From Arcobacter sp. CECT 8986 (GTDB lineage Bacteria > Campylobacterota > Campylobacteria > Campylobacterales > Arcobacteraceae): a stretch of 64,000 nt of DNA. The DNA lies in NCBI RefSeq assembly GCF_004116725.1, contig NZ_PDKG01000009.1, forward strand, positions 1-64,000. Direction: 5' to 3'. Under the pieces are notes generated by a model, which was not told the origin of the DNA, ran no database searches, and saw only the letters and a list, made by a program, of their open reading frames with translations. This document shows positions 1 through 64,000 of this stretch, in pieces; positions within the stretch are counted from its first letter, which is position 1, and each line of letters opens with the position of its first letter. The translations under genes and the position numbers were made by a program.

Positions 1-115
1 AGTTTTCACTAGCAATCATTTCTAAATGTTTAGTTTGTCTTTCAAGTTCATTTTCAATTATTGAAAATACTTCATTATCTGCTTCTTTTAACTTTGCACT
101 TGTTATGTAACTCAT
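1..115 (-). CDS. glyA: Serine hydroxymethyltransferase, N-terminal fragment
   Basis: Only the first 38 codons are inside the window; the gene runs off the left edge. The start ATG (complement of 113-115) is preceded by a strong AAGGAG site. The visible protein begins [17 protein letters not shown] and continues with [13 protein letters not shown], the N-terminus of GlyA, which converts serine and tetrahydrofolate to glycine and methylene-tetrahydrofolate. The PLP lysine and the rest of the enzyme are outside. It lies 94 bases downstream of ccoG on the same strand, with no clear terminator between. Confidence 0.88.
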
Positions 116-209
116 ACTTCTTCTCCTTAGTACTTACTTCTTATTAAATTTCAAAATTTATGGAAGTATAACAAAATTATTTTTTTAGAACAACCCAGAT
201 ATTGCTAAA

Positions 210-1556
210 TTATTTAAATGCATCATTTCTAGGGTAAATAAATGATAAATATTGCTCTTTATAGACTTTTTGTGGGCTTTGCTTAGCATACATTACTATT
301 TTTACTTTTATTGGAGTTGTTTTTAAATCAGATAAAAATAGCCTCTTTTTTGTTTTTAGAATCAATACTTTTTTTACTCTTTGGTTTGGTTTTAGGTTAA
401 ATGCTTTAAATCTTACAATTTCAAATGTTTTATTATCTTCTAGTTTTAAATCAAAAGTATAGTTACTATTTGATCTATTTTGTACTGTTAAAATATAGTT
501 GTTTGTCACAAACTCTTTGTTTTTTATTTCATATAGATTTGTTGTTTTGTTTACATTTAAAAGGAAGTGCTCTTTTTTTGATGCAGATATTACTAATAAA
601 ACTACACTAAGTAAAATGCACAGATAATACATAATATTTTTAAAAGTAAAGTGTTTACTCTTTTTATTTTTTATTACACTGTTTGTACTTCCCCAATCAA
701 CTAAAGTTTTTTTACCAAGTTTACCCATCACACTTGTACAAGCATCAACACACTCCAAGCAGTTAATACACTCAACTTGTAAGCCTTTTCTAATATCTAT
801 ATTTGTAGGACAAATTTTAACACAAGCTTCGCAAGTTGTACACTCATCTTCTTTTGTTAAATCTTTTGTTTTAAATACTACTTTTTCTTTATTTTTATAT
901 ATTTGCCCTCCTCTAGAAGTATTATAAATAGCTTGAATTGTATTATCATCATAAAGTGATGACTGAATTCTTGAATAAGGACAAACATATGTACAAAAAT
1001 GCTCTTTAGTAAATACAATATCATATACTAAAAACAAAGCAACTGTTAATATGAACATATACATAAAAACATGTTCATTTGGATTTTGTAAATATATAAA
1101 AAAGTCTTTTGGTGGAATAAAATACCACATAAAATTTGATGCAATAATAAGTGAAAGAATTGAAAAAAGTCCAATTGAAAGTATCTTTTTTATTTTATTT
1201 TCAATTGTTGAATAGTTGATATTTTTTTGTTTATTTGATATTTTTCTTAGATTAAATATTTTTGATTCTATTAAATCTCTATATATTACTCTAAAAATTG
1301 TTTGTGGACATGCCCAACCACACCACACTCTTCCTGCTATTGAAGTCATAGCAAATATACCAATAAAAAGAATTATAAGTAAAAAAGGCATTATGTAAAG
1401 TTCTTGCATCTCAAATGCTAAACCCAAAAAATGAAACTGCATTTTATCAAATGATAGTAATAAAATTTGATTACCATTTATCGTAAAAAAAGGTAAACAA
1501 AAAGTGAAAATTGTAATTGCAAAGAAGTTAATATATCTTTTTTTTGCATAAGTCAT
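210..1556 (-). CDS. ccoG: Cytochrome cbb3 oxidase accessory protein CcoG (polyferredoxin)
   Basis: A 448-residue inner-membrane Fe-S protein for cbb3-type cytochrome oxidase assembly; in studied bacteria CcoG reduces Cu(II) for copper insertion. Visible features are hydrophobic segments near 12-35, 55-75, 125-145, 162-182 and 308-325, the CGWACP motif (Cys79, Cys83), FCTYVCP (Cys188, Cys192), and two CxxCxxCxxxC clusters (Cys239-249 and Cys263-273). A C-terminal immunoglobulin-like FixG domain follows. Length and order fit the family. The start has an AGGAGA site. The ccoNOP genes are not in the window. A copper-export locus lies 48 kb away in the window, but no direct link is shown. Confidence 0.93.
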   Translation of the reverse strand: MTYAKKRYINFFAITIFTFCLPFFTINGNQILLLSFDKMQFHFLGLAFEMQELYIMPFLLIILFIGIFAMTSIAGRVWCGWACPQTIFRVIYRDLIESKIFNLRKISNKQKNINYSTIENKIKKILSIGLFSILSLIIASNFMWYFIPPKDFFIYLQNPNEHVFMYMFILTVALFLVYDIVFTKEHFCTYVCPYSRIQSSLYDDNTIQAIYNTSRGGQIYKNKEKVVFKTKDLTKEDECTTCEACVKICPTNIDIRKGLQVECINCLECVDACTSVMGKLGKKTLVDWGSTNSVIKNKKSKHFTFKNIMYYLCILLSVVLLVISASKKEHFLLNVNKTTNLYEIKNKEFVTNNYILTVQNRSNSNYTFDLKLEDNKTFEIVRFKAFNLKPNQRVKKVLILKTKKRLFLSDLKTTPIKVKIVMYAKQSPQKVYKEQYLSFIYPRNDAFK

Positions 1557-1630
1557 TGTCTCTCCTAAAGTTTTGATAATAACACTTTAGTGACATTTGG
1601 TGGCAAAAAAGTAATATGAAAAAGATTTTT

Positions 1631-1658
1631 AATAAGATAGAAAAGATTCTATCTTATT
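1631..1658 (-). terminator. Hairpin at the 3' end of proA
   Basis: A perfect 12-bp inverted repeat (1631-1642 with 1647-1658, loop of 4) overlaps the proA stop codon. On the minus strand the stem ends in TTATT, so the U-tract is weak. It is the likely intrinsic terminator of proA. Confidence 0.6.
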
Positions 1659-2881
1659 TGACCATTTCCTAATACTTTGTATTTAAATGTAGTAAGGTCA
1701 TTTATACCCATAGGACCTCTTGAATGTAGTTTATTTGTAGATATTCCTACTTCTGCTCCAAGTCCAAAAGCTCCACCATCAGTGAATCTTGTACTTGCAT
1801 TTGCATATACACAAGCAGCATCAACTTCATCCAAAAATCTATTTATATTCGAATAGTTTTCACTAATAATACACTCAGAGTGACCAGAACCATGTATATT
1901 AATATGGTCAATTGCTTCGTGTATATCCGCTACTACTTTAATAGATAAAATATTAGCAAGATATTCTGTATCAAAATCCTCATCACTTGCTGGATTTACT
2001 TCTATATATTTTTGTGTTTCTTTACAACCTCTTAGTTCTGTTTGTTCATAAACAAATGCTTCTTGTAAAGGAGGTAATACATAGCTTGCAACCTCTTTAT
2101 GTACCAATAAAGTCTCCATAGAGTTACAAACTCCTGGTCTAGAGCATTTTGCATTTATACATATCTCTAAAGCTTTTTTACCATCTGCAAATTTATCTAT
2201 ATAAGTGTGACAAATTCCTTTGTCATGTTTAATTACTGGAACACTTGAGTTTTGGCTAATAAATTTGATAAGTGATTCTCCACCTCTTGGTACAATTAAA
2301 TCAACATATTTATCTTGTTTTATTAGATTTGCTACACCTTCTCTAGTAGAATCAGGTAATAATGAAATTGCTTGCTCGGGAAGTTTATTTGTTGCTAATA
2401 CATTTCTTAATATATCAGCTATTGCTTTGTTACTGTGTTGGGCTTCTTTTCCACCTTTTAATACACAAACATTTCCACTTTTAAAACATAGTGCTGCTGT
2501 GTCACTTGTAACATTTGGTCTACTTTCGTAGATTATTCCAATTACACCAATAGGTATAGAAACCTTTTGTATGTTTAAACCACTTTCAGTAACCCAACCT
2601 TCAAGAGTTCTTCCTACTGGTTCTTTTTGTGCTGCTATTTGTCTAATTGCAGCTGCCATTGCTTCAACTCTAGTACCGTCTAAAAATAATCTATCTTTTA
2701 AATCATGACTTAAATTGTTTTTTTCTGCTTCTTGCATATCTTTAGAGTTGTTATGAACTATAAAGTCACAATGCTCAATTAACGCATCAGCCATTTGATT
2801 TAAGATTTTATTTTTAACATCAGTTTTTAAAGTTGCAATCTCTCTACTAACTTTTTTGCATTCTTTTAAAAATTGTTGCAT
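1649..2881 (-). CDS. proA: Gamma-glutamyl phosphate reductase
   Basis: A 410-residue cytosolic enzyme of proline biosynthesis that reduces L-glutamyl 5-phosphate to glutamate semialdehyde with NADPH. The aldehyde-dehydrogenase fold is recognisable by GVIGIIYESRPNVT (about 112-125), VPRGGESLI (about 198-206) and the catalytic-cysteine region RPGVCNSMET with Cys252. Family length is 410-420, so the gene is intact. The start is preceded by GGAAAG. No proB is adjacent, so it appears to be a single-gene unit ended by the hairpin at 1631-1658. Confidence 0.96.
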   Translation of the reverse strand: MQQFLKECKKVSREIATLKTDVKNKILNQMADALIEHCDFIVHNNSKDMQEAEKNNLSHDLKDRLFLDGTRVEAMAAAIRQIAAQKEPVGRTLEGWVTESGLNIQKVSIPIGVIGIIYESRPNVTSDTAALCFKSGNVCVLKGGKEAQHSNKAIADILRNVLATNKLPEQAISLLPDSTREGVANLIKQDKYVDLIVPRGGESLIKFISQNSSVPVIKHDKGICHTYIDKFADGKKALEICINAKCSRPGVCNSMETLLVHKEVASYVLPPLQEAFVYEQTELRGCKETQKYIEVNPASDEDFDTEYLANILSIKVVADIHEAIDHINIHGSGHSECIISENYSNINRFLDEVDAACVYANASTRFTDGGAFGLGAEVGISTNKLHSRGPMGINDLTTFKYKVLGNGQIR

Positions 2882-2989
2882 TTTCTTTCCCTAAGCTTGA
2901 AATGAGTGCTATTTTATCGTAATTTGTGTTATATTTTAAATAAATTGAGAGTAAATGTGTAGAAATAAAAGCAGATATACTGCTTTTAT

Positions 2990-3307
2990 TTATGCTATTG
3001 AGTTTAATTTTTCAACTAAAGATTGTTTTGATGACGCACCAACAACTTGGTCTACAATTTCACCATCTTTCATAAAAATAATTGTAGGAATTGATCTAAT
3101 TCCATATTTTACTGCTAAATCTTGTTGTTCATCTGTATTTACTTTACAAATATTTGCTTTTCCTTCAAACTCTTCTCCTAATTCTTCAATAACAGGAGCT
3201 AACATTCTACAAGGTCCGCACCATGGAGCCCAAAAGTCTACTAAAGATACTCCTTCTGAAACTGTGCTATCAAAATTTTCTTGTGTTAATTCAATATATT
3301 TTCCCAT
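2990..3307 (-). CDS. trxA: Thioredoxin
   Basis: A 105-residue classic thioredoxin with the WCGPC redox site (Cys30, Cys33) and the cis-proline in SIPTIIF (Pro74). It reduces cytoplasmic protein disulfides. There is no signal peptide. AAGGAA lies upstream of the ATG. It is divergent from an HxlR-family regulator gene at 3449, and the 141-base region between them holds a candidate operator (3385-3408). No trxB is adjacent. Confidence 0.96.
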   Translation of the reverse strand: MGKYIELTQENFDSTVSEGVSLVDFWAPWCGPCRMLAPVIEELGEEFEGKANICKVNTDEQQDLAVKYGIRSIPTIIFMKDGEIVDQVVGASSKQSLVEKLNSIA

Positions 3308-3384
3308 AAATTTTTCCTTTTATTTTTTATAGGTGAAATTTTATCTATTTAGAAACTAAATGTCAAGTATGCACTTTTTAGTTT

Positions 3385-3408
3385 TATAGTAACTTTTAAG
3401 TAACTATA
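3385..3408. promoter_or_regulatory. Candidate HxlR-type operator, 24-bp imperfect palindrome
   Basis: TATAGT and ACTATA arms are separated by 12 bases whose inner part (ACTT/AAGT) is also symmetric; 10 of 12 base pairs match. It lies between divergent trxA and the HxlR gene, 40 bases before the latter's start. The same TATAGT-N12-ACTAT layout occurs before the second HxlR gene (4877-4900). Function is inferred. Confidence 0.45.
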
Positions 3409-3448
3409 CTGTATTATATCAAATAAATTAAAGAATAAAAGGCTACTT

Positions 3449-3811
3449 ATGGAGACAAATAATAAACGTTACAATTGTTTTTTTCAATTAGCAACAGATA
3501 TTATTGGGGGAAAGTGGAAAAGTATGGTTCTTTGGGCTTTAAAAAAAGATGTAAGAAGAAATGGTGAACTAAAAAGATTAATACCAAATATCTCTCAAAA
3601 AATGTTAACCCAACAATTGAGAGAGCTAGAAGATGCAGGTATTGTAGAAAGAATAGTTTATCCAGTTGTTCCACCCAAAGTTGAATATAAACTAACGACA
3701 TCTGGTGAAAAACTTATTCCTATTTTATATGATTTGCATGATTGGGGAAAAGAGTATGCACAAAACAATAACATAGACTTTGGAGATGAAGCTCACTGTG
3801 TTATTGATTAA
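3449..3811 (+). CDS. HxlR-family winged-helix transcriptional regulator
   Basis: A 120-residue DNA-binding protein. The HxlR core runs from GGKWKSMVLWAL through the recognition helix region ISQKMLTQQLRELEDAGIVERIVY and the wing PPKVEYKLT. Cys10 near the N-terminus is in the position of the redox or electrophile-sensing cysteine of YodB/HypR/QorR-type members, which control quinone or disulfide stress genes. It is transcribed away from trxA and towards the convergent MDR oxidoreductase at 3830, and is paralogous to the regulator at 4911. Likely targets are itself, trxA and/or the oxidoreductase (inference). Confidence 0.9.
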   Translation: METNNKRYNCFFQLATDIIGGKWKSMVLWALKKDVRRNGELKRLIPNISQKMLTQQLRELEDAGIVERIVYPVVPPKVEYKLTTSGEKLIPILYDLHDWGKEYAQNNNIDFGDEAHCVID

Positions 3812-3831
3812 GAAAGGAGAACTCCTTTCTT
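3810..3831. terminator. Bidirectional terminator between convergent genes
   Basis: A 10-bp perfect stem (3810-3819 with 3822-3831) overlaps the stop codons of both the HxlR gene and the convergent oxidoreductase gene. Plus-strand reading gives an A-rich left arm and a TATATTTTTA tail, so it can end transcription from the left and probably from the right. Confidence 0.7.
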
Positions 3832-4804
3832 ATATTTTTACTAAATATCTTCCTGTTGCTTTTGATGAAAGAATTTTCTCATAGGCTTCTTTTATATCAG
3901 CTAGTTCTATTTTATTAACTAACTTATTCATATTTGATATCTTATATTCATTTGCAATTTTATTCCAAATTTTCTCTTTTTTATCTAGGGCAATTTCTAC
4001 TGAATCAATACCAATTAATCTTATACCTCTTAATATAAAAGGAAATACATTTGTATTTAATTCAAATGATGATGTAAGACCACAACAAGTTGCAACACCA
4101 CTATGTTTGATTAGTTTTAAACTATGTGCTAAAAACTCTCCACCTACTGTATCAATTACTCCATCAAACTCTTCACTTAATAAAGGTCTTTTATTTTCTA
4201 TATCAAACTCATCTCTTAATACTACTTTATTTGCTCCAAGACTTTTTAGAAATTCTTCTTTATCTTTTTTACCTGTTATTGCAACAACTTCATAATTTAG
4301 TTTTGAAAGAATACTAACAGCAATACTTCCAACACCTCCTGTTGCTCCTGTAACTAAAATCTTTCCACTTTTTATTCCATTTTCTTCTAGTTCATTTACA
4401 CTAAGGGCTGCTGTTAATCCAGCAGTTCCATAAGTCATTATCTCTTCTTCTGTTAGATTGTTTGGAATTTTTATTACCCACTTTGCAGGAACTTTTACAT
4501 ATTCTTGATGACCCCCATCTGTATTCATTCCTAAGTCATATCCTGTTACTACAACTTTATCTCCTTTAGAAAAATCTTTGCTATTTGATTTTTCAATTTC
4601 TCCTGCTACATCAATTCCTGTTACATGAGGAAATACTTTTGTTACACCTGGATTTCCTATTGAACTTAGAGCATCTTTATAATTTAAAGATGAATATGAT
4701 GTTTTTATTAAAACTTCATCATTTTCAATATTTGGAATATCAATATCTTTTATTGAACTAGTAAACTTTTTATCTTCTATCTTTTCAACTACAAATGCTT
4801 TCAT
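3830..4804 (-). CDS. YhdH/AcuI-type MDR oxidoreductase (NADPH:quinone or acrylyl-CoA reductase family)
   Basis: A 324-residue zinc-free medium-chain dehydrogenase/reductase. It opens MKAFVV and has NYKDALSSIGNPG (about 41-53), FPHVTGIDVAGEI (about 58-70) and the NADP-binding loop VTGATGGVGSIAVS (about 151-164), features of the YhdH/YhfP subfamily. Biochemically studied members (AcuI) reduce acrylyl-CoA; many are annotated as quinone oxidoreductases. Its position between two HxlR regulators, a family that often senses quinones, favours a role in electrophile or quinone reduction, but the substrate cannot be read from sequence. Confidence 0.87.
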   Translation of the reverse strand: MKAFVVEKIEDKKFTSSIKDIDIPNIENDEVLIKTSYSSLNYKDALSSIGNPGVTKVFPHVTGIDVAGEIEKSNSKDFSKGDKVVVTGYDLGMNTDGGHQEYVKVPAKWVIKIPNNLTEEEIMTYGTAGLTAALSVNELEENGIKSGKILVTGATGGVGSIAVSILSKLNYEVVAITGKKDKEEFLKSLGANKVVLRDEFDIENKRPLLSEEFDGVIDTVGGEFLAHSLKLIKHSGVATCCGLTSSFELNTNVFPFILRGIRLIGIDSVEIALDKKEKIWNKIANEYKISNMNKLVNKIELADIKEAYEKILSSKATGRYLVKI

Positions 4805-4876
4805 TCAAATCCTTTACAAAATTTAAATTAGTTTAGCTAAAATAAATATATTGCGCAAGAACTTACAAATAGGATA

Positions 4877-4900
4877 TATAGTTTCAAAAAAGATACTATT
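4877..4900. promoter_or_regulatory. Candidate HxlR-type operator before the second HxlR gene
   Basis: TATAGT-N12-ACTATT, the same outer arms and spacing as 3385-3408, with 8 of 12 pairs matching. It ends 10 bases before the chosen ATG at 4911, where a bound repressor could block initiation. A second short palindrome, TTTAGCTAAA, lies at 4832-4841 between the divergent starts. Confidence 0.38.
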
Positions 4901-4910
4901 GGATAAAGTT

Positions 4911-5264
4911 ATGAATAAAGATATTGATTTAATTATAGATAATGAAGATGAAAAATGTCCAGTTGAAACTGCACTAGAAGTAATAGATGGTAAATGGAAA
5001 ATTTTAATACTTTGGTATCTAAGAAGAGATATAAAAAGATTTAGTGAACTTCAAAAATTGATGCCAAAGATTACACAAAAAATGTTATCTTCAAAACTAA
5101 AAGAGTTGGAAAGTGATGGATTAATTATTAGAAAGGTTTATCCAGTTGTTCCACCCAAAGTTGAATATAGTATGAGTGAATATGGTAAAAGTCTAAAACC
5201 TATTTTAAAGCAACTTTATTTCTGGGGAGAGGAACACAAAAGGTTGAGAAGTAAAGAGTTATAA
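4911..5264 (+). CDS. HxlR-family transcriptional regulator (second copy)
   Basis: A 117-residue winged-helix regulator with the same core as the protein at 3449 (DGKWKILILWYL, ITQKMLSSKLKELESDGLI, YPVVPPKVEY) and an N-terminal Cys16. I chose the ATG at 4911: a TTG start at 4851 is open in frame, but would add 20 residues without family support and place the candidate operator inside the gene. The gene is divergent from the MDR oxidoreductase at 3830-4804, the usual arrangement for a local regulator and its target. It shares a 34-base identical stretch with its paralogue. Confidence 0.88.
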   Translation: MNKDIDLIIDNEDEKCPVETALEVIDGKWKILILWYLRRDIKRFSELQKLMPKITQKMLSSKLKELESDGLIIRKVYPVVPPKVEYSMSEYGKSLKPILKQLYFWGEEHKRLRSKEL

Positions 5265-5273
5265 CTCTTTACT
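5250..5273. terminator. Bidirectional terminator between HxlR gene and gltX
   Basis: An 11-bp perfect stem (5250-5260 with 5263-5273) followed by TTTT on the plus strand overlaps the HxlR stop codon and sits just before the gltX stop codon. The two genes converge here with only 11 bases between them. Confidence 0.75.
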
Positions 5274-5275
5274 TT

Positions 5276-6682
5276 TTACTCTGCTGCTTCTTTATCAAAG
5301 TTTTTATCTAAAGCAGTTCTTATTCTTAGATTTACTTCATTATAACCTAAAATAGCCATAAGGTCATAAACTGAAGGTGCTTGAGTTCCACCTGTTAGAG
5401 ATATTCTAATTGGTTGGAATAGTTGAGGAAATTTTAACTCAAATTTTTCAATAAATGGTTTTGTAACTTCTTCAAAATCGCAAGCTAAATGTAGTGAATC
5501 TTTTTTCTCTTCTAATGTTTTTAAATATGTATCTAAAAATTTAGGTGTATCTTCTTTGATGAATTTTTTTACACCTTTTCTATCATATGATTCTGGTCTG
5601 TTTATAATTTTTTCAATTGCTTCTTTTAATTCAACTAGTGTTTGTGCTCTCTCTTTTGATAAATCAAGTAGCATCTCTTTTTTATCATGTCCACTAATAT
5701 GACAATCAAAAAACTCTAGCTCTTTTGCTAATCTTTCATTTGATACATTTTTAATATAGTGTGCATTTAACCATAAAAGTTTTTCTTGGTTATATGATGA
5801 TGCAGATTTATTTATGTGTGATGGATCAAATAGTTCTAACATCTCTTCCATAGAAAAAATCTCTTGGTCTTTATTTGACCAACCAAGTCTAACTAAAAAG
5901 TTTAATAATGCTTCTGGAAGAAAACCTTGAGTTTTATATTCCATAACATCCATAGCACCATCTCTTTTTGATAGTTTTTTACCTTGTGGATTGTTTATCA
6001 TTGGAACATGATAAAACTTAGGAATATCAAATCCAAGTGCTTCATAAATAATAATTTGTTTTGCTGTATTTGTTAAGTGGTCATCACCTCTAATTACATC
6101 AGTCATTCCCATTAATGCATCGTCAATTGTTACAACAAAATTATATGTAGGATTTCCATTACTTCTTGCAATAACAAAATCATCTACTTCATTACAATTA
6201 ATGTTTATGATTGATTTAATACCATCAACAAAAGTAATTTTACCTTCTAATGGAGCTTTGATTCTTACTACTGGTTCTACACCTTCTGGTGGAGTTCCTG
6301 TAAAGTCTCTATATCTTCCATCATATCTTGGAGTCTGTTTGTTAGCCATTTGCTCTTCTCTTAAAGCATCTAGCTCTTCTTTACTCATATAACAATAGTA
6401 AGCTTTACCTTCATCTAAAAGTTGTTGAATATATTTTCTGTAAATATCCATTCTTTTTGATTGGTACTCTACTTCACCATCATAATCCAAACCAACCCAA
6501 TCAAAAGCATTTATTATCGCTTTCATTGCATCTGCATTATTTCTTTGAGTATCTGTATCTTCAATTCTTAATCTAAATGTACCGTTTGTTTTTCTTGCCC
6601 ATAAATAATTATATAAAGCTGTTCTTAGTCCACCAATGTGTAAATATCCTGTTGGACTTGGCGCAAATCTTGTAACTGCCAT
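5276..6682 (-). CDS. gltX: Glutamyl-tRNA synthetase
   Basis: A 468-residue class I aminoacyl-tRNA synthetase that charges tRNA with glutamate. The HIGH-type signature is LHIGG (residues 14-18) and the KMSKS-type signature is KLSKR (236-240); the IEDTD motif and a C-terminal anticodon-binding region are present. Campylobacterota usually carry two GltX proteins, one of which in H. pylori (GltX2) charges only tRNA-Gln for the GatCAB pathway. Which type this is cannot be settled by eye; gatB is also in the window. The start codon overlaps the stop of a 33-residue ORF (TAATG), so translation is probably coupled. Confidence 0.95.
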   Translation of the reverse strand: MAVTRFAPSPTGYLHIGGLRTALYNYLWARKTNGTFRLRIEDTDTQRNNADAMKAIINAFDWVGLDYDGEVEYQSKRMDIYRKYIQQLLDEGKAYYCYMSKEELDALREEQMANKQTPRYDGRYRDFTGTPPEGVEPVVRIKAPLEGKITFVDGIKSIININCNEVDDFVIARSNGNPTYNFVVTIDDALMGMTDVIRGDDHLTNTAKQIIIYEALGFDIPKFYHVPMINNPQGKKLSKRDGAMDVMEYKTQGFLPEALLNFLVRLGWSNKDQEIFSMEEMLELFDPSHINKSASSYNQEKLLWLNAHYIKNVSNERLAKELEFFDCHISGHDKKEMLLDLSKERAQTLVELKEAIEKIINRPESYDRKGVKKFIKEDTPKFLDTYLKTLEEKKDSLHLACDFEEVTKPFIEKFELKFPQLFQPIRISLTGGTQAPSVYDLMAILGYNEVNLRIRTALDKNFDKEAAE

Positions 6683-6783
6683 TATTTGTTTTCCTTATTT
6701 TTATTACTTTTTAAAAATCCGATTGCCGCAACTACTGCAACACATGCTAAGAATACTACCATTACAATATCAAGAGTTCCCAT
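6682..6783 (-). CDS. Small single-span membrane protein between rlmN and gltX
   Basis: An ORF of 33 codons plus stop. It starts with ATG after a good AAGGAAG site, overlaps the end of rlmN by 14 bases, and its TAA overlaps the gltX ATG by one base. The protein is [20 protein letters not shown], then [13 protein letters not shown]: one hydrophobic helix (about residues 4-24) and a Lys/Asn-rich tail, predicted N-out/C-in by the positive-inside rule. I do not recognise a family. Ribosome-binding site, overlaps and composition support a real gene; function unknown. Confidence 0.65.
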
Positions 6784-7840
6784 TTGCTTCCTTTTCTTTT
6801 AATTGTCCACATGCTGCTGAAATATCAAGACCTTTTGATTCTCTAATAGTACAAAGCAATCCTCTTTTAATTAAATATTCTTGGAATTTTACCATATCTT
6901 TACTTTCTGGTCTTTGATATGATGTTCCTGGATATGGATTAAAATAGATTAAATTTACTTTAGCTTTAATTCCATTTAATAGTTTTATTAATTTGTCTGC
7001 TGATTTTAAGTCATCATTTTTATTTTTTATTACTAGATATTCAAACATAACTTTTTTTCTTGTATCAACAGGAAACTTTCTAACTGCATCAATAATACTT
7101 TCAATATTGTATGCTTTATTCATTGGAATTAGTTCACTTCTTAATTCATCATCAACTGCGTGTAAAGATATAGCTAATTGAATACCTAAATCTTCATTTC
7201 CTAATTTTTCTATTTTGCTACTTATTCCAGATGTAGATACTGTTTGTCTTCTTCTACTTATTGCAAGTCCATCTAGTTCACTAAATATCTTTACTGCTTT
7301 GATAAAGTTTTTGTAGTTATCAAGTGGTTCACCCATTCCCATATAAACAATATTTAATGATTTGTTTTCTGGAATATTGTTATCTCTTTTTATATTTACT
7401 ATTTGTGAGATATATTCACCAACTGTAAGATTTCTTACAAATCCACCCTTTGCAGTAAGACAAAAAGTACACCCTACTTTACATCCAACTTGTGAAGATA
7501 TACATACAGTATATTTTTCACTTTTTTCTATTGTTCCATCTTCAGCTATTTGCTTTTTCTTCATAAGAAGTAATACAGCTTCAACTGTTAACCCATCTCT
7601 TAATTTGAATAGATATTTTATACTTCCATCAGTACTTATCTCTTTTTTTACTATTTCCATCAATTGAATATCGTAATTCTCTTTTAGGTTTTCTTTTAAG
7701 TCTTTTGGTATATTTTTCATCTCTTCAAAAGTAGAAGCATATTTTTTATAAAGCCAGTTATAAACTTGTTTTGCTCTAAAAGAAGGTTTTAGTTGTTCTT
7801 TTAATTCATCTAATGTAAAATCATATATTGATTGTTGCAT
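6770..7840 (-). CDS. rlmN: Dual-specificity 23S rRNA/tRNA adenine C2-methyltransferase RlmN
   Basis: A 356-residue radical-SAM enzyme that methylates A2503 of 23S rRNA and A37 of some tRNAs. The radical-SAM motif CKVGCTFC gives Cys120, Cys124 and Cys127. The methyl-carrying C-terminal cysteine is in the SAACGQL region (about Cys344). [14 protein letters not shown], the SAM-binding GGE-like motif, is intact. The length is normal. An AAAGG site precedes the ATG. It is the first gene of a coupled rlmN / small membrane protein / gltX unit. Confidence 0.95.
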
Positions 7841-7918
7841 TAATACCTTTCTTTTCTTTAAGTTATTTAATATTATACAACTTTTCTACCCTAAATAAGC
7901 TTTTGTAAAAATTAATTT

Positions 7919-7936
7919 TTGTTTCACGTGAAACAA
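7919..7936. other. parS-like centromere site (1)
   Basis: An 18-bp perfect palindrome, TTGTTTCACGTGAAACAA. Its 14-base core GTTTCACGTGAAAC is the ParB/Spo0J target core known from Bacillus subtilis and many other bacteria. It is intergenic, between rlmN and the nucleoside phosphorylase-like gene, and is paired with a second site 46 bases away. Confidence 0.85.
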
Positions 7937-7966
7937 TGAAATGAAATGTAAGTTTTCATATCAAAA

Positions 7967-7980
7967 GTTTCACGTGAAAC
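7967..7980. other. parS-like centromere site (2)
   Basis: A second perfect copy of the 14-base palindrome GTTTCACGTGAAAC, 46 bases (start to start) from the first. The spacer is AT-rich and noncoding. Confidence 0.85.
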
Positions 7981-8003
7981 ATCGAAATAAAATAATAAAA
8001 ATA

Positions 8004-8552
8004 TTAGTGATTTATTGATTTGATTATATTTTTTTCAATAAGGTATTGAGTAAGTTTTGACATTGCTTCTTTATGATTTTTCATAAAGTCATCATGTGCA
8101 GTTTCATTAGTATAGTTAGTAACAACAAAAATTCCAGCAGCTGGAATTTCAAACTCTTTTGCTACTTGAAGAACAGAAAAAAATTCCATATTTTCTATAC
8201 CAATACCATAAGCATTAAAATTTTTACTTAATGAAAAATTTGATGATATATAATTTGAACTATTAACAATAGTATCATTTTTAGCTAAGTTATTCTCTGA
8301 TTCAATAACATTATCAAGTGGTGTATATGAATCATTATTTAAAAAAGAGAGTTCAATATTTGATGCTCGTTTTGATTCAATGATATCAAATATATTATGT
8401 TCTCCATAAGAACCAGCCGTACCAATAAAAAGTAAAAAATCAGGTTTATCAAAAAGGCATCTTCTTGTTAAATTGATAGCACTTTCTATTAACCCTACTC
8501 CCATTGGTTGAGCGAAGTTAAATACTTCATTTCTTCCTGCACATACAACCAT
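8004..8552 (-). CDS. Nucleoside phosphorylase superfamily protein (short)
   Basis: 182 residues. FIGTAGSYG (about 42-50), the glycine-rich phosphate/ribose loop, and GIGIENMEFFSVLQVAKEFEIPAAGIFVVTN (given here in parts: GIGIENMEFF about 117-126, then IPAAGIFVVTN) are typical of the PNP/MTAN fold, where the Glu-Asn-Met-Glu segment binds ribose. Family members usually have 230-280 residues, so this is short, mainly at the N-terminus. The ATG overlaps the stop of the SIMPL gene (TAATG). Substrate is unknown; a role in futalosine or purine salvage is possible but not shown. Confidence 0.72.
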   Translation of the reverse strand: MVVCAGRNEVFNFAQPMGVGLIESAINLTRRCLFDKPDFLLFIGTAGSYGEHNIFDIIESKRASNIELSFLNNDSYTPLDNVIESENNLAKNDTIVNSSNYISSNFSLSKNFNAYGIGIENMEFFSVLQVAKEFEIPAAGIFVVTNYTNETAHDDFMKNHKEAMSKLTQYLIEKNIIKSINH

Positions 8553-9226
8553 TAATTACACTCCAATGTATAATTTGCATTTAATTTTATATTTTTTTCA
8601 CTGTTATCTGGAATTGGTAAATTATTTGCTTGAGATTTAGCACTCATAAGTCTAGTCTCCATTCTTAAAATACTTGGATTATATAAAGAGTTTATATTTA
8701 TCTCTTTTACTTTACACGTTGAGTTTAGTTGTTTTGATAAACTATTTGCATAATCTTTTGCCCAAATAATTGAATCAATTCTTAAATTAGAAATTATATT
8801 TTCTGAACTTTTTTGACTTATCTTCCAAGATAAATTTGATACTCTAATTGATGTTTTATCATCTTTTTTTATTGATAATATTTTTGATAAAAATCCATTT
8901 ATATTTTTAGAATCTTTTGATGCAATATCATAATTTAATTCACCAACATAGCCATCAATTTGTGAACTTTTATCTTTATAAATATATTTTGGTCTTATGT
9001 ATAAAGAACCATTGTTTTTATCTACACTATTTACATCTTTGATAAATGTATTAAATTTTGTTAATGTATTTGAGATACTACTCTCTTTTTTTGCTTCTAC
9101 AATTATAGATAATTTAGTAGTTAAAGTATCTGGCTTTATACTATCTTCAAATGATTTATTAAAATGAATGTCATAAGAAAAAAGTGGTAATACACTAAGT
9201 GCAGTACCTAATAAAAACTTTTTCAT
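8552..9226 (-). CDS. SIMPL-domain (DUF541) periplasmic protein
   Basis: 224 residues with a signal peptide at 1-18 (MKKFLLGTALSVLPLFSY). The rest resembles SIMPL/DUF541 proteins: an early strand with Ser/Lys-rich surroundings, a central GYVGELNYDIASKD segment, a helix WAKDYANSLSKQL (about 160-172), and a C-terminal strand. These are exported or membrane-attached oligomeric proteins of poorly known function. It lies two bases downstream of hisF and is translationally coupled to the phosphorylase-like gene; no functional link to either is clear. Confidence 0.68.
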   Translation of the reverse strand: MKKFLLGTALSVLPLFSYDIHFNKSFEDSIKPDTLTTKLSIIVEAKKESSISNTLTKFNTFIKDVNSVDKNNGSLYIRPKYIYKDKSSQIDGYVGELNYDIASKDSKNINGFLSKILSIKKDDKTSIRVSNLSWKISQKSSENIISNLRIDSIIWAKDYANSLSKQLNSTCKVKEININSLYNPSILRMETRLMSAKSQANNLPIPDNSEKNIKLNANYTLECN

Positions 9227-9228
9227 AA

Positions 9229-9990
9229 TTAAATCCTTACTGGGATATTGTTACTTCTTAAGTATCTTTTTAAATCCATAATATCAATTTCTTTAAAATG
9301 GAAAATTGATGCTGCCAATGCTGCACTTGCACCATGTTCAAATGCTTCTTTTATATGCTCCATTGTTCCAGCTCCACCACTTGCAATAACAGGAATATCA
9401 ACTATTGATGATATCTGTTCTGTAATATTTAGTTCAAATCCAGTTTTTGCTCCATCTGTATCCATTGATGTCAAGAGAATTTCACCAGCACCTCTATTAT
9501 AGACTTCTTTAGCCCATTTTATTGCATCAAGTCCTGTATCTTCTCGTCCACCTTTTACAAAAACATGGTAGCTTCCATCTTCAACTTTTTTTACATCAAT
9601 TGCAACTACAATACATTGACTTCCAAATCTTTTTGCACCTTCATCAATAAAATCTGGATTTACAACAGCTGATGAGTTAACAGATACTTTATCACAACCT
9701 ACATTAAGTAGTTTATAAATATCATCTAATTTTCTAATTCCTCCACCAACTGTCAAAGGGATAAAAACTTCTTTTGCTACATCTTTTACAATATCAACTA
9801 TTGTATCTCTATTTTCATGGCTTGCAGTAATATCAAGAAATGTTATCTCATCTGCACCCTCATCATTGTATCTTTTTGCAACTTCTACTGGACTTCCTGC
9901 ATCTCTTAGTCCAACAAAATTAACACCCTTTACAACTCTTCCATCTTTTACATCTAAGCAAGGGATTATTCTTTTTGCAAAATTACTCAA
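9229..9990 (-). CDS. hisF: Imidazole glycerol phosphate synthase, cyclase subunit HisF
   Basis: A 253-residue TIM-barrel enzyme of histidine biosynthesis that, with glutaminase HisH, turns PRFAR into IGP and AICAR. The catalytic Asp11 is in [14 protein letters not shown] and the second Asp in VAIDVKK (about 130). Phosphate-binding loops VGGGIR and ASGGAGT are present. The start appears to be TTG (complement of 9988-9990) with AAGGAT eight bases upstream; no ATG is available. It heads a minus-strand unit with the SIMPL and phosphorylase-like genes and is divergent from rsmA. Confidence 0.96.
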
Positions 9991-10061
9991 AATTTATCCT
10001 TAAATTTAATATGAAAAAATATTATCTAAATGTAAGTTAAAATCAGATATACTCGTTACTT

Positions 10062-10871
10062 ATGGAAAACATTAAAGCTAAAAAGAAATATGGACAAAAT
10101 TTTTTAATTGATTCTACAGTGTTAAACAGAATCATCCAAGCGATGCCCAAAGGCGATAATTACGTAGTTGAAATTGGGCCTGGCTTAGGTGATTTGACAA
10201 AAAATTTAGTCAAGTACAAAGATATGACTGCTTATGAAGTAGATACTGATTTAATTGGTATCTTAGGGTCTAAATTCGAAGAAGAGATAGTTAGTAACCG
10301 ATTAAAAATAGTACATAAGGATGTATTGACTGCTTGGGATGAGCAAAAGACGTTACATGAAGGTAAATATGACTTAATAGCAAACTTACCTTACTATATC
10401 GCGACAAACATTATATTAAGAGCATTAGAGGATGCTAATTGTGAGCATATAATTGTTATGATACAAAAAGAGGTGGCAGAAAAATTTACTGCGAAAGTAA
10501 ATGATAAAGAGTTCTCTTCATTAGGAATCATTACACAATTATTGACAACCGATTCAAAGATACTATTTGATGTACCTCCTGAATCATTCAACCCTGCTCC
10601 GAAGGTTGTTTCCTCAGTTCTATATCTAAAGAAAGATTTGACTAAATCTGTTAGTGGAGATTTTAAAAAGTTTTTGAAAGCATGTTTTTCTCAACCAAGA
10701 AAAAAGCTATCAAAAAATATCTCTTCTCTAATAGATAAAGAAATCTTGCGTGAGATATTTGAAGAACTTAATATAAGTGAAAACACAAGACCTCATGAAG
10801 TTAGCGCATCTTTGTATAGCCAAATGTATACAAAGGTAAAAAATGGAAGAAACGAAAGTACAAGAGGATAA
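10062..10871 (+). CDS. rsmA: 16S rRNA dimethyladenosine transferase RsmA (KsgA)
   Basis: A 269-residue SAM enzyme that dimethylates A1518 and A1519 of 16S rRNA late in 30S assembly. Motifs are GQNFLID (11-17), the SAM loop EIGPGLGDLT (37-46) and the catalytic NLPYYI (108-113). It is the first gene of a dense seven-gene plus-strand operon ending at 17787; its last 29 bases overlap the start of the RNase J gene. In H. pylori ksgA also adjoins RNase J and kpsF, so the order is conserved in the class. Confidence 0.96.
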   Translation: MENIKAKKKYGQNFLIDSTVLNRIIQAMPKGDNYVVEIGPGLGDLTKNLVKYKDMTAYEVDTDLIGILGSKFEEEIVSNRLKIVHKDVLTAWDEQKTLHEGKYDLIANLPYYIATNIILRALEDANCEHIIVMIQKEVAEKFTAKVNDKEFSSLGIITQLLTTDSKILFDVPPESFNPAPKVVSSVLYLKKDLTKSVSGDFKKFLKACFSQPRKKLSKNISSLIDKEILREIFEELNISENTRPHEVSASLYSQMYTKVKNGRNESTRG

Positions 10872-12873
10872 AGTAGTAGAACAAAAAGCGCCTACTACTA
10901 ATAACAACAAACCGACAACAAGGCAGAGTAAGCCTAGAAATACTCGAACAAAAAATACAAATAATAACAACCATAATAGAAATAATAATACAAATACTAC
11001 TACTTCTACGTCTGGTTCTAACCAACAAGAAAGAAAAAATAGTAATCCAAATAGTAATCCACAACAAAGAAAGAAAAGGCCTACAACAAATAAACAAAAA
11101 GTGCCTGTACAAAAAGGTGAAGGTTGGATTAGTGATTTAAAAAAAGCACATCAAATCAATGAAAAAATTCATAGAGATAGATTAAACCCACACTATAAAT
11201 TAAATCTAAATACAAATGCAAAAGTTAGAATTACTCCACTTGGTGGTTTAGGTGAAATTGGTGGAAATATGATGGTAATGGAGACAGAAACATGTGCTAT
11301 TATCATTGATGTTGGTATGAGTTTCCCTGATGAGGATATGCATGGTGTAGATATTTTAATACCTGATTTCTCATATATTAGAGAGATTAAAAATAAAATT
11401 GCAGGTATTGTAATAACTCACGGACATGAGGATCATATTGGTGCAATGCCATATTTATTTAAAGAGATGCAATTTCCAGTATATGGAACTTCATTACCTT
11501 TAGAAATGATTGGTTCAAAATTTGATGAACACAAAATGAGAGAGCACAGAAAATATTTCAGAGCTATTCAAAAAAGAGTACCTATTAAAATTGGTGAATT
11601 TGAAGTAGAATGGATGCATATTACTCACTCTATTATTGATTCATCTGCAATTGCAGTTACAACTGAAGCTGGTACAATTATTCATACAGGTGATTTTAAA
11701 ATTGACCATACTCCAATTGATGGATATCCAACAGATTTACATAGACTTGCACATTATGGTGAGCAAGGTGTTTTACTTTTAACAAGTGATTCAACTAATT
11801 CACACTCTCAAGGATTTACAAAATCTGAAAAAACAGTTGGCCCTACTTTTGATAAAATATTCCAAAGTGCAACTGGTAGAGTTATTATGTCAACTTTCTC
11901 ATCTAATATTCATAGGGTTGCACAAGCAATTGAGAGAGGACTTGCATTTAATAGAAAGATTTGTGTTATTGGAAGATCAATGGAAAAAAACCTTGAACTT
12001 GCAATGAGTTTAGGTTATATTAAATTCCCAAGAGATCAATTTATTGATGCACATGAAGTAAATAAATATAATGATAATGAAGTATTAATTGTAACAACTG
12101 GAAGTCAAGGTGAATCAATGAGTGCTTTATATAGAATGGCAATTCATGAGCACAGACATATAAAAATTAAACCAAGTGACCAAATTATTTTATCTGCAAA
12201 AGCAATTCCTGGTAATGAAGGAAGTGTTTCAGGTATTATAAATCACTTATTAAAAGCTGGTGCAAAAGTAGCATATCAAGATTTTAGTGATATTCACGTA
12301 TCAGGACATGCTGCACAAGAAGAACAAAAACTTATGTTAAGACTTATCAAACCAAAATTTTTTATGCCAGTACACGGTGAGTATAATCATGCTTTAAGAC
12401 ATGGTCAAACTGGTATTGATTGTGGAATTTTAGAAAGAAACTTATATATTATGAGTGATGGAGAGCAAATTGAAGTAACGCCCAAATATCTTAAAAAAGT
12501 TAAAACTGTAAAAACAGGAAAAGTTTATATAGATAATCAACTAAACAATAAAATTGCTGATGATATTGTAATTGATAGACAAACAATGGCAAAAGAAGGT
12601 GTAGTTGTAATCGTAGCACAAGTAAATGCAGATGATAGAACAATGGCTCATAAACCAAAAGTTAGCTCTTTTGGACTTGTACCAAATAAACTTGATAGAG
12701 CATTTAGTAAAGAGATTGAAGATATTTTAAATACTGCATTGAAAAATGCAAGACCTGGAATATTTAAAAATAGTAAAATTTTAGAAGACGAAATTAGAAA
12801 AGTAGTAAGAAAACATTGTGTTAGAAAATATAAAAAATACCCAATGATTGTACCTACTATTTTTGTTCAATAA
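10843..12873 (+). CDS. rnj: Ribonuclease J with low-complexity N-terminal extension
   Basis: 676 residues. The metallo-beta-lactamase/beta-CASP core starts near residue 127 with VRITPLGGLGEIGGN and carries the zinc motif HGHEDH (193-198); the C-terminal RNase J domain is complete. It is a 5'-exo/endoribonuclease for mRNA decay and rRNA processing. The first ~90 residues are an Asn/Thr/Lys/Arg-rich disordered stretch with runs of asparagine. H. pylori RNase J also has a long N-terminal extension and forms a minimal degradosome with DEAD-box helicase RhpA; a similar helicase is at 28543. The start codon overlaps rsmA by 29 bases; the exact start is less certain than the core. Confidence 0.94.
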   Translation: MEETKVQEDKVVEQKAPTTNNNKPTTRQSKPRNTRTKNTNNNNHNRNNNTNTTTSTSGSNQQERKNSNPNSNPQQRKKRPTTNKQKVPVQKGEGWISDLKKAHQINEKIHRDRLNPHYKLNLNTNAKVRITPLGGLGEIGGNMMVMETETCAIIIDVGMSFPDEDMHGVDILIPDFSYIREIKNKIAGIVITHGHEDHIGAMPYLFKEMQFPVYGTSLPLEMIGSKFDEHKMREHRKYFRAIQKRVPIKIGEFEVEWMHITHSIIDSSAIAVTTEAGTIIHTGDFKIDHTPIDGYPTDLHRLAHYGEQGVLLLTSDSTNSHSQGFTKSEKTVGPTFDKIFQSATGRVIMSTFSSNIHRVAQAIERGLAFNRKICVIGRSMEKNLELAMSLGYIKFPRDQFIDAHEVNKYNDNEVLIVTTGSQGESMSALYRMAIHEHRHIKIKPSDQIILSAKAIPGNEGSVSGIINHLLKAGAKVAYQDFSDIHVSGHAAQEEQKLMLRLIKPKFFMPVHGEYNHALRHGQTGIDCGILERNLYIMSDGEQIEVTPKYLKKVKTVKTGKVYIDNQLNNKIADDIVIDRQTMAKEGVVVIVAQVNADDRTMAHKPKVSSFGLVPNKLDRAFSKEIEDILNTALKNARPGIFKNSKILEDEIRKVVRKHCVRKYKKYPMIVPTIFVQ

Positions 12874-12881
12874 GGAAAGAT

Positions 12882-13853
12882 ATGAATTATAAAGAGCTTG
12901 CAAAAGAGGTTTTATTAACTGAAGCAAATGAATTGGAAATTGCTGCACAGAAGTTAGATAATGATGAAATTGATTTTGAAAAGGTTGTTGATTTAATTGT
13001 AAATTGTAAAGGAAAACTAATAGTAACTGGTGTTGGAAAGTCAGGATTAGTTGGAACAAAAATTGCAGCAACTTTAGCAAGCACAGGAACAAGCTCTTTT
13101 TTCCTTCATCCTACTGAAGCTATGCATGGTGATTTAGGAATGATAGGTAAAGAAGATATTGTTTTAGGAATTTCTTATAGTGGAGAGAGTGAAGAGCTTA
13201 TTCAGATTCTTCCGCATCTTAAAAGATTTGATATTCCATTAATTGCAATGGCAAGAAGTAAAGAATCAACACTTGGTAAATATGCTGATTTCTTTATGAA
13301 TATAAATGTTACAAAAGAAGCATGTCCTTTAGATACTGCTCCTACTTCTTCTACTACATTAACAATGGCAATGGGAGATGTATTAGCAGTTTGTCTTATG
13401 AAAAAAAGAGAGTTCAAAAAAGAGGACTTTGCTTCTTTTCATCCTGGTGGAAGCTTAGGAAAACAACTTTTTGTAAAAGTTGATGATTTATTAAGAAAAG
13501 ATAATCTACCTGTAGTTTCACGTGAAACAAAACTAAAAGATGCAATTGTAACAATGAGTGAAGGTAGAATTGGAAGTGTTATTGTAGTTGATGAAAATAA
13601 AAAAGTTGTAGCACTTTTAAGTGATGGAGATTTAAGAAGAGCATTAATGAGTGATAACTTCTCTTTAGATTGTTCTATTGAAGAAGTAGCTACAAAAAAT
13701 CCTAAGTTAATAAATGATAAAAATTTATTAGCAAGTGATGCATTACACATTATAGAAGATTATAAAATACAACTTCTTATTGTAGTTGATAGTAGTGAAA
13801 ACTTAGTTGGAGTTTTACACATACATGACTTAATTGAAGCTGGTATAAAATAA
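12882..13853 (+). CDS. kpsF: Arabinose-5-phosphate isomerase, KpsF/GutQ family
   Basis: A 323-residue cytosolic enzyme that interconverts ribulose 5-phosphate and arabinose 5-phosphate, the first step to KDO for lipopolysaccharide. A SIS domain (about 38-170) shows GVGKSGLVGTKIAATLAS, SYSGESEE and the TAPTSSTT loop; two CBS domains fill about 205-320. It lies eight bases after RNase J. The codons around 13515-13528 contain a perfect parS-like palindrome read as VSRET without disturbing the frame. Confidence 0.95.
   Translation: MNYKELAKEVLLTEANELEIAAQKLDNDEIDFEKVVDLIVNCKGKLIVTGVGKSGLVGTKIAATLASTGTSSFFLHPTEAMHGDLGMIGKEDIVLGISYSGESEELIQILPHLKRFDIPLIAMARSKESTLGKYADFFMNINVTKEACPLDTAPTSSTTLTMAMGDVLAVCLMKKREFKKEDFASFHPGGSLGKQLFVKVDDLLRKDNLPVVSRETKLKDAIVTMSEGRIGSVIVVDENKKVVALLSDGDLRRALMSDNFSLDCSIEEVATKNPKLINDKNLLASDALHIIEDYKIQLLIVVDSSENLVGVLHIHDLIEAGIK
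13515..13528. other. parS-like centromere site (3), inside kpsF
   Basis: A perfect copy of GTTTCACGTGAAAC within the kpsF coding sequence, about 5.5 kb from the intergenic pair. Intragenic parS sites are common in other bacteria. Confidence 0.78.
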
Positions 13854-13861
13854 GGAAAATC

Positions 13862-14668
13862 ATGCCAACTGAAAAGAAAAAAAATGAAACAGTAGAGTTA
13901 ATAAGACTTAACAAATTTCTTTCTCATAATAGTAAATATTCAAGAAGAGAAGCGGATAAGCTTATTGAAGAAGGAAGAGTTAGTGTAAACTCTAAGGTTG
14001 TAAAAAATCTAGCAACTAAAGTTACAGAAAATGATTTAGTAAAAATAGATAAACAAGTTATCAAAATAGATAAAGAAAGAATGTATACAGTAATTGTATA
14101 TAATAAACCAAAAGGTGAATTAGTTACAAAAAATGACCCTCAAGGTAGAAGAACTATCTATCATACTTTAGGAAGTAAATATAAACACTACTTACCAATT
14201 GGAAGACTTGACTATGCAAGTGAAGGTGTACTTTTATTATCTGATAGTGTAGATGTAGTAAATGCTTTAATGCACTCTACTTTAGAAAGAGTATATAAAT
14301 TAAAAGTTGATGGTGAGATAAACTATAAAGTAGAACAAGCTATGAAAGATGGATTGAGTTTAGATAATGCAACAGCTGGTGCACATGAAAGTACAAAAAT
14401 CCAATCAATGAGTTTCTCTCCTTTTGTTGCTTATCAAATATTAACTAATAATCACAATTTTTCAAAAATAAAAGTTGTAATTAGTGAAGGTAAAAATAGA
14501 GAACTTAGAAGATTCTTCTCTCACTTTGGTCTAAATGTTATGGACTTAAAAAGATTAGATTTTGGTGGAGTATCTTTAAATAACTTACCAACAGGAAAAA
14601 GTAGATTTCTTTCAAAAGAAGAGTATAGACATTTAAGAGAGTATTTAAGAACACTAAATAATGATTGA
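13862..14668 (+). CDS. rluB: 23S rRNA pseudouridine synthase, RluB/RsuA family
   Basis: 268 residues: an S4 RNA-binding domain (about 14-60, RLNKFLSHNSKYSRREAD) followed by a pseudouridine synthase domain with the catalytic motif GRLDYASEGVLLL (114-126; Asp117). NRELRRFFSHFGL (near 215) is the second family motif. RluB acts on U2605 of 23S rRNA; RsuA/RluE are close relatives, so target assignment is by similarity. It lies eight bases after kpsF and overlaps rarA by eight bases. Confidence 0.9.
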   Translation: MPTEKKKNETVELIRLNKFLSHNSKYSRREADKLIEEGRVSVNSKVVKNLATKVTENDLVKIDKQVIKIDKERMYTVIVYNKPKGELVTKNDPQGRRTIYHTLGSKYKHYLPIGRLDYASEGVLLLSDSVDVVNALMHSTLERVYKLKVDGEINYKVEQAMKDGLSLDNATAGAHESTKIQSMSFSPFVAYQILTNNHNFSKIKVVISEGKNRELRRFFSHFGLNVMDLKRLDFGGVSLNNLPTGKSRFLSKEEYRHLREYLRTLNND

Positions 14669-15845
14669 TTTAGCAAACCAATTAAGACCAACAAGTTTAG
14701 AAAGCTTTGTTGGTCAAAATCATATAATTGGAAAAGACAAAGCCTTATATAAACTATTGATGAAAAAAGAGATTCCTCATCTCTTTTTCTATGGTAAACC
14801 AGGAACTGGTAAAACTACACTTGCAAAAATTATTGCAAAGCATATAAATAGTGATTATTATTATTTTAATGCAACTTCTATAAAAATTGAAGATTTAAGA
14901 AAAGTATTTGATAAATATAAGAACTCTCTTTTAAAGCCAATTGTTTTTATTGATGAAGTTCATAGACTTTCAAAAAATCAACAAGAAGTACTTCTTCCAA
15001 TTATGGAAAATTATGATGCAATAATAATAGGAGCAAGTACAGAAAATCCATTTTTCACCCTAACCTCTGCTATTCGTTCTCGTTCATTTTTATATGAGTT
15101 TTTACCACTTACAAATGAAGAGTTAAATGGAATTATAAATGAAGCCATAAAAGATAGCCAAATAGAGTTAAATAAAGAAGCAAGAGAGTATTTAATAGCT
15201 TCAAGTAGTGGTGATGCAAGGGCAATGCTAAACTTATTAAATTTTGCTTCTAAAGTTGAAACAAATATAACACTTGATTTGTTAAAACAATTAAGAAGTA
15301 ATATTATTGGTGATGGTGTAAGTTCTAGTGATTCACACTATGATTTAGCAAGTGCTATGATTAAATCATTAAGAGGTTCAGATGTAGATGCTGCTTTATA
15401 CTATTTAGGAAGATTAATAAATGGTGGAGAAAGCGTTGATTTTATAACTAGAAGAATGGTGATTTTTGCAAGTGAAGATATAGGAAATGCAAATCCAAAT
15501 GCTTTAAATTTAGCAGTAAGTACAATGCACGCATGTAATAAAATTGGATATCCAGAATCAAGAATAATTTTAGGACAATGTGCTATTTATCTTGCATCAT
15601 GTCCAAAATCAAATAGTGCATATGCAGGAATTAATAAAGCATTAGCTGATATAAAAAATGGTAGAATTTTACAGGTACCAAAACATCTTGATTCATTTCA
15701 TAAAGGGTATAAATATCCCCATGATTATGGAGGTTGGGTAGAACAAGAGTATTTACCTGAACCACTAATTTATTATGAAAATTATGGTGTAGGCTTTGAA
15801 AAGACACTAAATGAGTGGCTACGAAAAATAAAGAGGAAAGATTGA
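14661..15845 (+). CDS. rarA: Replication-associated recombination protein RarA (MgsA)
   Basis: A 394-residue AAA+ ATPase related to clamp loaders and RuvB that acts at stalled replication forks. Walker A is GKPGTGKT (45-52), Walker B is VFIDE (95-99), sensor 1 is GASTENP, and an arginine finger lies in SAIRSRS. The C-terminal tetramerisation domain with GGESVDFITRRM and FASEDIG is complete. The start overlaps rluB and the stop overlaps hemJ (TGATG), so translation is coupled. Confidence 0.94.
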   Translation: MIDLANQLRPTSLESFVGQNHIIGKDKALYKLLMKKEIPHLFFYGKPGTGKTTLAKIIAKHINSDYYYFNATSIKIEDLRKVFDKYKNSLLKPIVFIDEVHRLSKNQQEVLLPIMENYDAIIIGASTENPFFTLTSAIRSRSFLYEFLPLTNEELNGIINEAIKDSQIELNKEAREYLIASSSGDARAMLNLLNFASKVETNITLDLLKQLRSNIIGDGVSSSDSHYDLASAMIKSLRGSDVDAALYYLGRLINGGESVDFITRRMVIFASEDIGNANPNALNLAVSTMHACNKIGYPESRIILGQCAIYLASCPKSNSAYAGINKALADIKNGRILQVPKHLDSFHKGYKYPHDYGGWVEQEYLPEPLIYYENYGVGFEKTLNEWLRKIKRKD

Positions 15846-16378
15846 TGGATTTACTTCTAAGTTACTATTTATGGATTGTGATATTCCATATTATGGCGGT
15901 TTTATCGTGGATGGCAATGCTATTTTATCAGCCAAGATTGTATGTTTATCACACTGAACACAAAAACAAACCTGATTTTGTTGAAGTTGTAAAAGTACAA
16001 GAATATAAAATGTATAAATACATTGGATTACCAGCAATGTGGGCAACAATTATAAGTGGAATACTTATGATTATATTGATGCCAGATATGTTGAATTTTA
16101 GTGATCCTTGGTTATATGCAAAACTATTTTTTGCTGGAATTTTAGTACTTTACTCTTTTTCTTTAGAGTATTATAGAAAAAGATTAGAGATGGGAATTTA
16201 TCCAAAAAGTGGAAATTTCTTTAGAGCATATAATGAAGTTCCAACTGTATTATCACTTTTAATTGTTGGTTATGTTATTACTAAAACATTTTCAATTGCA
16301 TTTACTTTAATAACTCTTTTAATAGGAGCTTTTATTATCTATAAAGTACTAAAACAAACACCAAAAGATGCTGCATGA
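15845..16378 (+). CDS. hemJ: Protoporphyrinogen IX oxidase HemJ
   Basis: A 177-residue four-helix inner-membrane protein that oxidises protoporphyrinogen IX to protoporphyrin IX in haem synthesis. The family signature WIVIFHIMAVLSWMAMLFY carries His15, followed by RLYVYH (His36). The ATG at 15845 is chosen over an upstream in-frame ATG at 15815 because it has AGAGGAAAG in front, overlaps the rarA stop and matches the family N-terminus. The last codons overlap the PhoH gene by four bases (ATGA). Confidence 0.92.
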   Translation: MDLLLSYYLWIVIFHIMAVLSWMAMLFYQPRLYVYHTEHKNKPDFVEVVKVQEYKMYKYIGLPAMWATIISGILMIILMPDMLNFSDPWLYAKLFFAGILVLYSFSLEYYRKRLEMGIYPKSGNFFRAYNEVPTVLSLLIVGYVITKTFSIAFTLITLLIGAFIIYKVLKQTPKDAA

Positions 16379-17787
16379 GTTTTGAAAAAGTTTATATATT
16401 AGATACAAATATCTTACTTGGAGATGCACAAAATATCTATAAGTTAAGTGATAATAATAGAAATTTAATAGTTTTACCAGAGACTGTTTTAGATGAAATA
16501 GATACTAAAAAAAGTGGATTTGATGAGATTAATTTTCAAGCAAGAGAGTTTGCAAGAATTTTAGAAAATTCTCAAATTATAAAAAGTGATAAAATAGAAG
16601 ATTATAAAGTTGTAACAGTTAAAATAGAGGATATTTCAACTGTTACAATTGATATAATTTCAAAAGATGAATATAATATAAATTCAAGAAATAGTGCTAT
16701 AAATATCATCAATGATAGAAAAATCTTAGAAATAGCAAAATTTGCCCAACAATATTACAAAGATATTGATTGTAGTTTTTTATCTCTTGATATAATGGCA
16801 AGAACAAGAGCAATTTCTCTTGATATTAATACAAGTGCCCTACTTGGTTCAAATGAAGATGATTTTAATTATGAATTTATAAAAACAATTCAAATTCAAT
16901 TTGAACAGTTAGAAACAATAGATAACTCACCTATTTTAGAATATGATAAAGAGCATAAACCATATAACTTTGCTTATTGTTTTAAAGTAAAAGGTTCTGA
17001 CCAAGTTTTATTAGCTTGTATTCAAAATGGAAAGATATCTGTACTTGATGAAGCAGAAATTAGAAATCAAACAATTACACCTTTAAATAAAGAGCAACTA
17101 TTCTTCTCAAATGCAATATTAAGCCACTACTTTAATGTATTAATAATAGAAGCTAAAGCTGGTAGTGGTAAGACTTTATTAGCACTTAGTGGTGCTTTAA
17201 AACTAGTAAGACAAAAATATTTTCAAAGAATAATTTATATAAGAAACTCTATTGAGTCTTTGGATAAAGGTGAAGATATTGGATATTTACCAGGACTTGA
17301 AGAAAAATTTAGAATATATAATCATCCTTTAATGGATAGTTTAGACTACATTATAAGAAGTGAACATAAAAGAAAAGCTACAAAGAAAAATAATCAAGTA
17401 GAAGAGTTAGATGATTCAGAAGTTAGCACAAGAATAGAACAACTAATTCAAAACTACTCTATTGAAACAATGTGGGTAGGTGAAATGAGAGGTAGAACTC
17501 TATCAAATGCTTTTGTTATTATTGATGAAGCTCAAAATATGTCTAATAAAACTATGCAAATGGTTCTTTCAAGAATTGATAATAGTTGTAAAGTAGTAAT
17601 ATTAGGAAGTAATAAACAAATTGATAACTTTTATGTGAATAAACATACAAATGCTTTAACTACACTTTTAAAATCTACTCAAAATAAGAGTGATTTAGTT
17701 AAACCATTTGCAATAAAACTTGAAAAAGTTTTAAGAGGTCCAATTACTGAATGGGCAGAACAGATTTTTAGTACTGACAATAAATAA
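16375..17787 (+). CDS. PIN-PhoH fusion ATPase (PhoH2-like)
   Basis: 470 residues. An N-terminal PIN nuclease domain (about 1-150) has YILDTNILLGD with the first acidic residue, Glu37-Asp43 in the next helix and LSLDIMARTRA. A PhoH helicase-like ATPase follows with Walker A AKAGSGKT (260-267) and Walker B VIIDEAQNMS (near 380). PhoH2 proteins of this layout are RNA helicase/ribonucleases in mycobacteria. It is the last gene of an operon rich in RNA-modifying and RNA-degrading proteins. Confidence 0.9.
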   Translation: MSFEKVYILDTNILLGDAQNIYKLSDNNRNLIVLPETVLDEIDTKKSGFDEINFQAREFARILENSQIIKSDKIEDYKVVTVKIEDISTVTIDIISKDEYNINSRNSAINIINDRKILEIAKFAQQYYKDIDCSFLSLDIMARTRAISLDINTSALLGSNEDDFNYEFIKTIQIQFEQLETIDNSPILEYDKEHKPYNFAYCFKVKGSDQVLLACIQNGKISVLDEAEIRNQTITPLNKEQLFFSNAILSHYFNVLIIEAKAGSGKTLLALSGALKLVRQKYFQRIIYIRNSIESLDKGEDIGYLPGLEEKFRIYNHPLMDSLDYIIRSEHKRKATKKNNQVEELDDSEVSTRIEQLIQNYSIETMWVGEMRGRTLSNAFVIIDEAQNMSNKTMQMVLSRIDNSCKVVILGSNKQIDNFYVNKHTNALTTLLKSTQNKSDLVKPFAIKLEKVLRGPITEWAEQIFSTDNK

Positions 17788-17818
17788 ATCACTTTAAATT
17801 AATTTTAGCAATATTTTG

Positions 17819-17850
17819 ATACCTTTACATAATATTATATGTAAAGGTAT
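17819..17850. promoter_or_regulatory. 12-bp inverted repeat hiding the ribosome-binding site of the next gene
   Basis: ATACCTTTACAT (17819-17830) and its exact reverse complement (17839-17850) flank an 8-base AT loop. The right arm contains AAAGG, the probable Shine-Dalgarno site for the ATG at 17855. There is no U-tract, so a terminator is unlikely. It may be an RNA switch, thermosensor-like stem, or DNA operator. Confidence 0.6.
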
Positions 17851-17854
17851 GCGA

Positions 17855-18781
17855 ATGAAATTAGTATTTTTAGATAGATTAACTTTAGGGGTTGATATAA
17901 GTTTAGATGAGTTTAATCAGTTTGGTGAAGTTGTTGTTTATGATACTACAAAACCAACAGAAACTCTAACTAGAGTTAAAGATGCGGATATCGTAATAAC
18001 AAATAAAGTTGTTATAGATAAAGAAATCATGGATAATTCTCATATAAAATTAGTATGCATTGCTGCAACAGGAATGAACAATGTTGACCTTGAATATGCA
18101 AAAGAGAAAGGTATTATAGTAAAAAATGTAGCAGGATACTCTACAAATAGTGTAACTCAATTAACATTTTCATATGTATTTCATTTTATCCAAAAACTTA
18201 ACTACTACACATCATATGTAAATGATGGGCATTGGGAAAAATCAGAAATTTTCACACATATTGACAAACCATTCTTTGAATTAAAAGACAAAAACTGGGG
18301 AATAATTGGTTTAGGAAATATTGGAGAAAATGTTGCAAAAATTGCTCAATCATTTGGATGTAATGTTAGTTATTATTCAACTAGTGGTAATAATAAAAAT
18401 ACAAACTACCTACAAAAAGATTTAGAAACTTTATTAAAAGAATCTGATATAGTTTCAATTCATTGTCCATTAAATGAAACAACTACTAATTTGTTAAATA
18501 AAACAAATTTACCTTTGATGAAAAATGGAGCAATTTTAATGAATCTTGGTAGAGGTGGAATTATTAATGAAGCTGACTTAGCATCAATAATTGATACAAA
18601 AGAGCTATATTGTGGGATTGATGTAGTAACAAAAGAGCCAATAGAGGTAGAATCACCACTGCTTAAAGTACAAAGTAAAAACAGATTAGTATTAACACCA
18701 CATATTGGTTGGGCTTCAGTTGAAGCAAGAAAAGAATTAATAAAACTTATTATTATGAACATACAAGAATTTGTAAAATAA
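17855..18781 (+). CDS. D-2-hydroxyacid dehydrogenase family protein
   Basis: 308 residues from the ATG at 17855 (AAAGG seven bases upstream; ATG 17849 and TTG 17816 are possible but badly spaced). It has the Rossmann loop GLGNIGENVAKIAQSFG and the catalytic Arg/Glu/His set in MNLGRGGIINEADL, the DVVTKEP region and TPHIGWAS. Members reduce 2-keto acids to D-2-hydroxyacids or act as glycerate/phosphoglycerate dehydrogenases; no ACT domain is present, so it is not a typical SerA. It is followed by the Phd-like and fumarate-reductase-like genes, probably in one operon. Confidence 0.87.
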   Translation: MKLVFLDRLTLGVDISLDEFNQFGEVVVYDTTKPTETLTRVKDADIVITNKVVIDKEIMDNSHIKLVCIAATGMNNVDLEYAKEKGIIVKNVAGYSTNSVTQLTFSYVFHFIQKLNYYTSYVNDGHWEKSEIFTHIDKPFFELKDKNWGIIGLGNIGENVAKIAQSFGCNVSYYSTSGNNKNTNYLQKDLETLLKESDIVSIHCPLNETTTNLLNKTNLPLMKNGAILMNLGRGGIINEADLASIIDTKELYCGIDVVTKEPIEVESPLLKVQSKNRLVLTPHIGWASVEARKELIKLIIMNIQEFVK

Positions 18782-18811
18782 TACATATTCTAATTTGTAT
18801 TTGGAGTTAAA

Positions 18812-19291
18812 ATGAACTATTTACAATATACATCAAAAGAGATGTACTCTTCTACTGAACTGATTCGTAAAAGTAAATACATCTTTGAAAAATTAAATAA
18901 AAAAGAGATTGAAAAAGCTGTAATTTTAAGAGATGGAAAACCAAGTTTTATGTTACTTGATTTTGAAACATATGAAAAAATTATGGAAGAGTATATGAAT
19001 TTAAAAAATTTAAATTTAGATACTAAAAAAGAGATTGAACCAATAAAAAAAGAAGAAAAAGTTAAACAATTAGTTGAAGAAAAAAAGGATATTGAGGTTC
19101 AACCTGAATTAAAAGATGATTTAGATGAATTAGAGTTAAAAAAAGCATTGGATGAGATAGATAATATTTCATTTGATGATATTATCTCTAAAGATGAGTC
19201 TGATGAAGTAGATGATGGAATACAAGAGGTATTTATTGAAGAGCGACCAATTGATAAAAATGATAAATCATTAAAAGAATTTTGGGAATAA
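18812..19291 (+). CDS. Phd/YefM-like domain protein with acidic tail, no partner toxin
   Basis: 159 residues. The first ~60 (TSKEMYSSTELIRKSKYIF, then AVILRDGKPSFMLLDFETYEKI) resemble the Phd/YefM antitoxin fold: a short strand, a helix with the S-T-x-L register, then the strand-strand-helix around a D-G-x-P turn. The remaining ~100 residues are Lys/Glu/Asp-rich and probably helical, unlike the short toxin-binding tails of antitoxins. No RelE/Doc/PIN-like toxin is adjacent; the next gene is the flavoprotein four bases on. It may be a DNA-binding regulator or adaptor. Similarity is by pattern only. Confidence 0.6.
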   Translation: MNYLQYTSKEMYSSTELIRKSKYIFEKLNKKEIEKAVILRDGKPSFMLLDFETYEKIMEEYMNLKNLNLDTKKEIEPIKKEEKVKQLVEEKKDIEVQPELKDDLDELELKKALDEIDNISFDDIISKDESDEVDDGIQEVFIEERPIDKNDKSLKEFWE

Positions 19292-19295
19292 ATAT

Positions 19296-20879
19296 ATGTA
19301 TGATGTAGTTGTAATAGGTTCTGGGGCAGCTGGTTTAACAGCTGCACTAGAAGCTAAAGAACAAGGTTTTAGTGTATTAGTTATATCAAAAAACTACCCT
19401 ACTTTCTCTCAAAGTTGCCAAGCTCAAGGTGGAATTAATGCAATATTAGATGAATCAAATGATAGTATTGATGATTTTGTAAGTGATACTTTTATTGCAT
19501 CAAGAAAAATCTCTAATAAAAAAAGAATTAGAAAATTTTGTGAGTTATCAAAAGATAGTATTTTGTGGCTAAATAAATTAGGTGTTCCATTTACTAGAGA
19601 TGAAAACAATAACATTGCACAAAGAAGATTTGGCGGTACATCAAAAAAAAGAACATGTTATAGTAGTGATTATACAGGACTTAAAATAATTAATACTTTG
19701 TATGATACTTGCGTTAAAAATGATATAGAGTTCTTACATGAAGAGTTTTTACTGGATATTGCAGTTGAAAATGGTGTTGCAAATGCAGTAATAACTCTAA
19801 ATATAAATAAGATGAAAGTATCAAAATATCCTACATCAAATATTATATTAGCAACAGGTGGATATAGCAATATTTTCTCTTTAAATACTACAAATTCTTA
19901 TCTTACAACAGCAGATGGATTAGCAATTGCATATAAAAACAAAGCAAAATTATCAAATTTAGAGTTTGTACAATTTCATCCAACTGTATTAAAAGAGACT
20001 AATATTTTAATTAGTGAAAGTGCTAGAGGTGAAGGTGGATATTTATTAGATAAAAATAGTAATAGATTTATTGATGAACTTAAAACAAGAGATGAAGTTG
20101 CAAGAGAAGTCTATAAACGCGTAGTAAAAGGTGAAGAGGTATTTCTTGATTTAAGGCATTTGGGTGAAGAAAAAATTGATGAACTTTTACCTCAAGAAAG
20201 AACAATTGCTTTAAACTTTGCAAATACAGATATATTAAATGAGCCATTAAGTATAGGCGTTGCTGCACATTATACAATGGGTGGAATATTAGTTGATGAA
20301 AATATGCAAACTACTATAAAAAATTTATATGCAATTGGTGAGTGTGCACAAGCTAGTATTCATGGTGCAAATAGACTTGGTGGAAATTCACTACTTGAAG
20401 TTATTGGTCTTTCAAGGGAAGTCGTAAAATCTTTTAATAAAGATAAAATAGTTTGTAATATTGATATAAAAAAATATCAAAAAGAGATAGATGAGTTAAT
20501 GCACAAAGAGATAAAAGTGGATTTTTATAAAGTAAAAGAGCAACTAAGTCAAATTCTTTTTGAAAAAGCAAGTATTATTAAATCAAATAGCTCACTAAAT
20601 GAAGTCTTAGAGTTTATCAATGAGCAAAAAAATAACTTAAAATATATGGGAATAGAAGATAAAAGTACCTACTATAATAGAAATTTAGTAGATTTTTATG
20701 AATTTAAAAATCTTTTATTAATAAGTGAACTATATATAAAAAGTGCAATTTCACGAAATGAGAGTAGAGGAAGTCACTATAAGTTAGATTATGAGTATGA
20801 AGATGAAAGTTTTGAAAAAGAGACAATAATCGAAAACCAAGATAATGATGCTTTTATATATTTTGAGGAAATAAAGTGA
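19296..20879 (+). CDS. Fumarate reductase/succinate dehydrogenase-like flavoprotein subunit, non-covalent FAD type
   Basis: 527 residues. FAD loop VVIGSGAAGLTAALEA (5-20). Dicarboxylate-site residues all present: His227 (FHPT), Arg243 (ARGEGG), Arg269 (RDEVAREV), His324 (AHYTMGG) and Arg359 (NRLGGNS). The histidine that carries covalent FAD in SdhA/FrdA is replaced: the motif reads TFSQSCQAQGG, with Gln39 at that place, as in L-aspartate oxidase where FAD is not covalent. The C-terminal ESRGSHYKLDY is SDH/FRD-like. The adjoining Fe-S subunit gene (overlap of four bases) argues against plain NadB. No membrane-anchor gene follows. Direction and electron donor are unknown. Confidence 0.82.
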   Translation: MYDVVVIGSGAAGLTAALEAKEQGFSVLVISKNYPTFSQSCQAQGGINAILDESNDSIDDFVSDTFIASRKISNKKRIRKFCELSKDSILWLNKLGVPFTRDENNNIAQRRFGGTSKKRTCYSSDYTGLKIINTLYDTCVKNDIEFLHEEFLLDIAVENGVANAVITLNINKMKVSKYPTSNIILATGGYSNIFSLNTTNSYLTTADGLAIAYKNKAKLSNLEFVQFHPTVLKETNILISESARGEGGYLLDKNSNRFIDELKTRDEVAREVYKRVVKGEEVFLDLRHLGEEKIDELLPQERTIALNFANTDILNEPLSIGVAAHYTMGGILVDENMQTTIKNLYAIGECAQASIHGANRLGGNSLLEVIGLSREVVKSFNKDKIVCNIDIKKYQKEIDELMHKEIKVDFYKVKEQLSQILFEKASIIKSNSSLNEVLEFINEQKNNLKYMGIEDKSTYYNRNLVDFYEFKNLLLISELYIKSAISRNESRGSHYKLDYEYEDESFEKETIIENQDNDAFIYFEEIK

Positions 20880-21586
20880 AAATAAAAATCAAAAGGTTTA
20901 ATAAACAAAAAAGCCAAGATTTTTATATTGAAGAGTTTGATATTTTAAATACAAATACTTTAAAAGCACTACTTGAAGTAAAACAGAACTATGATAAGTC
21001 TTTTTCTTTTAGATATGGCTGTAAAAGTGCAGTTTGTGGTTCTTGTGCTATAAGAGTTAATGGCGTAGAAAAACTTGCATGTAAAGTTAAATTAAAAGAA
21101 AATGATTTGATAGAACCTTTGAATAATTTTGAAGTGATAAAAGATTTAGTAGTAAACTTAGATAAAAATGAACATTTCATTAAAAAATCAAATGCTTTTT
21201 TAGAAGAATTTTCATCAAATGTGGTAACTAAAAATGATGGAAAATTAATTGATTTACAAAGCAATTGTATCTCTTGTCAAAGTTGTTTTAGTTCTTGTCC
21301 TGTTTCTTCAATAAATAGTGATTTTATAGGCCCTACTTCTTTAACAAAAGTATTTAGATATATAGAAGATAAAAAAGAGTCTTTATCTAAAAATAAACTT
21401 GATTTAATACAAAAAAATGGTATATGGGATTGTACTTTATGTGGTAACTGTACAATGGTTTGTCCTCAAGGAATAGATTCAAGAAGTGATATTTTAAAAT
21501 TAAGAATGAAATCTTTACAAAATGGATATACAGACCCTACAATACAAACAAGCTTTAATATGGAATTTAATCCCAATGGCTTTTAA
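20876..21586 (+). CDS. Fumarate reductase/succinate dehydrogenase-like iron-sulfur subunit with an extra cluster cysteine
   Basis: 236 residues. N-terminal plant-type ferredoxin domain with C-x4-C-x2-C-x11-C (Cys49, 54, 57, 69) for [2Fe-2S]. C-terminal domain has CISCQSCFSSCP (Cys131-141) and CTLCGNCTMVCP (Cys186-196). In E. coli FrdB the second motif has valine where Cys189 stands here and binds [3Fe-4S]; a V207C change there gives [4Fe-4S], and Sulfolobus-type enzymes also have this Cys. So 2Fe, 4Fe, 4Fe is predicted. It ends at a terminator, with no anchor subunit. Confidence 0.84.
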   Translation: MKIKIKRFNKQKSQDFYIEEFDILNTNTLKALLEVKQNYDKSFSFRYGCKSAVCGSCAIRVNGVEKLACKVKLKENDLIEPLNNFEVIKDLVVNLDKNEHFIKKSNAFLEEFSSNVVTKNDGKLIDLQSNCISCQSCFSSCPVSSINSDFIGPTSLTKVFRYIEDKKESLSKNKLDLIQKNGIWDCTLCGNCTMVCPQGIDSRSDILKLRMKSLQNGYTDPTIQTSFNMEFNPNGF

Positions 21587-21605
21587 GAGGATTATCCTCT
21601 TAAAA
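21581..21605. terminator. Bidirectional terminator after the fumarate-reductase-like pair
   Basis: An 11-bp perfect stem (21581-21591 with 21595-21605, loop TTA) overlaps the stop codon of the Fe-S subunit gene and lies between it and the convergent dctP-like gene. T-rich sequence flanks both sides. Confidence 0.72.
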
Positions 21606-21611
21606 ACCTTT

Positions 21612-22667
21612 TTATAGATTATCTTTGATGTATTGATAATTAGATATTTTTGTCCACTCTCTTACTGTTTTCATATAATCTTCTTGAGATTTGAAAACCT
21701 CTTTTAAAATAGGTGATTTTACTGCCATCTCTTCTCTTAGTTGTGAATTTGCTTTTTTAAGTGCAACCATAACATCTTTTGGAAAAGATTTTATTTTGAT
21801 ATCTGGATACTCTTTTTTCATCTGCTTCCAAGCTTTTGCATTTAAATCATAGTTTTTAATATACATATCATATGCAGCCATTTTAAATGCTAAAACTAAT
21901 ACTTTTTGCAATCTTTTTGGAAGTTTATTAAAAGTTCTTGTATTTACAATAAATTGCATCTCAGATGCTGGCTCATGCCATCCTGTGTAGTAATACTTTG
22001 CAACTCTATGAAAGCCCATTTTTATATCCATTGATGGCCCTACCCACTCTAAAGCATCTATATTTCCTCTTTCAAGTGAAGTATATAACTCTCCTGGAGC
22101 AACATTCGTAACAAGAACACCAACTTTTGCCATAATTTCACCTGCAAAACCTGGAATTCTCATTTTTAAACCTTTTAAATCAGAAAGTGATTTTATCTCT
22201 TTTTTAAACCAACCTCCCATTTGAACACCTGTATTTCCCCCTGGAAATGATAGAACTTTATGTCTACTATATGCTTTTTGCATAAGTTCTAATCCACCAC
22301 CATAATAAAACCAAGCATATTGTTCAGGTGCTGTCATTCCAAAAGGCATAGAAGTAAAAGGTAAAGTATTTATATCTTTGCCTTTCCAATAGTAAGATGC
22401 AGAGTGACCAATATCATATTGCCCTGCTTTTACCATATCTAAAATACCAAAAGGAGATTTATGTTTATTTGCACTATCTACTCTTATTTTTAGTTCGCCA
22501 TTTGACATCTCATCGGCTAGTTTTGCTGCTTCTTTTGCTATATCTATTAAAGGCGAAGAAGTTTTTCCCCAGCTAGTAGCCATTTTTAGTCTATATTCTC
22601 TTGCATTTGCAGTTGTACTAATAAATATAATTAAAAGTAAAACTACAAGTTTGATTGATTTTTGCAT
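21612..22667 (-). CDS. Orphan TRAP-type solute-binding protein (DctP paralogue)
   Basis: 351 residues with a signal peptide (about 1-22) and the full DctP fold. It closely matches the DctP at 38870 throughout: shared blocks include KMATSWGKT/KLATTWGST, WKGKDIN, PFGMTAPEQYAWFYYGGG, KMRIPGFAGE, APGELYTSLERG and YYTGWHEPA. The arginine that normally pairs with the carboxylate of the ligand is in KMRIPGF. No DctQ/DctM genes accompany it here, so it may feed the DctQM at 40050-42004 or act as a sensor. It follows bluB with a 10-base gap, so it is probably in that unit. Confidence 0.9.
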   Translation of the reverse strand: MQKSIKLVVLLLIIFISTTANAREYRLKMATSWGKTSSPLIDIAKEAAKLADEMSNGELKIRVDSANKHKSPFGILDMVKAGQYDIGHSASYYWKGKDINTLPFTSMPFGMTAPEQYAWFYYGGGLELMQKAYSRHKVLSFPGGNTGVQMGGWFKKEIKSLSDLKGLKMRIPGFAGEIMAKVGVLVTNVAPGELYTSLERGNIDALEWVGPSMDIKMGFHRVAKYYYTGWHEPASEMQFIVNTRTFNKLPKRLQKVLVLAFKMAAYDMYIKNYDLNAKAWKQMKKEYPDIKIKSFPKDVMVALKKANSQLREEMAVKSPILKEVFKSQEDYMKTVREWTKISNYQYIKDNL

Positions 22668-22677
22668 TTTTCTCCCT

Positions 22678-23301
22678 CTATTTCAAAATACAATCTTGTA
22701 AGTTTTTCTCTTTGTCCCAGCCAACTTTTTTTAACTCAGGTTCATCTAAAAAGTTCTTTGTATATCCTATACACAAATAACCAATTAATTTATACTCATT
22801 AGATACATTTAAAACTTTTCTAATCTTTTTAGGTTTGATAATAGATACCCACCCTATTCCAATATTTAAAGCTCTTGCAGTAAGCCACATATTATGAATA
22901 GCACAAACAACAGAGTATTCACCACTTCTTTTCATATATGTTTGTCCTAATACTTCTTTATGGCTCTTTTTGTAAAAAACTGCAACATTTACAGAAGATT
23001 CTTTAATCCCTTCAAGTTTTAACTTTTTATAAAGAGGTCTATCTTCAAACTTTTTAAAACTTTTTATGTAGCTTTTTTTGAAGTTTTTATAAATCTTATT
23101 TTTCTGTTTATCGCTTTTTACAATTTTAAAATGCCAAGGCTGAGAATATCCAACTGAAGGTGCTTTTAGTGCAGATTCTAGAATTATTTTTAATTTTTTA
23201 TTAGATACTTCTTTATCAATAAAGTTATTACCTCTTATATCTCTACGTGAGCTAATAATTTTATCTAAAGTATCTAACTCTTCTTTTGAAAACTTTAACA
23301 T
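22678..23301 (-). CDS. bluB: 5,6-Dimethylbenzimidazole synthase BluB
   Basis: A 207-residue nitroreductase-fold enzyme that breaks FMN to form the lower ligand of cobalamin. Family marks are SSRRDIRGNNF (18-27), APSVGYSQPWHFKIV (47-61), the FMN site GIGWVSII and the C-terminal KKVGWDKEKNL, which distinguish BluB from ordinary nitroreductases. No other cobalamin genes are visible. The upstream NifX-like gene ends one base before the start; the orphan dctP follows. Confidence 0.85.
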   Translation of the reverse strand: MLKFSKEELDTLDKIISSRRDIRGNNFIDKEVSNKKLKIILESALKAPSVGYSQPWHFKIVKSDKQKNKIYKNFKKSYIKSFKKFEDRPLYKKLKLEGIKESSVNVAVFYKKSHKEVLGQTYMKRSGEYSVVCAIHNMWLTARALNIGIGWVSIIKPKKIRKVLNVSNEYKLIGYLCIGYTKNFLDEPELKKVGWDKEKNLQDCILK

Positions 23302-23302
23302 A

Positions 23303-23605
23303 TTAAGGTTTTAATTTTGTAAGTTTATTTAGTAAAAAAGCTTCAATTATTTCATCAATACTTTTTTGTGTAGTTGTTTTTATAACAGAGAACTCTTTTT
23401 GTTTAAATTCACTAATATAATCACTTTTATCTATAATTATTATATGGTCAATCCAACAGTTTGTCTCTTCTTTTTTTTGAAGAAACTCACAGTTAACAAT
23501 TTGTCCCTCATCAAGTTCGATATAAGCCCAATATTTTGACTCTTCAATAGAAGTAATAACAGCTTCATATCTACTATTCATATCTACTGGAATAAGTATA
23601 TTCAT
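23303..23605 (-). CDS. NifX/dinitrogenase iron-molybdenum cofactor-like small protein
   Basis: 100 residues. It begins MNILIPVDMNSRYEAV and continues with a KYWAYIELDEGQIVNCEF strand pair, an IDHIIIIDK strand and a C-terminal SIDEIIEAFLLNKL helix, the alpha/beta order of the NifX/NifB C-terminal ribonuclease H-like family. The match is by pattern and is weak. Members outside nitrogen fixers have unknown roles, some in metal-cofactor handling. It is probably co-transcribed with bluB (one base between). Confidence 0.55.
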   Translation of the reverse strand: MNILIPVDMNSRYEAVITSIEESKYWAYIELDEGQIVNCEFLQKKEETNCWIDHIIIIDKSDYISEFKQKEFSVIKTTTQKSIDEIIEAFLLNKLTKLKP

Positions 23606-23676
23606 GTTTCCCTCGCTTATTTGTTAGCTTTTGGAATAATATCAAATCTTGATTTAAAAAGATATATTGCAATATT

Positions 23677-25455
23677 TTATAAATATTGTTTTTTGTACCA
23701 TCTAGAAAATATATATAAAGACCAAAGATGCTGTTTGAATTTTCTTGATTTAGCTAATTCATATATATGTTTAACATATTGCTCATTAAAAAGATTTGTT
23801 TGGCTATTTACTTCTAAAATAGTATCTAAAATAGAGTCTTTATACTCGTTGTGAATCCACTCATTAAAAGGTGAATTAAAACCTTTTTTTGTTCTTATTA
23901 TAATCTCATTAGGAATATATTTTGAAGCAATCTTCTTTAGTAAATATTTATTTGTATCGCCTACTTTTATTTGTGAATCTACACCAAACATATAATCAAC
24001 TAATCTATAATCTAAAAAAGGTGTTCTAACTTCCAAAGAGTTAGCCATAGAGATTTTATCAACTTTACTTAATAAACTCTGCCCTAACCAAACTTTTAAA
24101 TCTGTATAACACATCCAATCAACTGGGTCTTTTTTTGTAGCTTCAGTTTTAAAAGTTGGTACTTTTTTGAAAAGCTTTTTCTTTTGAATAGAAGTAAATA
24201 CTTCTCCAAAGCCATTATATAAAGTCTCTTTTTTTATAATTCTTCTTAAGTATTCGCTCTCTTTTGTATTATTTTGAAGAGCAGAGATAATTGAGTCTAA
24301 AAACTCGACTTGATTTGATTGTAATGTTTTTTCAAAATCATAATATTTTAAAAATTTAGCATAATTATCATATCCCAAGAATATTTCATCACTTCCTTCT
24401 CCACTAAGAACAGTCTTTATTCCTTGATTTTTAATCTTATTTATTAATAAATATAAAGGAAAAGCAGCACTATCTGCATGGGGCTCTTCTAGTGCATCTA
24501 AAACTGTTTCAAAACAATTAATAAACTCTTTTTGTCCTACAACTAAAGGGTGATGATTTGAGTTAATATGCTTTGCGGTAATTAAAGCATAATCTAACTC
24601 ACTATAATTTTTATAATCTTCATAGCCAACACTAAAAGTATTTATTTTTTTACCTGATATTTTTGTATAAAGTGCAGATATTAATGAACTATCAATTCCT
24701 CCACTTAGCAGTGAGGCTACTTCAACATCTGAAGTTAATCTTTGTTCTACACTATTTATTAGAAGCTCTTCAATATCTTTTAGTGCTGTTTGTTCATCTT
24801 TTATTTTTTTGTATGTATTTATTTTATAGTATTTTTTTATAGTAAGATTTTTATTTTCAAGGATTAAAAAGCTTGATGCTTCAAGCTTTTTTATATCTTG
24901 ATAAAAAGTGTTTTCACCTAAACTAACAAAATATTGCATATATTGAGATAATGCAACTTTATTTAATTTTGGAGTAGTTTTTAGTATTTCAAGAATAGAT
25001 TTAATAGATGAAGAGAATATAAATTTATTATCTTTAAAATAGTAAAAGAATGGTTTTTTACCATATCTATCCCTTGCGCAAAAGAAACTTTGTTCTTTCA
25101 TATCATAAATACAGAAGCTAAACATACCATTTAGATAGTTTAAAAACTCTTTTCCATACATTTGGTATAGTCTTATCAAAACTTCTGTATCTGATTTTGT
25201 TTTGCACTTTAAATTGTGTTGTTTTATAAGCTCTTGATAGTTATATATTTCACCATTAAATACTATTAATATTTCATCAAATATCATAGGTTGATTTGCT
25301 TCATTATCCAAATCAATAATAGATAGCCTTGTATGTGCAAAACTATTGTTGTCTATAGTTTTACTTGCTTGAAAATCAGGACCTCTATTCTCTATATATT
25401 TAATAGCATCTTTTAAATTATCAACTTCAAAATTAGCACCTAAAATACCACACAT
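23677..25455 (-). CDS. asnB: Asparagine synthase (glutamine-hydrolysing)
   Basis: 592 residues. Class II glutaminase domain begins MCGILG with catalytic Cys2; the synthetase domain has the PP-loop SGGIDSS (near 250), SGEGSDEIFLGYDNY (near 353) and KVDKISMANSLEVRTPFLD. It converts aspartate to asparagine with ATP. Such AsnB proteins also occur in surface-polysaccharide clusters, but no glycan genes are near. The ATG overlaps the stop codon of the upstream AEC transporter (TAATG), so expression is probably coupled to it. Confidence 0.93.
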   Translation of the reverse strand: MCGILGANFEVDNLKDAIKYIENRGPDFQASKTIDNNSFAHTRLSIIDLDNEANQPMIFDEILIVFNGEIYNYQELIKQHNLKCKTKSDTEVLIRLYQMYGKEFLNYLNGMFSFCIYDMKEQSFFCARDRYGKKPFFYYFKDNKFIFSSSIKSILEILKTTPKLNKVALSQYMQYFVSLGENTFYQDIKKLEASSFLILENKNLTIKKYYKINTYKKIKDEQTALKDIEELLINSVEQRLTSDVEVASLLSGGIDSSLISALYTKISGKKINTFSVGYEDYKNYSELDYALITAKHINSNHHPLVVGQKEFINCFETVLDALEEPHADSAAFPLYLLINKIKNQGIKTVLSGEGSDEIFLGYDNYAKFLKYYDFEKTLQSNQVEFLDSIISALQNNTKESEYLRRIIKKETLYNGFGEVFTSIQKKKLFKKVPTFKTEATKKDPVDWMCYTDLKVWLGQSLLSKVDKISMANSLEVRTPFLDYRLVDYMFGVDSQIKVGDTNKYLLKKIASKYIPNEIIIRTKKGFNSPFNEWIHNEYKDSILDTILEVNSQTNLFNEQYVKHIYELAKSRKFKQHLWSLYIFSRWYKKQYL

Positions 25456-26372
25456 TAAAAATCTCCAAGAAAATATTTTATTAGATGTATATAAAAATAT
25501 AATAGTGCAGAAAATATCACTGTTGATACTAATACACTAGCAGTTACATCATAGGGTTTACAGTTATATAAAGCAGCTAAATTTACATTATTAACTGCAA
25601 GTGGAACCATAAACTGCATCATTACAACAGAAGCAACATAGCTATTTAAATCACTATGTAAAACAAAAAATACTCCTACAATTGGAAGTAATATATGTTT
25701 TACAAGTGAAATATGTAAAGATAACTTCCAATTCATAGCTTTTATTTTTAGCTCACTTAAATATACACCAAATATTATTAGTTGTATTACAATAGCTGCA
25801 TATGCACCCATTTGTAAGATTTTTGAGATGTCTTTATGAATAGGAACTTGATAATGATTTATAATTATTGCAAATAGTGCAACCCAAAGACCAGGAAGTT
25901 TTAGTATTGATAAAATAGATTTTTTTATTGTAAAAGAGTCTTTTGCAAAGAAATAAACACTAAAAATATAAATAAAAAACATATTTGCAATATTTATTAT
26001 ACTTGTATAAGGAACAGATTGTTCACCAAATAGTGCAATACCAAGTGGAACACCAATATTACCTGTGTTTCCTACTAATGATACTGCTATAAATATAGTT
26101 CTATCTTTTGAATCTTTGAAAATCTTTTTTGAAATTATTAAAATAACAATTACAACACTAAATACAGCATAAAGATAAATAAGTGGTGACATGATAAATG
26201 CATAATCAATAGGTGCTCTTGTAAGTCCCCAAAATACTAAAATAGGTTGTAAAAAATAGAAAGATAAGATTACATAACTTTTTTCATCGATTCTCTCTTT
26301 GAACTTCTTTTTTAAAGTAAGACCAAGAAAAATGAAAAAATAAACAGGAATAACAGAAATTAAAGTTTCGAT
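25455..26372 (-). CDS. AEC (auxin efflux carrier) family transporter lacking a normal start codon
   Basis: The conventional ORF begins at 26192, but in-frame coding continues 60 codons upstream to 26372, directly after a TAA. The extension encodes a first membrane helix (ETLISVIPVYFFIFLGLTL) and a second (SYVILSFYFLQPILVFWGL), completing a normal 305-residue AEC protein; later parts show SLVGNTGNIGVPLG and the final MVPLAVNNVNLAALY. No ATG, GTG or TTG exists in the extension. ATC at 26370-26372 sits seven bases after AAAGG, so it is either a near-cognate start or a lost ATG. AEC proteins export or import organic anions or amino acids. asnB overlaps its stop. Confidence 0.68.
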   Translation of the reverse strand: METLISVIPVYFFIFLGLTLKKKFKERIDEKSYVILSFYFLQPILVFWGLTRAPIDYAFIMSPLIYLYAVFSVVIVILIISKKIFKDSKDRTIFIAVSLVGNTGNIGVPLGIALFGEQSVPYTSIINIANMFFIYIFSVYFFAKDSFTIKKSILSILKLPGLWVALFAIIINHYQVPIHKDISKILQMGAYAAIVIQLIIFGVYLSELKIKAMNWKLSLHISLVKHILLPIVGVFFVLHSDLNSYVASVVMMQFMVPLAVNNVNLAALYNCKPYDVTASVLVSTVIFSALLYFYIHLIKYFLGDF

Positions 26373-26444
26373 TTAAATGCCTTTATAAAATATAAATGCA
26401 ATTCTAACATAAAGTAGGAAAATATAAGAATAAGTGTTTAAAGG

Positions 26445-26466
26445 TTATGCCGTAATTACGACATAA
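26445..26466 (-). terminator. Hairpin at the 3' end of the phosphate transporter gene
   Basis: A 22-base palindrome (TTATGCCGTAA/TTACGACATAA) with one mismatch that is a G-U pair in the minus-strand RNA, overlapping the stop codon. It is followed by CCTTTAA, so the U-tract is weak. Confidence 0.5.
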
Positions 26467-28057
26467 TACCTTTTATCATAAAGAAAATAGATGCAGATAA
26501 TAAAGCAGCAGCAGGAACAGTAATTACCCATGCAGCAATGATTTTTTTAACAGCATCTCTTTTTACATATTTTACGCGTTTTTTAGCTTTGAAATCTCTT
26601 TTTTCAATTCTAACTTGTTCAACTTTCTCTTCAATCACTTTATAAAGTTCAACAATTCTAATATAGTCAGATTTACTTTTTTTCTCTTTATCTTCAAGTT
26701 CAATTAGTTCTTCTTCGTATTTTTCTAATACTTTTTTATCTTTTTTGAATTTTTTTCTAATATCACTTAACATTTTTGATTCACTAGAGTCTAAAAACTC
26801 TCTTAGGAACCCTACTCCAAAAACTCCACCAACAGCAATATGAGTTGAAGATACAGGAAGACCTAATTGACTAGCAATAATAACAGTAACTGCTGCTGCC
26901 ATTGCAATAGAGTATGCTCTTACTTGATCAAGTTCTGTTATTTCTGAACCAACAGTTTTAATAAGTTTTGGTCCATATAGTGCAAGACCAATTGCAATAC
27001 CAACTGCTCCTACAAACATTACCCAAAATGGAATACCAACTTTTGATGCGATTTCAGCATTCATAACAGCATCATTAATAGCTGCAAGTGGTCCAATTGC
27101 ATTTGCTACATCATTTGCACCATGAGCAAAAGATAAAAGAGCAGCAGCAAAAATTAAAGGAATAGTAAATAGTGAGTTGATACCAATTCTATTGTTTTCT
27201 ATTTTACTAGAGGCTTTTACAATTAAAGGTTTTACAAGAAAGAATGTAATTACAGCAATAATAAAACCAATTGTTAAAGCAATTGAGAAATCTAATTTTA
27301 TAAGCTTTTTTACACCTTTTAAAATTAAATATGTTGAGAATGCCCAAGCCATGAAAGCTACTAAATATGGAACAAACTTATTTGCAGCAGTTATCATATC
27401 TTTTTGAAACATTATTTTCTTTTTAATAAAAAACAGAAAGGATGCTGCTATTATTCCACCTAAAATTGGTGAGATTATCCATGATGCTGCGATTTTACCC
27501 ATTGTTCCCCATGAAACAATACTAAATCCAGCAGCAGCTATTCCTGCTCCCATAACTCCACCAACAATTGAGTGAGTTGTTGAAACTGGAGCTCCAACAG
27601 AAGTAGCAAAGTTTAACCATAGTGCAGCTGATAAAAGTGCAGCTGTCATTGCCCAAATGAAAATATCAGGATTTGATATTAAAGCTGGGTCAATAATTCC
27701 TTTTTTTATTGTTTTTACAACATCTCCACCTGCTATTAAAGCTCCAAGTGCTTCAAATGTTGCTGCTATTACAATAGCCCAAAACATTGTCATTGCTTTT
27801 GAACCAACCGCTGGTCCAACATTATTTGCAACATCATTTGCTCCAATATTCATAGCCATATAAGCACCAAAAACAGCACCAATAACTAAAAATGAATTAT
27901 TTGGAACATTACCATGTGAAGTGTAACTCCATAAGAATACAACTACAATAAATAGTAGCCCTAATGAAAGTTTAGCAAAGCCGGGAAGTGTTTTTTCTGC
28001 AGCTTTGTCCATTTTATTGATTGTTTCAAAATCCAATGTAACCCTTTGTGTAACCAT
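26456..28057 (-). CDS. pit: PiT-family inorganic phosphate transporter
   Basis: A 533-residue inner-membrane protein with the duplicated PiT signature: GANDVANNVGPAVGSKAM (near 72-89) and GANDVANAIGPLAAI (near 312-326), each followed by GAPVSTTHSIVGG and GLPVSSTHIAVGG. It is a low-affinity metal-phosphate/H+ symporter family. Between the second signature and the last helix is a Lys/Glu-rich predicted coiled coil of about 85 residues (roughly 425-510), probably cytoplasmic. No PhoU-like partner is adjacent. Confidence 0.92.
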   Translation of the reverse strand: MVTQRVTLDFETINKMDKAAEKTLPGFAKLSLGLLFIVVVFLWSYTSHGNVPNNSFLVIGAVFGAYMAMNIGANDVANNVGPAVGSKAMTMFWAIVIAATFEALGALIAGGDVVKTIKKGIIDPALISNPDIFIWAMTAALLSAALWLNFATSVGAPVSTTHSIVGGVMGAGIAAAGFSIVSWGTMGKIAASWIISPILGGIIAASFLFFIKKKIMFQKDMITAANKFVPYLVAFMAWAFSTYLILKGVKKLIKLDFSIALTIGFIIAVITFFLVKPLIVKASSKIENNRIGINSLFTIPLIFAAALLSFAHGANDVANAIGPLAAINDAVMNAEIASKVGIPFWVMFVGAVGIAIGLALYGPKLIKTVGSEITELDQVRAYSIAMAAAVTVIIASQLGLPVSSTHIAVGGVFGVGFLREFLDSSESKMLSDIRKKFKKDKKVLEKYEEELIELEDKEKKSKSDYIRIVELYKVIEEKVEQVRIEKRDFKAKKRVKYVKRDAVKKIIAAWVITVPAAALLSASIFFMIKGIMS

Positions 28058-28080
28058 TTCGTAATCTAATATACTTACTA

Positions 28081-28103
28081 TTGTAATGGATAATTCATTA
28101 CAA
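28081..28103. promoter_or_regulatory. Inverted repeat upstream of the phosphate transporter gene
   Basis: TTGTAATG (28081-28088) and CATTACAA (28096-28103) lie 24-46 bases before the pit start. A second repeat, ATATAACT/AGTTATAT, is at 28128-28148. The rest of the 239-base gap is AT-rich with promoter-like TATAAT sequences and no ORF. Possible operator; no known box recognised. Confidence 0.35.
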
Positions 28104-28296
28104 AAACTTTAATTAAGCTTAATCTTTATATAACTAAAGGAGTTATATTATTTAATTTCTCTATATAATATTCTTAATTTTTTTATAAATTTAATCTATT
28201 TTTGTAAATTAAAAAATGTTTTAATTTCTTTTATTTAATTCATATTTAAGAGTTTATATATATAATAGTAATAAAATATAGATAAAAGGAGTAAGA

Positions 28297-28515
28297 ATGT
28301 TAACAATAAGAATCTTAACATCATCAGATATTCCAAAAATCAATAAAATCAAAAAAGAGTTTGATATCTTTAGAGTTGTAGATACAAATCAAGGTAAGCT
28401 TGAGATGGTTGAACTTTTTAATAAAGATGGAGTTTTTCGAGGTTTTGGAAAGGATACTAAGGCTGCTTTTAAAAAAGCAAAAAGAGTTTTAACAAACTTT
28501 TATAGGAATAAATAA
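28297..28515 (+). CDS. Small basic protein of unknown function
   Basis: 72 residues, starting ATG with AAAAGGAG six bases upstream. Not recognised. The protein is basic, with a strand-like start MLTIRILTSSDIPK, a likely strand pair around KLEMVELFNKDGVFRGFG, and a Lys-rich C-terminal helix AAFKKAKRVLTNFY. No membrane segment or signal peptide. It stands alone between pit and the helicase gene, converging on the latter. Good ribosome-binding site and terminator argue it is a real gene. Confidence 0.72.
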   Translation: MLTIRILTSSDIPKINKIKKEFDIFRVVDTNQGKLEMVELFNKDGVFRGFGKDTKAAFKKAKRVLTNFYRNK

Positions 28516-28533
28516 GTGAAAATTCACTTATTT
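28510..28533. terminator. Bidirectional terminator between small gene and DEAD-box helicase
   Basis: An 11-bp perfect stem (28510-28520 with 28523-28533) followed by ATTTAG on the plus strand overlaps the stop of the small gene and precedes the stop of the convergent helicase gene. Confidence 0.7.
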
Positions 28534-28542
28534 ATTTAGAAA

Positions 28543-30030
28543 TTAGTGTTTTCTTCTATTTGAAGAAGATGATGATTGACCTGATCTATTTCTAGAACCT
28601 CCACCACCATTTCTATTTCTTCCACCGTTTCTATTTCCGCCACCATTTCGGCTTCCACCTCTTGGTCTTCTTCTATTTCCACCTCTGTCATTTCCACCAG
28701 TTCTTGCAATATTAGCGATTAATCTTTCAATATCTTTTTTAGATTTACCAATATTGTTATTACCTTTAACAAATGTTGAGTTTGTAAGCATAGAAGCAAG
28801 TTTAAATGCAATTGTTGAGATATCATACTCTTCTTTTAAAGACTCTACAACTTCTAAAGCTGAATCATAAACTTTTTGCTCTTTAATTTTTTCAATTAAA
28901 CTATGAGTTTTTTTATCTTTAACAGATTTGATATCTGGAACTGTTTTTGCTTCAAGTTTTCCACCAGTAGTTTTTTCGATTTTTTGAATCATTTTAAACT
29001 CATGAGGAGAAACTATTGATATAGCAGCACCTTCTTTACCTGCTCTACCAGTTCTTCCAATTCTATGTACATAGCTTTCAGAATCAAATGGCATATGGTA
29101 ATTAAATACATGTGTAACATCATTTACATCAAGACCACGTGCAGCAACATCTGTTGCAATAAGAATCTCTAATTTACCTTTTTTAAATGCTGTAATAACT
29201 TCTTCTCTTTGTCTTTGCTCCATATCACCATGAAGTCCTTTTGCACTGTATCCAAGAGATACTAGGAATGTAGATAATCTATCCACTTCCTTTTTTGTGC
29301 GACAAAAAATTATCGATTTTTCAGGGTTTTTAAAATCATATAATCTAACTAATGCAGCATCTCTTTCATACTCATCAACTACATAATAAGATTGTTTGAT
29401 TTTTGAGTTTGTAACTTCACTTTTTGTAATTGTAACAAACTCAGGTTCTTTTAGAATTGTTTTTGCTAATTGTCTAATTGCATTTGGCATTGTTGCTGAA
29501 AATAGAAGTGTTTGTCTATCTTCTGGCATAAATGTAAAGATTTCTTTAATATCATCTAAAAATCCCATATCTAGCATTTCATCTGCTTCATCTAAGATTA
29601 CATAGCTTGGATTAATAGTAATTTTTTTATCTCTTAAAAGATCTAAAAATCTTCCTGGAGTTGCTATTAATACAGATGCATTTGAGATATGTTTTAATTG
29701 TCTACTATAAGATTGTCCACCATATACTGTTGCTGTGTTTATACCTAAGTTTTTACCAAATTTAAATATTTCATCAGAAACTTGCATAGCAAGTTCTCTT
29801 GTAGGAACAATAACTACTGCTTCCACTTCTTTATTGCATTTCATCATATTTAATACTGGTAATCCAAACGCTGCTGTTTTCCCTGTTCCTGTGTGAGCTT
29901 GCCCCACAATGTCTTTACCACTTAAAATTATAGGAATTGCATCTTGCTGTATAGGGCTTGGTTCTGTAAACCCAGCATCGTCGATTGATTTTTGTAAATT
30001 TTTTTTGAAATTGAACTCTTGAAAAGTCAC
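28543..30030 (-). CDS. DEAD-box RNA helicase with Gly/Asn/Arg-rich tail
   Basis: 495 residues from a GTG start (AAGGT upstream). Q motif FTEPSPIQQD (21-30), motif I AHTGTGKT (45-52), PTRELA, DEAD in VILDEADEMLD, SAT, and the C-terminal GLHGDMEQ, ATDVAARGLD and HRIGRTGRAG motifs are all intact. The last ~50 residues are a disordered Arg/Gly/Asn tail with RGG-like repeats. Size and tail resemble H. pylori RhpA, the single DEAD-box helicase that partners RNase J, and other CsdA/RhlE relatives. Likely roles are RNA decay and ribosome assembly in the cold (inference). Confidence 0.92.
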   Translation of the reverse strand: MTFQEFNFKKNLQKSIDDAGFTEPSPIQQDAIPIILSGKDIVGQAHTGTGKTAAFGLPVLNMMKCNKEVEAVVIVPTRELAMQVSDEIFKFGKNLGINTATVYGGQSYSRQLKHISNASVLIATPGRFLDLLRDKKITINPSYVILDEADEMLDMGFLDDIKEIFTFMPEDRQTLLFSATMPNAIRQLAKTILKEPEFVTITKSEVTNSKIKQSYYVVDEYERDAALVRLYDFKNPEKSIIFCRTKKEVDRLSTFLVSLGYSAKGLHGDMEQRQREEVITAFKKGKLEILIATDVAARGLDVNDVTHVFNYHMPFDSESYVHRIGRTGRAGKEGAAISIVSPHEFKMIQKIEKTTGGKLEAKTVPDIKSVKDKKTHSLIEKIKEQKVYDSALEVVESLKEEYDISTIAFKLASMLTNSTFVKGNNNIGKSKKDIERLIANIARTGGNDRGGNRRRPRGGSRNGGGNRNGGRNRNGGGGSRNRSGQSSSSSNRRKH

Positions 30031-30224
30031 TTTTTACCTTCGTATATTTGAATTTAAAATACACTGTTATATAACTTTTTGTTCTATTTAAAAACTATGA
30101 TAAATAATTGGAAGTCAATAATTTAAAATCTTTGATTCGTAGCTGTTACGATTAACAGTAAATAGTATATAATTGTGTATAATAATTAGCGCGAGTATAT
30201 CTAAATTAATATAAATTTAAGCTT

Positions 30225-30253
30225 TATAGACTAGAGTAATTTTCTAGTCTATA
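30225..30253 (-). terminator. Terminator after accC
   Basis: An 11-bp perfect inverted repeat (30225-30235 with 30243-30253, loop of 7) lies 12 bases downstream of the accC stop. The rest of the 234-base gap 30031-30264 holds only a short hairpin at 30143-30158 and AT-rich promoter-like sequence for the helicase gene. Confidence 0.6.
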
Positions 30254-30264
30254 AATTAAAGGTC

Positions 30265-31605
30265 TTAACCTTTGTAGTTTTCTAAATATTTTGTGTCGTA
30301 GTTATTGTTTTTGAAGTCTTCATTATTCATCATTTTCATGTGGAATGGAATTGTAGTTTTAATTCCTTCAACTTCAAACTCATTTAACGCTCTTTTCATA
30401 ATATTGATAGCTTTATCTCTATCTCTTCCCCAAACGATTAGTTTCCCAATCATTGAATCATAATATGGAGGAACAACATAGTTTGTATAAACGTGAGAGT
30501 CAACTCTTACATTTCTACCACCTGGTACCATCCATTGTTTTACTTTTCCTGGGCAAGGTAAGAATGAAACTGGATCTTCAGCTGTAATTCTACACTCAAT
30601 AGCATGACCTTTAAAAGTAATACTTTCTTGAGGAGGAACTTCTTCACCCTCTGCTACTTTAATCATAAGTTCAATAATATCAATACCAGATACCATTTCA
30701 GAAACTGGGTGCTCAACTTGAAGTCTTGTATTCATTTCCATGAAATAGAAGTTTTGTTGGTCATCTGCTAAAAATTCAAATGTACCAGCACCTTCATAGT
30801 TTAAGTATTTAGTAGCTTTAACTGCAACTTCATGAAGATTTTTTCTTGTCTCTTCACTTAATAAGATTGCAGGAGACTCTTCAAGTACTTTTTGATGTCT
30901 TCTTTGTAAAGAACAATCTCTTTCACCTATATGAATAGCATTACCATGTGAATCACCAACCACTTGAACTTCAATGTGTCTTGGGTTATTGATAAATCTC
31001 TCAAGGTACATAGTTCCATCACCAAATGCCGCAAGAGCTTCAGATGAAGCTGCCATAAATAAATGGTCGAATTCTGATTCTTCATTGATAAGTCTCATAC
31101 CTCTACCACCACCACCAGCAGCAGCTTTAGCCATGATAGGATAACCAATTTCTCTAGCTATTTTTCTACCCTCTTCTACTGAATGAATAGAACCTTCACT
31201 ACCTGGAACAACAGGAACACCTGCTCTTACCATTTCATCTTTTGCTTTAGATTTATCAGCCATTTTTTCCATTACTTCAACAGAAGGACCAATAAATTTA
31301 ATATTATGTAATCTACAAATTTCTACAAAATCTTGATTTTCAGATAAAAATCCATAACCTGGAAAAATTGCATCACAGCCAGTCATTTCTGCTGCTGTTA
31401 TAATTGCTGGTATATTTAAGTATGAATCAACTGATTTTGCTCCACCAATACATACAGCTTCATCTGCATGTTTTAAATATGATGCTTCTTTATCACCTGC
31501 ACTATAAATTGCAACTGATTTTTTCCCCATCTCTCTTATTGTTCTAATAGCTCTTTGAACAATTTCACCTCTGTTAGCTATTAAAATTTTCTTAATTTCA
31601 GCCAT
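30265..31605 (-). CDS. accC: Biotin carboxylase subunit of acetyl-CoA carboxylase
   Basis: A 446-residue ATP-grasp enzyme that carboxylates biotin on BCCP, the first step of fatty acid synthesis. It shows KILIANRGEIVQRAIR at the N-terminus, the glycine-rich lid AKAAAGGGGRGMR (about 160-172), ERDCSLQRRHQKV and MNTRLQVEHPVSEM. Length is normal (~447). It lies 13 bases downstream of accB; the two form an operon read from a divergent promoter near 32118. Confidence 0.96.
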   Translation of the reverse strand: MAEIKKILIANRGEIVQRAIRTIREMGKKSVAIYSAGDKEASYLKHADEAVCIGGAKSVDSYLNIPAIITAAEMTGCDAIFPGYGFLSENQDFVEICRLHNIKFIGPSVEVMEKMADKSKAKDEMVRAGVPVVPGSEGSIHSVEEGRKIAREIGYPIMAKAAAGGGGRGMRLINEESEFDHLFMAASSEALAAFGDGTMYLERFINNPRHIEVQVVGDSHGNAIHIGERDCSLQRRHQKVLEESPAILLSEETRKNLHEVAVKATKYLNYEGAGTFEFLADDQQNFYFMEMNTRLQVEHPVSEMVSGIDIIELMIKVAEGEEVPPQESITFKGHAIECRITAEDPVSFLPCPGKVKQWMVPGGRNVRVDSHVYTNYVVPPYYDSMIGKLIVWGRDRDKAINIMKRALNEFEVEGIKTTIPFHMKMMNNEDFKNNNYDTKYLENYKG

Positions 31606-31618
31606 ATTTAGCTCTTTC

Positions 31619-32086
31619 TTATAATTTTTCTATAGCAAATAGTGGCATATCGTATTCAACAGGGTCTGCATCATTTACTAATACTTCTAAAATTCTGCAA
31701 TCACATTCTGCTTCAACTTCATTCATAATTTTCATAGCTTCTAAGATACATAAAGTTTGACCTTTTTTAACTGTATCTCCAGCTTTTACGAATGCTGGTG
31801 TGTTAGGTGATGGTGCAGTATAAAATGTTCCTACCATTGGTGAGTTAATAGTGTCAGAACAAGTTTGATTTCCTTTTTCTGTTGTGCATGAAGTTTCTGT
31901 TGGAGCACTAATAGATGGAATTGCAGCTGGTGCAGCTTGTACTGCTTGTGCAACAGGAGCCATCTCTACTGTTCCGTCAAAACCTTTCCCCATAGAAATC
32001 TCAAAATCGCCCTCTTTAATTTTTAATTTGTTAAGTTCGCTTTTGTCAAATACTTTAATAAGTTCTTTAATTTCTTTAAAATCCAT
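31619..32086 (-). CDS. accB: Biotin carboxyl carrier protein of acetyl-CoA carboxylase
   Basis: A 155-residue BCCP. The biotinylated lysine is Lys119 in EAMKIMNEV, within a lipoyl/biotinyl domain (about 80-153) that includes the usual thumb region. An Ala/Pro/Gln-rich linker (about 42-63) precedes it. Just before the domain is a short segment with Cys67 and Cys76 (SCTTEKGNQTCS), not usual in well-known AccB proteins; Cys113, Cys128 and Cys130 are also present. It is the first gene of accBC. Confidence 0.95.
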   Translation of the reverse strand: MDFKEIKELIKVFDKSELNKLKIKEGDFEISMGKGFDGTVEMAPVAQAVQAAPAAIPSISAPTETSCTTEKGNQTCSDTINSPMVGTFYTAPSPNTPAFVKAGDTVKKGQTLCILEAMKIMNEVEAECDCRILEVLVNDADPVEYDMPLFAIEKL

Positions 32087-32112
32087 ATGACGTACCTTTT
32101 TTATAAAATTTC

Positions 32113-32125
32113 GCTATAATATAGC
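32113..32125. promoter_or_regulatory. Overlapping divergent promoter elements for accBC and the dCMP deaminase gene
   Basis: The 13-base palindrome GCTATAATATAGC holds TATAAT on the plus strand (32115-32120) and TATATT on the minus strand (complement of 32118-32123). Each is placed suitably before its gene (GTG at 32164; accB start at 32086), so the two -10 elements overlap. Confidence 0.5.
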
Positions 32126-32163
32126 AAAAAAATGATTATAAGCTAATTTAAAATGGAGAATAT

Positions 32164-32598
32164 GTGTTAAATGATAGAAATTTTGTAAATATTGCACATG
32201 AAATTGCAAGTGCTTCAAAGTGCGTATCAAAGCAAGTGGGAGCAGTTATAGTAAAAGATGGAAGAATTTTATCAACAGGATACAATGGAACACCTTCTGG
32301 ATATGTAAATTGTAGTGAACATTGGCATGATGAGTATACAAAAGAGCATCACGAGTGGTCAAAAACTTATGAAATACATGCAGAAATGAATGCAATAATT
32401 TGGGCAGCAAGAAAAGGTATAAGTATAGAAGATGCCACTATTTATGTAACTTTAGAACCATGTTCTGAGTGTTCAAAGAATTTAATTGCAAGTGGAATTA
32501 AAAGAATAGTATATGATAGACCCTATGAACATACAAATTCTGAAGTTGTAGAGAAGTTTATTAAAGAAAATGGAGTAATAATAGAGCAAATTAAATAA
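32164..32598 (+). CDS. dCMP deaminase family protein (ComEB-like)
   Basis: A 144-residue zinc-dependent deaminase. HAEMNAI (His72, Glu74) and PCSECS (Cys100, Cys103) form the zinc and proton-shuttle site; an insertion with CSEHWHDEYTKEHHEW (about 50-65) matches dCMP deaminases that bind an extra zinc. It would give dUMP for thymidylate synthesis. The start is GTG at 32164 with GGAG upstream; an ATG two bases earlier is out of frame and stops at once. It overlaps the next gene by one base. Confidence 0.87.
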   Translation: MLNDRNFVNIAHEIASASKCVSKQVGAVIVKDGRILSTGYNGTPSGYVNCSEHWHDEYTKEHHEWSKTYEIHAEMNAIIWAARKGISIEDATIYVTLEPCSECSKNLIASGIKRIVYDRPYEHTNSEVVEKFIKENGVIIEQIK

Positions 32599-33164
32599 TG
32601 GAAATAGACAATCACATATTTTATAAAGAGGCCTTAAAAGAGTATGGAGTTACTGCAAGAGGAGTTCATTGGAACTCTCAATTCTCACAATATATAAGAT
32701 TTGAAGTAATAACTAAATTTATCAATAATATAAAAGAAGTATCAATTGCAGATGCAGGATGTGGTTTTGCAGAGTATCTAAACTTTTTAGATAACAAAAA
32801 TCTGTTACCAAAAGAGTATTTAGGAATTGATAGAGAAGATTATATGCTTTCAATAAGTAAAGATAGATTTCCAAATTATGAATTTTTACAAATGAATATA
32901 GTGGAAGATGAACCTTTACCTACAAAAGATTATTATATATGTAGTGGTGCAATGAATCTATTATATGAAGAAGATGTTTATCTTTTTATCTCAAAATGTT
33001 TTTTAAGTAGTAAAAAAGCATTTATCTTTAATTATCTAAAAAATGAAACATTTGTAAATGTTCCTAAAGAAAATATTATAAACTTTTGTAACAAAATATC
33101 AAGAAATATTCAAATTGATGAGAAGTATTTAAACAATGATTTTACAATTTGCCTAAATAAATAA
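32598..33164 (+). CDS. Class I SAM-dependent methyltransferase-like protein
   Basis: 188 residues. The SAM-binding loop IADAGCGFAEYL (50-61) and a following acidic residue in YLGIDREDY (about 74-82) fit a Rossmann methyltransferase; the motif IV-like region is YYICSGAMNLLYEEDVY. Substrate unknown. The C-terminal third is short, as if lacking the usual last strands. It overlaps the dCMP deaminase by one base and probably shares its transcript; no clear functional relation. Confidence 0.75.
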   Translation: MEIDNHIFYKEALKEYGVTARGVHWNSQFSQYIRFEVITKFINNIKEVSIADAGCGFAEYLNFLDNKNLLPKEYLGIDREDYMLSISKDRFPNYEFLQMNIVEDEPLPTKDYYICSGAMNLLYEEDVYLFISKCFLSSKKAFIFNYLKNETFVNVPKENIINFCNKISRNIQIDEKYLNNDFTICLNK

Positions 33165-33223
33165 AATATCATAAGATTTTCATATAGGTTGTGTAAAATA
33201 ATTACATAATTAAAGGAGTTTAT

Positions 33224-33967
33224 ATGAAAATTGGGTTATTTATACCTTGCTTTATGAATGAACTATATCCAGATGTATGTGTTGCTACATATAAATTACT
33301 AAAAAATCTAAATATAGATATTGATTATCCTATGAGTCAAACTTGCTGTGGTCAGCCAATGGCAAATTCAGGGTGTTCAAAAGATATAGAGACTTTAGCA
33401 AAGCAATTTGTCGAAACATTTAAAGATTATGATTATATTGTTGCTCCAAGTGGTTCTTGTGTTGCAATGGTAAAAGATCATTATGGTGTATTTTTTAAAG
33501 ATGATGCTGATTATAATAAAGTTAAAACATCTATTTATGAAGTGTGTGAATTTTTACATGATGTTATCAAAATTGATAAATTTGATGTAAGCTTTCCGCA
33601 CAAAGTAGGGTTACATAACTCTTGTCATGGACATAGAATGTTAAAACTTGCAACTCCTAGTGAACTTAATATTCCTTACGATTCAAAACTAAAAAATTTA
33701 TTATCATTAGTTAAAGATATTGAACTTGTAACTTTACAAAGAGAAGATGAGTGCTGTGGTTTTGGTGGTACATTTAGTGTTACTGAAGAGGATATCTCTA
33801 TTGCTATGGGAAAAGATAGAATAAAAGACCATCTTGATTCTCATGCTCAAATTATCACAGGTGCAGATATGTCATGTCTAATGCATATGGATGGAATCAT
33901 TAATAGAAATAATGAAAATATCAAAGTTATGCATATAGTAGAAATATTAGCAGGAGTTGAAAAATGA
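33224..33967 (+). CDS. lutA: L-lactate dehydrogenase complex subunit LutA/LldE (CCG-domain protein)
   Basis: 247 residues with two cysteine-rich CCG domains: TCCGQP (Cys41, Cys42) and ECCGFGG (Cys177, Cys178), plus Cys79 and Cys134 that complete the metal sites. It is the LldE/LutA subunit of the non-flavin, iron-sulfur L-lactate dehydrogenase that oxidises L-lactate to pyruvate. AAAGGAG precedes the ATG. It overlaps lutB by four bases and heads the lactate region. Confidence 0.93.
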   Translation: MKIGLFIPCFMNELYPDVCVATYKLLKNLNIDIDYPMSQTCCGQPMANSGCSKDIETLAKQFVETFKDYDYIVAPSGSCVAMVKDHYGVFFKDDADYNKVKTSIYEVCEFLHDVIKIDKFDVSFPHKVGLHNSCHGHRMLKLATPSELNIPYDSKLKNLLSLVKDIELVTLQREDECCGFGGTFSVTEEDISIAMGKDRIKDHLDSHAQIITGADMSCLMHMDGIINRNNENIKVMHIVEILAGVEK

Positions 33968-35340
33968 GTAGTAAACATCCTTTAAATGCAAAAGCATTTG
34001 TAGCCAATGATGAAAGAATGCACTGGCATGATAAAGCTTTATGGTTTGTAAGAGAAAAAAGAGATATTACTTCAAAAACTATTCCAGAATGGGAACAGTT
34101 AAGAGAGTATGCAAATAGCATAAAAACTCATACAATGGCAAACTTAGATAAATATTTAGTTGAGTTTGAAAAAAATGCACAAGCAAGAGGTATTGAAGTA
34201 CACTGGGCAAAAGATGCAAAAGAGCACAATGAAATTGTTTATAATATCTTAAAAGAAAACAATGCAAAAAAAATAGTAAAATCAAAATCAATGCTAACAG
34301 AAGAGTGCCACTTAAATCCTTATTTAATAGAAAAAGGAATTGAAGTAGTTGATACAGATTTAGGTGAAAGAATTGTTCAATTAAGAAATGAGCCACCTTC
34401 TCATGTGGTTTTACCTGCAATACACTTAAAAAAACAAGATGTTTCAGATACATTTCATGAGCATTTAGGAACTCAAGAAGGTAATTATGACCCAACATAT
34501 TTAACAAGAGCAGCAAGAGCAAGTTTAAGAGAGAATTTTTTAAACGCAGATGCGGGAATAACTGGAGTTAATTTTGCAATTGCAAATACTGGTGGATTTG
34601 TTGTTTGTACAAATGAAGGTAATGCAGATATGGGAGCAAATACTCCTAAACTTCATATTGCTTGTATGGGAATAGAAAAAATCATTCCAAGATTAGAAGA
34701 TTTAAGTGTATTTACAAGATTACTTGCAAGAAGTGCAACAGGTCAAGCAGTTACTGCTTATACATCACACTTTCATGGTCCAGTTGTTGGTGGAAAAATG
34801 CACATTGTTATTGTAGATAATTTAAGATCACCATTTTTAAAATCAGAAAAATATCAAAAAGCTCTTAATTGTATTAGATGTGGTGCTTGTATGAATACAT
34901 GTCCAATATTTAGAAGAAGTGGAGGGCACTCTTATGAGTATGTAATTCCTGGACCAATTGGTTCTTCGTTAGCTACATTTAGAGACCCTAAAAAACATAA
35001 AACTTTATCATTTGCTTGTACTTTATGTGGTTCATGTTCAAATGTATGTCCAGTAAAGATTGATTTAGATGCACAACTTTATAATCATAGACAAGATTTA
35101 ACACAACAAGGAATTATTGATTCTAAGAAAAAGTTTATGCTTAAATCCGCATCTTGGCTTATGTCTCATCCAACACTATTTGATTTAGCAGGAAAAGTAG
35201 CAAGAAAAGTAGTTCCATTACTTCCAAAATCAATGCTTTATACAAAATCAAATGTATGGGGTAAAAATAGAGATTTACCACAAATGCCAAAAAATAGTTT
35301 TAAAGAGCTTTATAAAAAAGGGATTGAAGATGACAAGTAA
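33964..35340 (+). CDS. lutB: L-lactate dehydrogenase complex subunit LutB/LldF
   Basis: 458 residues. An N-terminal LUD domain (about 70-290) is followed by two [4Fe-4S] motifs, CIRCGACMNTCP (Cys303-313) and CTLCGSCSNVCP (Cys352-362), then a C-terminal helix region. It is the electron-transfer subunit of LutABC. Overlaps: four bases with lutA and eleven with lutC, which points to coupled translation and a fixed complex. Confidence 0.94.
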   Translation: MSSKHPLNAKAFVANDERMHWHDKALWFVREKRDITSKTIPEWEQLREYANSIKTHTMANLDKYLVEFEKNAQARGIEVHWAKDAKEHNEIVYNILKENNAKKIVKSKSMLTEECHLNPYLIEKGIEVVDTDLGERIVQLRNEPPSHVVLPAIHLKKQDVSDTFHEHLGTQEGNYDPTYLTRAARASLRENFLNADAGITGVNFAIANTGGFVVCTNEGNADMGANTPKLHIACMGIEKIIPRLEDLSVFTRLLARSATGQAVTAYTSHFHGPVVGGKMHIVIVDNLRSPFLKSEKYQKALNCIRCGACMNTCPIFRRSGGHSYEYVIPGPIGSSLATFRDPKKHKTLSFACTLCGSCSNVCPVKIDLDAQLYNHRQDLTQQGIIDSKKKFMLKSASWLMSHPTLFDLAGKVARKVVPLLPKSMLYTKSNVWGKNRDLPQMPKNSFKELYKKGIEDDK

Positions 35341-35917
35341 AGAACAGATATTAGCCTCTATTAGAGAAAATAGGGTAGTTGTAGATACTAAACTTCCATC
35401 TTATGATAATTTTGGAATGAAATTTGATGATAAGTTTGAACACTTTAAAAAGATGTTAGAAAGTGTTGGTGGTCATGCTTTATGTATAAAAAAAGAGCAA
35501 TTAGATGAAACAATTACAAGCCTTTATCCTGAAGTTAAAATTATTACTTCAAATGTGGAAGGTTTTACAAAAGCTACATTCGATGCAAATGCACAAGAGG
35601 ATGTACATAATTTAAAAGATGTAGAGTTATGTGTAGTTGAAGGAAATTTTGCAGTTGCTGAAAATGGTGCAGTATGGGTAAAAAATAGTAATAATAAACA
35701 TAGAGGATTATACTTTATCTCTGAAAATATTGTTATAGTTGTAAAAAAAGATGAAATTGTAAATAATATGCATGAAGCTTATGAAAGAGTAAGTTTCAAT
35801 AATGAAGATGCATATGGTGTATTTATAAGTGGCCCTTCAAAAACAGCAGATATTGAACAATCATTAGTAATTGGTGCTCATGGTCCAAAATCTGGTTATG
35901 TGATTTTTGTAGATTAG
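35330..35917 (+). CDS. lutC: L-lactate dehydrogenase complex subunit LutC/LldG
   Basis: 195 residues of LUD-domain protein: TSKEQILASIRENR at the start and the conserved core AENGAVWV, then ISGPSKTADIEQSLVIGAHGP near the C-terminus. The ATG at 35330 is inside the end of lutB and matches the family N-terminus; a longer frame from 35252 is an overlap artefact. It forms the third subunit of the LutABC L-lactate oxidising complex. Confidence 0.92.
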   Translation: MTSKEQILASIRENRVVVDTKLPSYDNFGMKFDDKFEHFKKMLESVGGHALCIKKEQLDETITSLYPEVKIITSNVEGFTKATFDANAQEDVHNLKDVELCVVEGNFAVAENGAVWVKNSNNKHRGLYFISENIVIVVKKDEIVNNMHEAYERVSFNNEDAYGVFISGPSKTADIEQSLVIGAHGPKSGYVIFVD

Positions 35918-35940
35918 TGATATAATAGGTTTATTAAAGG

Positions 35941-38136
35941 ATGAGTTTGAAAAGAGTTTTGATATTAATAAGCCTATTATTTTTTAGTGTTTGTTATGCA
36001 CAAACATCAACAAAAGAGATTCTTTTACTTCACTCTTACCATAAAGGTTATAAGTGGACTGATGATATTTCATCTGCAATAGAAAAAGAGTTTGCACCTT
36101 ATAGTAATATAAATCTAACTACTGTTTATATGGATACAAAAAGAGTATCAAACAAAATCTACTATCAAAAACTTTATGAGCTTTATAAAGAAGAGTTTAA
36201 AACTAGAAAATTTGATGTTATTATAGCAAGTGATAACTCAGCTTTAGAGTTTTTAGTAGAGTATCAAAAAAGACTATTCCCTAATATTCCCATACTATTT
36301 TGTGGGATAAACTACTTTGATGAATCTATTTTAGAAAAAAATGGTATGAAAAAGTATGTTAGTGGAGTATTAGAACAAGTTGATTTAGAAAAGAACTTTG
36401 AACTAATTTCTAAAATACATCCAGATTTGAAAAAGTTAATAATAATAAACGATAAGTCAACAACTGGACTTATTATGAAAGAGGACTTAGAAAAGCTATT
36501 CCCAAAATATAGAAAAAAATTTCAAATTGAATATATAGATGATATGCAAATGAATGAACTTCAAAAAGTTGTATCAAAAACAGATGATAAAACTGCTTTA
36601 TTATTTGTACTTTTATTTAAAGATAGAACAGGGAAGTTTTTTACTTATAAACAGAGTTTAGAACAGATAAAAAAATTGGCACATGTTCCTATTTATGGAC
36701 TTTGGGATTTTTATTTGAATTATGGAATGATTGGTGGGTTATTAACTTCAGCTCAAGCTCAAGGTGAAGCTGTATCTAAAATGGCAATGAAAGTTTTAGA
36801 TGGTACTGATATTTCTCAAATACCAATTTTAAGAAAATCACCAAATAGATATATTTTTGATTATAATGAGTTAAAAAAGTTTGATATTAATATTGAAAAG
36901 CATTTAAAACATTATCAAATAATAAATAGACCTTTTTCTTTTTATAAAAAGTATAAAATATTAGTTAATATAACAATTATTACAATGGTTATTTTCATTA
37001 TATTAATAATACTAATGAAAGCTAATATAAATAGAAGAAAAAAACTACAAAGAGCACTTTCAAATAGATTAGAGTTTGATAAAGTGTTACTTGATACTAT
37101 TCCAAATGCAATATATTATAAAAATGTAGATGGTAAATTTATAGGTTGTAACTTAGCTTTTGCATCACTTATGGGATTAACAAAACAAAATATTGTAGGA
37201 AAAACAGCATTTGAACTTTTCCCTGAAGATATTGCTATAAAAAATACACAAATTGATGAGAAAATTTTAGAGACTTTACAAACAGATACTTCAGAAATGG
37301 CACTACATTTTAGTAATAAAGAGATTAAATATTTTATTTTGAACAAAGCAGTTTATAAAAATATTGATGGAAGAATTGGTGGTATTGTTTGTATTATGGA
37401 TGATATTACTGAAAGAGTACAACAAAAACAGTTTTTAATCCAACAAAGTAAATTAGCTGAAATGGGTGATATGGTTGCAGCAATTGCTCATCAATGGAAT
37501 GAACCTTTAGTTGAATTATCTGCACAAGTTCAAGATATTCAAACTTCTTATTTATTAAATGAATTAAAAGATTGCCAAGTTGAAGAGTTTGTAAAAGATT
37601 CAATGGTACAAATTCAATATATGTCAAGAACACTAAATGATTTTAGAAACTTTTTAAAACCATCAACTAAAAAGGTTATATTTCCTATAAAAAAAGCACT
37701 TGATGAGATAAATGAGATAATAGGTAAACAAGTATTTTATTCAAATATTGATATGCATTTTAATTATATTCATGGAGAAGATTTGGTTATTTATGGATAT
37801 GAAAATGAGTTTAAACAAGTTTTACTAAATCTAATTAACAATGCAAAAAATAAGATTATAGAAAATCAAAGTGATAAAAGAGGAAATATTATAATAAATA
37901 TTTCAAAAGAGCAGGAATATAATATTATAGAGATAATTGATGATGGAGGAGAAATAGATGAAAAAATAGTTTCATCTATCTTTGAGCCTTATTTTACAAC
38001 AAAATCAGATGGAACTGGAATAGGGCTTTATATGGCTAAAGTAATAGTCGAAGATAAAATGCACGGATTTATAAAAGTAAAAAACTTTGAGGGGAATGTT
38101 GTTTTTACTATAAAAGTGCCTTATAAAAAGGATTAG
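35941..38136 (+). CDS. Membrane histidine kinase with periplasmic ABC-substrate-binding-type sensor and PAS domain
   Basis: 731 residues: signal segment 1-20; a periplasmic ABC_sub_bind-like domain (about 25-320, with ILLLHSYHKGYKWT and VPIYGLWDFYLNYGMIGG); a membrane helix (about 342-365); a PAS domain (about 385-490); a kinase core with His517 in AHQWNEPL; and an ATPase domain with DDGGEID and GTGIGLYMAK. Between lutC and dctP, and two bases before its regulator, it likely senses lactate or a similar acid (inference). AAAGG abuts the ATG at 35941, so TTG at 35947 may be the true start. Confidence 0.9.
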   Translation: MSLKRVLILISLLFFSVCYAQTSTKEILLLHSYHKGYKWTDDISSAIEKEFAPYSNINLTTVYMDTKRVSNKIYYQKLYELYKEEFKTRKFDVIIASDNSALEFLVEYQKRLFPNIPILFCGINYFDESILEKNGMKKYVSGVLEQVDLEKNFELISKIHPDLKKLIIINDKSTTGLIMKEDLEKLFPKYRKKFQIEYIDDMQMNELQKVVSKTDDKTALLFVLLFKDRTGKFFTYKQSLEQIKKLAHVPIYGLWDFYLNYGMIGGLLTSAQAQGEAVSKMAMKVLDGTDISQIPILRKSPNRYIFDYNELKKFDINIEKHLKHYQIINRPFSFYKKYKILVNITIITMVIFIILIILMKANINRRKKLQRALSNRLEFDKVLLDTIPNAIYYKNVDGKFIGCNLAFASLMGLTKQNIVGKTAFELFPEDIAIKNTQIDEKILETLQTDTSEMALHFSNKEIKYFILNKAVYKNIDGRIGGIVCIMDDITERVQQKQFLIQQSKLAEMGDMVAAIAHQWNEPLVELSAQVQDIQTSYLLNELKDCQVEEFVKDSMVQIQYMSRTLNDFRNFLKPSTKKVIFPIKKALDEINEIIGKQVFYSNIDMHFNYIHGEDLVIYGYENEFKQVLLNLINNAKNKIIENQSDKRGNIIINISKEQEYNIIEIIDDGGEIDEKIVSSIFEPYFTTKSDGTGIGLYMAKVIVEDKMHGFIKVKNFEGNVVFTIKVPYKKD

Positions 38137-38137
38137 T

Positions 38138-38785
38138 ATGATGAAGATATTACTTTTAGAAGATAATAAAAAGCTAAATGTAACAATAAAAAAAAGATTG
38201 ATGCTAAAAGGGTATAAAGTTGATTCTTTTATTGATGGAAGTGAAGCTTATAATAATTTAACAGAAGGTTATAGCTGTTTTATTTTAGATATAAATGTTC
38301 CAAATATAGATGGAATAAAAATATTAAAAAAAATTAGAGAGTTTTATGATGAGGTTCCAATTATTATAATTAGTGCTTCAATAGAACTTGAAGTAATCAA
38401 ACAATCCTATGAATTTGGTTGTAATGATTATTTGAAGAAACCTTTTTTTATTGATGAACTTGAAATAAAAGTACAAAGATTATGCAAAATCAGAAATGAT
38501 TTAATATATTTTGATGAAAATTGTTATTTTGATTATAAAAGTTCAGTTGTATTTTTAGGAGTTGAAGAGTTAAGACTTACAAAAAAAGAGAGATTATTAA
38601 TGAATCTTTTTTTAACAAAAAGAAATCAAGTTTTAACATATGATGCAATTCAAAACTATGTTTGGGAAGGAAGCTTCGCTTCTTTAGAATCTATAAGAAG
38701 TCTAATAAGAAGGCTAAGAAAGGTAGTTTCTAATAGATATATTGAAACTGTTGTTGACACAGGTTATATCTTTAAAACTACATAA
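38138..38785 (+). CDS. OmpR-family response regulator, partner of the adjoining kinase
   Basis: 215 residues. Receiver domain with acidic pocket LEDN, phosphoacceptor Asp51 in ILDINVP and Lys in DYLKKPF (about 101); C-terminal winged helix with LTKKERLLMNLFL and SLIRRLRKVVSNRYIETVVDTGY. It starts one base after the kinase gene ends. An 11-bp-period direct repeat lies just downstream at its stop codon, before dctP, and may be its binding site. Confidence 0.92.
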   Translation: MMKILLLEDNKKLNVTIKKRLMLKGYKVDSFIDGSEAYNNLTEGYSCFILDINVPNIDGIKILKKIREFYDEVPIIIISASIELEVIKQSYEFGCNDYLKKPFFIDELEIKVQRLCKIRNDLIYFDENCYFDYKSSVVFLGVEELRLTKKERLLMNLFLTKRNQVLTYDAIQNYVWEGSFASLESIRSLIRRLRKVVSNRYIETVVDTGYIFKTT

Positions 38786-38796
38786 AATTTACATAA
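38779..38796. promoter_or_regulatory. Direct repeat upstream of dctP, candidate response-regulator site
   Basis: TACATAA occurs at 38779-38785 and 38790-38796, starts 11 bases apart, the usual spacing for tandem OmpR/PhoB-type binding. TTACATAAT is also seen at 33202-33210 before lutA. Function inferred. Confidence 0.35.
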
Positions 38797-38869
38797 TAAA
38801 GGAAAAATATCATATCATTATCATGTCAAATAGTTAAAATTTGAAACAATACATAAAAAGGAGAATGTT

Positions 38870-39940
38870 ATGATGTTTAAAAAGACAACGAAATTGTTGG
38901 TTGCTACGGCTTTAGTTGCGGGACTAAGTACAGCAACATTTGCAAAAGATAGAGTGTATAAGTGGAAATTGGCAACTACTTGGGGTTCAACTCTATCACC
39001 TTTTATTGATGCACCAAAAAATATGGCAAAACTTGTAGAGGAGATGTCTGATGGGAGACTTCAAATCAGAGTTGATGCTGCAAATAAACATAAAGCACCA
39101 TTAGGTATTTTAGATATGGTAAAAGCAGGGCAATATGAGATGGGTCACTCTGCTTCTTATTATTGGAAAGGTAAAGATATAAATCTTCTACCATTTACAA
39201 CAATGCCTTTTGGTATGACTGCTCCTGAGCAATATGCATGGTTCTATTATGGTGGTGGAATGGAATTAATGCAAAAAGCATATAAAAAACATAAAGTATT
39301 ATCTTTCCCAGGTGGTAACTCTGGTAACCAAATGGGTGGTTGGTTTAGAAAAGAGATTAATTCTGTTGAAGATTTAAAGGGATTAAAAATGAGAATTCCT
39401 GGATTTGCTGGAGAAGTTCTAGCAAAATTAGGAGTTACAGTAACAAATATTGCTCCAGGTGAATTATATACTTCACTTGAAAGAGGAACTATTGACGCAT
39501 TAGAGTGGGTAAGTCCATCAATGGATGTTAAAATGGGATTCCATAAAATTGCTCCATACTATTATACAGGATGGCATGAACCAGCAACAGAGTTACAATT
39601 TTTAGTAAACCAAAGAAAATTTGATAGATTACCAAAAGATTTACAAAAAATCTTAGTTACAGCAATGAGAGTATCTGCTTATGATATGTATGTAGAGAAC
39701 TATCATATGAACTCAGAAGCTTGGGCGAATATTGAAAAAGATTTTCCAAATGTTAAAATCAAAACATTCCCTAAAAGTGTAATTAATGCTATGAAAAAAG
39801 CAAATGATGAGTTATTAGTAGAAAAAGCAAATCAAAGCCCACTATTAAAAGAGGTATTAAAATCTCAAGCTGAATACTTGAAAAAAGTAAGAGAGTGGAC
39901 AAAAATGGCAGATTATAAATATTTAGAAGATAATTTATAA
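38870..39940 (+). CDS. dctP: TRAP transporter solute-binding protein DctP
   Basis: 356 residues with a signal peptide (about 1-25, cleavage after ATFA). DctP fold with KLATTWGST, MRIPGFAGE and ERGTIDALEWV. It captures an organic acid in the periplasm for DctQM. Neighbouring lactate oxidation genes on both sides suggest lactate or pyruvate as ligand; TTHA0766 and TakP of this broad family bind lactate and keto acids. AAAGGAG upstream. Hairpins after the gene may make it more abundant than dctQM. Confidence 0.94.
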   Translation: MMFKKTTKLLVATALVAGLSTATFAKDRVYKWKLATTWGSTLSPFIDAPKNMAKLVEEMSDGRLQIRVDAANKHKAPLGILDMVKAGQYEMGHSASYYWKGKDINLLPFTTMPFGMTAPEQYAWFYYGGGMELMQKAYKKHKVLSFPGGNSGNQMGGWFRKEINSVEDLKGLKMRIPGFAGEVLAKLGVTVTNIAPGELYTSLERGTIDALEWVSPSMDVKMGFHKIAPYYYTGWHEPATELQFLVNQRKFDRLPKDLQKILVTAMRVSAYDMYVENYHMNSEAWANIEKDFPNVKIKTFPKSVINAMKKANDELLVEKANQSPLLKEVLKSQAEYLKKVREWTKMADYKYLEDNL

Positions 39941-39952
39941 GATGTTTTATAA

Positions 39953-39976
39953 ATAGCAGACCTTTTGGTCTGTTAT
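39953..39976 (+). terminator. Attenuator-like hairpin between dctP and dctQ
   Basis: A 10-bp stem with one G-T pair (39953-39962 with 39967-39976, loop TTTT), 12 bases after the dctP stop. A second weaker stem (39986-39992 with 40012-40018) follows. Such structures often stabilise or partly end the binding-protein transcript. Confidence 0.55.
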
Positions 39977-40049
39977 ATAAATTGGGAGTCTAGTGGATAT
40001 TAAGTATTTATTAGACTCTTAAGAGGAAGAAAAACAAAAGGAAATATAA

Positions 40050-40631
40050 ATGCTATTAAAACTAGAGAGAGGTTTTGATAAACTAGCAGATTTCATAGGT
40101 GGTATAACAGGTATAGTTTTAGTACTTATGATATTAAATGTATTTTATGATGTAATCATGAGATATCTTTTTAATAGTGGAAATATTGCATGGCAAGAGA
40201 TGGAGTGGCATCTGTTCTCTGTTGTAATATTATTAGGAGTATCTTACACATTAAAAGAAGATGGCCATGTAAGAGTTGATTTGATATATGATAGATTATC
40301 TGATAAGAAAAAAGCGATAATAAATATGATTGGTGTTATCACATTTATTTATCCAATATCTTTATTAATTGTATATGGTTCTTATGATTTTGTTCATGAA
40401 GCATATGCATTTAACGAAGTTTCTGGTGATCCAGGTGGATTAACACATAGATGGATTATTAAAGCTATGATTCCTTTATCATTTGTCCTTTTAATGATTA
40501 CTTCAATTGGGTTTTTTATAAAAAATCTAAATACTTATTTAGGTTTACATAATTATGAAGACCACTCAATTTCTCATCAAGCACATGAGTACAAAGAGAA
40601 AATTGAAGAAAAAGTAAAAGGAGATAACTAA
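40050..40631 (+). CDS. dctQ: TRAP transporter small membrane subunit DctQ
   Basis: 193 residues with four hydrophobic segments and the family pattern NVFYDVIMRYLFNSG (about 30-44) and WQEMEWHLFSVVILLGVSY (near 50-68). DctQ links the binding protein to the large carrier DctM. AAAAGGAAA precedes the ATG. Stop and next start overlap (TAATG). A hydrophilic C-terminal tail (about 170-193) is Lys/Glu/His-rich. Confidence 0.93.
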   Translation: MLLKLERGFDKLADFIGGITGIVLVLMILNVFYDVIMRYLFNSGNIAWQEMEWHLFSVVILLGVSYTLKEDGHVRVDLIYDRLSDKKKAIINMIGVITFIYPISLLIVYGSYDFVHEAYAFNEVSGDPGGLTHRWIIKAMIPLSFVLLMITSIGFFIKNLNTYLGLHNYEDHSISHQAHEYKEKIEEKVKGDN

Positions 40632-42004
40632 TGATTGGTATTATAATGTTTTTTACAGCATTATTTATGCTGTTGATAGGATTTCCAGTTGCTTTTACTT
40701 TTGGTGCGGTTTCTGTCGTTTTTGGAATAATTGCAGGAATTGTAGAGATATATAGATATGCAGACCCAGATATGAGTTTAACTTCTATTTTAGTAGATGG
40801 TTTTTCTGAGGGTATGTTTATGTTTGATTTTATGCCTCATAGAATTTGGTCTATTATGAACAATACAATTTTGATGGCAGTTCCTATGTTCATATTTATG
40901 GGAATTATCTTACAAAAAACAGGTCTTGCTGAAAGATTACTTGAATCTATGGGATTTTTATTTGGAGAAATAAGAGGTGGAGTTGCAATATCAACTGTGT
41001 TAGTTGGAACACTTTTAGCTGCATCAACAGGAGTGGTTGGCGCATCAGTTGTTGCAATGGGTGTTATTTCATTACCTGTAATGCTTAAGTACAAATACAA
41101 CACAGAACTTGCAACAGGAACAATTTGTGCTTCTGGAACATTAGGACAAATAATTCCTCCTTCAATTGTTTTAATTATTTTAGGAGATGTTTTTCAAGTT
41201 CCAGTTGGTGATTTATTTAAAGCAGCTGTATGGCCAGGATTAATGTTAGTTGGTGCATATATTTTATTTATATTAGTTGTATCTTTTGTAAAAAAAGATA
41301 TGGCTCCAGCAATACCTGCTGACCCATCAAGAGGTTCAAAGTCAAAACAAGTAGTTAAAGCATTGATTGATATTATTCCATCTTTAACACTAATTATTTT
41401 AGTATTAGGTTCAATTTTTGCAGGTGTTGCAACACCTACTGAATCAGCTGCTGTTGGATGTTTAGGTGCACTATTATTAAGTATCATGTATAAAACTTTT
41501 TCAAACTCAACTGTTAAAGAAGCAGCTTTAGAGTCTGTAAAAATTACATCAATGGTATTTGCTATATTAATTGGAGCAACGGCGTTTTCAATGGTATTTA
41601 CTTATACAGGTGGAGATCAATTAGTTGAACACTTTATGATGAATTTACCAGGTGATGAGAAGTTAGGATTTATTCTATTTACAATGTTGGCAATATTTGT
41701 ACTTGGATTTTTTATTGATTTTGTTGAAATTTCATACATTATCGTTCCAATTCTAGTTCCAATTGCAACAAATTTAGATATTAATCCAGTTTGGTTTGCT
41801 ATACTAATAGCTATGAATTTACAAACTTCGTTCCTAACTCCACCTTTTGGTTTCTCACTATTTTATTTAAAAGGTGTAGTTCCAGCAACTGTTAGAACGA
41901 TACAAATATATAAAGGTGTATTGCCATTTATTGCAATTCAAATTGCTATTTTGGCACTACTTGCTTTGTATCCAGAACTTTTTGGAATACAATCAAGCCT
42001 ATAA
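40631..42004 (+). CDS. dctM: TRAP transporter large carrier subunit DctM
   Basis: 457 residues with about 12 membrane helices. Signature stretches include AVPMFIFMGIILQKTG, the LVGTLLAASTGVVGASVVAMG segment (described by its ends, about 118-138), CASGTLGQIIPPSIVLI and LTPPFGFSLFYLKG. It is the ion-coupled carrier of the DctPQM importer. Length slightly exceeds the usual ~430 because of a longer first loop (about 28-65). Confidence 0.94.
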   Translation: MIGIIMFFTALFMLLIGFPVAFTFGAVSVVFGIIAGIVEIYRYADPDMSLTSILVDGFSEGMFMFDFMPHRIWSIMNNTILMAVPMFIFMGIILQKTGLAERLLESMGFLFGEIRGGVAISTVLVGTLLAASTGVVGASVVAMGVISLPVMLKYKYNTELATGTICASGTLGQIIPPSIVLIILGDVFQVPVGDLFKAAVWPGLMLVGAYILFILVVSFVKKDMAPAIPADPSRGSKSKQVVKALIDIIPSLTLIILVLGSIFAGVATPTESAAVGCLGALLLSIMYKTFSNSTVKEAALESVKITSMVFAILIGATAFSMVFTYTGGDQLVEHFMMNLPGDEKLGFILFTMLAIFVLGFFIDFVEISYIIVPILVPIATNLDINPVWFAILIAMNLQTSFLTPPFGFSLFYLKGVVPATVRTIQIYKGVLPFIAIQIAILALLALYPELFGIQSSL

Positions 42005-42025
42005 AAGAAGAGATTCTCTTCTTTT
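42003..42025 (+). terminator. Terminator after dctM
   Basis: A 10-bp perfect stem (42003-42012 with 42016-42025, loop ATT) overlaps the dctM stop codon and ends in CTTTTATAAT. Confidence 0.6.
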
Positions 42026-42041
42026 ATAATAGGAAATATTT

Positions 42042-42161
42042 ATGAATAAAAGAACAAATTTAAAACTTATTGAAAATTTAATCTTATTACAATGTGATAA
42101 GATGTTCTCTTTTATTGATGACCCTCAACAAAGAATTTATACTGTACCAAGACTTGAATAG
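42042..42161 (+). CDS. Possible 39-residue protein between dctM and the D-lactate dehydrogenase gene
   Basis: ATG at 42042 is preceded by AGGAAA at good spacing, and the frame runs 39 codons to TAG. The peptide starts MNKRTNLKLIENLILLQ and ends YTVPRLE; one amphipathic or weakly hydrophobic helix, no known family. Position and ribosome-binding site are the only support; it could be a leader peptide or chance. Confidence 0.33.
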   Translation: MNKRTNLKLIENLILLQCDKMFSFIDDPQQRIYTVPRLE

Positions 42162-42216
42162 AACATTATCCTAAATTAAAAAAAACTATATATAACAATT
42201 TTTATAAGGATAAACG

Positions 42217-45051
42217 ATGTTACCGCATAAATATCAAGAATTTTATAATGATATAATTAAAAAAATACCAGAAAAAATCATATTTACTGATGATTTACAT
42301 ACATTAGCATACGGAACAGATGCCTCTTTTTATAGATTAATTCCAAAGATGGTAATTAGAGCAGAAAATGCTCAACAAGTTAAAGATATTCTTCAATTAG
42401 CTTACTCAATGGAAATTAGTGTTACTTTTAGAGCAGCTGGAACTTCACTTTCAGGACAAGCAATAAGTGATTCTATTTTAGTGGTTACTTCAAGAAACTG
42501 GACTGATTTTAAAGTTTCTGAAGATAAAAGTTATGTTTCATTAGCTCCTGCTTTAACTGGTGCTCAAGCAAATAATATTTTATCTCCATATGGCAAAAAA
42601 ATAGGTCCAGACCCAGCAAGTATTAATGCAGCTATGATTGGTGGAATTGCAGCAAATAATGCTTCAGGAATGTGTTGTGGAGTTGCTCAAAACTCATATA
42701 AAACATTAAAATCTATGAAACTTATTTTTAGTGATGGAACTGAACTTGATACAGCAGATGAAAAGAGTAAAGAGAGTTTTAAAAACACACATAAAGAGTT
42801 TTTACAAAATCTTAAATCTTATGCAAAAAGTATAAAAGATGATGAAAAAGTAAGTAAAAAAATAAAAGAAAAATTCAAAATGAAAAATACGACAGGTTAT
42901 AGTCTTAATGCACTTGTTGATTTTGAAGATGAATTTGAGATACTTCAACACTTAATTATAGGTAGTGAAGGTACTTTAGCTTTTATAAAAGAAGTAACTT
43001 ATTATACAGTTGAAGATTATAAAGATAAAGCTAGTGCTTTAGTATACTTCAAAGATGTAAATGAAGCATGTAATGCAGTTACAAAACTAAAATTAGCAAA
43101 ACAACATGGTGATATTGTTGTAGATGCGGTTGAACTTATGGATAGAGCAGGGTTAGCAAGTATTGAAGATGACCCAAGTATGCCAGAATACTTAAAAGAT
43201 TTTGATAAAGATGTAACTGCATTATTAATTGAAACTAGAGCAAAAAATCCACAAGATTTAGATGTTCAAATTAAACAAATTGAAGAGTCTTTAGAAGAGT
43301 TCTCTTTAGTAAGAGATTTATACTTTACAAAAGATGTGAAAGAGTATACACAATACTGGAAAATTAGAAAAGGATTATTTCCAGCAGTTGGAGCAGTAAG
43401 AAATATAGGTACTAGTGTAATTATTGAAGATATCGCTTTCCCTATTGAACATATGGCAGAAGCAACACTTAAACTTCAAGAACTATTTCAAAAACATAAC
43501 TATACAGAAGCTTTGATTTTTGGACATGCACTAGAAGGTAACCTTCACTTTGTATTTACTCAAGATTTCTCTACACAAGAAGAGATAAAAAGATATGATG
43601 AGTTTATGTATGATGTAACACAATTAGTTGCAGTAAATTATCAAGGTAGTTTAAAAGCAGAGCATGGAACTGGTAGAAATATGGCTGCTTTTGTTGAGTT
43701 AGAGTGGGGTGAAACTGCTTATAATATGATGAAAAATATCAAAAAACTTTTTGACCCTAATGGTATTTTAAATCCAGGCGTAATTATCAATGAAGATAAA
43801 GAGTCTCATATTAAAAACTTAAAACCACTTCCTGCTACAAATGATTTAGTTGATAAATGTATTGAGTGTGGTTTTTGTGAGCCTGTTTGTCCATCAAATG
43901 TATTAACTTTAACTCCAAGACAAAGAATTGTTATAAATAGAGAGATATCAAGACTAAATGAAGTAAATGAGACAAAAAAAGCTCAAGATTTAAAAGATTT
44001 ATATCAATATGATGGAATGGAAACATGTGCAACATGTAGTTTATGTTCAACTGCCTGTCCTGTTGGAATAGATACAGGAAGTTTGACAAAATATTTAAGA
44101 CATGAGCAAGTTACACCAACACAAGATAAAGTAGCAAATTTAATTACAAATAATTTCTCAGGAACACTAAGTTCAATGAGATTTGGACTAAAAGCTGCAA
44201 ACTTAACACACTCAATTTTAGGTACATCAATGATGAAAAGCCTAACATCAGGTCTTAGAAAAGTATCTAATAATAAAATTCCAAGATGGAGTGAAAACTT
44301 ACCTAAAGGTATAAGTGTAAATACAAGAATTGAGCAAAAAGCTAGTAATTTAAAAGTTGTTTATTTCCCTTCATGTTTAAATAGAACTATGGGATTAAGT
44401 AGTGCAAGTAAAGAGGAAAAAGAGTTATTTGATGTAACTGTTGAACTTTTAAATAAAGCAGGATATGAAATAATCTTCCCTAAAAAAATCGAGAGTTTAT
44501 GTTGTGGTATGCCTTTTTCTTCAAAAGGATTTACATCTCAAGCAAATACTAAATCAAAACAGTTAGAAGAAGCTTTACTTGAAGCTAGTAATAATGCAGA
44601 GTTTCCAGTGCTTTGTGATACAAGTCCATGTGTTAAAAAAATGGTAGAAAGCTTCAAAAGTGAACTTAAAGTTTATGAACCAATTGAGTTTGCATTGGAG
44701 TATTTAGTTGATAAATTAGAGATTGAAAAAATAGATGAACCAATTGCAATTCACTCAACTTGTTCAACAAGAAAAATGGGATTACATGAAAAATTTGTAG
44801 AGTTAGGAAATATCTGTTCTACAAAAGTAATAGTTCCAGCAGATATTACTTGTTGTGGTTTTGCAGGAGATAGAGGATTTAATTATCCAGAATTAAATCA
44901 AAGTGCATTAAGAAACTTACCAAATAGTATAAAAGAAGCAAAATATGCTTTCTCTACTTCTAAAACTTGTGAAATAGGGCTTAGTGAGTATTCAGGAAAA
45001 GATTATAACTCGATTTTCTATTTATTAAATAGATGTAGTAGTGCAAAATAA
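42217..45051 (+). CDS. D-lactate dehydrogenase, FAD and Fe-S type (Dld-II-like)
   Basis: 944 residues. N-terminal FAD-binding-4 domain (RAAGTSLSGQAISD, near 70-83; IGGIAANNASGM), FAD-oxidase C domain with HALEGNLHFVF and KAEHGTGRN, then two [4Fe-4S] motifs, CIECGFCEPVCP (from Cys548) and CATCSLCSTACP (from about Cys604), and two CCG motifs (near 762 and 878). This layout is that of Shewanella Dld-II (SO_1521), found beside lldEFG there. It oxidises D-lactate to pyruvate at the membrane. With lutABC it would allow use of both lactate isomers. Confidence 0.92.
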   Translation: MLPHKYQEFYNDIIKKIPEKIIFTDDLHTLAYGTDASFYRLIPKMVIRAENAQQVKDILQLAYSMEISVTFRAAGTSLSGQAISDSILVVTSRNWTDFKVSEDKSYVSLAPALTGAQANNILSPYGKKIGPDPASINAAMIGGIAANNASGMCCGVAQNSYKTLKSMKLIFSDGTELDTADEKSKESFKNTHKEFLQNLKSYAKSIKDDEKVSKKIKEKFKMKNTTGYSLNALVDFEDEFEILQHLIIGSEGTLAFIKEVTYYTVEDYKDKASALVYFKDVNEACNAVTKLKLAKQHGDIVVDAVELMDRAGLASIEDDPSMPEYLKDFDKDVTALLIETRAKNPQDLDVQIKQIEESLEEFSLVRDLYFTKDVKEYTQYWKIRKGLFPAVGAVRNIGTSVIIEDIAFPIEHMAEATLKLQELFQKHNYTEALIFGHALEGNLHFVFTQDFSTQEEIKRYDEFMYDVTQLVAVNYQGSLKAEHGTGRNMAAFVELEWGETAYNMMKNIKKLFDPNGILNPGVIINEDKESHIKNLKPLPATNDLVDKCIECGFCEPVCPSNVLTLTPRQRIVINREISRLNEVNETKKAQDLKDLYQYDGMETCATCSLCSTACPVGIDTGSLTKYLRHEQVTPTQDKVANLITNNFSGTLSSMRFGLKAANLTHSILGTSMMKSLTSGLRKVSNNKIPRWSENLPKGISVNTRIEQKASNLKVVYFPSCLNRTMGLSSASKEEKELFDVTVELLNKAGYEIIFPKKIESLCCGMPFSSKGFTSQANTKSKQLEEALLEASNNAEFPVLCDTSPCVKKMVESFKSELKVYEPIEFALEYLVDKLEIEKIDEPIAIHSTCSTRKMGLHEKFVELGNICSTKVIVPADITCCGFAGDRGFNYPELNQSALRNLPNSIKEAKYAFSTSKTCEIGLSEYSGKDYNSIFYLLNRCSSAK

Positions 45052-45073
45052 GAAGTAGAATTTTCTACTTCTT
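45050..45073 (+). terminator. Terminator after the D-lactate dehydrogenase gene
   Basis: An 11-bp perfect stem (45050-45060 with 45063-45073) overlaps the stop codon; the right arm ends CTTCTTT. It separates the lactate region from the chaperone gene. Confidence 0.7.
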
Positions 45074-45161
45074 TGAAAATAATTTAAAACCATTTTTTAT
45101 AAAAACTGATATTTACTATTTTTTTGGTAAAATATCACTTTTATGAAAAAGGGATTAGATT

Positions 45162-45986
45162 ATGAAAAAGCTATTAGGAATACTTTTACTATCAACAACT
45201 ATGAGTTTTGCAAACTTAGTTGACGCAGTTGCTTTAGTTGTAAACGATGAACCAATAACTCTTTATGATATAGATAAGAGAATGGTTGAAACAAATTTAA
45301 CTAAGAAACAAGCAGTAGGTTCATTAATTGATGAAATCTTATATAAACAGTTAATCAAAGAAAAAAATATAACTGTTGATTCATTAGATATTAATAATTA
45401 TATGGAAAAAATCGCAGCTTCTAATGGTATGGATTTATATACTTTTAAATCTGTAGTAAGACAAAAATACCCAAATTATAAAGCTTACGAAGATCAAATC
45501 AAAAAAAGAATCGAAAGAGAAAAGTTAATAGGTAAACTTGTAAGAGGAAACCTAAAAATTGCAACAGAAGATGATTTAAAAATCTATTATGAAAATAATA
45601 AAAATCAATTTTCAATGGCAAAAGAGATTGAAGTAGTTCAATATGTTTCAAAAAATAAAGAGGCATTAATCTCTACAATGAAAAACCCAATAGCTACAAG
45701 TAGTGAAATAACACAATCAAAAATTACATTAAAACAAAAAGATTTAAACTCTCAAATGAGATATCTTTTAAATGATACAAAAATCAATCAATTTACTCCA
45801 ATCTTTACTGCTAATAATCAATATGTTTCTTTATTAGTAACTAAAAAAAGTGGTGTAGATGCAATTGCTTTTGATGATGTAAAAAATAAAATTTTTGCAG
45901 TAGTAATGCAACAAAGAGAACAAAATTTCTTAAAAGAGTATTTTGAGAAGTTAAAATTGACTGCAAATATAAAAGTTGTAAGATAA
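45162..45986 (+). CDS. SurA-like periplasmic chaperone/peptidyl-prolyl isomerase
   Basis: 274 residues with a signal peptide (about 1-17, MKKLLGILLLSTTMSFA). The next residues, LVDAVALVVNDEPITLYDID, are the SurA N-terminal chaperone signature; a helical core and a short, degenerate rotamase-like region (about 150-250) follow. It resembles C. jejuni Cj1289 and the protein preceding gatB in H. pylori (HP0659). It likely helps outer-membrane protein folding. It is 10 bases before gatB. A TAAAAT -10-like element is at 45128-45133. Confidence 0.83.
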   Translation: MKKLLGILLLSTTMSFANLVDAVALVVNDEPITLYDIDKRMVETNLTKKQAVGSLIDEILYKQLIKEKNITVDSLDINNYMEKIAASNGMDLYTFKSVVRQKYPNYKAYEDQIKKRIEREKLIGKLVRGNLKIATEDDLKIYYENNKNQFSMAKEIEVVQYVSKNKEALISTMKNPIATSSEITQSKITLKQKDLNSQMRYLLNDTKINQFTPIFTANNQYVSLLVTKKSGVDAIAFDDVKNKIFAVVMQQREQNFLKEYFEKLKLTANIKVVR

Positions 45987-45996
45987 AAGGAAATAG

Positions 45997-47424
45997 ATGT
46001 TTGAAGTAATTATAGGATTAGAAGTACATGTTCAACTAAATACTAAAAGTAAACTATTTTGTTCTTGTGCTACAAGTTTTGGAGAAGCACCAAATACAAA
46101 TGTTTGTCCAACTTGTTTAGGTTTACCAGGAGCATTACCAGTTTTAAATAAAGAAGCAGTTCATAAAGCTATTATGTTAGGAACTGCACTAAAATCAAAA
46201 ATTAATCAAAAATCAATTTTTAATAGAAAAAACTATTTTTATCCAGATTTACCAAATGGTTATCAAATATCTCAATTTGAAGTACCCGTTGTTGGTCTTG
46301 GTGAATTAGTTATTGATTTTGAAGATGGAACAAATAAAAAAATAGGTGTAACAAGAGCTCACTTAGAGAATGATGCAGGGAAAAATGTTCATGCAGGTGA
46401 TGTTTCTAATGTTGATTTAAATAGAACAGGAACACCTCTTTTAGAAATCGTATCAGAACCAGATATGAGAAGTGCAGAAGAAGCAATTTTATATCTTAAA
46501 AAATTACACTCAATTGTAAGATATATTGGTATCAGTGATGCAAATATGCAAGAGGGTTCTTTTAGATGTGATGTAAACGTTTCTATTAGACCAAAAGGTG
46601 ATGATAAGCTATATACAAGATGTGAAATCAAAAATATGAACTCATTTAAGTTTATTGAAAAAGCTATTCATTACGAAGTTCAAAGACAAATTGAAGCGTG
46701 GGAAGATGGAGTTTATGAAAGAGAAGTCGTTCAAGAAACTAGATTATTTGACCCAGAAAAAGGTGAAACACGGTCTATGAGAGGTAAAGAAGATGCTGCT
46801 GATTATAGATATTTCCCAGACCCAGATTTACTTCCTTTAATAATTACAGATGAGATGATAGAAAAATATTCAAAAATCCCTGAGTTACCAGATGAGAAAA
46901 AACATAGATTTATAAATGATTTTGGTATTAAAGATTATGATGCTTCTGTAATTACTGCACATTTAGAAACTGCAGATTTCTTTGATGAAATGATGAAAGA
47001 AGGAATCTCAGGTAAAAATGCAACAACTTGGTTAACTGTTGAGTTACCAGCAAGATTTGGTGAGGGTGTTAATATTGAAAACTCTCCTATTTCTGCACAT
47101 ACATTAGCAACAATAGTAAAAAGAATAGAAGATGGAACAATTTCTGGAAAAGCAGCAAAAGAAGTTTTAGATTTTTTAATGGAAAAACCAGAAAATAGTG
47201 TAGATTCTGTAATTGAAGAATTAGGATTAAAACAAGTTTCTGATGATGGTGCTATTTTAGAAATAATTGATGGAATATTAGCTGCAAATCAAGATAAAGT
47301 AGAACAATATAAATCAGGAAAAGATAAACTATTTGGATTCTTTGTTGGTCAAACAATGAAAGCATCAAAAGGTAGTGCAAATCCTCAAAAAGTAAACGAA
47401 CTTTTAAAACAAAGACTATCATAA
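45997..47424 (+). CDS. gatB: Aspartyl/glutamyl-tRNA amidotransferase subunit B
   Basis: 475 residues of the tRNA-binding kinase subunit of GatCAB, which turns Glu-tRNA-Gln (and Asp-tRNA-Asn) into the amidated form. [20 protein letters not shown] at the start, [27 protein letters not shown] and a C-terminal YqeY-like domain (from about 330) are present. Zn-type cysteines are in SCAT and CPTC. gatA and gatC are elsewhere. It fits the class, which lacks a glutaminyl-tRNA synthetase. Confidence 0.96.
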
Positions 47425-47430
47425 AAAATA

Positions 47431-47454
47431 TAAAGTAGGTAACCTCCTACTTTA
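47431..47454 (+). terminator. Terminator after gatB
   Basis: A 9-bp stem (47431-47439 with 47446-47454, loop TAACCT) lies just after the stop codon and is followed by TTATCTTCTTT. Confidence 0.62.
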
Positions 47455-47550
47455 TTATCTTCTTTCACAAAGACTTTAATTTCGACACAATTTACATATT
47501 TGTTATGAATATTTTGATAATATATAAAAGAGTTTATATAAAGGTATTTT

Positions 47551-48441
47551 ATGGCAAGAATAGCAGTTATTGGTGCAGGTAAATGGGGACAAGCACTTCA
47601 TTATGCATTAAGTCAGAAGCAAGAGTGCTTAATCACATCAAGAACAAAAAGAGATATTAAAAACTTTGTAGATTTACAAACAGCAATGGATTGTGAATAC
47701 TTAGTAATTGCAATTCCTGCACAACAGATTAGACAATGGCTAAAAGATAATTTCAAATTTAATAATCAAAAAATATTAGTAGCTTCAAAAGGTATAGAAG
47801 CAAGTAGTGGAAAATTTTTAAATGAGATATATGAAGAGTTTATTCCACGTGAAAATTTAGGCTTTATTGCTGGACCATCTTTTGCAGCAGAAGTAATTCA
47901 AGGGCTACCTTGTGCACTTGTATTAAATAGTTTAAATGAAGAGATTTTTACATCATTTGAGAAGTTTTTTCCTGATTTTATAAAAACATATTACAGCTGT
48001 GATGTTATTGGTGCAGAGATATGTGGAGCTTATAAAAATGTATTAGCAATAGCAAGTGGAATTTGTGAAGGATTAAAACTTGGTAATAATGCAAGAGCTT
48101 CATTAATCTCAAGGGGATTAGTTGAAATGCAAAGATTTGGGGAACACTTTGGTGCAAAGATGGATACTTTTCTTGGACTAAGTGGAGCAGGAGATCTATT
48201 TTTAACTGCAAGTAGTGAATTGAGTCGTAACTTTAGAGTTGGTTTAGGTTTGGCTCAAAATAAAACTTTAGATGATATTTTAGAAGAGTTAGGAGAAGTT
48301 GCAGAGGGTGTAAAAACATCTTATGCAATAAATTCACTAAGAATAGAGCATAATATTTATACTCCTATTGCAGCAGAAGTATACTTAATCCTTGAAGGAA
48401 AAAATCCAAAAGATAGTTTGAAAGATTTATTAAGAACATAA
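47551..48441 (+). CDS. gpsA: Glycerol-3-phosphate dehydrogenase [NAD(P)+]
   Basis: A 296-residue enzyme that reduces dihydroxyacetone phosphate to sn-glycerol 3-phosphate for phospholipids. N-terminal NAD loop VIGAGKWGQAL, SKGIE, GPSFAAEV and the catalytic region CGAYKNVLAIASGICEGL with its lysine, then GLSGAGDLFLTASS and GVKTSYAI are intact. The length is somewhat below the common ~330. Two bases separate it from fetB. A partial CACGTG-containing sequence at 47843-47855 is not a good parS match. Confidence 0.94.
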   Translation: MARIAVIGAGKWGQALHYALSQKQECLITSRTKRDIKNFVDLQTAMDCEYLVIAIPAQQIRQWLKDNFKFNNQKILVASKGIEASSGKFLNEIYEEFIPRENLGFIAGPSFAAEVIQGLPCALVLNSLNEEIFTSFEKFFPDFIKTYYSCDVIGAEICGAYKNVLAIASGICEGLKLGNNARASLISRGLVEMQRFGEHFGAKMDTFLGLSGAGDLFLTASSELSRNFRVGLGLAQNKTLDDILEELGEVAEGVKTSYAINSLRIEHNIYTPIAAEVYLILEGKNPKDSLKDLLRT

Positions 48442-48443
48442 TT

Positions 48444-49139
48444 ATGCAAACTATCTCTTTTGCTCATCTTTCATTAATGTTATTACCTTTAATAATAGTA
48501 ATTCATTTTTATTACAAATATACAAATGATAAAAAAGAGATAGCTTATGCAACAATAAGAATGGTATTACAACTTATTTTAATTGGGTATGTTCTTATTT
48601 TTTTATTTAAGACAAAAGATTTATTAGTAGGCATTTGTATTTTATCTTTTATGCTTATTACTTCAACTATTATAACCCTTAGAATTACACAAAATAAAAA
48701 CTACAAACACTATTTTATTATATTTATTTCTACTTTTTTATCAGCTATTTTACATCTTATTTTGATAATAGAAGTATTAAGATTGGATTCATTTTATGAA
48801 CCTAGATATATTATTCCATTAGCTGGAATGATTTTAGGAAATATTATGAATGTTTTATCTTTATGTATTGAAAGATTTGAAAAAGAGTTATTAAGAGGTG
48901 AAGATTTTATACAAGCAAGAAATATAAGTTTTAAAGCATCTATGATTCCTCAAATAAATACTTTATTAGCTGTTGGATTAGTCTCTTTACCTGGAATGAT
49001 GACAGGACAAATATTATCAGGAGTTGATCCTTTAATAGCTGTGAGATATCAAATTATGATTATGATTATGTGTATTTCAAGTGGAGGAATAGCTTTAATA
49101 ATCTATTATAAATTTAAAGAAAAATTAACTAGTTATTAA
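48444..49139 (+). CDS. fetB: FetB/UPF0014-family ABC transporter permease
   Basis: 231 residues, about six or seven membrane helices. Family marks are YATIRMVLQLILIGYVL (about 32-48), the PLAGMILGNIMN segment (near 123-134) and SLPGMMTGQILSGVDPL (near 175-191). In E. coli FetAB is a putative iron exporter linked to oxidative stress resistance. No FetA ATPase gene adjoins it here, so the ATPase is encoded elsewhere or is shared. It closely follows gpsA. Confidence 0.85.
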   Translation: MQTISFAHLSLMLLPLIIVIHFYYKYTNDKKEIAYATIRMVLQLILIGYVLIFLFKTKDLLVGICILSFMLITSTIITLRITQNKNYKHYFIIFISTFLSAILHLILIIEVLRLDSFYEPRYIIPLAGMILGNIMNVLSLCIERFEKELLRGEDFIQARNISFKASMIPQINTLLAVGLVSLPGMMTGQILSGVDPLIAVRYQIMIMIMCISSGGIALIIYYKFKEKLTSY

Positions 49140-49185
49140 TATTTCCACAAAAAATTCATACTATTTTTAATATAGTAAAATAAAA

Positions 49186-49857
49186 ATGGTTGAAAAAATG
49201 AAAATATTACTGCTTGAAGATGATATGATATTAAATGAAATAATAGAAGAGTATTTACTTGAAAATGGAAATGATGTAATTTCTACAACAAACTCTCAAG
49301 AAGCCTTAGAAACAATATATGATAACCACTTTGATATTTTATTACTTGATGTAAATGTTCCTTATTTTAATGGTTTTTCTTTACTTAAAAAACTAAGAGA
49401 TGAAAAAATTTATATACCTACTATTTTTATGACTTCAAAAAGCCAAATAAGTGATATAAAAGAGGGTTTTGATTCTGGTTGTGATGATTATTTGAAAAAA
49501 CCTTTTGAGTTAGAAGAACTCAATATTAGAATCAAAAATATAAAAAGATTTTATAGTATTGAAGAAGAGTTTATTTATATAAATGAAGAGATAAAATATG
49601 ATACAAAAAATAGTGTTATTATAAAAAATAAAGAAGATTATCAACTTTCAAAAATGGAGACAAAAGTATTTGAATATTTATTAAAAAATAAAAATAGAGT
49701 AATCTCTATAAAAGAACTAGGCTTAAATATTTGGACATATGAAGATATTCCAATAGATACAACTATAAGAACATATATAAAGAATTTGAGAAAAATCGTA
49801 GGAAAAGAGAGTATTGAGAATATAAAAGGAGTTGGATATAAATTAAAGACAGCTTAG
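49186..49857 (+). CDS. Orphan OmpR-family response regulator
   Basis: 223 residues, or 219 if the ATG at 49198 is used, which aligns with the MKILLLEDD start of the paralogue at 57085-57744; neither start has a clear ribosome-binding site. Asp55 (LLLDVNVP) is the phosphoacceptor and DYLKKPFELEELN the lysine motif; the winged helix ends TYIKNLRKIVGKESIENIKGVGY. No kinase gene adjoins it. It is very similar to the copper-locus regulator, and the two bracket the cus genes, so cross-regulation or a shared kinase is possible. Confidence 0.9.
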   Translation: MVEKMKILLLEDDMILNEIIEEYLLENGNDVISTTNSQEALETIYDNHFDILLLDVNVPYFNGFSLLKKLRDEKIYIPTIFMTSKSQISDIKEGFDSGCDDYLKKPFELEELNIRIKNIKRFYSIEEEFIYINEEIKYDTKNSVIIKNKEDYQLSKMETKVFEYLLKNKNRVISIKELGLNIWTYEDIPIDTTIRTYIKNLRKIVGKESIENIKGVGYKLKTA

Positions 49858-49868
49858 TTGCTGTCTTT
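49845..49868. terminator. Bidirectional terminator between regulator and small Met/His-rich gene
   Basis: A 9-bp stem (49845-49853 with 49860-49868, loop TTAGTT) containing GACAGC/GCTGTC, followed by TTTT-like sequence, spans the regulator stop codon and touches the stop of the convergent gene. Confidence 0.75.
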
Positions 49869-50104
49869 TATCCAGAATATTTCTCTGGAGCTAAATCTTC
49901 TAATAATTTATCATAATTAGTTTTTTTAATTGTATTTTTTGCACTTTTATTCATAAACTTATTATACATTTTTACACAATCATCTTTTGTCATATTTTTA
50001 TGCATATTCATATTATTCATAGAGTGATTATGCATCATTCCTTGTGCAAATGCAACACTTGATAATAGTCCTAAACTTAATATTGATATTGAAAGTTTTT
50101 TCAT
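49868..50104 (-). CDS. Small Met/His-rich periplasmic protein, likely copper-binding
   Basis: 78 residues from the ATG at 50104, chosen because it starts a clear signal peptide (MKKLSISILSLGLLSSVAFA); the longer frame to 50173 has no support. The mature start QGMMHNHSMNNMNMHKNM is packed with Met and His, typical of Cu(I)/Ag(I) chelators such as CusF-, SilE- or PcoE-like proteins, but it has no fold I recognise. It is downstream of cusA beyond a terminator, so it may have its own promoter. Confidence 0.75.
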   Translation of the reverse strand: MKKLSISILSLGLLSSVAFAQGMMHNHSMNNMNMHKNMTKDDCVKMYNKFMNKSAKNTIKKTNYDKLLEDLAPEKYSG

Positions 50105-50162
50105 TATTTGTCCTTTTGTTTTATTTGTATAATTGTATATATTTAATATGGAAAAAGTGTGG

Positions 50163-50187
50163 AAAAGCCTCAAGAAATGAGGCTTTT
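50163..50187 (-). terminator. Strong terminator after cusA
   Basis: A 10-bp perfect stem with a GC-rich middle (AAAAGCCTCA with TGAGGCTTTT, 50163-50172 and 50178-50187) overlaps the cusA stop codon and ends in TTTT on the minus strand. Confidence 0.82.
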
Positions 50188-53100
50188 AGTGAGATAAATT
50201 AGTTTCTAAAATTTTATCTGTTTTTTTAAGTGCTAATATATAAAATATAGCAGGTATAATTATTAAAGTTAAAAATGCAGAAGAGATAATTCCACCAATC
50301 ATTGGTGCAGCAATTCTTTGCATAACTTCACTTCCTACGCCATTTATATGCATAATTGGAACTAAACCCCCAAGTATTGCAAATAATGTCATTAGTTTAG
50401 GTCTAAGTCTTAATACAGCACCTTTATAGATATAGTGAAAAATATGCTCTTTTGTAAACTCTAAACCTTTAGTTTTTAGTTCATTCATCGCTTCATGTAA
50501 ATAAACAAGCATTACAATTGAAGTTTCAGAAGCAACACCAAGAAGTGCTAAGAATCCAACAATAACAGCAATAGAAATATTAAAGTTTAGATAATCTAAA
50601 TAGAATATTCCTCCTGTTAGTGCAAATGGCAATGTAAAGAAAATAATCACAGTATAAGTGATATTTTTCAATGCAAAATATATCAATATAAAAATAATCA
50701 TTAGAGTAAAAGGAATAATATATAGAAGTTTTTGCATAGCAGCTTCTAAATATTCACTTTGCCCAGCCCACTCAAAAAAGTATCCAGTAGGTAAATCAAT
50801 CTCATCAAGTAGTTTTTTTGCACTATCTTTATACTCTTTTGCACTAATCCCATTTTTAGGTGTAATATAAATGAAATTTACATTAAGCGCTTTTTCTGAT
50901 TTAATTACTGATGGTCCTTCTTCATACTCTATATTTGCAAATAGTTTTAAAGGTTGAAATCCAAGTTTTGTTTTGATTTGTAAATTTCTTAAACTATTTA
51001 TATCTTCTCTTTGTGTTGTTTCATATCTTAAACTTATTGGGTATCTTTCCAAGCCTTTAAAAAATGTAGAAACTTCTGTTCCTGAAACTCCTAAAGATAT
51101 TGTATTTAAAATATCATCTTTAGTAATAGAGTATCTTGCTAACATCTCTTCATTTATATTTATATTTAAATAGTAACCAGAATTTATTTTATCTGATGAA
51201 ACAGTAAGTGTTTTATCAAACTTTTTCAATTTTTGTTCTATTTTCAATGCAACACTTTCAAGTTTTTCATGGTCATTCCCATAAAGTTTTATACCTAAAG
51301 GAGTTCGAATCCCAGTTAGAAGCATATCAATTCTTCCTCTAATTGGATATGTCCATGAATTAATTAGTCCTGCAACTCTTAATTTTTCATCCATTTGTTT
51401 CATCAACTCTTTATATGTCATTCCCTCTCGCCATTTTGATTGGGGTTTTAGAGTAACAATTGTTTCAATCATTGCAAGTGGTGCAGGGTCTGTTGCACTA
51501 TCTGCTCGTCCAGCTTTTCCAAAAACAGTTTCAACTTCAGGAAATGATTTTAGAATTTTATCTGTTTTTTGAGTTATCTCTTTTGATAAATCAATACCTA
51601 ATCCATAAGGAGTTACTGGCATATACATAAAAGTTTGTTCATTCATCATAGGCATAAATTCCCAGTTTTGTTTTTTATATATTGGGTATGCTAAGACTAA
51701 TGTTGTTAAAAATATTGCTACAATTACATATCTAAATCTTAAAGATAGTTTCAATAGTGGAGAGTAAATCTTTATAAAAAACTTATTTAATAGATTTCTA
51801 TCTTCACTTAATATTTTTCCTTTTATTAAAAATATCATCAAAATAGGAACTATTGTAATAGATAATATAGCTCCACTAACCATTGCAAATGTTTTTGTAA
51901 ATGCAAGGGGAGTAAACAACCTTCCTTCTTGTCCTGTTAGTGCAAAGATAGGTAAGAAAGATACTACAACTAAAATTAGTGCAAAAAATATTGGTCTTCC
52001 AACTTGTTTTGCAGATTTGATAATAATATCAACTCTTTGTTTATTTGAAATATCTTCTTTACCTTGAAGATGTTTATGGGCATTTTCTACCATTACAATT
52101 GTTGCATCAACCATTGCTCCAATTGCAATAGCAATACCACCTAAACTCATTATATTTGAGCCCATTCCAAATGCTTTCATAAAAAGAAAAGTAAAAAGAA
52201 CTGTTATAGGTAATGTTAATATAATTATAAGAGCTGAACGTGCATGAAATAAAAATAGTGCCGTTACAATCATTACAATTATAGACTCTTCCACAAGAGT
52301 AGATTTTAAAGTATCAATTGCTTTATCAATCAAAGAACTTCTATCATATGTCTCTACAACTTTTACTCCATCAACTTTAAGTGATTCAAGTTTCTTTTTA
52401 ACATTTTTTATTACTTTATATGGATTTTCTCCATACCTTACGATAACAATACCGCCAACAGTTTCCCCTTGACCGTTTAAATCAGCCATTCCTCTTCTAT
52501 TTGTTGAGGTTACATTAACATCTGCAATATCTTTTATTTTTAAAGGCGTGTTATTTACAGTTTTTATTGTAATGTTTTCTATATCATATACACTTTTTAA
52601 ATAACCTCTTGCAGTGATTATATGTTCATAACCATTCTCAAGGATAATTCTTCCACCTTTATCATCATTGCTTTGTTGAAGTGCTTTTTTTACCTCTTTT
52701 ATTCCTATATTATATTGAACCATTTTATTTTGGTTTAGAGTGATTTCATAATTTCTAATAAAACCACCAATAGAAGCAATTTCACTCACTCCATCTACAC
52801 CTAAAAGTGCATATTTATAGTAATAATCTTGTAATGTTCTTAATTCATCTAAACTTTTAGTATCAGATTTTAGTGCATACTCATAAGCCCAACCAACACC
52901 AGTTGCATCTGGTCCAATAGTGATTTTTGCATTTTTGGGAAATTCCCCTTGAAGTTGAGATAATTGCTCTAAAATTCTGTTTCTTGATTCATATAAATCA
53001 GTACCATCTTTAAAAATAATATAAATTAGTGCATTAGAAAAAGAACTCATCGCTCTTACTGTTTCAATATTTGGTAAACTCATCAAATTTGAAATAAGAG

Positions 53101-53302
53101 GGTATGAAACTTGCTCTTCTATTGTTTTTGGACTTTGCCCAGCCCATTTAACTTGCACAATTACTTGTGGAGGTGAAAGGTCAGGAAGAGCATCTAAACT
53201 TGTATTTTTAACTGCCCAAATAGAACCTAAAGTTAGAATAATTACTGAAAATAGAACTAAAAATTTATTTTTTATACTATAAGATATTATATTTTCAACC
53301 AT
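50186..53302 (-). CDS. cusA: CusA-type heavy-metal RND efflux pump
   Basis: 1038 residues, 12 membrane helices in the RND plan with two large periplasmic loops. HME-RND marks: SLDALPDLSPPQVIVQVKWAG split as LPDLSPPQVIV (near 35-45), GGIAIAIGAMVDATIVMVENA (near 391; intramembrane Asp), and GKAGRADSATDPAPLAMIET (near 590-609), typical of the Cu/Ag branch. Met residues in the porter loops (MMNEQTFMYMP) fit Cu(I)/Ag(I). It pumps metal through CusB and the outer-membrane factor. Ten bases after cusB. Confidence 0.93.
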   Translation of the reverse strand: MVENIISYSIKNKFLVLFSVIILTLGSIWAVKNTSLDALPDLSPPQVIVQVKWAGQSPKTIEEQVSYPLISNLMSLPNIETVRAMSSFSNALIYIIFKDGTDLYESRNRILEQLSQLQGEFPKNAKITIGPDATGVGWAYEYALKSDTKSLDELRTLQDYYYKYALLGVDGVSEIASIGGFIRNYEITLNQNKMVQYNIGIKEVKKALQQSNDDKGGRIILENGYEHIITARGYLKSVYDIENITIKTVNNTPLKIKDIADVNVTSTNRRGMADLNGQGETVGGIVIVRYGENPYKVIKNVKKKLESLKVDGVKVVETYDRSSLIDKAIDTLKSTLVEESIIVMIVTALFLFHARSALIIILTLPITVLFTFLFMKAFGMGSNIMSLGGIAIAIGAMVDATIVMVENAHKHLQGKEDISNKQRVDIIIKSAKQVGRPIFFALILVVVSFLPIFALTGQEGRLFTPLAFTKTFAMVSGAILSITIVPILMIFLIKGKILSEDRNLLNKFFIKIYSPLLKLSLRFRYVIVAIFLTTLVLAYPIYKKQNWEFMPMMNEQTFMYMPVTPYGLGIDLSKEITQKTDKILKSFPEVETVFGKAGRADSATDPAPLAMIETIVTLKPQSKWREGMTYKELMKQMDEKLRVAGLINSWTYPIRGRIDMLLTGIRTPLGIKLYGNDHEKLESVALKIEQKLKKFDKTLTVSSDKINSGYYLNININEEMLARYSITKDDILNTISLGVSGTEVSTFFKGLERYPISLRYETTQREDINSLRNLQIKTKLGFQPLKLFANIEYEEGPSVIKSEKALNVNFIYITPKNGISAKEYKDSAKKLLDEIDLPTGYFFEWAGQSEYLEAAMQKLLYIIPFTLMIIFILIYFALKNITYTVIIFFTLPFALTGGIFYLDYLNFNISIAVIVGFLALLGVASETSIVMLVYLHEAMNELKTKGLEFTKEHIFHYIYKGAVLRLRPKLMTLFAILGGLVPIMHINGVGSEVMQRIAAPMIGGIISSAFLTLIIIPAIFYILALKKTDKILETNLSH

Positions 53303-53311
53303 TATATTATC

Positions 53312-54319
53312 CTACCAATCTTCATCTTCGTCATTATCATAAAGAGCATTTGTCACAGCATCACTATCAAGTAAAAATAGTGAATTATTTATAACTTTTT
53401 GTCCTTGTGAAAGACCATCTAAAATTTCATATTTATTTGATGAAATTCTTTTTACTGTTACTTGAATTGGTTCAAATTCACTTTTTGAAATTGGTTCAAA
53501 AACATAATATTTATTTGCTTTATTTAATACAGCTGTTTTAGGAAGAGTAAGCATAGTTTTACTCTTGATTTGAACTTTTACTTTAGCAAACATATTTGGG
53601 TATATTTTTCTATCTTTATTATCTACTGTTATTCTTATATCTATTGTTTTATCTTTTTCATTAGTGTTTGGATATATAAAATCTATTTTTGATTTTATAG
53701 GTTCTTGTATCCCATCAAAATATATTTTTACATTTTGACCTACTTTTATATCTTTTAAATCACTTTCATATATTTTTGCAATAACCCATAATTTATCTAT
53801 ATTTGCAAGTTGTAAAAGTAGTTTACCTTTTTTTACAAATGATTTATCATTTATATTCTTTTGTAAAATAAGAGCATTGTATGGTGAATAAACTGTAACA
53901 TCTTTAAAATCAGTTTTTAGATTTTTTAATCTATTTATCTCTTTTTTATTGATATCCAAAACTTGAAGTTTATCTAATGTACTTTCATAAAGTTGTTTAT
54001 CTAAATCTTTTGCAATTTGTAAATCTTTGATAATATTATAAATAGTATCTGAATAGATAGAAAAAAGAGGTTCTCCTTTTTTTACATCCATAAATACTCT
54101 ATTTGCATTTAGTTTTGTAATATACCCATCATATCTTGTAACAATATCCGTGATTTTATCATCCATAATAGCACTATTTGCATAGAAATCTTTTGTGATT
54201 GATACTTTCTCTTTTTTTACAGTGGTTACTTTTTTATTAAATAGTTGTTCTACTTCTATTACTTTTGCATTTAAAATAGTTATACTAATTAAAAATATTG
54301 GTATTAAAAATTTTTTCAT
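53312..54319 (-). CDS. cusB: CusB-like periplasmic adaptor (membrane fusion protein)
   Basis: 335 residues with a signal peptide (about 1-18). Lipoyl-like half motifs YDGYITKLNANRVFMDVKKGEPLF (by ends, about 64-87) and VYSPYNALILQKN, a short alpha hairpin, and a beta-barrel region KIYFDGIQEPIKSKIDFIYP. It lacks the extra N-terminal metal-binding domain of E. coli CusB-like proteins. An acidic C-terminus (YDNDEDEDW) is unusual. It overlaps the outer-membrane factor gene by one base. Confidence 0.88.
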   Translation of the reverse strand: MKKFLIPIFLISITILNAKVIEVEQLFNKKVTTVKKEKVSITKDFYANSAIMDDKITDIVTRYDGYITKLNANRVFMDVKKGEPLFSIYSDTIYNIIKDLQIAKDLDKQLYESTLDKLQVLDINKKEINRLKNLKTDFKDVTVYSPYNALILQKNINDKSFVKKGKLLLQLANIDKLWVIAKIYESDLKDIKVGQNVKIYFDGIQEPIKSKIDFIYPNTNEKDKTIDIRITVDNKDRKIYPNMFAKVKVQIKSKTMLTLPKTAVLNKANKYYVFEPISKSEFEPIQVTVKRISSNKYEILDGLSQGQKVINNSLFLLDSDAVTNALYDNDEDEDW

Positions 54320-55503
54320 TAATTTCCTCCATAATATATGGCTTTAGATAGTGTTGTAAAATATCTTGTTTTTTCATTTAGTGCAGAAATTTCTAAATTT
54401 ATTGTTTTGTTTAGATTTTTTATAATTTTTGATGCAACATCTTTAAAATTATTATTTATACTTAGAGTTTTTTCAATACTTTTTTGAAGTTTCATAATAT
54501 CTTTTTCTATTATTTCATAATTTTCATAACTATTGTTTAACTCTTGTTGTAATATCTTTGAGTCTATTTTTAGATTTTGTCTTTCGTTTTCTAAATCATC
54601 TTTTGTTTTTAAATAGGCAAATTGTGCCTTTCTTACGTTTATATTTTCTCTATCATAAATAGAAAGGGGAATAGCAACTGAAATATTTACATAGTCTTCA
54701 AATTCATCTCTACTATAATAAGTTGCATTAAGTTTAATATCTGATGTTTTTGAGGCTTCTTCATAAGCTTCTTGTTGTTTATTTAGTTTTAAATTTTGAT
54801 TTAATATTTTGATTCTTGGGTGTTCATCAAAGTTAAAATGTAATATTTTTCTTTTTATATCTGTGTTTATATCTATATCATTTGTAGAAGTATATGTAAT
54901 TTTTTCAAGATTTAATTTTAATGTTTTTATATTTGTATCTAAATTATTTAATGCTATATCAAAATTTTTTATACCTATTTTTGTATCAAATATTGAGTTG
55001 ATATCAACTTTTGATGTTTGATATTTTGTATTTTGTAAGGTTACTAATCTTTGTAAATTTTGTTTTTGTTTTTGTATAAAATCTCTTTTTTCTTTCAAAA
55101 TTGCAATTTTGTACACCAGTTCGTAGATTTTTGATTTTAATAGTAGTTTTTTATCTTCTAATTTAAGTGATAAAATAGTTTTATTTGTAATTTGTATAGA
55201 TTGGTTTATATCTAGTTTATCAGTTATCGGAATAACTTGAGTAATCCCGATAAACTGCGTTTGCATCGCTTCTAAATCTCTTTTATCATAATCTGAATTT
55301 GTATGAATATCAGCTATTCCAAGAGATAAAGAAGGGTTTTGATATTTTGTAGCAAGTGAAATATTTTCATTTGCTATTTTGATTGATTTTTCTATACTTT
55401 TTAATTCACTATTTTTTGATATAGCACTATTTACAAGACTATTGATGCTATTTGCACTTAAGTTTATGATAAAAAGGCCGATTATAAATAGTGCTTTTTT
55501 CAT
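54319..55503 (-). CDS. TolC/CusC-family outer-membrane efflux protein
   Basis: 394 residues: signal peptide (about 1-18), then long coiled-coil helices of the TolC type with NSELKSIEKSIKIANENISLA, YQNPSLSLGIADI and a second repeat with NKQQEAYEEASKTSDIKLNATYY. Slightly shorter than TolC/CusC (~450), and no lipobox cysteine is seen after the signal. It forms the outer-membrane duct of the Cus pump. One-base overlaps with both neighbours (stop/start TAATG-like) show tight coupling. Confidence 0.87.
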   Translation of the reverse strand: MKKALFIIGLFIINLSANSINSLVNSAISKNSELKSIEKSIKIANENISLATKYQNPSLSLGIADIHTNSDYDKRDLEAMQTQFIGITQVIPITDKLDINQSIQITNKTILSLKLEDKKLLLKSKIYELVYKIAILKEKRDFIQKQKQNLQRLVTLQNTKYQTSKVDINSIFDTKIGIKNFDIALNNLDTNIKTLKLNLEKITYTSTNDIDINTDIKRKILHFNFDEHPRIKILNQNLKLNKQQEAYEEASKTSDIKLNATYYSRDEFEDYVNISVAIPLSIYDRENINVRKAQFAYLKTKDDLENERQNLKIDSKILQQELNNSYENYEIIEKDIMKLQKSIEKTLSINNNFKDVASKIIKNLNKTINLEISALNEKTRYFTTLSKAIYYGGN

Positions 55504-55886
55504 TATAGATTTACACTACCTCTAATTTTATGGATTTTACCATCTGAAGTTTTAACTTTTAGTTGATATTGCCAAGTTCCTCCCATAGAGAAATTTACAT
55601 CTAGTTTATATTTGTCACCAACTAATTTTGCTTTGTCTTCAAATTCCATATATGGCATACCAGGCATTTCTGGCATAAAGAATTTAATTTTTGCTTTTGC
55701 ATCAGTTACAACTTTATCATCTTTTGTTACTTTTACATAAAGAACATTACTTCCCATTGCTAAAGATTTTTCTGATGTAAGTTTTACATCATAACCATTT
55801 TTACTAACTGACTGTGAAATTGGGTCTGCATTTGCTATACCAAGTGCTAAGATTAAGATTGAAAAAAGTTTAAATAAACTTTTCAT
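55503..55886 (-). CDS. YtkA/FixH-like periplasmic protein with Met-rich loop
   Basis: 127 residues, signal peptide about 1-20 (ends IANA). The rest is an immunoglobulin-like YtkA/FixH fold: GYDVKLTSEKSLAMGSNVLYVKVT, then FFMPEMPGMPYMEFE (near 70-84) with four Met residues in the loop where related copper chaperones bind Cu, and GGTWQYQLKVKTSDGK. It is the first gene of the pump unit, suggesting delivery of metal to CusBA. Its ribosome-binding site is inside a hairpin (55886-55920). Confidence 0.8.
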   Translation of the reverse strand: MKSLFKLFSILILALGIANADPISQSVSKNGYDVKLTSEKSLAMGSNVLYVKVTKDDKVVTDAKAKIKFFMPEMPGMPYMEFEDKAKLVGDKYKLDVNFSMGGTWQYQLKVKTSDGKIHKIRGSVNL

Positions 55887-55920
55887 AAGAACTCCTTGTT
55901 GTTATTTTAAGGAATTCTTA
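55886..55920 (-). promoter_or_regulatory. Hairpin covering the ribosome-binding site of the cus pump unit
   Basis: A 12-bp stem (55886-55897 with 55909-55920, one G-U pair in minus-strand RNA, loop of 11) lies between the kinase stop and the YtkA-like start. It buries AAGGAG and the first base of the start codon. No U-tract follows, so it looks like translational control rather than a terminator. Confidence 0.6.
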
Positions 55921-55925
55921 CATAT

Positions 55926-57140
55926 TTAGTGTGGATTTTTTGTGTAATTTAGATTTAAAGTGAAAGTTGTTCCAATATTTTGTGTTGATTCAACATCAAT
56001 TTTTATATTATATTGTTTGCAAATAGAATAAACGATATTTAAACCTATTCCAAAACCACCTTGAACATCATTTGCCCGATAAAATCTTTTGAAGATGTCT
56101 TTTAGATGAGTTTTTTCAATTCCTATACCACTATCTTTTATAATTAGTTGATTATTTTTTAAAATTACATCAACTGTGCCATTAATCTTATTGTATTTTA
56201 TGGCATTTGAAATTAGATTATTACTTAGTCTAATGAAGCTTTCTTTTTCTATTACAAATGATGTTGGTTCTATTGATGTTGTAATAGTAACTCTTTTTTT
56301 TGATGCAAGTGCTTTAAAATATTCAATTTGTTCATTTAAAATCTCATCAATTTTTAACTCTTGTGGCATATCTCGTTTCTTGTCTTGTAAAAATAGAAAT
56401 ATCAAATCTTTGTATATTTCTGAGATTCTTTTTGCACTTAAATTTATTCGTTGAAGATTTTTTTCATTTAAAGATGAGCCTTTACTTGTACACATTAAAA
56501 TAGCAGTAATTGGTGTATTTAACTCATGAGTTGTATCTTTTATAAAATTATTTAGTTTAATTCTTTCGTTTGTTATTGGTTTTATAAACATTTTTGCAAG
56601 ATAAAAACCTATTAAGAAAATAAATAAAAATACAAGAAAAAAAGATATTAGGATTTTACTTTTTAGTTTTGATATTTTTTCATGTAACATTGTCTCTTTT
56701 ATAACAACATAATTAACACCAAGATGACCCAATGCAGAATCATCAATAACAACATAACTATTATCTACTTTTTGAATATTTTTTCTAAAGTCTATTTTCT
56801 TTTCGATATTATTTATATCACCAACTAATTTTTTATGATTTACATCATATAATGCAAAGTCAAAATCAATATTTTTTTTAATCTTTTCTGGACTAATATC
56901 TTGATTTGTCATGTGTGCATATATAATAGTTGAAGATATTTTTGATGCGACATTTTTCATATTTGAAGTTATCAAATCATAATAAAGATTAGACTCCATT
57001 CTAAAAAAAAGCCATGCAATTATTACTAATAATATAAATGATGAGCCAAGATATAGACTCAAAAACCTAACTAAGGCACTTTTTTCACTTCTTGTTAAAG
57101 ATATAACCAACTCCTTTTTTTGTCTGAATAAAATCTTCAC
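55926..57140 (-). CDS. Sensor histidine kinase of the copper locus (CusS-like)
   Basis: 404 residues from a GTG start with GAGGA upstream, overlapping the regulator gene by 56 bases. Two membrane helices (27-47 and 162-184) enclose a periplasmic domain of about 115 residues; then HisKA with His205 in KDTTHELNTPI, and HATPase with NNLISNAIKYN, IKDSGIGIE and GGFGIGLNIV. Position upstream of the Cus pump suggests sensing of periplasmic Cu/Ag; the sensor domain shows no obvious Met/His cluster, so the signal is inferred from context. Confidence 0.9.
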   Translation of the reverse strand: MKILFRQKKELVISLTRSEKSALVRFLSLYLGSSFILLVIIAWLFFRMESNLYYDLITSNMKNVASKISSTIIYAHMTNQDISPEKIKKNIDFDFALYDVNHKKLVGDINNIEKKIDFRKNIQKVDNSYVVIDDSALGHLGVNYVVIKETMLHEKISKLKSKILISFFLVFLFIFLIGFYLAKMFIKPITNERIKLNNFIKDTTHELNTPITAILMCTSKGSSLNEKNLQRINLSAKRISEIYKDLIFLFLQDKKRDMPQELKIDEILNEQIEYFKALASKKRVTITTSIEPTSFVIEKESFIRLSNNLISNAIKYNKINGTVDVILKNNQLIIKDSGIGIEKTHLKDIFKRFYRANDVQGGFGIGLNIVYSICKQYNIKIDVESTQNIGTTFTLNLNYTKNPH

Positions 57141-57744
57141 TTAAAATTTTCCTCAAGTTTTTTATATATGTTCTAATTGTAGAAGAGGTTGGAGTATCTT
57201 CATATCCCCAAACATTTGATGTAAGTTCTTCATGTGTAACGATTTTATTAGCATTATTTACTAAATATATTAGAATTTTTGCTTCTTTTTGTGGTAAGTT
57301 ATGAATTATTCCATCATTATTTAACATATAATCTTTTGTATTTAAAATTATGTTTTTATCAATTTCAATAATATTTGCTTCTATGTTAAATGTCTTTTTA
57401 ATATTTTCTATTCTTAGACCTAACTCTTCAAGTTCGAAAGGTTTTTTAATATAATCATTACATCCAATATCAAAACCTTTTTTTAAATCATCTATTTGAT
57501 TTAAAGAAGTGATAAAAATTGAAGGTGTTGTAATTCCTTCTTGTCTTAATCTTTCTAAAATTTCAAAACCATTTATATTTGGTACATTTACATCCAATAA
57601 AACCAAATCATATATTGTTGAAAATAGTTGAGTTAAAGCATCTTCTCCATCATAAGTAGAGGTAACTTCAAAGTTTTTTGATTCTAAATATTCAGTAATA
57701 ATCTCATTTAAAATAAGGTCATCTTCTAATAAAAGTATTTTCAT
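57085..57744 (-). CDS. OmpR-family response regulator of the copper locus (CusR-like)
   Basis: 219 residues. Acidic pocket LEDD, phosphoacceptor Asp51 (LLDVNVP), DYIKKPFELEEL, and a winged helix with LPQKEAKILIYLV and TYIKNLRKILSEDFIQTKKGVGY. It precedes and overlaps its kinase gene. It is divergent from yceI across a 103-base region with AT-rich promoter-like sequence and short ACACAA repeats (57792, 57805), which may hold its operator. A close paralogue lies at 49186. Confidence 0.92.
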   Translation of the reverse strand: MKILLLEDDLILNEIITEYLESKNFEVTSTYDGEDALTQLFSTIYDLVLLDVNVPNINGFEILERLRQEGITTPSIFITSLNQIDDLKKGFDIGCNDYIKKPFELEELGLRIENIKKTFNIEANIIEIDKNIILNTKDYMLNNDGIIHNLPQKEAKILIYLVNNANKIVTHEELTSNVWGYEDTPTSSTIRTYIKNLRKILSEDFIQTKKGVGYIFNKK

Positions 57745-57847
57745 AATTGTTCCTAAAATTTAAGTATAACATAATATAAAAAAATATTTCTACACAAACA
57801 GTACACACAAGAACAATAAAATAAATTAATTAAAAAAAGGAGTGAAA

Positions 57848-58429
57848 ATGAGGAGTTTAGTTAAATTAATTGGAGTTGTTGCTCTATTTATGAGTGTGCT
57901 AAATGCAGCAGAATTTAATGTGGATAAAAGTCATACAAATGTAGGTTTCTCAGTAAAACATATGATGATATCAAATGTAAAAGGTAAGTTCCAAACTTAT
58001 GATGCAAATATTGATTTTGATGTAAAATCAAAAAAATTCAATGCTTTAAGTGCTACTATTAAAACTAATTCAGTTGATACTGCAAATGAAAAAAGAGATA
58101 ATCACTTAAGAAGTGCAGATTTTTTCTACTCTAGTGAATACCCTGAAATGAAATTTGTTATGAAATCTTTTAAATTAAAAGAGGATGATGAAGGAATAAT
58201 GATTGGTGATTTAACAATTAGAGGTGTTACAAAAGAGGTTAAATTAGAAGCTGAAATAAATGGTGTTATAAAAGATATGAGAGGTGCTACAAGAGTTGGT
58301 TTTACACTTGAAGGTGAAATCAATAGAAAAGACTTTGGGCTTACATGGAATAAAGCTTTAGAGTTAGGTGGTGTTGTAGTTGGTGAAGAAGTAGAAATAG
58401 AAATAGAAGTTGAAGCAATAGCAAAATAA
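57848..58429 (+). CDS. YceI-family periplasmic lipid-binding protein
   Basis: 193 residues from the ATG at 57848, which has AAAGGAG at good spacing; the GTG at 57842 is too close to it. Signal peptide about 1-20, then the YceI lipocalin-like barrel: AEFNVDKSHTNVGFSVKHMM, GKFQTYDANIDFD, NEKRDNHLRSADFF and GEINRKDFGLTWN. Members bind polyisoprenoids and are often induced by stress, acid or base. Divergence from the CusR-like gene may put it under metal control (inference). Confidence 0.93.
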   Translation: MRSLVKLIGVVALFMSVLNAAEFNVDKSHTNVGFSVKHMMISNVKGKFQTYDANIDFDVKSKKFNALSATIKTNSVDTANEKRDNHLRSADFFYSSEYPEMKFVMKSFKLKEDDEGIMIGDLTIRGVTKEVKLEAEINGVIKDMRGATRVGFTLEGEINRKDFGLTWNKALELGGVVVGEEVEIEIEVEAIAK

Positions 58430-58430
58430 G

Positions 58431-58459
58431 TTAAAGAAAAGAGATTCTCTTTTCTTTAA
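58431..58459. terminator. Bidirectional terminator between yceI and the MATE gene
   Basis: A 13-bp perfect stem (58431-58443 with 58447-58459, loop ATT), one of the longest in the window, starts just after the yceI stop and covers the stop codon of the convergent MATE gene. Confidence 0.78.
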
Positions 58460-59811
58460 ATATCTGGAATATTTAATTTTTTTAATTCATTTCTTGTATA
58501 TAAAAATGCAAATATAGCTGCTGAGTATATCATCACCATTACACCAATCCAAAAATATTTAAAATCCAATGCAAAGTAAATAACAATAGTATAACCTACC
58601 ATATATTTTGCAACAATTTGTCTATATAAACCTATCCAAAATATCATCTTTGGTTTTTTTATTGCTTGAAGTGTTGATACACAAATAAATAGTGTAACAA
58701 AAGCATAAAAAGTCCAAACTTCAACAGCTAAATAACCAGTAGCATAAGATATAACTTCTGCATCATTATCAAATTGTGAAACTATAAGCTCTCCAAAAAC
58801 ATATAAAAATATTACACCAAAAGTACAGATTATAAACCCATATTTTAAAGCTTTATAAATAGTTTGGGATACTCTATCATACTTCTTTGCACCAAAGTTA
58901 TTTGAAACAAGTGCTAAAACAGCAGTACTTAATCCAAGAGCAGGTAGAAGCATAATTTGTTCAACTCTAAAACCAATTCCATATCCAGCAACTGCTTTAT
59001 ATCCATAAGTAGAAACAAAATAAGTTAATAATATAGAACCAACACCCATAGTCACCATATTTAAACTTGAAGGAAGCCCATGTACTACAAAATCTTTATA
59101 TATCTTTTTTTGTGGTAAAAAATATTCAGGTTTTAGAAAATTAACCATATTTGTTTTAAGAACTTTTCTAAATAAAATAAGCATATTTATAACTTGAATT
59201 AGAACAGTTGCAAGTGCGATTCCTGATATTCCCATAGCTGGAATAAATAAAAATCCATGAATAAATAAAGGGTTTAAAACTAAATTTGCAAAAAATCCAA
59301 AAATTAGAGTATTTCTATATGTTTTTGTATCTCCTGTTGCTACTAAAATTGCATTTAGTGAGAAATTTAGCATAAAAAAAGGAATTCCTCCTAATAGCAC
59401 ATAAATATATTCTAAACATATTTGAAGATATTGCTCTTTTGCTCCTAAAAAGATAAATATCTCTTTAGAACACAAAAATCCTACCACCATAAGAAGTAAG
59501 CCAACAATAGGAATAAATAAGATTCCTTTATGTGCATAAATAGATGCTAATAGATTTTTCTTTTTACCTAAAGCGTTTCCAATAAGTGCAGTAATTGCAG
59601 ATGAAAATCCATATCCAAGTCCTATTATCATAAAAAATATCATAAAACTTAAAGATAGTGCTGCAACTGCTTTTGTAGAGATAACTCCTGCATAAAATGT
59701 ATCTACAACATTATACATAGTATTAAAAAACATACCTGTACTTGCTGGAATAGTTAATTGTTTTATTAAAGTAGGTATATCATCTTTTGTTAAATTTTGA
59801 GATTTGTTCAT
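58456..59811 (-). CDS. MATE-family multidrug/cation antiporter
   Basis: 451 residues with 12 predicted membrane helices in two homologous halves. Typical stretches are IPASTGMFFNTMYNVVDTFYAG (by ends, about 17-38), SSAITALIGNALGKKK, VHGLPSSLNMVTMGVGSILL (near 240) and GIGFRVEQIMLLPALGLSTA. It belongs to the NorM/DinF-like exporters driven by Na+ or H+. No regulator adjoins it. The 94-base gap before it (59812-59905) holds only the hom terminator and AT-rich sequence. Confidence 0.92.
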   Translation of the reverse strand: MNKSQNLTKDDIPTLIKQLTIPASTGMFFNTMYNVVDTFYAGVISTKAVAALSLSFMIFFMIIGLGYGFSSAITALIGNALGKKKNLLASIYAHKGILFIPIVGLLLMVVGFLCSKEIFIFLGAKEQYLQICLEYIYVLLGGIPFFMLNFSLNAILVATGDTKTYRNTLIFGFFANLVLNPLFIHGFLFIPAMGISGIALATVLIQVINMLILFRKVLKTNMVNFLKPEYFLPQKKIYKDFVVHGLPSSLNMVTMGVGSILLTYFVSTYGYKAVAGYGIGFRVEQIMLLPALGLSTAVLALVSNNFGAKKYDRVSQTIYKALKYGFIICTFGVIFLYVFGELIVSQFDNDAEVISYATGYLAVEVWTFYAFVTLFICVSTLQAIKKPKMIFWIGLYRQIVAKYMVGYTIVIYFALDFKYFWIGVMVMIYSAAIFAFLYTRNELKKLNIPDI

Positions 59812-59896
59812 TTTTTTCTTTTTGATTAAATTTGAAGGTATAGTAAGTATAAATAGCTTAAAAAACTATTTAAAAATTTTTTTGAATTTTATATAA

Positions 59897-59918
59897 AATA
59901 GAAGCTTATGCTTCTATT
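59897..59918 (-). terminator. Terminator after hom
   Basis: A 9-bp stem (59897-59905 with 59910-59918, loop of 4) covers the hom stop codon; minus-strand reading continues TTTTATATAAAATTC. Confidence 0.68.
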
Positions 59919-61168
59919 CTAATCATTGCAGGTTTTTGAGTAACTACTTTAGTTTTTTCAAATTCAGCAATTGCTTTTAAGATATCTTTTTCTACTGAAG
60001 TGTGTGTTGCTAATAAAAGATTAGCTTTTTGATTTCCAATAGGTTTTTGAAGCATTTTCTCTATTGAAATACCACAATTTCCTAATATAGTAGAAATTTT
60101 TGCTAAAACGCCTGTTTTATCTGCAACTTCAAGTCTTAGATAATATTTTGTTCTTATTTCATCTTTTGGAAGAAGTGATAGTTTTTCACCATAATCTTCT
60201 TCAAATCCAAGCATTGGAGAACCTTTTCCTCTTCTTGCAATATCTACAATATTTGCAATTACAGCTGAAGCTGTTGCATCACCACCAGCACCTGGCCCAT
60301 AATACATAGTCTCTCCAACTTTATCTCCAATAACAGAAATACCGTTCATTACTCCATCAACTTTTGCAATCATCTCTTCTTTTGGTACAAAAGCAGGGTG
60401 AACTCTAAGTTCAATAAAATTACCATCTCTTTTTGCAATTCCTAAAAGTTTAATTGAGTAGTTAAACTCTTTTGCAAATTCAATATCGTAGCTAGTGATA
60501 TTTTGAATACCTTCAATCAAAATATCTTCAGGTTTCGCATCAATTCCATATGCAATAGAACCAAGAATTAAAAGCTTATGTGCAGCATCAAAACCACCAA
60601 CATCAAATGTTGGGTCTGCTTCTGCATATCCTAAGTCTTGTGCTTCTTTTAAAATGTCTTCGTATTTAACGCCTTCATTTATCATTTTTGTTAGCATATA
60701 GTTACAAGTACCATTCATAATACCTTGAATAGAAGCAATGTTATTTGCTGTTAATCCTTCTCTTAAAGCATTAATAATAGGAATTCCTCCTGCTACTGCT
60801 GCTTCATATTCAAAAGGAATATCCTGTGCAAACTCTTCTAATTCATATCTATGATATGCTAAAAGTGCTTTATTAGCAGTAACCACTGCTTTTTTATTTG
60901 CTAAGGCCTTTTTTACTATTTCATAAGGTTTTTCAACCCCACCCATTAATTCTACGATAATATCTATTGAATCATCTTCTAATACTTTATTTACATCATC
61001 AGTTAATTCAATAGATACGTTTCTTTTTTTAGTTAAATCATTAACAACCCCAATTGTTGGTACTAGTTCAACTCCAGCTCTAGCTGTAATAATCTCTTTA
61101 TTATTCTTTAAAATATTAGCTACGCTTGAACCTACAGTTCCTACACCAATAATTGCTATTTTTAACAT
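59906..61168 (-). CDS. hom: Homoserine dehydrogenase
   Basis: 420 residues. NAD(P) loop IGVGTVGSSVANIL (about 6-19), catalytic domain with VTANKALLA, GGIPIINALREGL and GTCNYML, and the GYAEADPTFDVGG motif; a C-terminal ACT domain (about 345-420) suggests feedback by threonine. It reduces aspartate semialdehyde to homoserine. Twelve bases after the aminotransferase gene. In C. jejuni, hom (Cj0149c) has the same neighbours. Confidence 0.96.
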   Translation of the reverse strand: MLKIAIIGVGTVGSSVANILKNNKEIITARAGVELVPTIGVVNDLTKKRNVSIELTDDVNKVLEDDSIDIIVELMGGVEKPYEIVKKALANKKAVVTANKALLAYHRYELEEFAQDIPFEYEAAVAGGIPIINALREGLTANNIASIQGIMNGTCNYMLTKMINEGVKYEDILKEAQDLGYAEADPTFDVGGFDAAHKLLILGSIAYGIDAKPEDILIEGIQNITSYDIEFAKEFNYSIKLLGIAKRDGNFIELRVHPAFVPKEEMIAKVDGVMNGISVIGDKVGETMYYGPGAGGDATASAVIANIVDIARRGKGSPMLGFEEDYGEKLSLLPKDEIRTKYYLRLEVADKTGVLAKISTILGNCGISIEKMLQKPIGNQKANLLLATHTSVEKDILKAIAEFEKTKVVTQKPAMIRIEA

Positions 61169-61180
61169 TGTTTGTCCTAA

Positions 61181-62389
61181 TTATAAAGTTTTTAAATATT
61201 TTTTAATATTTTTTGCTGCTTGTCTGATTCTTTTTTCATTTTCAATTAAGGCAATTCTTACATATTGGTCACCATATTTACCAAAACCAATACCTGGACT
61301 TACCGCAACTTTTGCTTGGGTTAATAACTGTTTAGAAAATTCCATACTTCCTAAATGTTGTGCTTTTTCAGGAATTTTAGCCCAAATAAACATAGATGCA
61401 TTTGGAGTATTCATCTCCCAACCAGCATCTTTAAATGCCTCAATCATAATATCTCTTCTATGGTGATATTTATCAATATGTTCTTGAACACACTCTTGTG
61501 GACCATCAAGTGCAATTGTTGCTGCAACTTGAATTGGAGTAAACATTCCATAATCAAGCCATGATTTAATTCTTTTTAATGCCCCAACTAATTTTTCATT
61601 TCCAACTATGAAACCAACTCTCCATCCTGCCATATTGTATGATTTTGATAGAGTAAAGCTTTCAACTGCAACATCAATTGCACCTTTTGCTTGGAAAATT
61701 GAAGGTGTTTTATATCCATCAAAAGTAAGATCTGCATATGCAATATCAGAGATAATATAAAATCTCTCTTTTTTTGCCATATCTACTAATCTTTGATAAA
61801 ATTCTGGTCTTACTGTTGCACAAGTTGGGTTATGAGGAAAGTTTACAACTACATATTTTACTTTTGGAATTGATTCATCAACTGTTTTTTGTAATCTTTC
61901 AAAGAATAACTCTTCATCTACTTTATACTCTTCATCAAATGATAGTTCAAATTTATGAATTGCAGCACCTGCAAGCATAAATGCATATGAGTGTATAGGA
62001 TAAGTTGGGTCTGGAACAACTGCAACATCACCAACATTTACAATAGCTTGAACTAAGTGAACATAACCTTCTTTACTTCCCATAGTTGCACAAGCATGTT
62101 TATTTGGGTCTAGTCCTTCAACTCCAAATTTTCTTTTATACCAATTACAAATAGCAAGTCTTAGTTTATAAATACCAGCACTTGCACTATATCCATGGTT
62201 TTTAGGTTTATCTGCTGTCTCTTTTAATTTATCAATAATATGTTGAGGCGCTGGACCATCTGGGTTACCCATAGAAAAATCTATTATATCTTCACCTCTT
62301 CTTCTAGCTTCCATTTTTATGTTATTTACTTCTGCAAATACATAGTTTGGAAGTCTTTTCATTCGTTCAAATTCAATTTCAGGAAACAC
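61181..62389 (-). CDS. Class I/II PLP aminotransferase (AlaC/LL-DAP aminotransferase-like)
   Basis: 402 residues of fold-type I aminotransferase. PLP lysine Lys249 in TLSKSYNMAGWRVGF, NFPHNPTCATV (about 183-193) with the cofactor Asn, DIAYADL (215-221) and the C-terminal arginine in YVRIALIENEKRIRQ. It resembles AlaC/YfdZ and LL-diaminopimelate or aspartate aminotransferases; partner of hom, so aspartate-family metabolism is likely. The exact amino donor cannot be told by eye. Same order as Cj0150c-Cj0149c. Confidence 0.9.
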   Translation of the reverse strand: MFPEIEFERMKRLPNYVFAEVNNIKMEARRRGEDIIDFSMGNPDGPAPQHIIDKLKETADKPKNHGYSASAGIYKLRLAICNWYKRKFGVEGLDPNKHACATMGSKEGYVHLVQAIVNVGDVAVVPDPTYPIHSYAFMLAGAAIHKFELSFDEEYKVDEELFFERLQKTVDESIPKVKYVVVNFPHNPTCATVRPEFYQRLVDMAKKERFYIISDIAYADLTFDGYKTPSIFQAKGAIDVAVESFTLSKSYNMAGWRVGFIVGNEKLVGALKRIKSWLDYGMFTPIQVAATIALDGPQECVQEHIDKYHHRRDIMIEAFKDAGWEMNTPNASMFIWAKIPEKAQHLGSMEFSKQLLTQAKVAVSPGIGFGKYGDQYVRIALIENEKRIRQAAKNIKKYLKTL

Positions 62390-62393
62390 TTTA

Positions 62394-63212
62394 TTACTCC
62401 TTCGTAATTATCGTCAACCCACGTCTTATATTTATTAATGTGTATAGGTCGTCTATTTTTATATATTTTGTATTAACTGGCACATCAAGACTTAACTTGT
62501 TATGCAACTTGTCTTGTTTTACAATATCAAGAATATTTAAATCCTTATCATAAAAAACTACTTTAGGAAACCAGCTATTTAATACTTTTGAAAGAATTAT
62601 TAATTTACTGATATTTTCATTTAACTTAATCAAATAAGGTTTAAGTGGTTTTGTCAAATACTTTTTCTCATTTGCTGTCATTAAAATAGAATTATTCAGT
62701 TTTGAAAATGTCGTATCAATACTGTACTCCCATCTATCTTCTCCCTCTCTATTTATATTAGCAACTCTACAATTTTGCTTATATAGTTCATTTGCTAAAA
62801 TGAGAGGGTCGATGGCGGCTTCAGTTTTGAGTTTAATTTCCCAGTTTAGATTTTGAGTGTCATATTTAAGTGTTTGTGTGAAGTAGTAGTAAAAACCTAA
62901 AGATTTTAAAGTATCTTTTAATATCTTTAGAGATTTTGTTGGTGCGCTATTTGTGTTGAACTTGATATAAATATCTTTTGGCTTATCAAGCTTTAGCTTC
63001 AAAAGGCCATTTTCTTGAAGTTTTTTTATCACTTTTATATAATCAATACTATTTCCAATAAAATAGTCATTTTCATTTTTGAATATATAATTTATAAGGT
63101 TTTTATGCTTTAGATACTCAAATTTACCTATAAGATTTTCTATCTTATCATCTAAAGTATTAGCATAAAGAGTTAGTGTAAATAAACTTAAGAGAAATAT
63201 TTTTTTTATCAT
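62394..63212 (-). CDS. Exported protein of unknown function, conserved beside rlmB and the aminotransferase
   Basis: 272 residues from the ATG at 63212 (a TTG two codons earlier is possible). Signal peptide about 1-17 (MIKKIFLLSLFTLTLYA). The mature protein has IENLIGKFEYLKHKNLINYIF, a helix-rich part, a central beta region (LNWEIKLKTEAAIDP, WEYSIDTTF) and a C-terminal SLDVPVNTKYIKIDDLYTLINIRRGL segment resembling a small beta domain. No named family. Cj0151c, annotated as a putative periplasmic protein, occupies the same place in C. jejuni. Confidence 0.75.
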   Translation of the reverse strand: MIKKIFLLSLFTLTLYANTLDDKIENLIGKFEYLKHKNLINYIFKNENDYFIGNSIDYIKVIKKLQENGLLKLKLDKPKDIYIKFNTNSAPTKSLKILKDTLKSLGFYYYFTQTLKYDTQNLNWEIKLKTEAAIDPLILANELYKQNCRVANINREGEDRWEYSIDTTFSKLNNSILMTANEKKYLTKPLKPYLIKLNENISKLIILSKVLNSWFPKVVFYDKDLNILDIVKQDKLHNKLSLDVPVNTKYIKIDDLYTLINIRRGLTIITKE

Positions 63213-63226
63213 AGTCAACTTCTATT

Positions 63227-63916
63227 TTATTTTTTTAAATTGTATATTAGTATTCCTGCTGCAACTGAAACATTTAATGAATCAAATTCATGTTGCATTC
63301 CAATTGATACTTTCAAGTCAAGTTTTTTTATCACTTTTTTTGAAAGACCTTCTCCTTCACTTCCTAGGAAAAGAGCAACTTTATCAGTACTATCAATTTT
63401 ACCATATTTTTTCAAATCAGTTCCATCCATAGTTGCACCAATTAGTGCAAAATCTGATTGTTTTAGCTCATTTGCTAAATCAACGCTATTTGGATATAAA
63501 CCAAAAGGTAAATCAAGCATCGCTCCCGCACTTGTTCTTATTAAGCCTGAGTTATTTAAAGACTTAACATTTGAAGCAATAATTGCATCAACTCCCAAAG
63601 AGTAAGCAGATCTAGCAATTGCTCCAATATTACCAACATCAGTTAGTCCATCAAGAACCAAGATAAAATTCATATCTTTAATATCTTTTACTGGAGTATA
63701 TTCAAACTCTTTTAATTTTAGAAAAAAACCTTGATGATTACCGCCTTGAGCTAGTCCTTGAGCTTTTTTATTATCAAGTTTGATGATTTTTTTTCCAAGT
63801 TTTAAGAATTTTGAAAATAATTTTTGATCTATTTCTTTAGAAAAAAGTACCTCTTCAATTAAGTGAGGATGTTTTTCAAGTACATAAAGTACAATTTGTT
63901 TTCCGTAAATTATCAT
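63227..63916 (-). CDS. rlmB: TrmH/SpoU-family rRNA 2'-O-methyltransferase (RlmB-like)
   Basis: 229 residues from the ATG at 63916 (TTG at 63922 also in frame). It begins IIYGKQIVLYVLEKHP like the RlmB RNA-binding domain; the SPOUT knot shows LVLDGLTDVGNIGAIARSAYSLG (by ends), LFLGSEGEGLSKKV and SLNVSVAAGILIYNL. RlmB methylates G2251 of 23S rRNA. Followed after nine bases by the exported protein gene. The C. jejuni equivalent position is Cj0153c. Confidence 0.9.
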   Translation of the reverse strand: MIIYGKQIVLYVLEKHPHLIEEVLFSKEIDQKLFSKFLKLGKKIIKLDNKKAQGLAQGGNHQGFFLKLKEFEYTPVKDIKDMNFILVLDGLTDVGNIGAIARSAYSLGVDAIIASNVKSLNNSGLIRTSAGAMLDLPFGLYPNSVDLANELKQSDFALIGATMDGTDLKKYGKIDSTDKVALFLGSEGEGLSKKVIKKLDLKVSIGMQHEFDSLNVSVAAGILIYNLKK

Positions 63917-63964
63917 AGGCAAGATTTTAGCTAAAAGTAGTTAATAAACCTCTTTAGAAAGCTA

Positions 63965-63993
63965 TTGATTAATTCATCTATTTGTTATATAAT
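63965..63993 (+). promoter_or_regulatory. Sigma-70-like promoter at the right edge
   Basis: TTGATT (63965-63970), 17 bases, then TATAAT (63988-63993), directed out of the window. The gene it serves is not visible. All three minus-strand frames in 63923-64000 have stops, so no coding sequence passes here on that strand. Confidence 0.5.
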
Positions 63994-64000
63994 GAATTGA

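Follow-up and report, generated by a model that had tools for sequence, protein, structure and literature searches.

Two questions are raised by a short palindrome occurring three times near the beginning of this contig: what the copies stand for, and what keeps one of them inside the coding sequence of a conserved enzyme. The window, i.e., the whole stretch of DNA that was analyzed (64,000 nucleotides, positions 1–64000 of contig C9), belongs to a draft genome of 2,648,654 bases (2.65 Mb; 36 contigs, 100% complete) from the genus Malaciobacter, family Arcobacteraceae, with the nearest named kpsF genes found in Arcobacter sp. CECT 8985 (94%) and Malaciobacter halophilus (90%).

Palindromes, replication origin and partition genes

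Scanning the window for the exact 14-mer GTTTCACGTGAAAC returned positions 7921–7934, 7967–7980 and 13515–13528, reproducing exactly those given in a preliminary description of this DNA, and no further copy with one or two mismatches was present within the 64 kb. The features concerned are the following:

6770..7840, minus strand: rlmN, with the pair of putative parS sites in its upstream region
7920..7935, no strand: putative parS site 1, perfect TGTTTCACGTGAAACA, intergenic between rlmN and the nucleosidase-like gene
7966..7981, no strand: putative parS site 2, AGTTTCACGTGAAACA, sharing a 27-nt direct repeat with site 1
8004..8552, minus strand: nucleosidase-like (PNP_UDP_1) gene, with the pair on its downstream side
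12882..13853, plus strand: kpsF, KpsF/GutQ-family arabinose-5-phosphate isomerase with SIS and CBS domains
13514..13529, no strand: putative parS site 3, within kpsF at codons 212–216 (GTT TCA CGT GAA AC/A, the slash marking the end of the palindrome; V-S-R-E-T), near the start of the first CBS domain

Structured RNAs or tRNAs were not found in the window. Farther downstream, at 21612–22667 and 38870–39940, two closely similar TRAP-transporter solute-binding proteins are encoded about 16 kb apart.

Throughout the whole draft genome, the exact 14-mer is present in just these three copies, the intergenic pair and the one in kpsF, all no more than 5.6 kb apart, a count derived from 36 contigs whose gaps could hide another site. 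The copies are thus not scattered over the genome, in agreement with the preliminary description, while the reversed control pattern gave 0 matches and the expectation by chance from base composition is about 0.005 copies per genome. When extending the search to the 16-mer with up to three mismatches, 37 places were obtained versus 49 for the control pattern, and the closest 16-mers beyond the trio, bearing two mismatches, are at background level. The full palindrome TGTTTCACGTGAAACA, which we take to be the 16-bp parS consensus, is perfect at 7920–7935, whereas sites 2 and 3 each deviate from it by one outer mismatch, resulting in 0, 1, and 1 mismatches for sites 1, 2, and 3.

A location close to the replication origin can be deduced from complete genomes of congeners whose chromosomes start with dnaA. 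The trio is found there at 44.4, 44.6, and 50.2 kb (G079), at 42.6, 42.6, and 48.1 kb (G080), and at 46.6, 46.8, and 52.3 kb (G081). On the G080 map, the dnaA contig of the present draft, C10, ends at about 33.7 kb and C9 starts at about 34.7 kb, i.e., only about 1 kb separates the two contigs, placing site 1 of our strain about 41.7 kb from dnaA. Position 1 of the window is accordingly a contig end, with the dnaA contig stopping about 1 kb earlier by this comparison. Cumulative GC skew in G080, sampled as 20 kb every 70 kb, has its minimum at dnaA and its maximum near 1.5 Mb. Across 31 complete genomes of the family, the listed parS sites have a median distance to dnaA of 2.7% of the genome, with 5.7% as the largest value, bearing out the suggestion that this segment is near oriC and that the sites cluster within about 10% of the genome around the skew minimum.

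A single ParB-domain match was detected in the genome, on contig C3, so that absence of a parB gene, which would have spoken against the initial proposal, does not apply. The parA gene adjoins (parA–parB at L036:8280-9933), with the ATP synthase operon located beside it. The encoded chromosomal ParB has 290 amino acids with the domains ParB_N and HTH_ParB, and its best PDB match is 4umk (E 4.5e-64), presumably the ParB–parS complex of Helicobacter pylori. A structure of the Helicobacter pylori ParB–parS complex is mentioned in the literature (PMC7053999). The recognition region KSR-...-NT-...-GHAK (KSRTSITNTLRLLH...SAGHAK) retains the equivalents of R173 and G201, residues associated with reading of parS rather than NBS (Jalal et al., PMC7383237), and at the positions equivalent to the Noc set Q173, K179, K184, and R201 the protein bears R, T, H, and G. 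The gene pair is remote from its putative targets: in none of the 31 complete genomes is parAB close to oriC or to the parS sites, parB being 373–968 kb (19–31% of the genome) from dnaA. Proximity of parAB to oriC is a common arrangement and no defining requirement, and in this family the partition proteins would act in trans on sites 0.4–1.0 Mb away.

Considering the canonical 16-bp form, the proximity to the origin and the presence of a chromosomal parB, the early assignment of the palindromes as ParB targets holds: the three copies are almost certainly the parS sites of a chromosomal ParABS system, and would constitute the centromere of the Malaciobacter chromosome about 42–48 kb from dnaA.

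Constraint on the kpsF copy

Across the family, the site within kpsF is in frame at the same codons, 212–216, in 82 of 83 orthologs, and these 82 also keep the palindrome GTTYCAYRTGRAAC. The set comprises all genomes examined minus four in which the best match is a relative of 45–46%. Not a single change was found among the 82 genes at third codon positions within the palindrome, while first and second positions do vary, giving rise to the peptides V-S-R-E-T, V-S-R-G-T, V-S-C-G-T, V-S-H-G-T, V-P-H-G-T, V-P-Y-G-T, and V-P-R-E-T. All of these amino acid changes keep a parS-like palindrome, and the third position of Thr216, the first free one beyond it, varies among ACA, ACT, ACG, and ACC. Likewise, when only the 75 distinct kpsF genes bearing the exact site are considered, a set selected for that site for which the 83 orthologs are the fairer test, the Arg codon is CGT in all of them, although CGT accounts for only 3.1% elsewhere in kpsF. 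The mean top-codon share over 148 conserved columns of the same genes is 0.71, and four of the seven columns with an invariant codon are codons 212–215. The lone exception among the 83 orthologs (G043 of genus g8, locus L228) encodes V-A-S-G-T without a parS site. This genome is a metagenome-assembled bin in which contamination amounts to 7% and two ParBs of chromosomal type are encoded, and its kpsF is possibly on a foreign contig.

Conservation of the kpsF copy might alternatively reflect protein constraint on V-S-R-E-T, with the palindrome being incidental. The peptide VSRET is indeed encoded by 65 of the 83 orthologs, as this explanation would require. Nevertheless, outside Arcobacteraceae the peptide at this place is free (VSEDT, CDETT, ISEKT, INRNT), and within the family VSCGT, VPHGT, and VPYGT occur while the synonymous positions stay fixed. 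Together with use of the rare CGT codon throughout the VSRET genes, this makes the protein explanation hardly credible. By the codon evidence, the kpsF copy of parS is maintained at the DNA level inside a coding sequence across the whole family, and this stretch of KpsF follows the putative centromere, not vice versa. In this interpretation, the demands of a centromere site can override the protein sequence of a conserved enzyme, with frozen third positions and changing amino acids.

Site turnover, the close pair and ParB residue 187

In all, 82 of 104 family genomes contain exact GTTTCACGTGAAAC, with three copies in all six genomes of the present genus, two in all 16 of genus g10, and one in all 31 of genus g2. 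The kpsF site is the constant member across genera, always in the same frame, accompanied by partner sites upstream of rlmN (own genus, g3, g4, g7, g10, g17, g18, and g20), in rarA (g3) or in genes downstream of phoH (g2, g3, g5, g16, and g19). Sulfurospirillum-type relatives lack the site in kpsF and have two sites flanking rlmN in the corresponding neighbourhood, one of which is inside the nucleosidase-like gene. The rlmN–kpsF segment would hence appear to be an ancient centromere region with gain and loss of individual sites. Parts of other coding sequences also contain parS-like sites, namely rarA and a NadB-like gene in g3 (G032, L105:3335 and L105:8245) and an sdhB-like gene in g2 (G001, L124:5931), the latter in frame and encoding V-S-H-E-T.

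This distribution also bears on the idea that the palindromes are operators of a local transcription factor for rlmN, the nucleosidase-like gene or kpsF. Palindromes are typical of operators and two of the three are upstream of rlmN, but the third is deep within kpsF, and the partner is located, depending on the genus, ahead of rlmN, within the nucleosidase-like gene, in rarA or in genes that follow phoH, places that have no promoter in common. Moreover, the sites are found only near dnaA and covary with a ParB residue (see below). Due to these unrelated places across genera and a promoter scan giving nothing above shuffles, the operator was rejected as exceedingly improbable.

A further proposal of the preliminary description, that the close pair may be a nucleation hub, fared less well, also in the extended form of a functional, helically phased hub that would explain the cluster. 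A spacing of 45–46 bp is indeed seen in three Malaciobacter genomes (46 bp in the present strain and G080, 45 bp in G082), whereas two congeners have 222 bp (G079) and 231 bp (G081), and most genera possess at most one site in the intergenic region upstream of rlmN. In addition, both copies of the pair lie in direct repeats of 27 nt that share 89% identity and start 46 bp apart, which suggests that the two intergenic copies arose by local duplication. With the spacing varying among such close relatives, a phased hub is unlikely. The motif TGAAATGAAA following each copy of the pair was also considered. Although seemingly conserved within Malaciobacter, it is missing from the sites of other genera and from kpsF, and was therefore discarded and read as a duplication footprint. 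In another Malaciobacter draft, G078, the assembly breaks between the intergenic parS copies (L129:84 and L130:126).

Genera lacking the exact 14-mer (g6, g8, g9, g11, and g13) show one to three sites of a degenerate form per genome, for which the reversed control gave 0 matches in 19 of 20 genomes. These sites are next to kpsF or share a contig with dnaA, as seen in G044 (C10), G046 (C40), G073 (C24), and G039 (C11). When scanning the ParBs of 70 genomes, residue 187 emerged as the sole one of 195 positions that fully separates genomes with CG-centre sites from the others: Ala (53) or Ser (1) goes with CG-centre sites and F, L, H, Q, I, or V is present in all 16 others. The residue aligns with Caulobacter position 200, adjacent to specificity residue 201. 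On the tree, however, the association comprises only two independent changes of residue 187 versus parS centre, the kpsF site of G071 still has a CG centre, and g3 genomes with Ala187 carry several CATG-centre sites. Residue 187 is therefore treated as a lead only, and a strict code for the parS centre was rejected in view of the g3 genomes.

The kpsF coding sequence might thus have been under family-wide centromere selection through about 20 genera, with drift at residue 187 (Ala/Ser to F, L, H, Q, I, or V) shifting the parS centre from CG to CA, TG, or TA and KpsF amino acids changing alongside, a tentative scenario to which we give slightly less than even credence. If true, Arcobacteraceae would be a natural record of ParB–parS co-evolution, and a specificity position outside the four defined for ParB/Noc would be indicated. 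In the diverged genera, naturally occurring variants of parS come together with variants of ParB, making the evolution of parS-centre specificity testable.

Proposed mechanism and comparison with known systems

Following established ParABS biology, ParB dimers would load at each 14–16 bp palindrome, close with CTP and slide into the flanks, giving one partition complex over the ~6-kb cluster. ParA would move this complex, by which the origin region would be segregated first, with ParA and ParB being supplied in trans by genes about 0.8 Mb distant. As one parS copy is located in kpsF and would be selected for ParB binding, its codons would be fixed, and drift of the site would carry the KpsF amino acids along.

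SMC loading at this segment, also proposed in the preliminary description, would mean that the sites serve as loading hubs for SMC/condensin as well as being cargo of ParA. In many bacteria, SMC is loaded by ParB at parS. Set against this, none of 104 family genomes gave an SMC_hinge match over the curated cut-off, which carries little weight since the same search misses Caulobacter and some other controls. Such an additional role is rather doubtful, and the sites are here regarded as the parS cluster of a ParABS system.

A literature search extending to sources other than the Livny 2007 survey found none detailing parS in Arcobacter or Campylobacter, and the present analysis places the centromere of Arcobacteraceae. 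With the known chromosomal ParABS systems, for example those of Bacillus subtilis, Caulobacter crescentus, and Pseudomonas aeruginosa and the one represented by the ParB structure 4umk, the proposed system shares the 14–16 bp palindrome core, sites clustered near oriC and one ParA–ParB pair. For P. aeruginosa, parS sites within genes have been described before (PMC4368675). What sets the proposed system apart is the distance between parAB and dnaA (19–31% of the genome), the family-wide retention of one site within kpsF, and, in some Arcobacteraceae genera, the use of parS with a non-CG centre. Noc, a related DNA-binding protein family, recognizes a similar palindrome, NBS, which departs from parS at bases 1 and 6. 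The sites found here are of the parS type, and at the specificity positions the ParB of our strain carries R and G, as parS readers do, instead of the Noc set. The ParABS centromere is well supported and, as a system, nothing out of the ordinary; what stands out is the unusual clarity with which one of its sites is seen to be fixed within a coding sequence, and possibly a co-evolution of ParB and parS.
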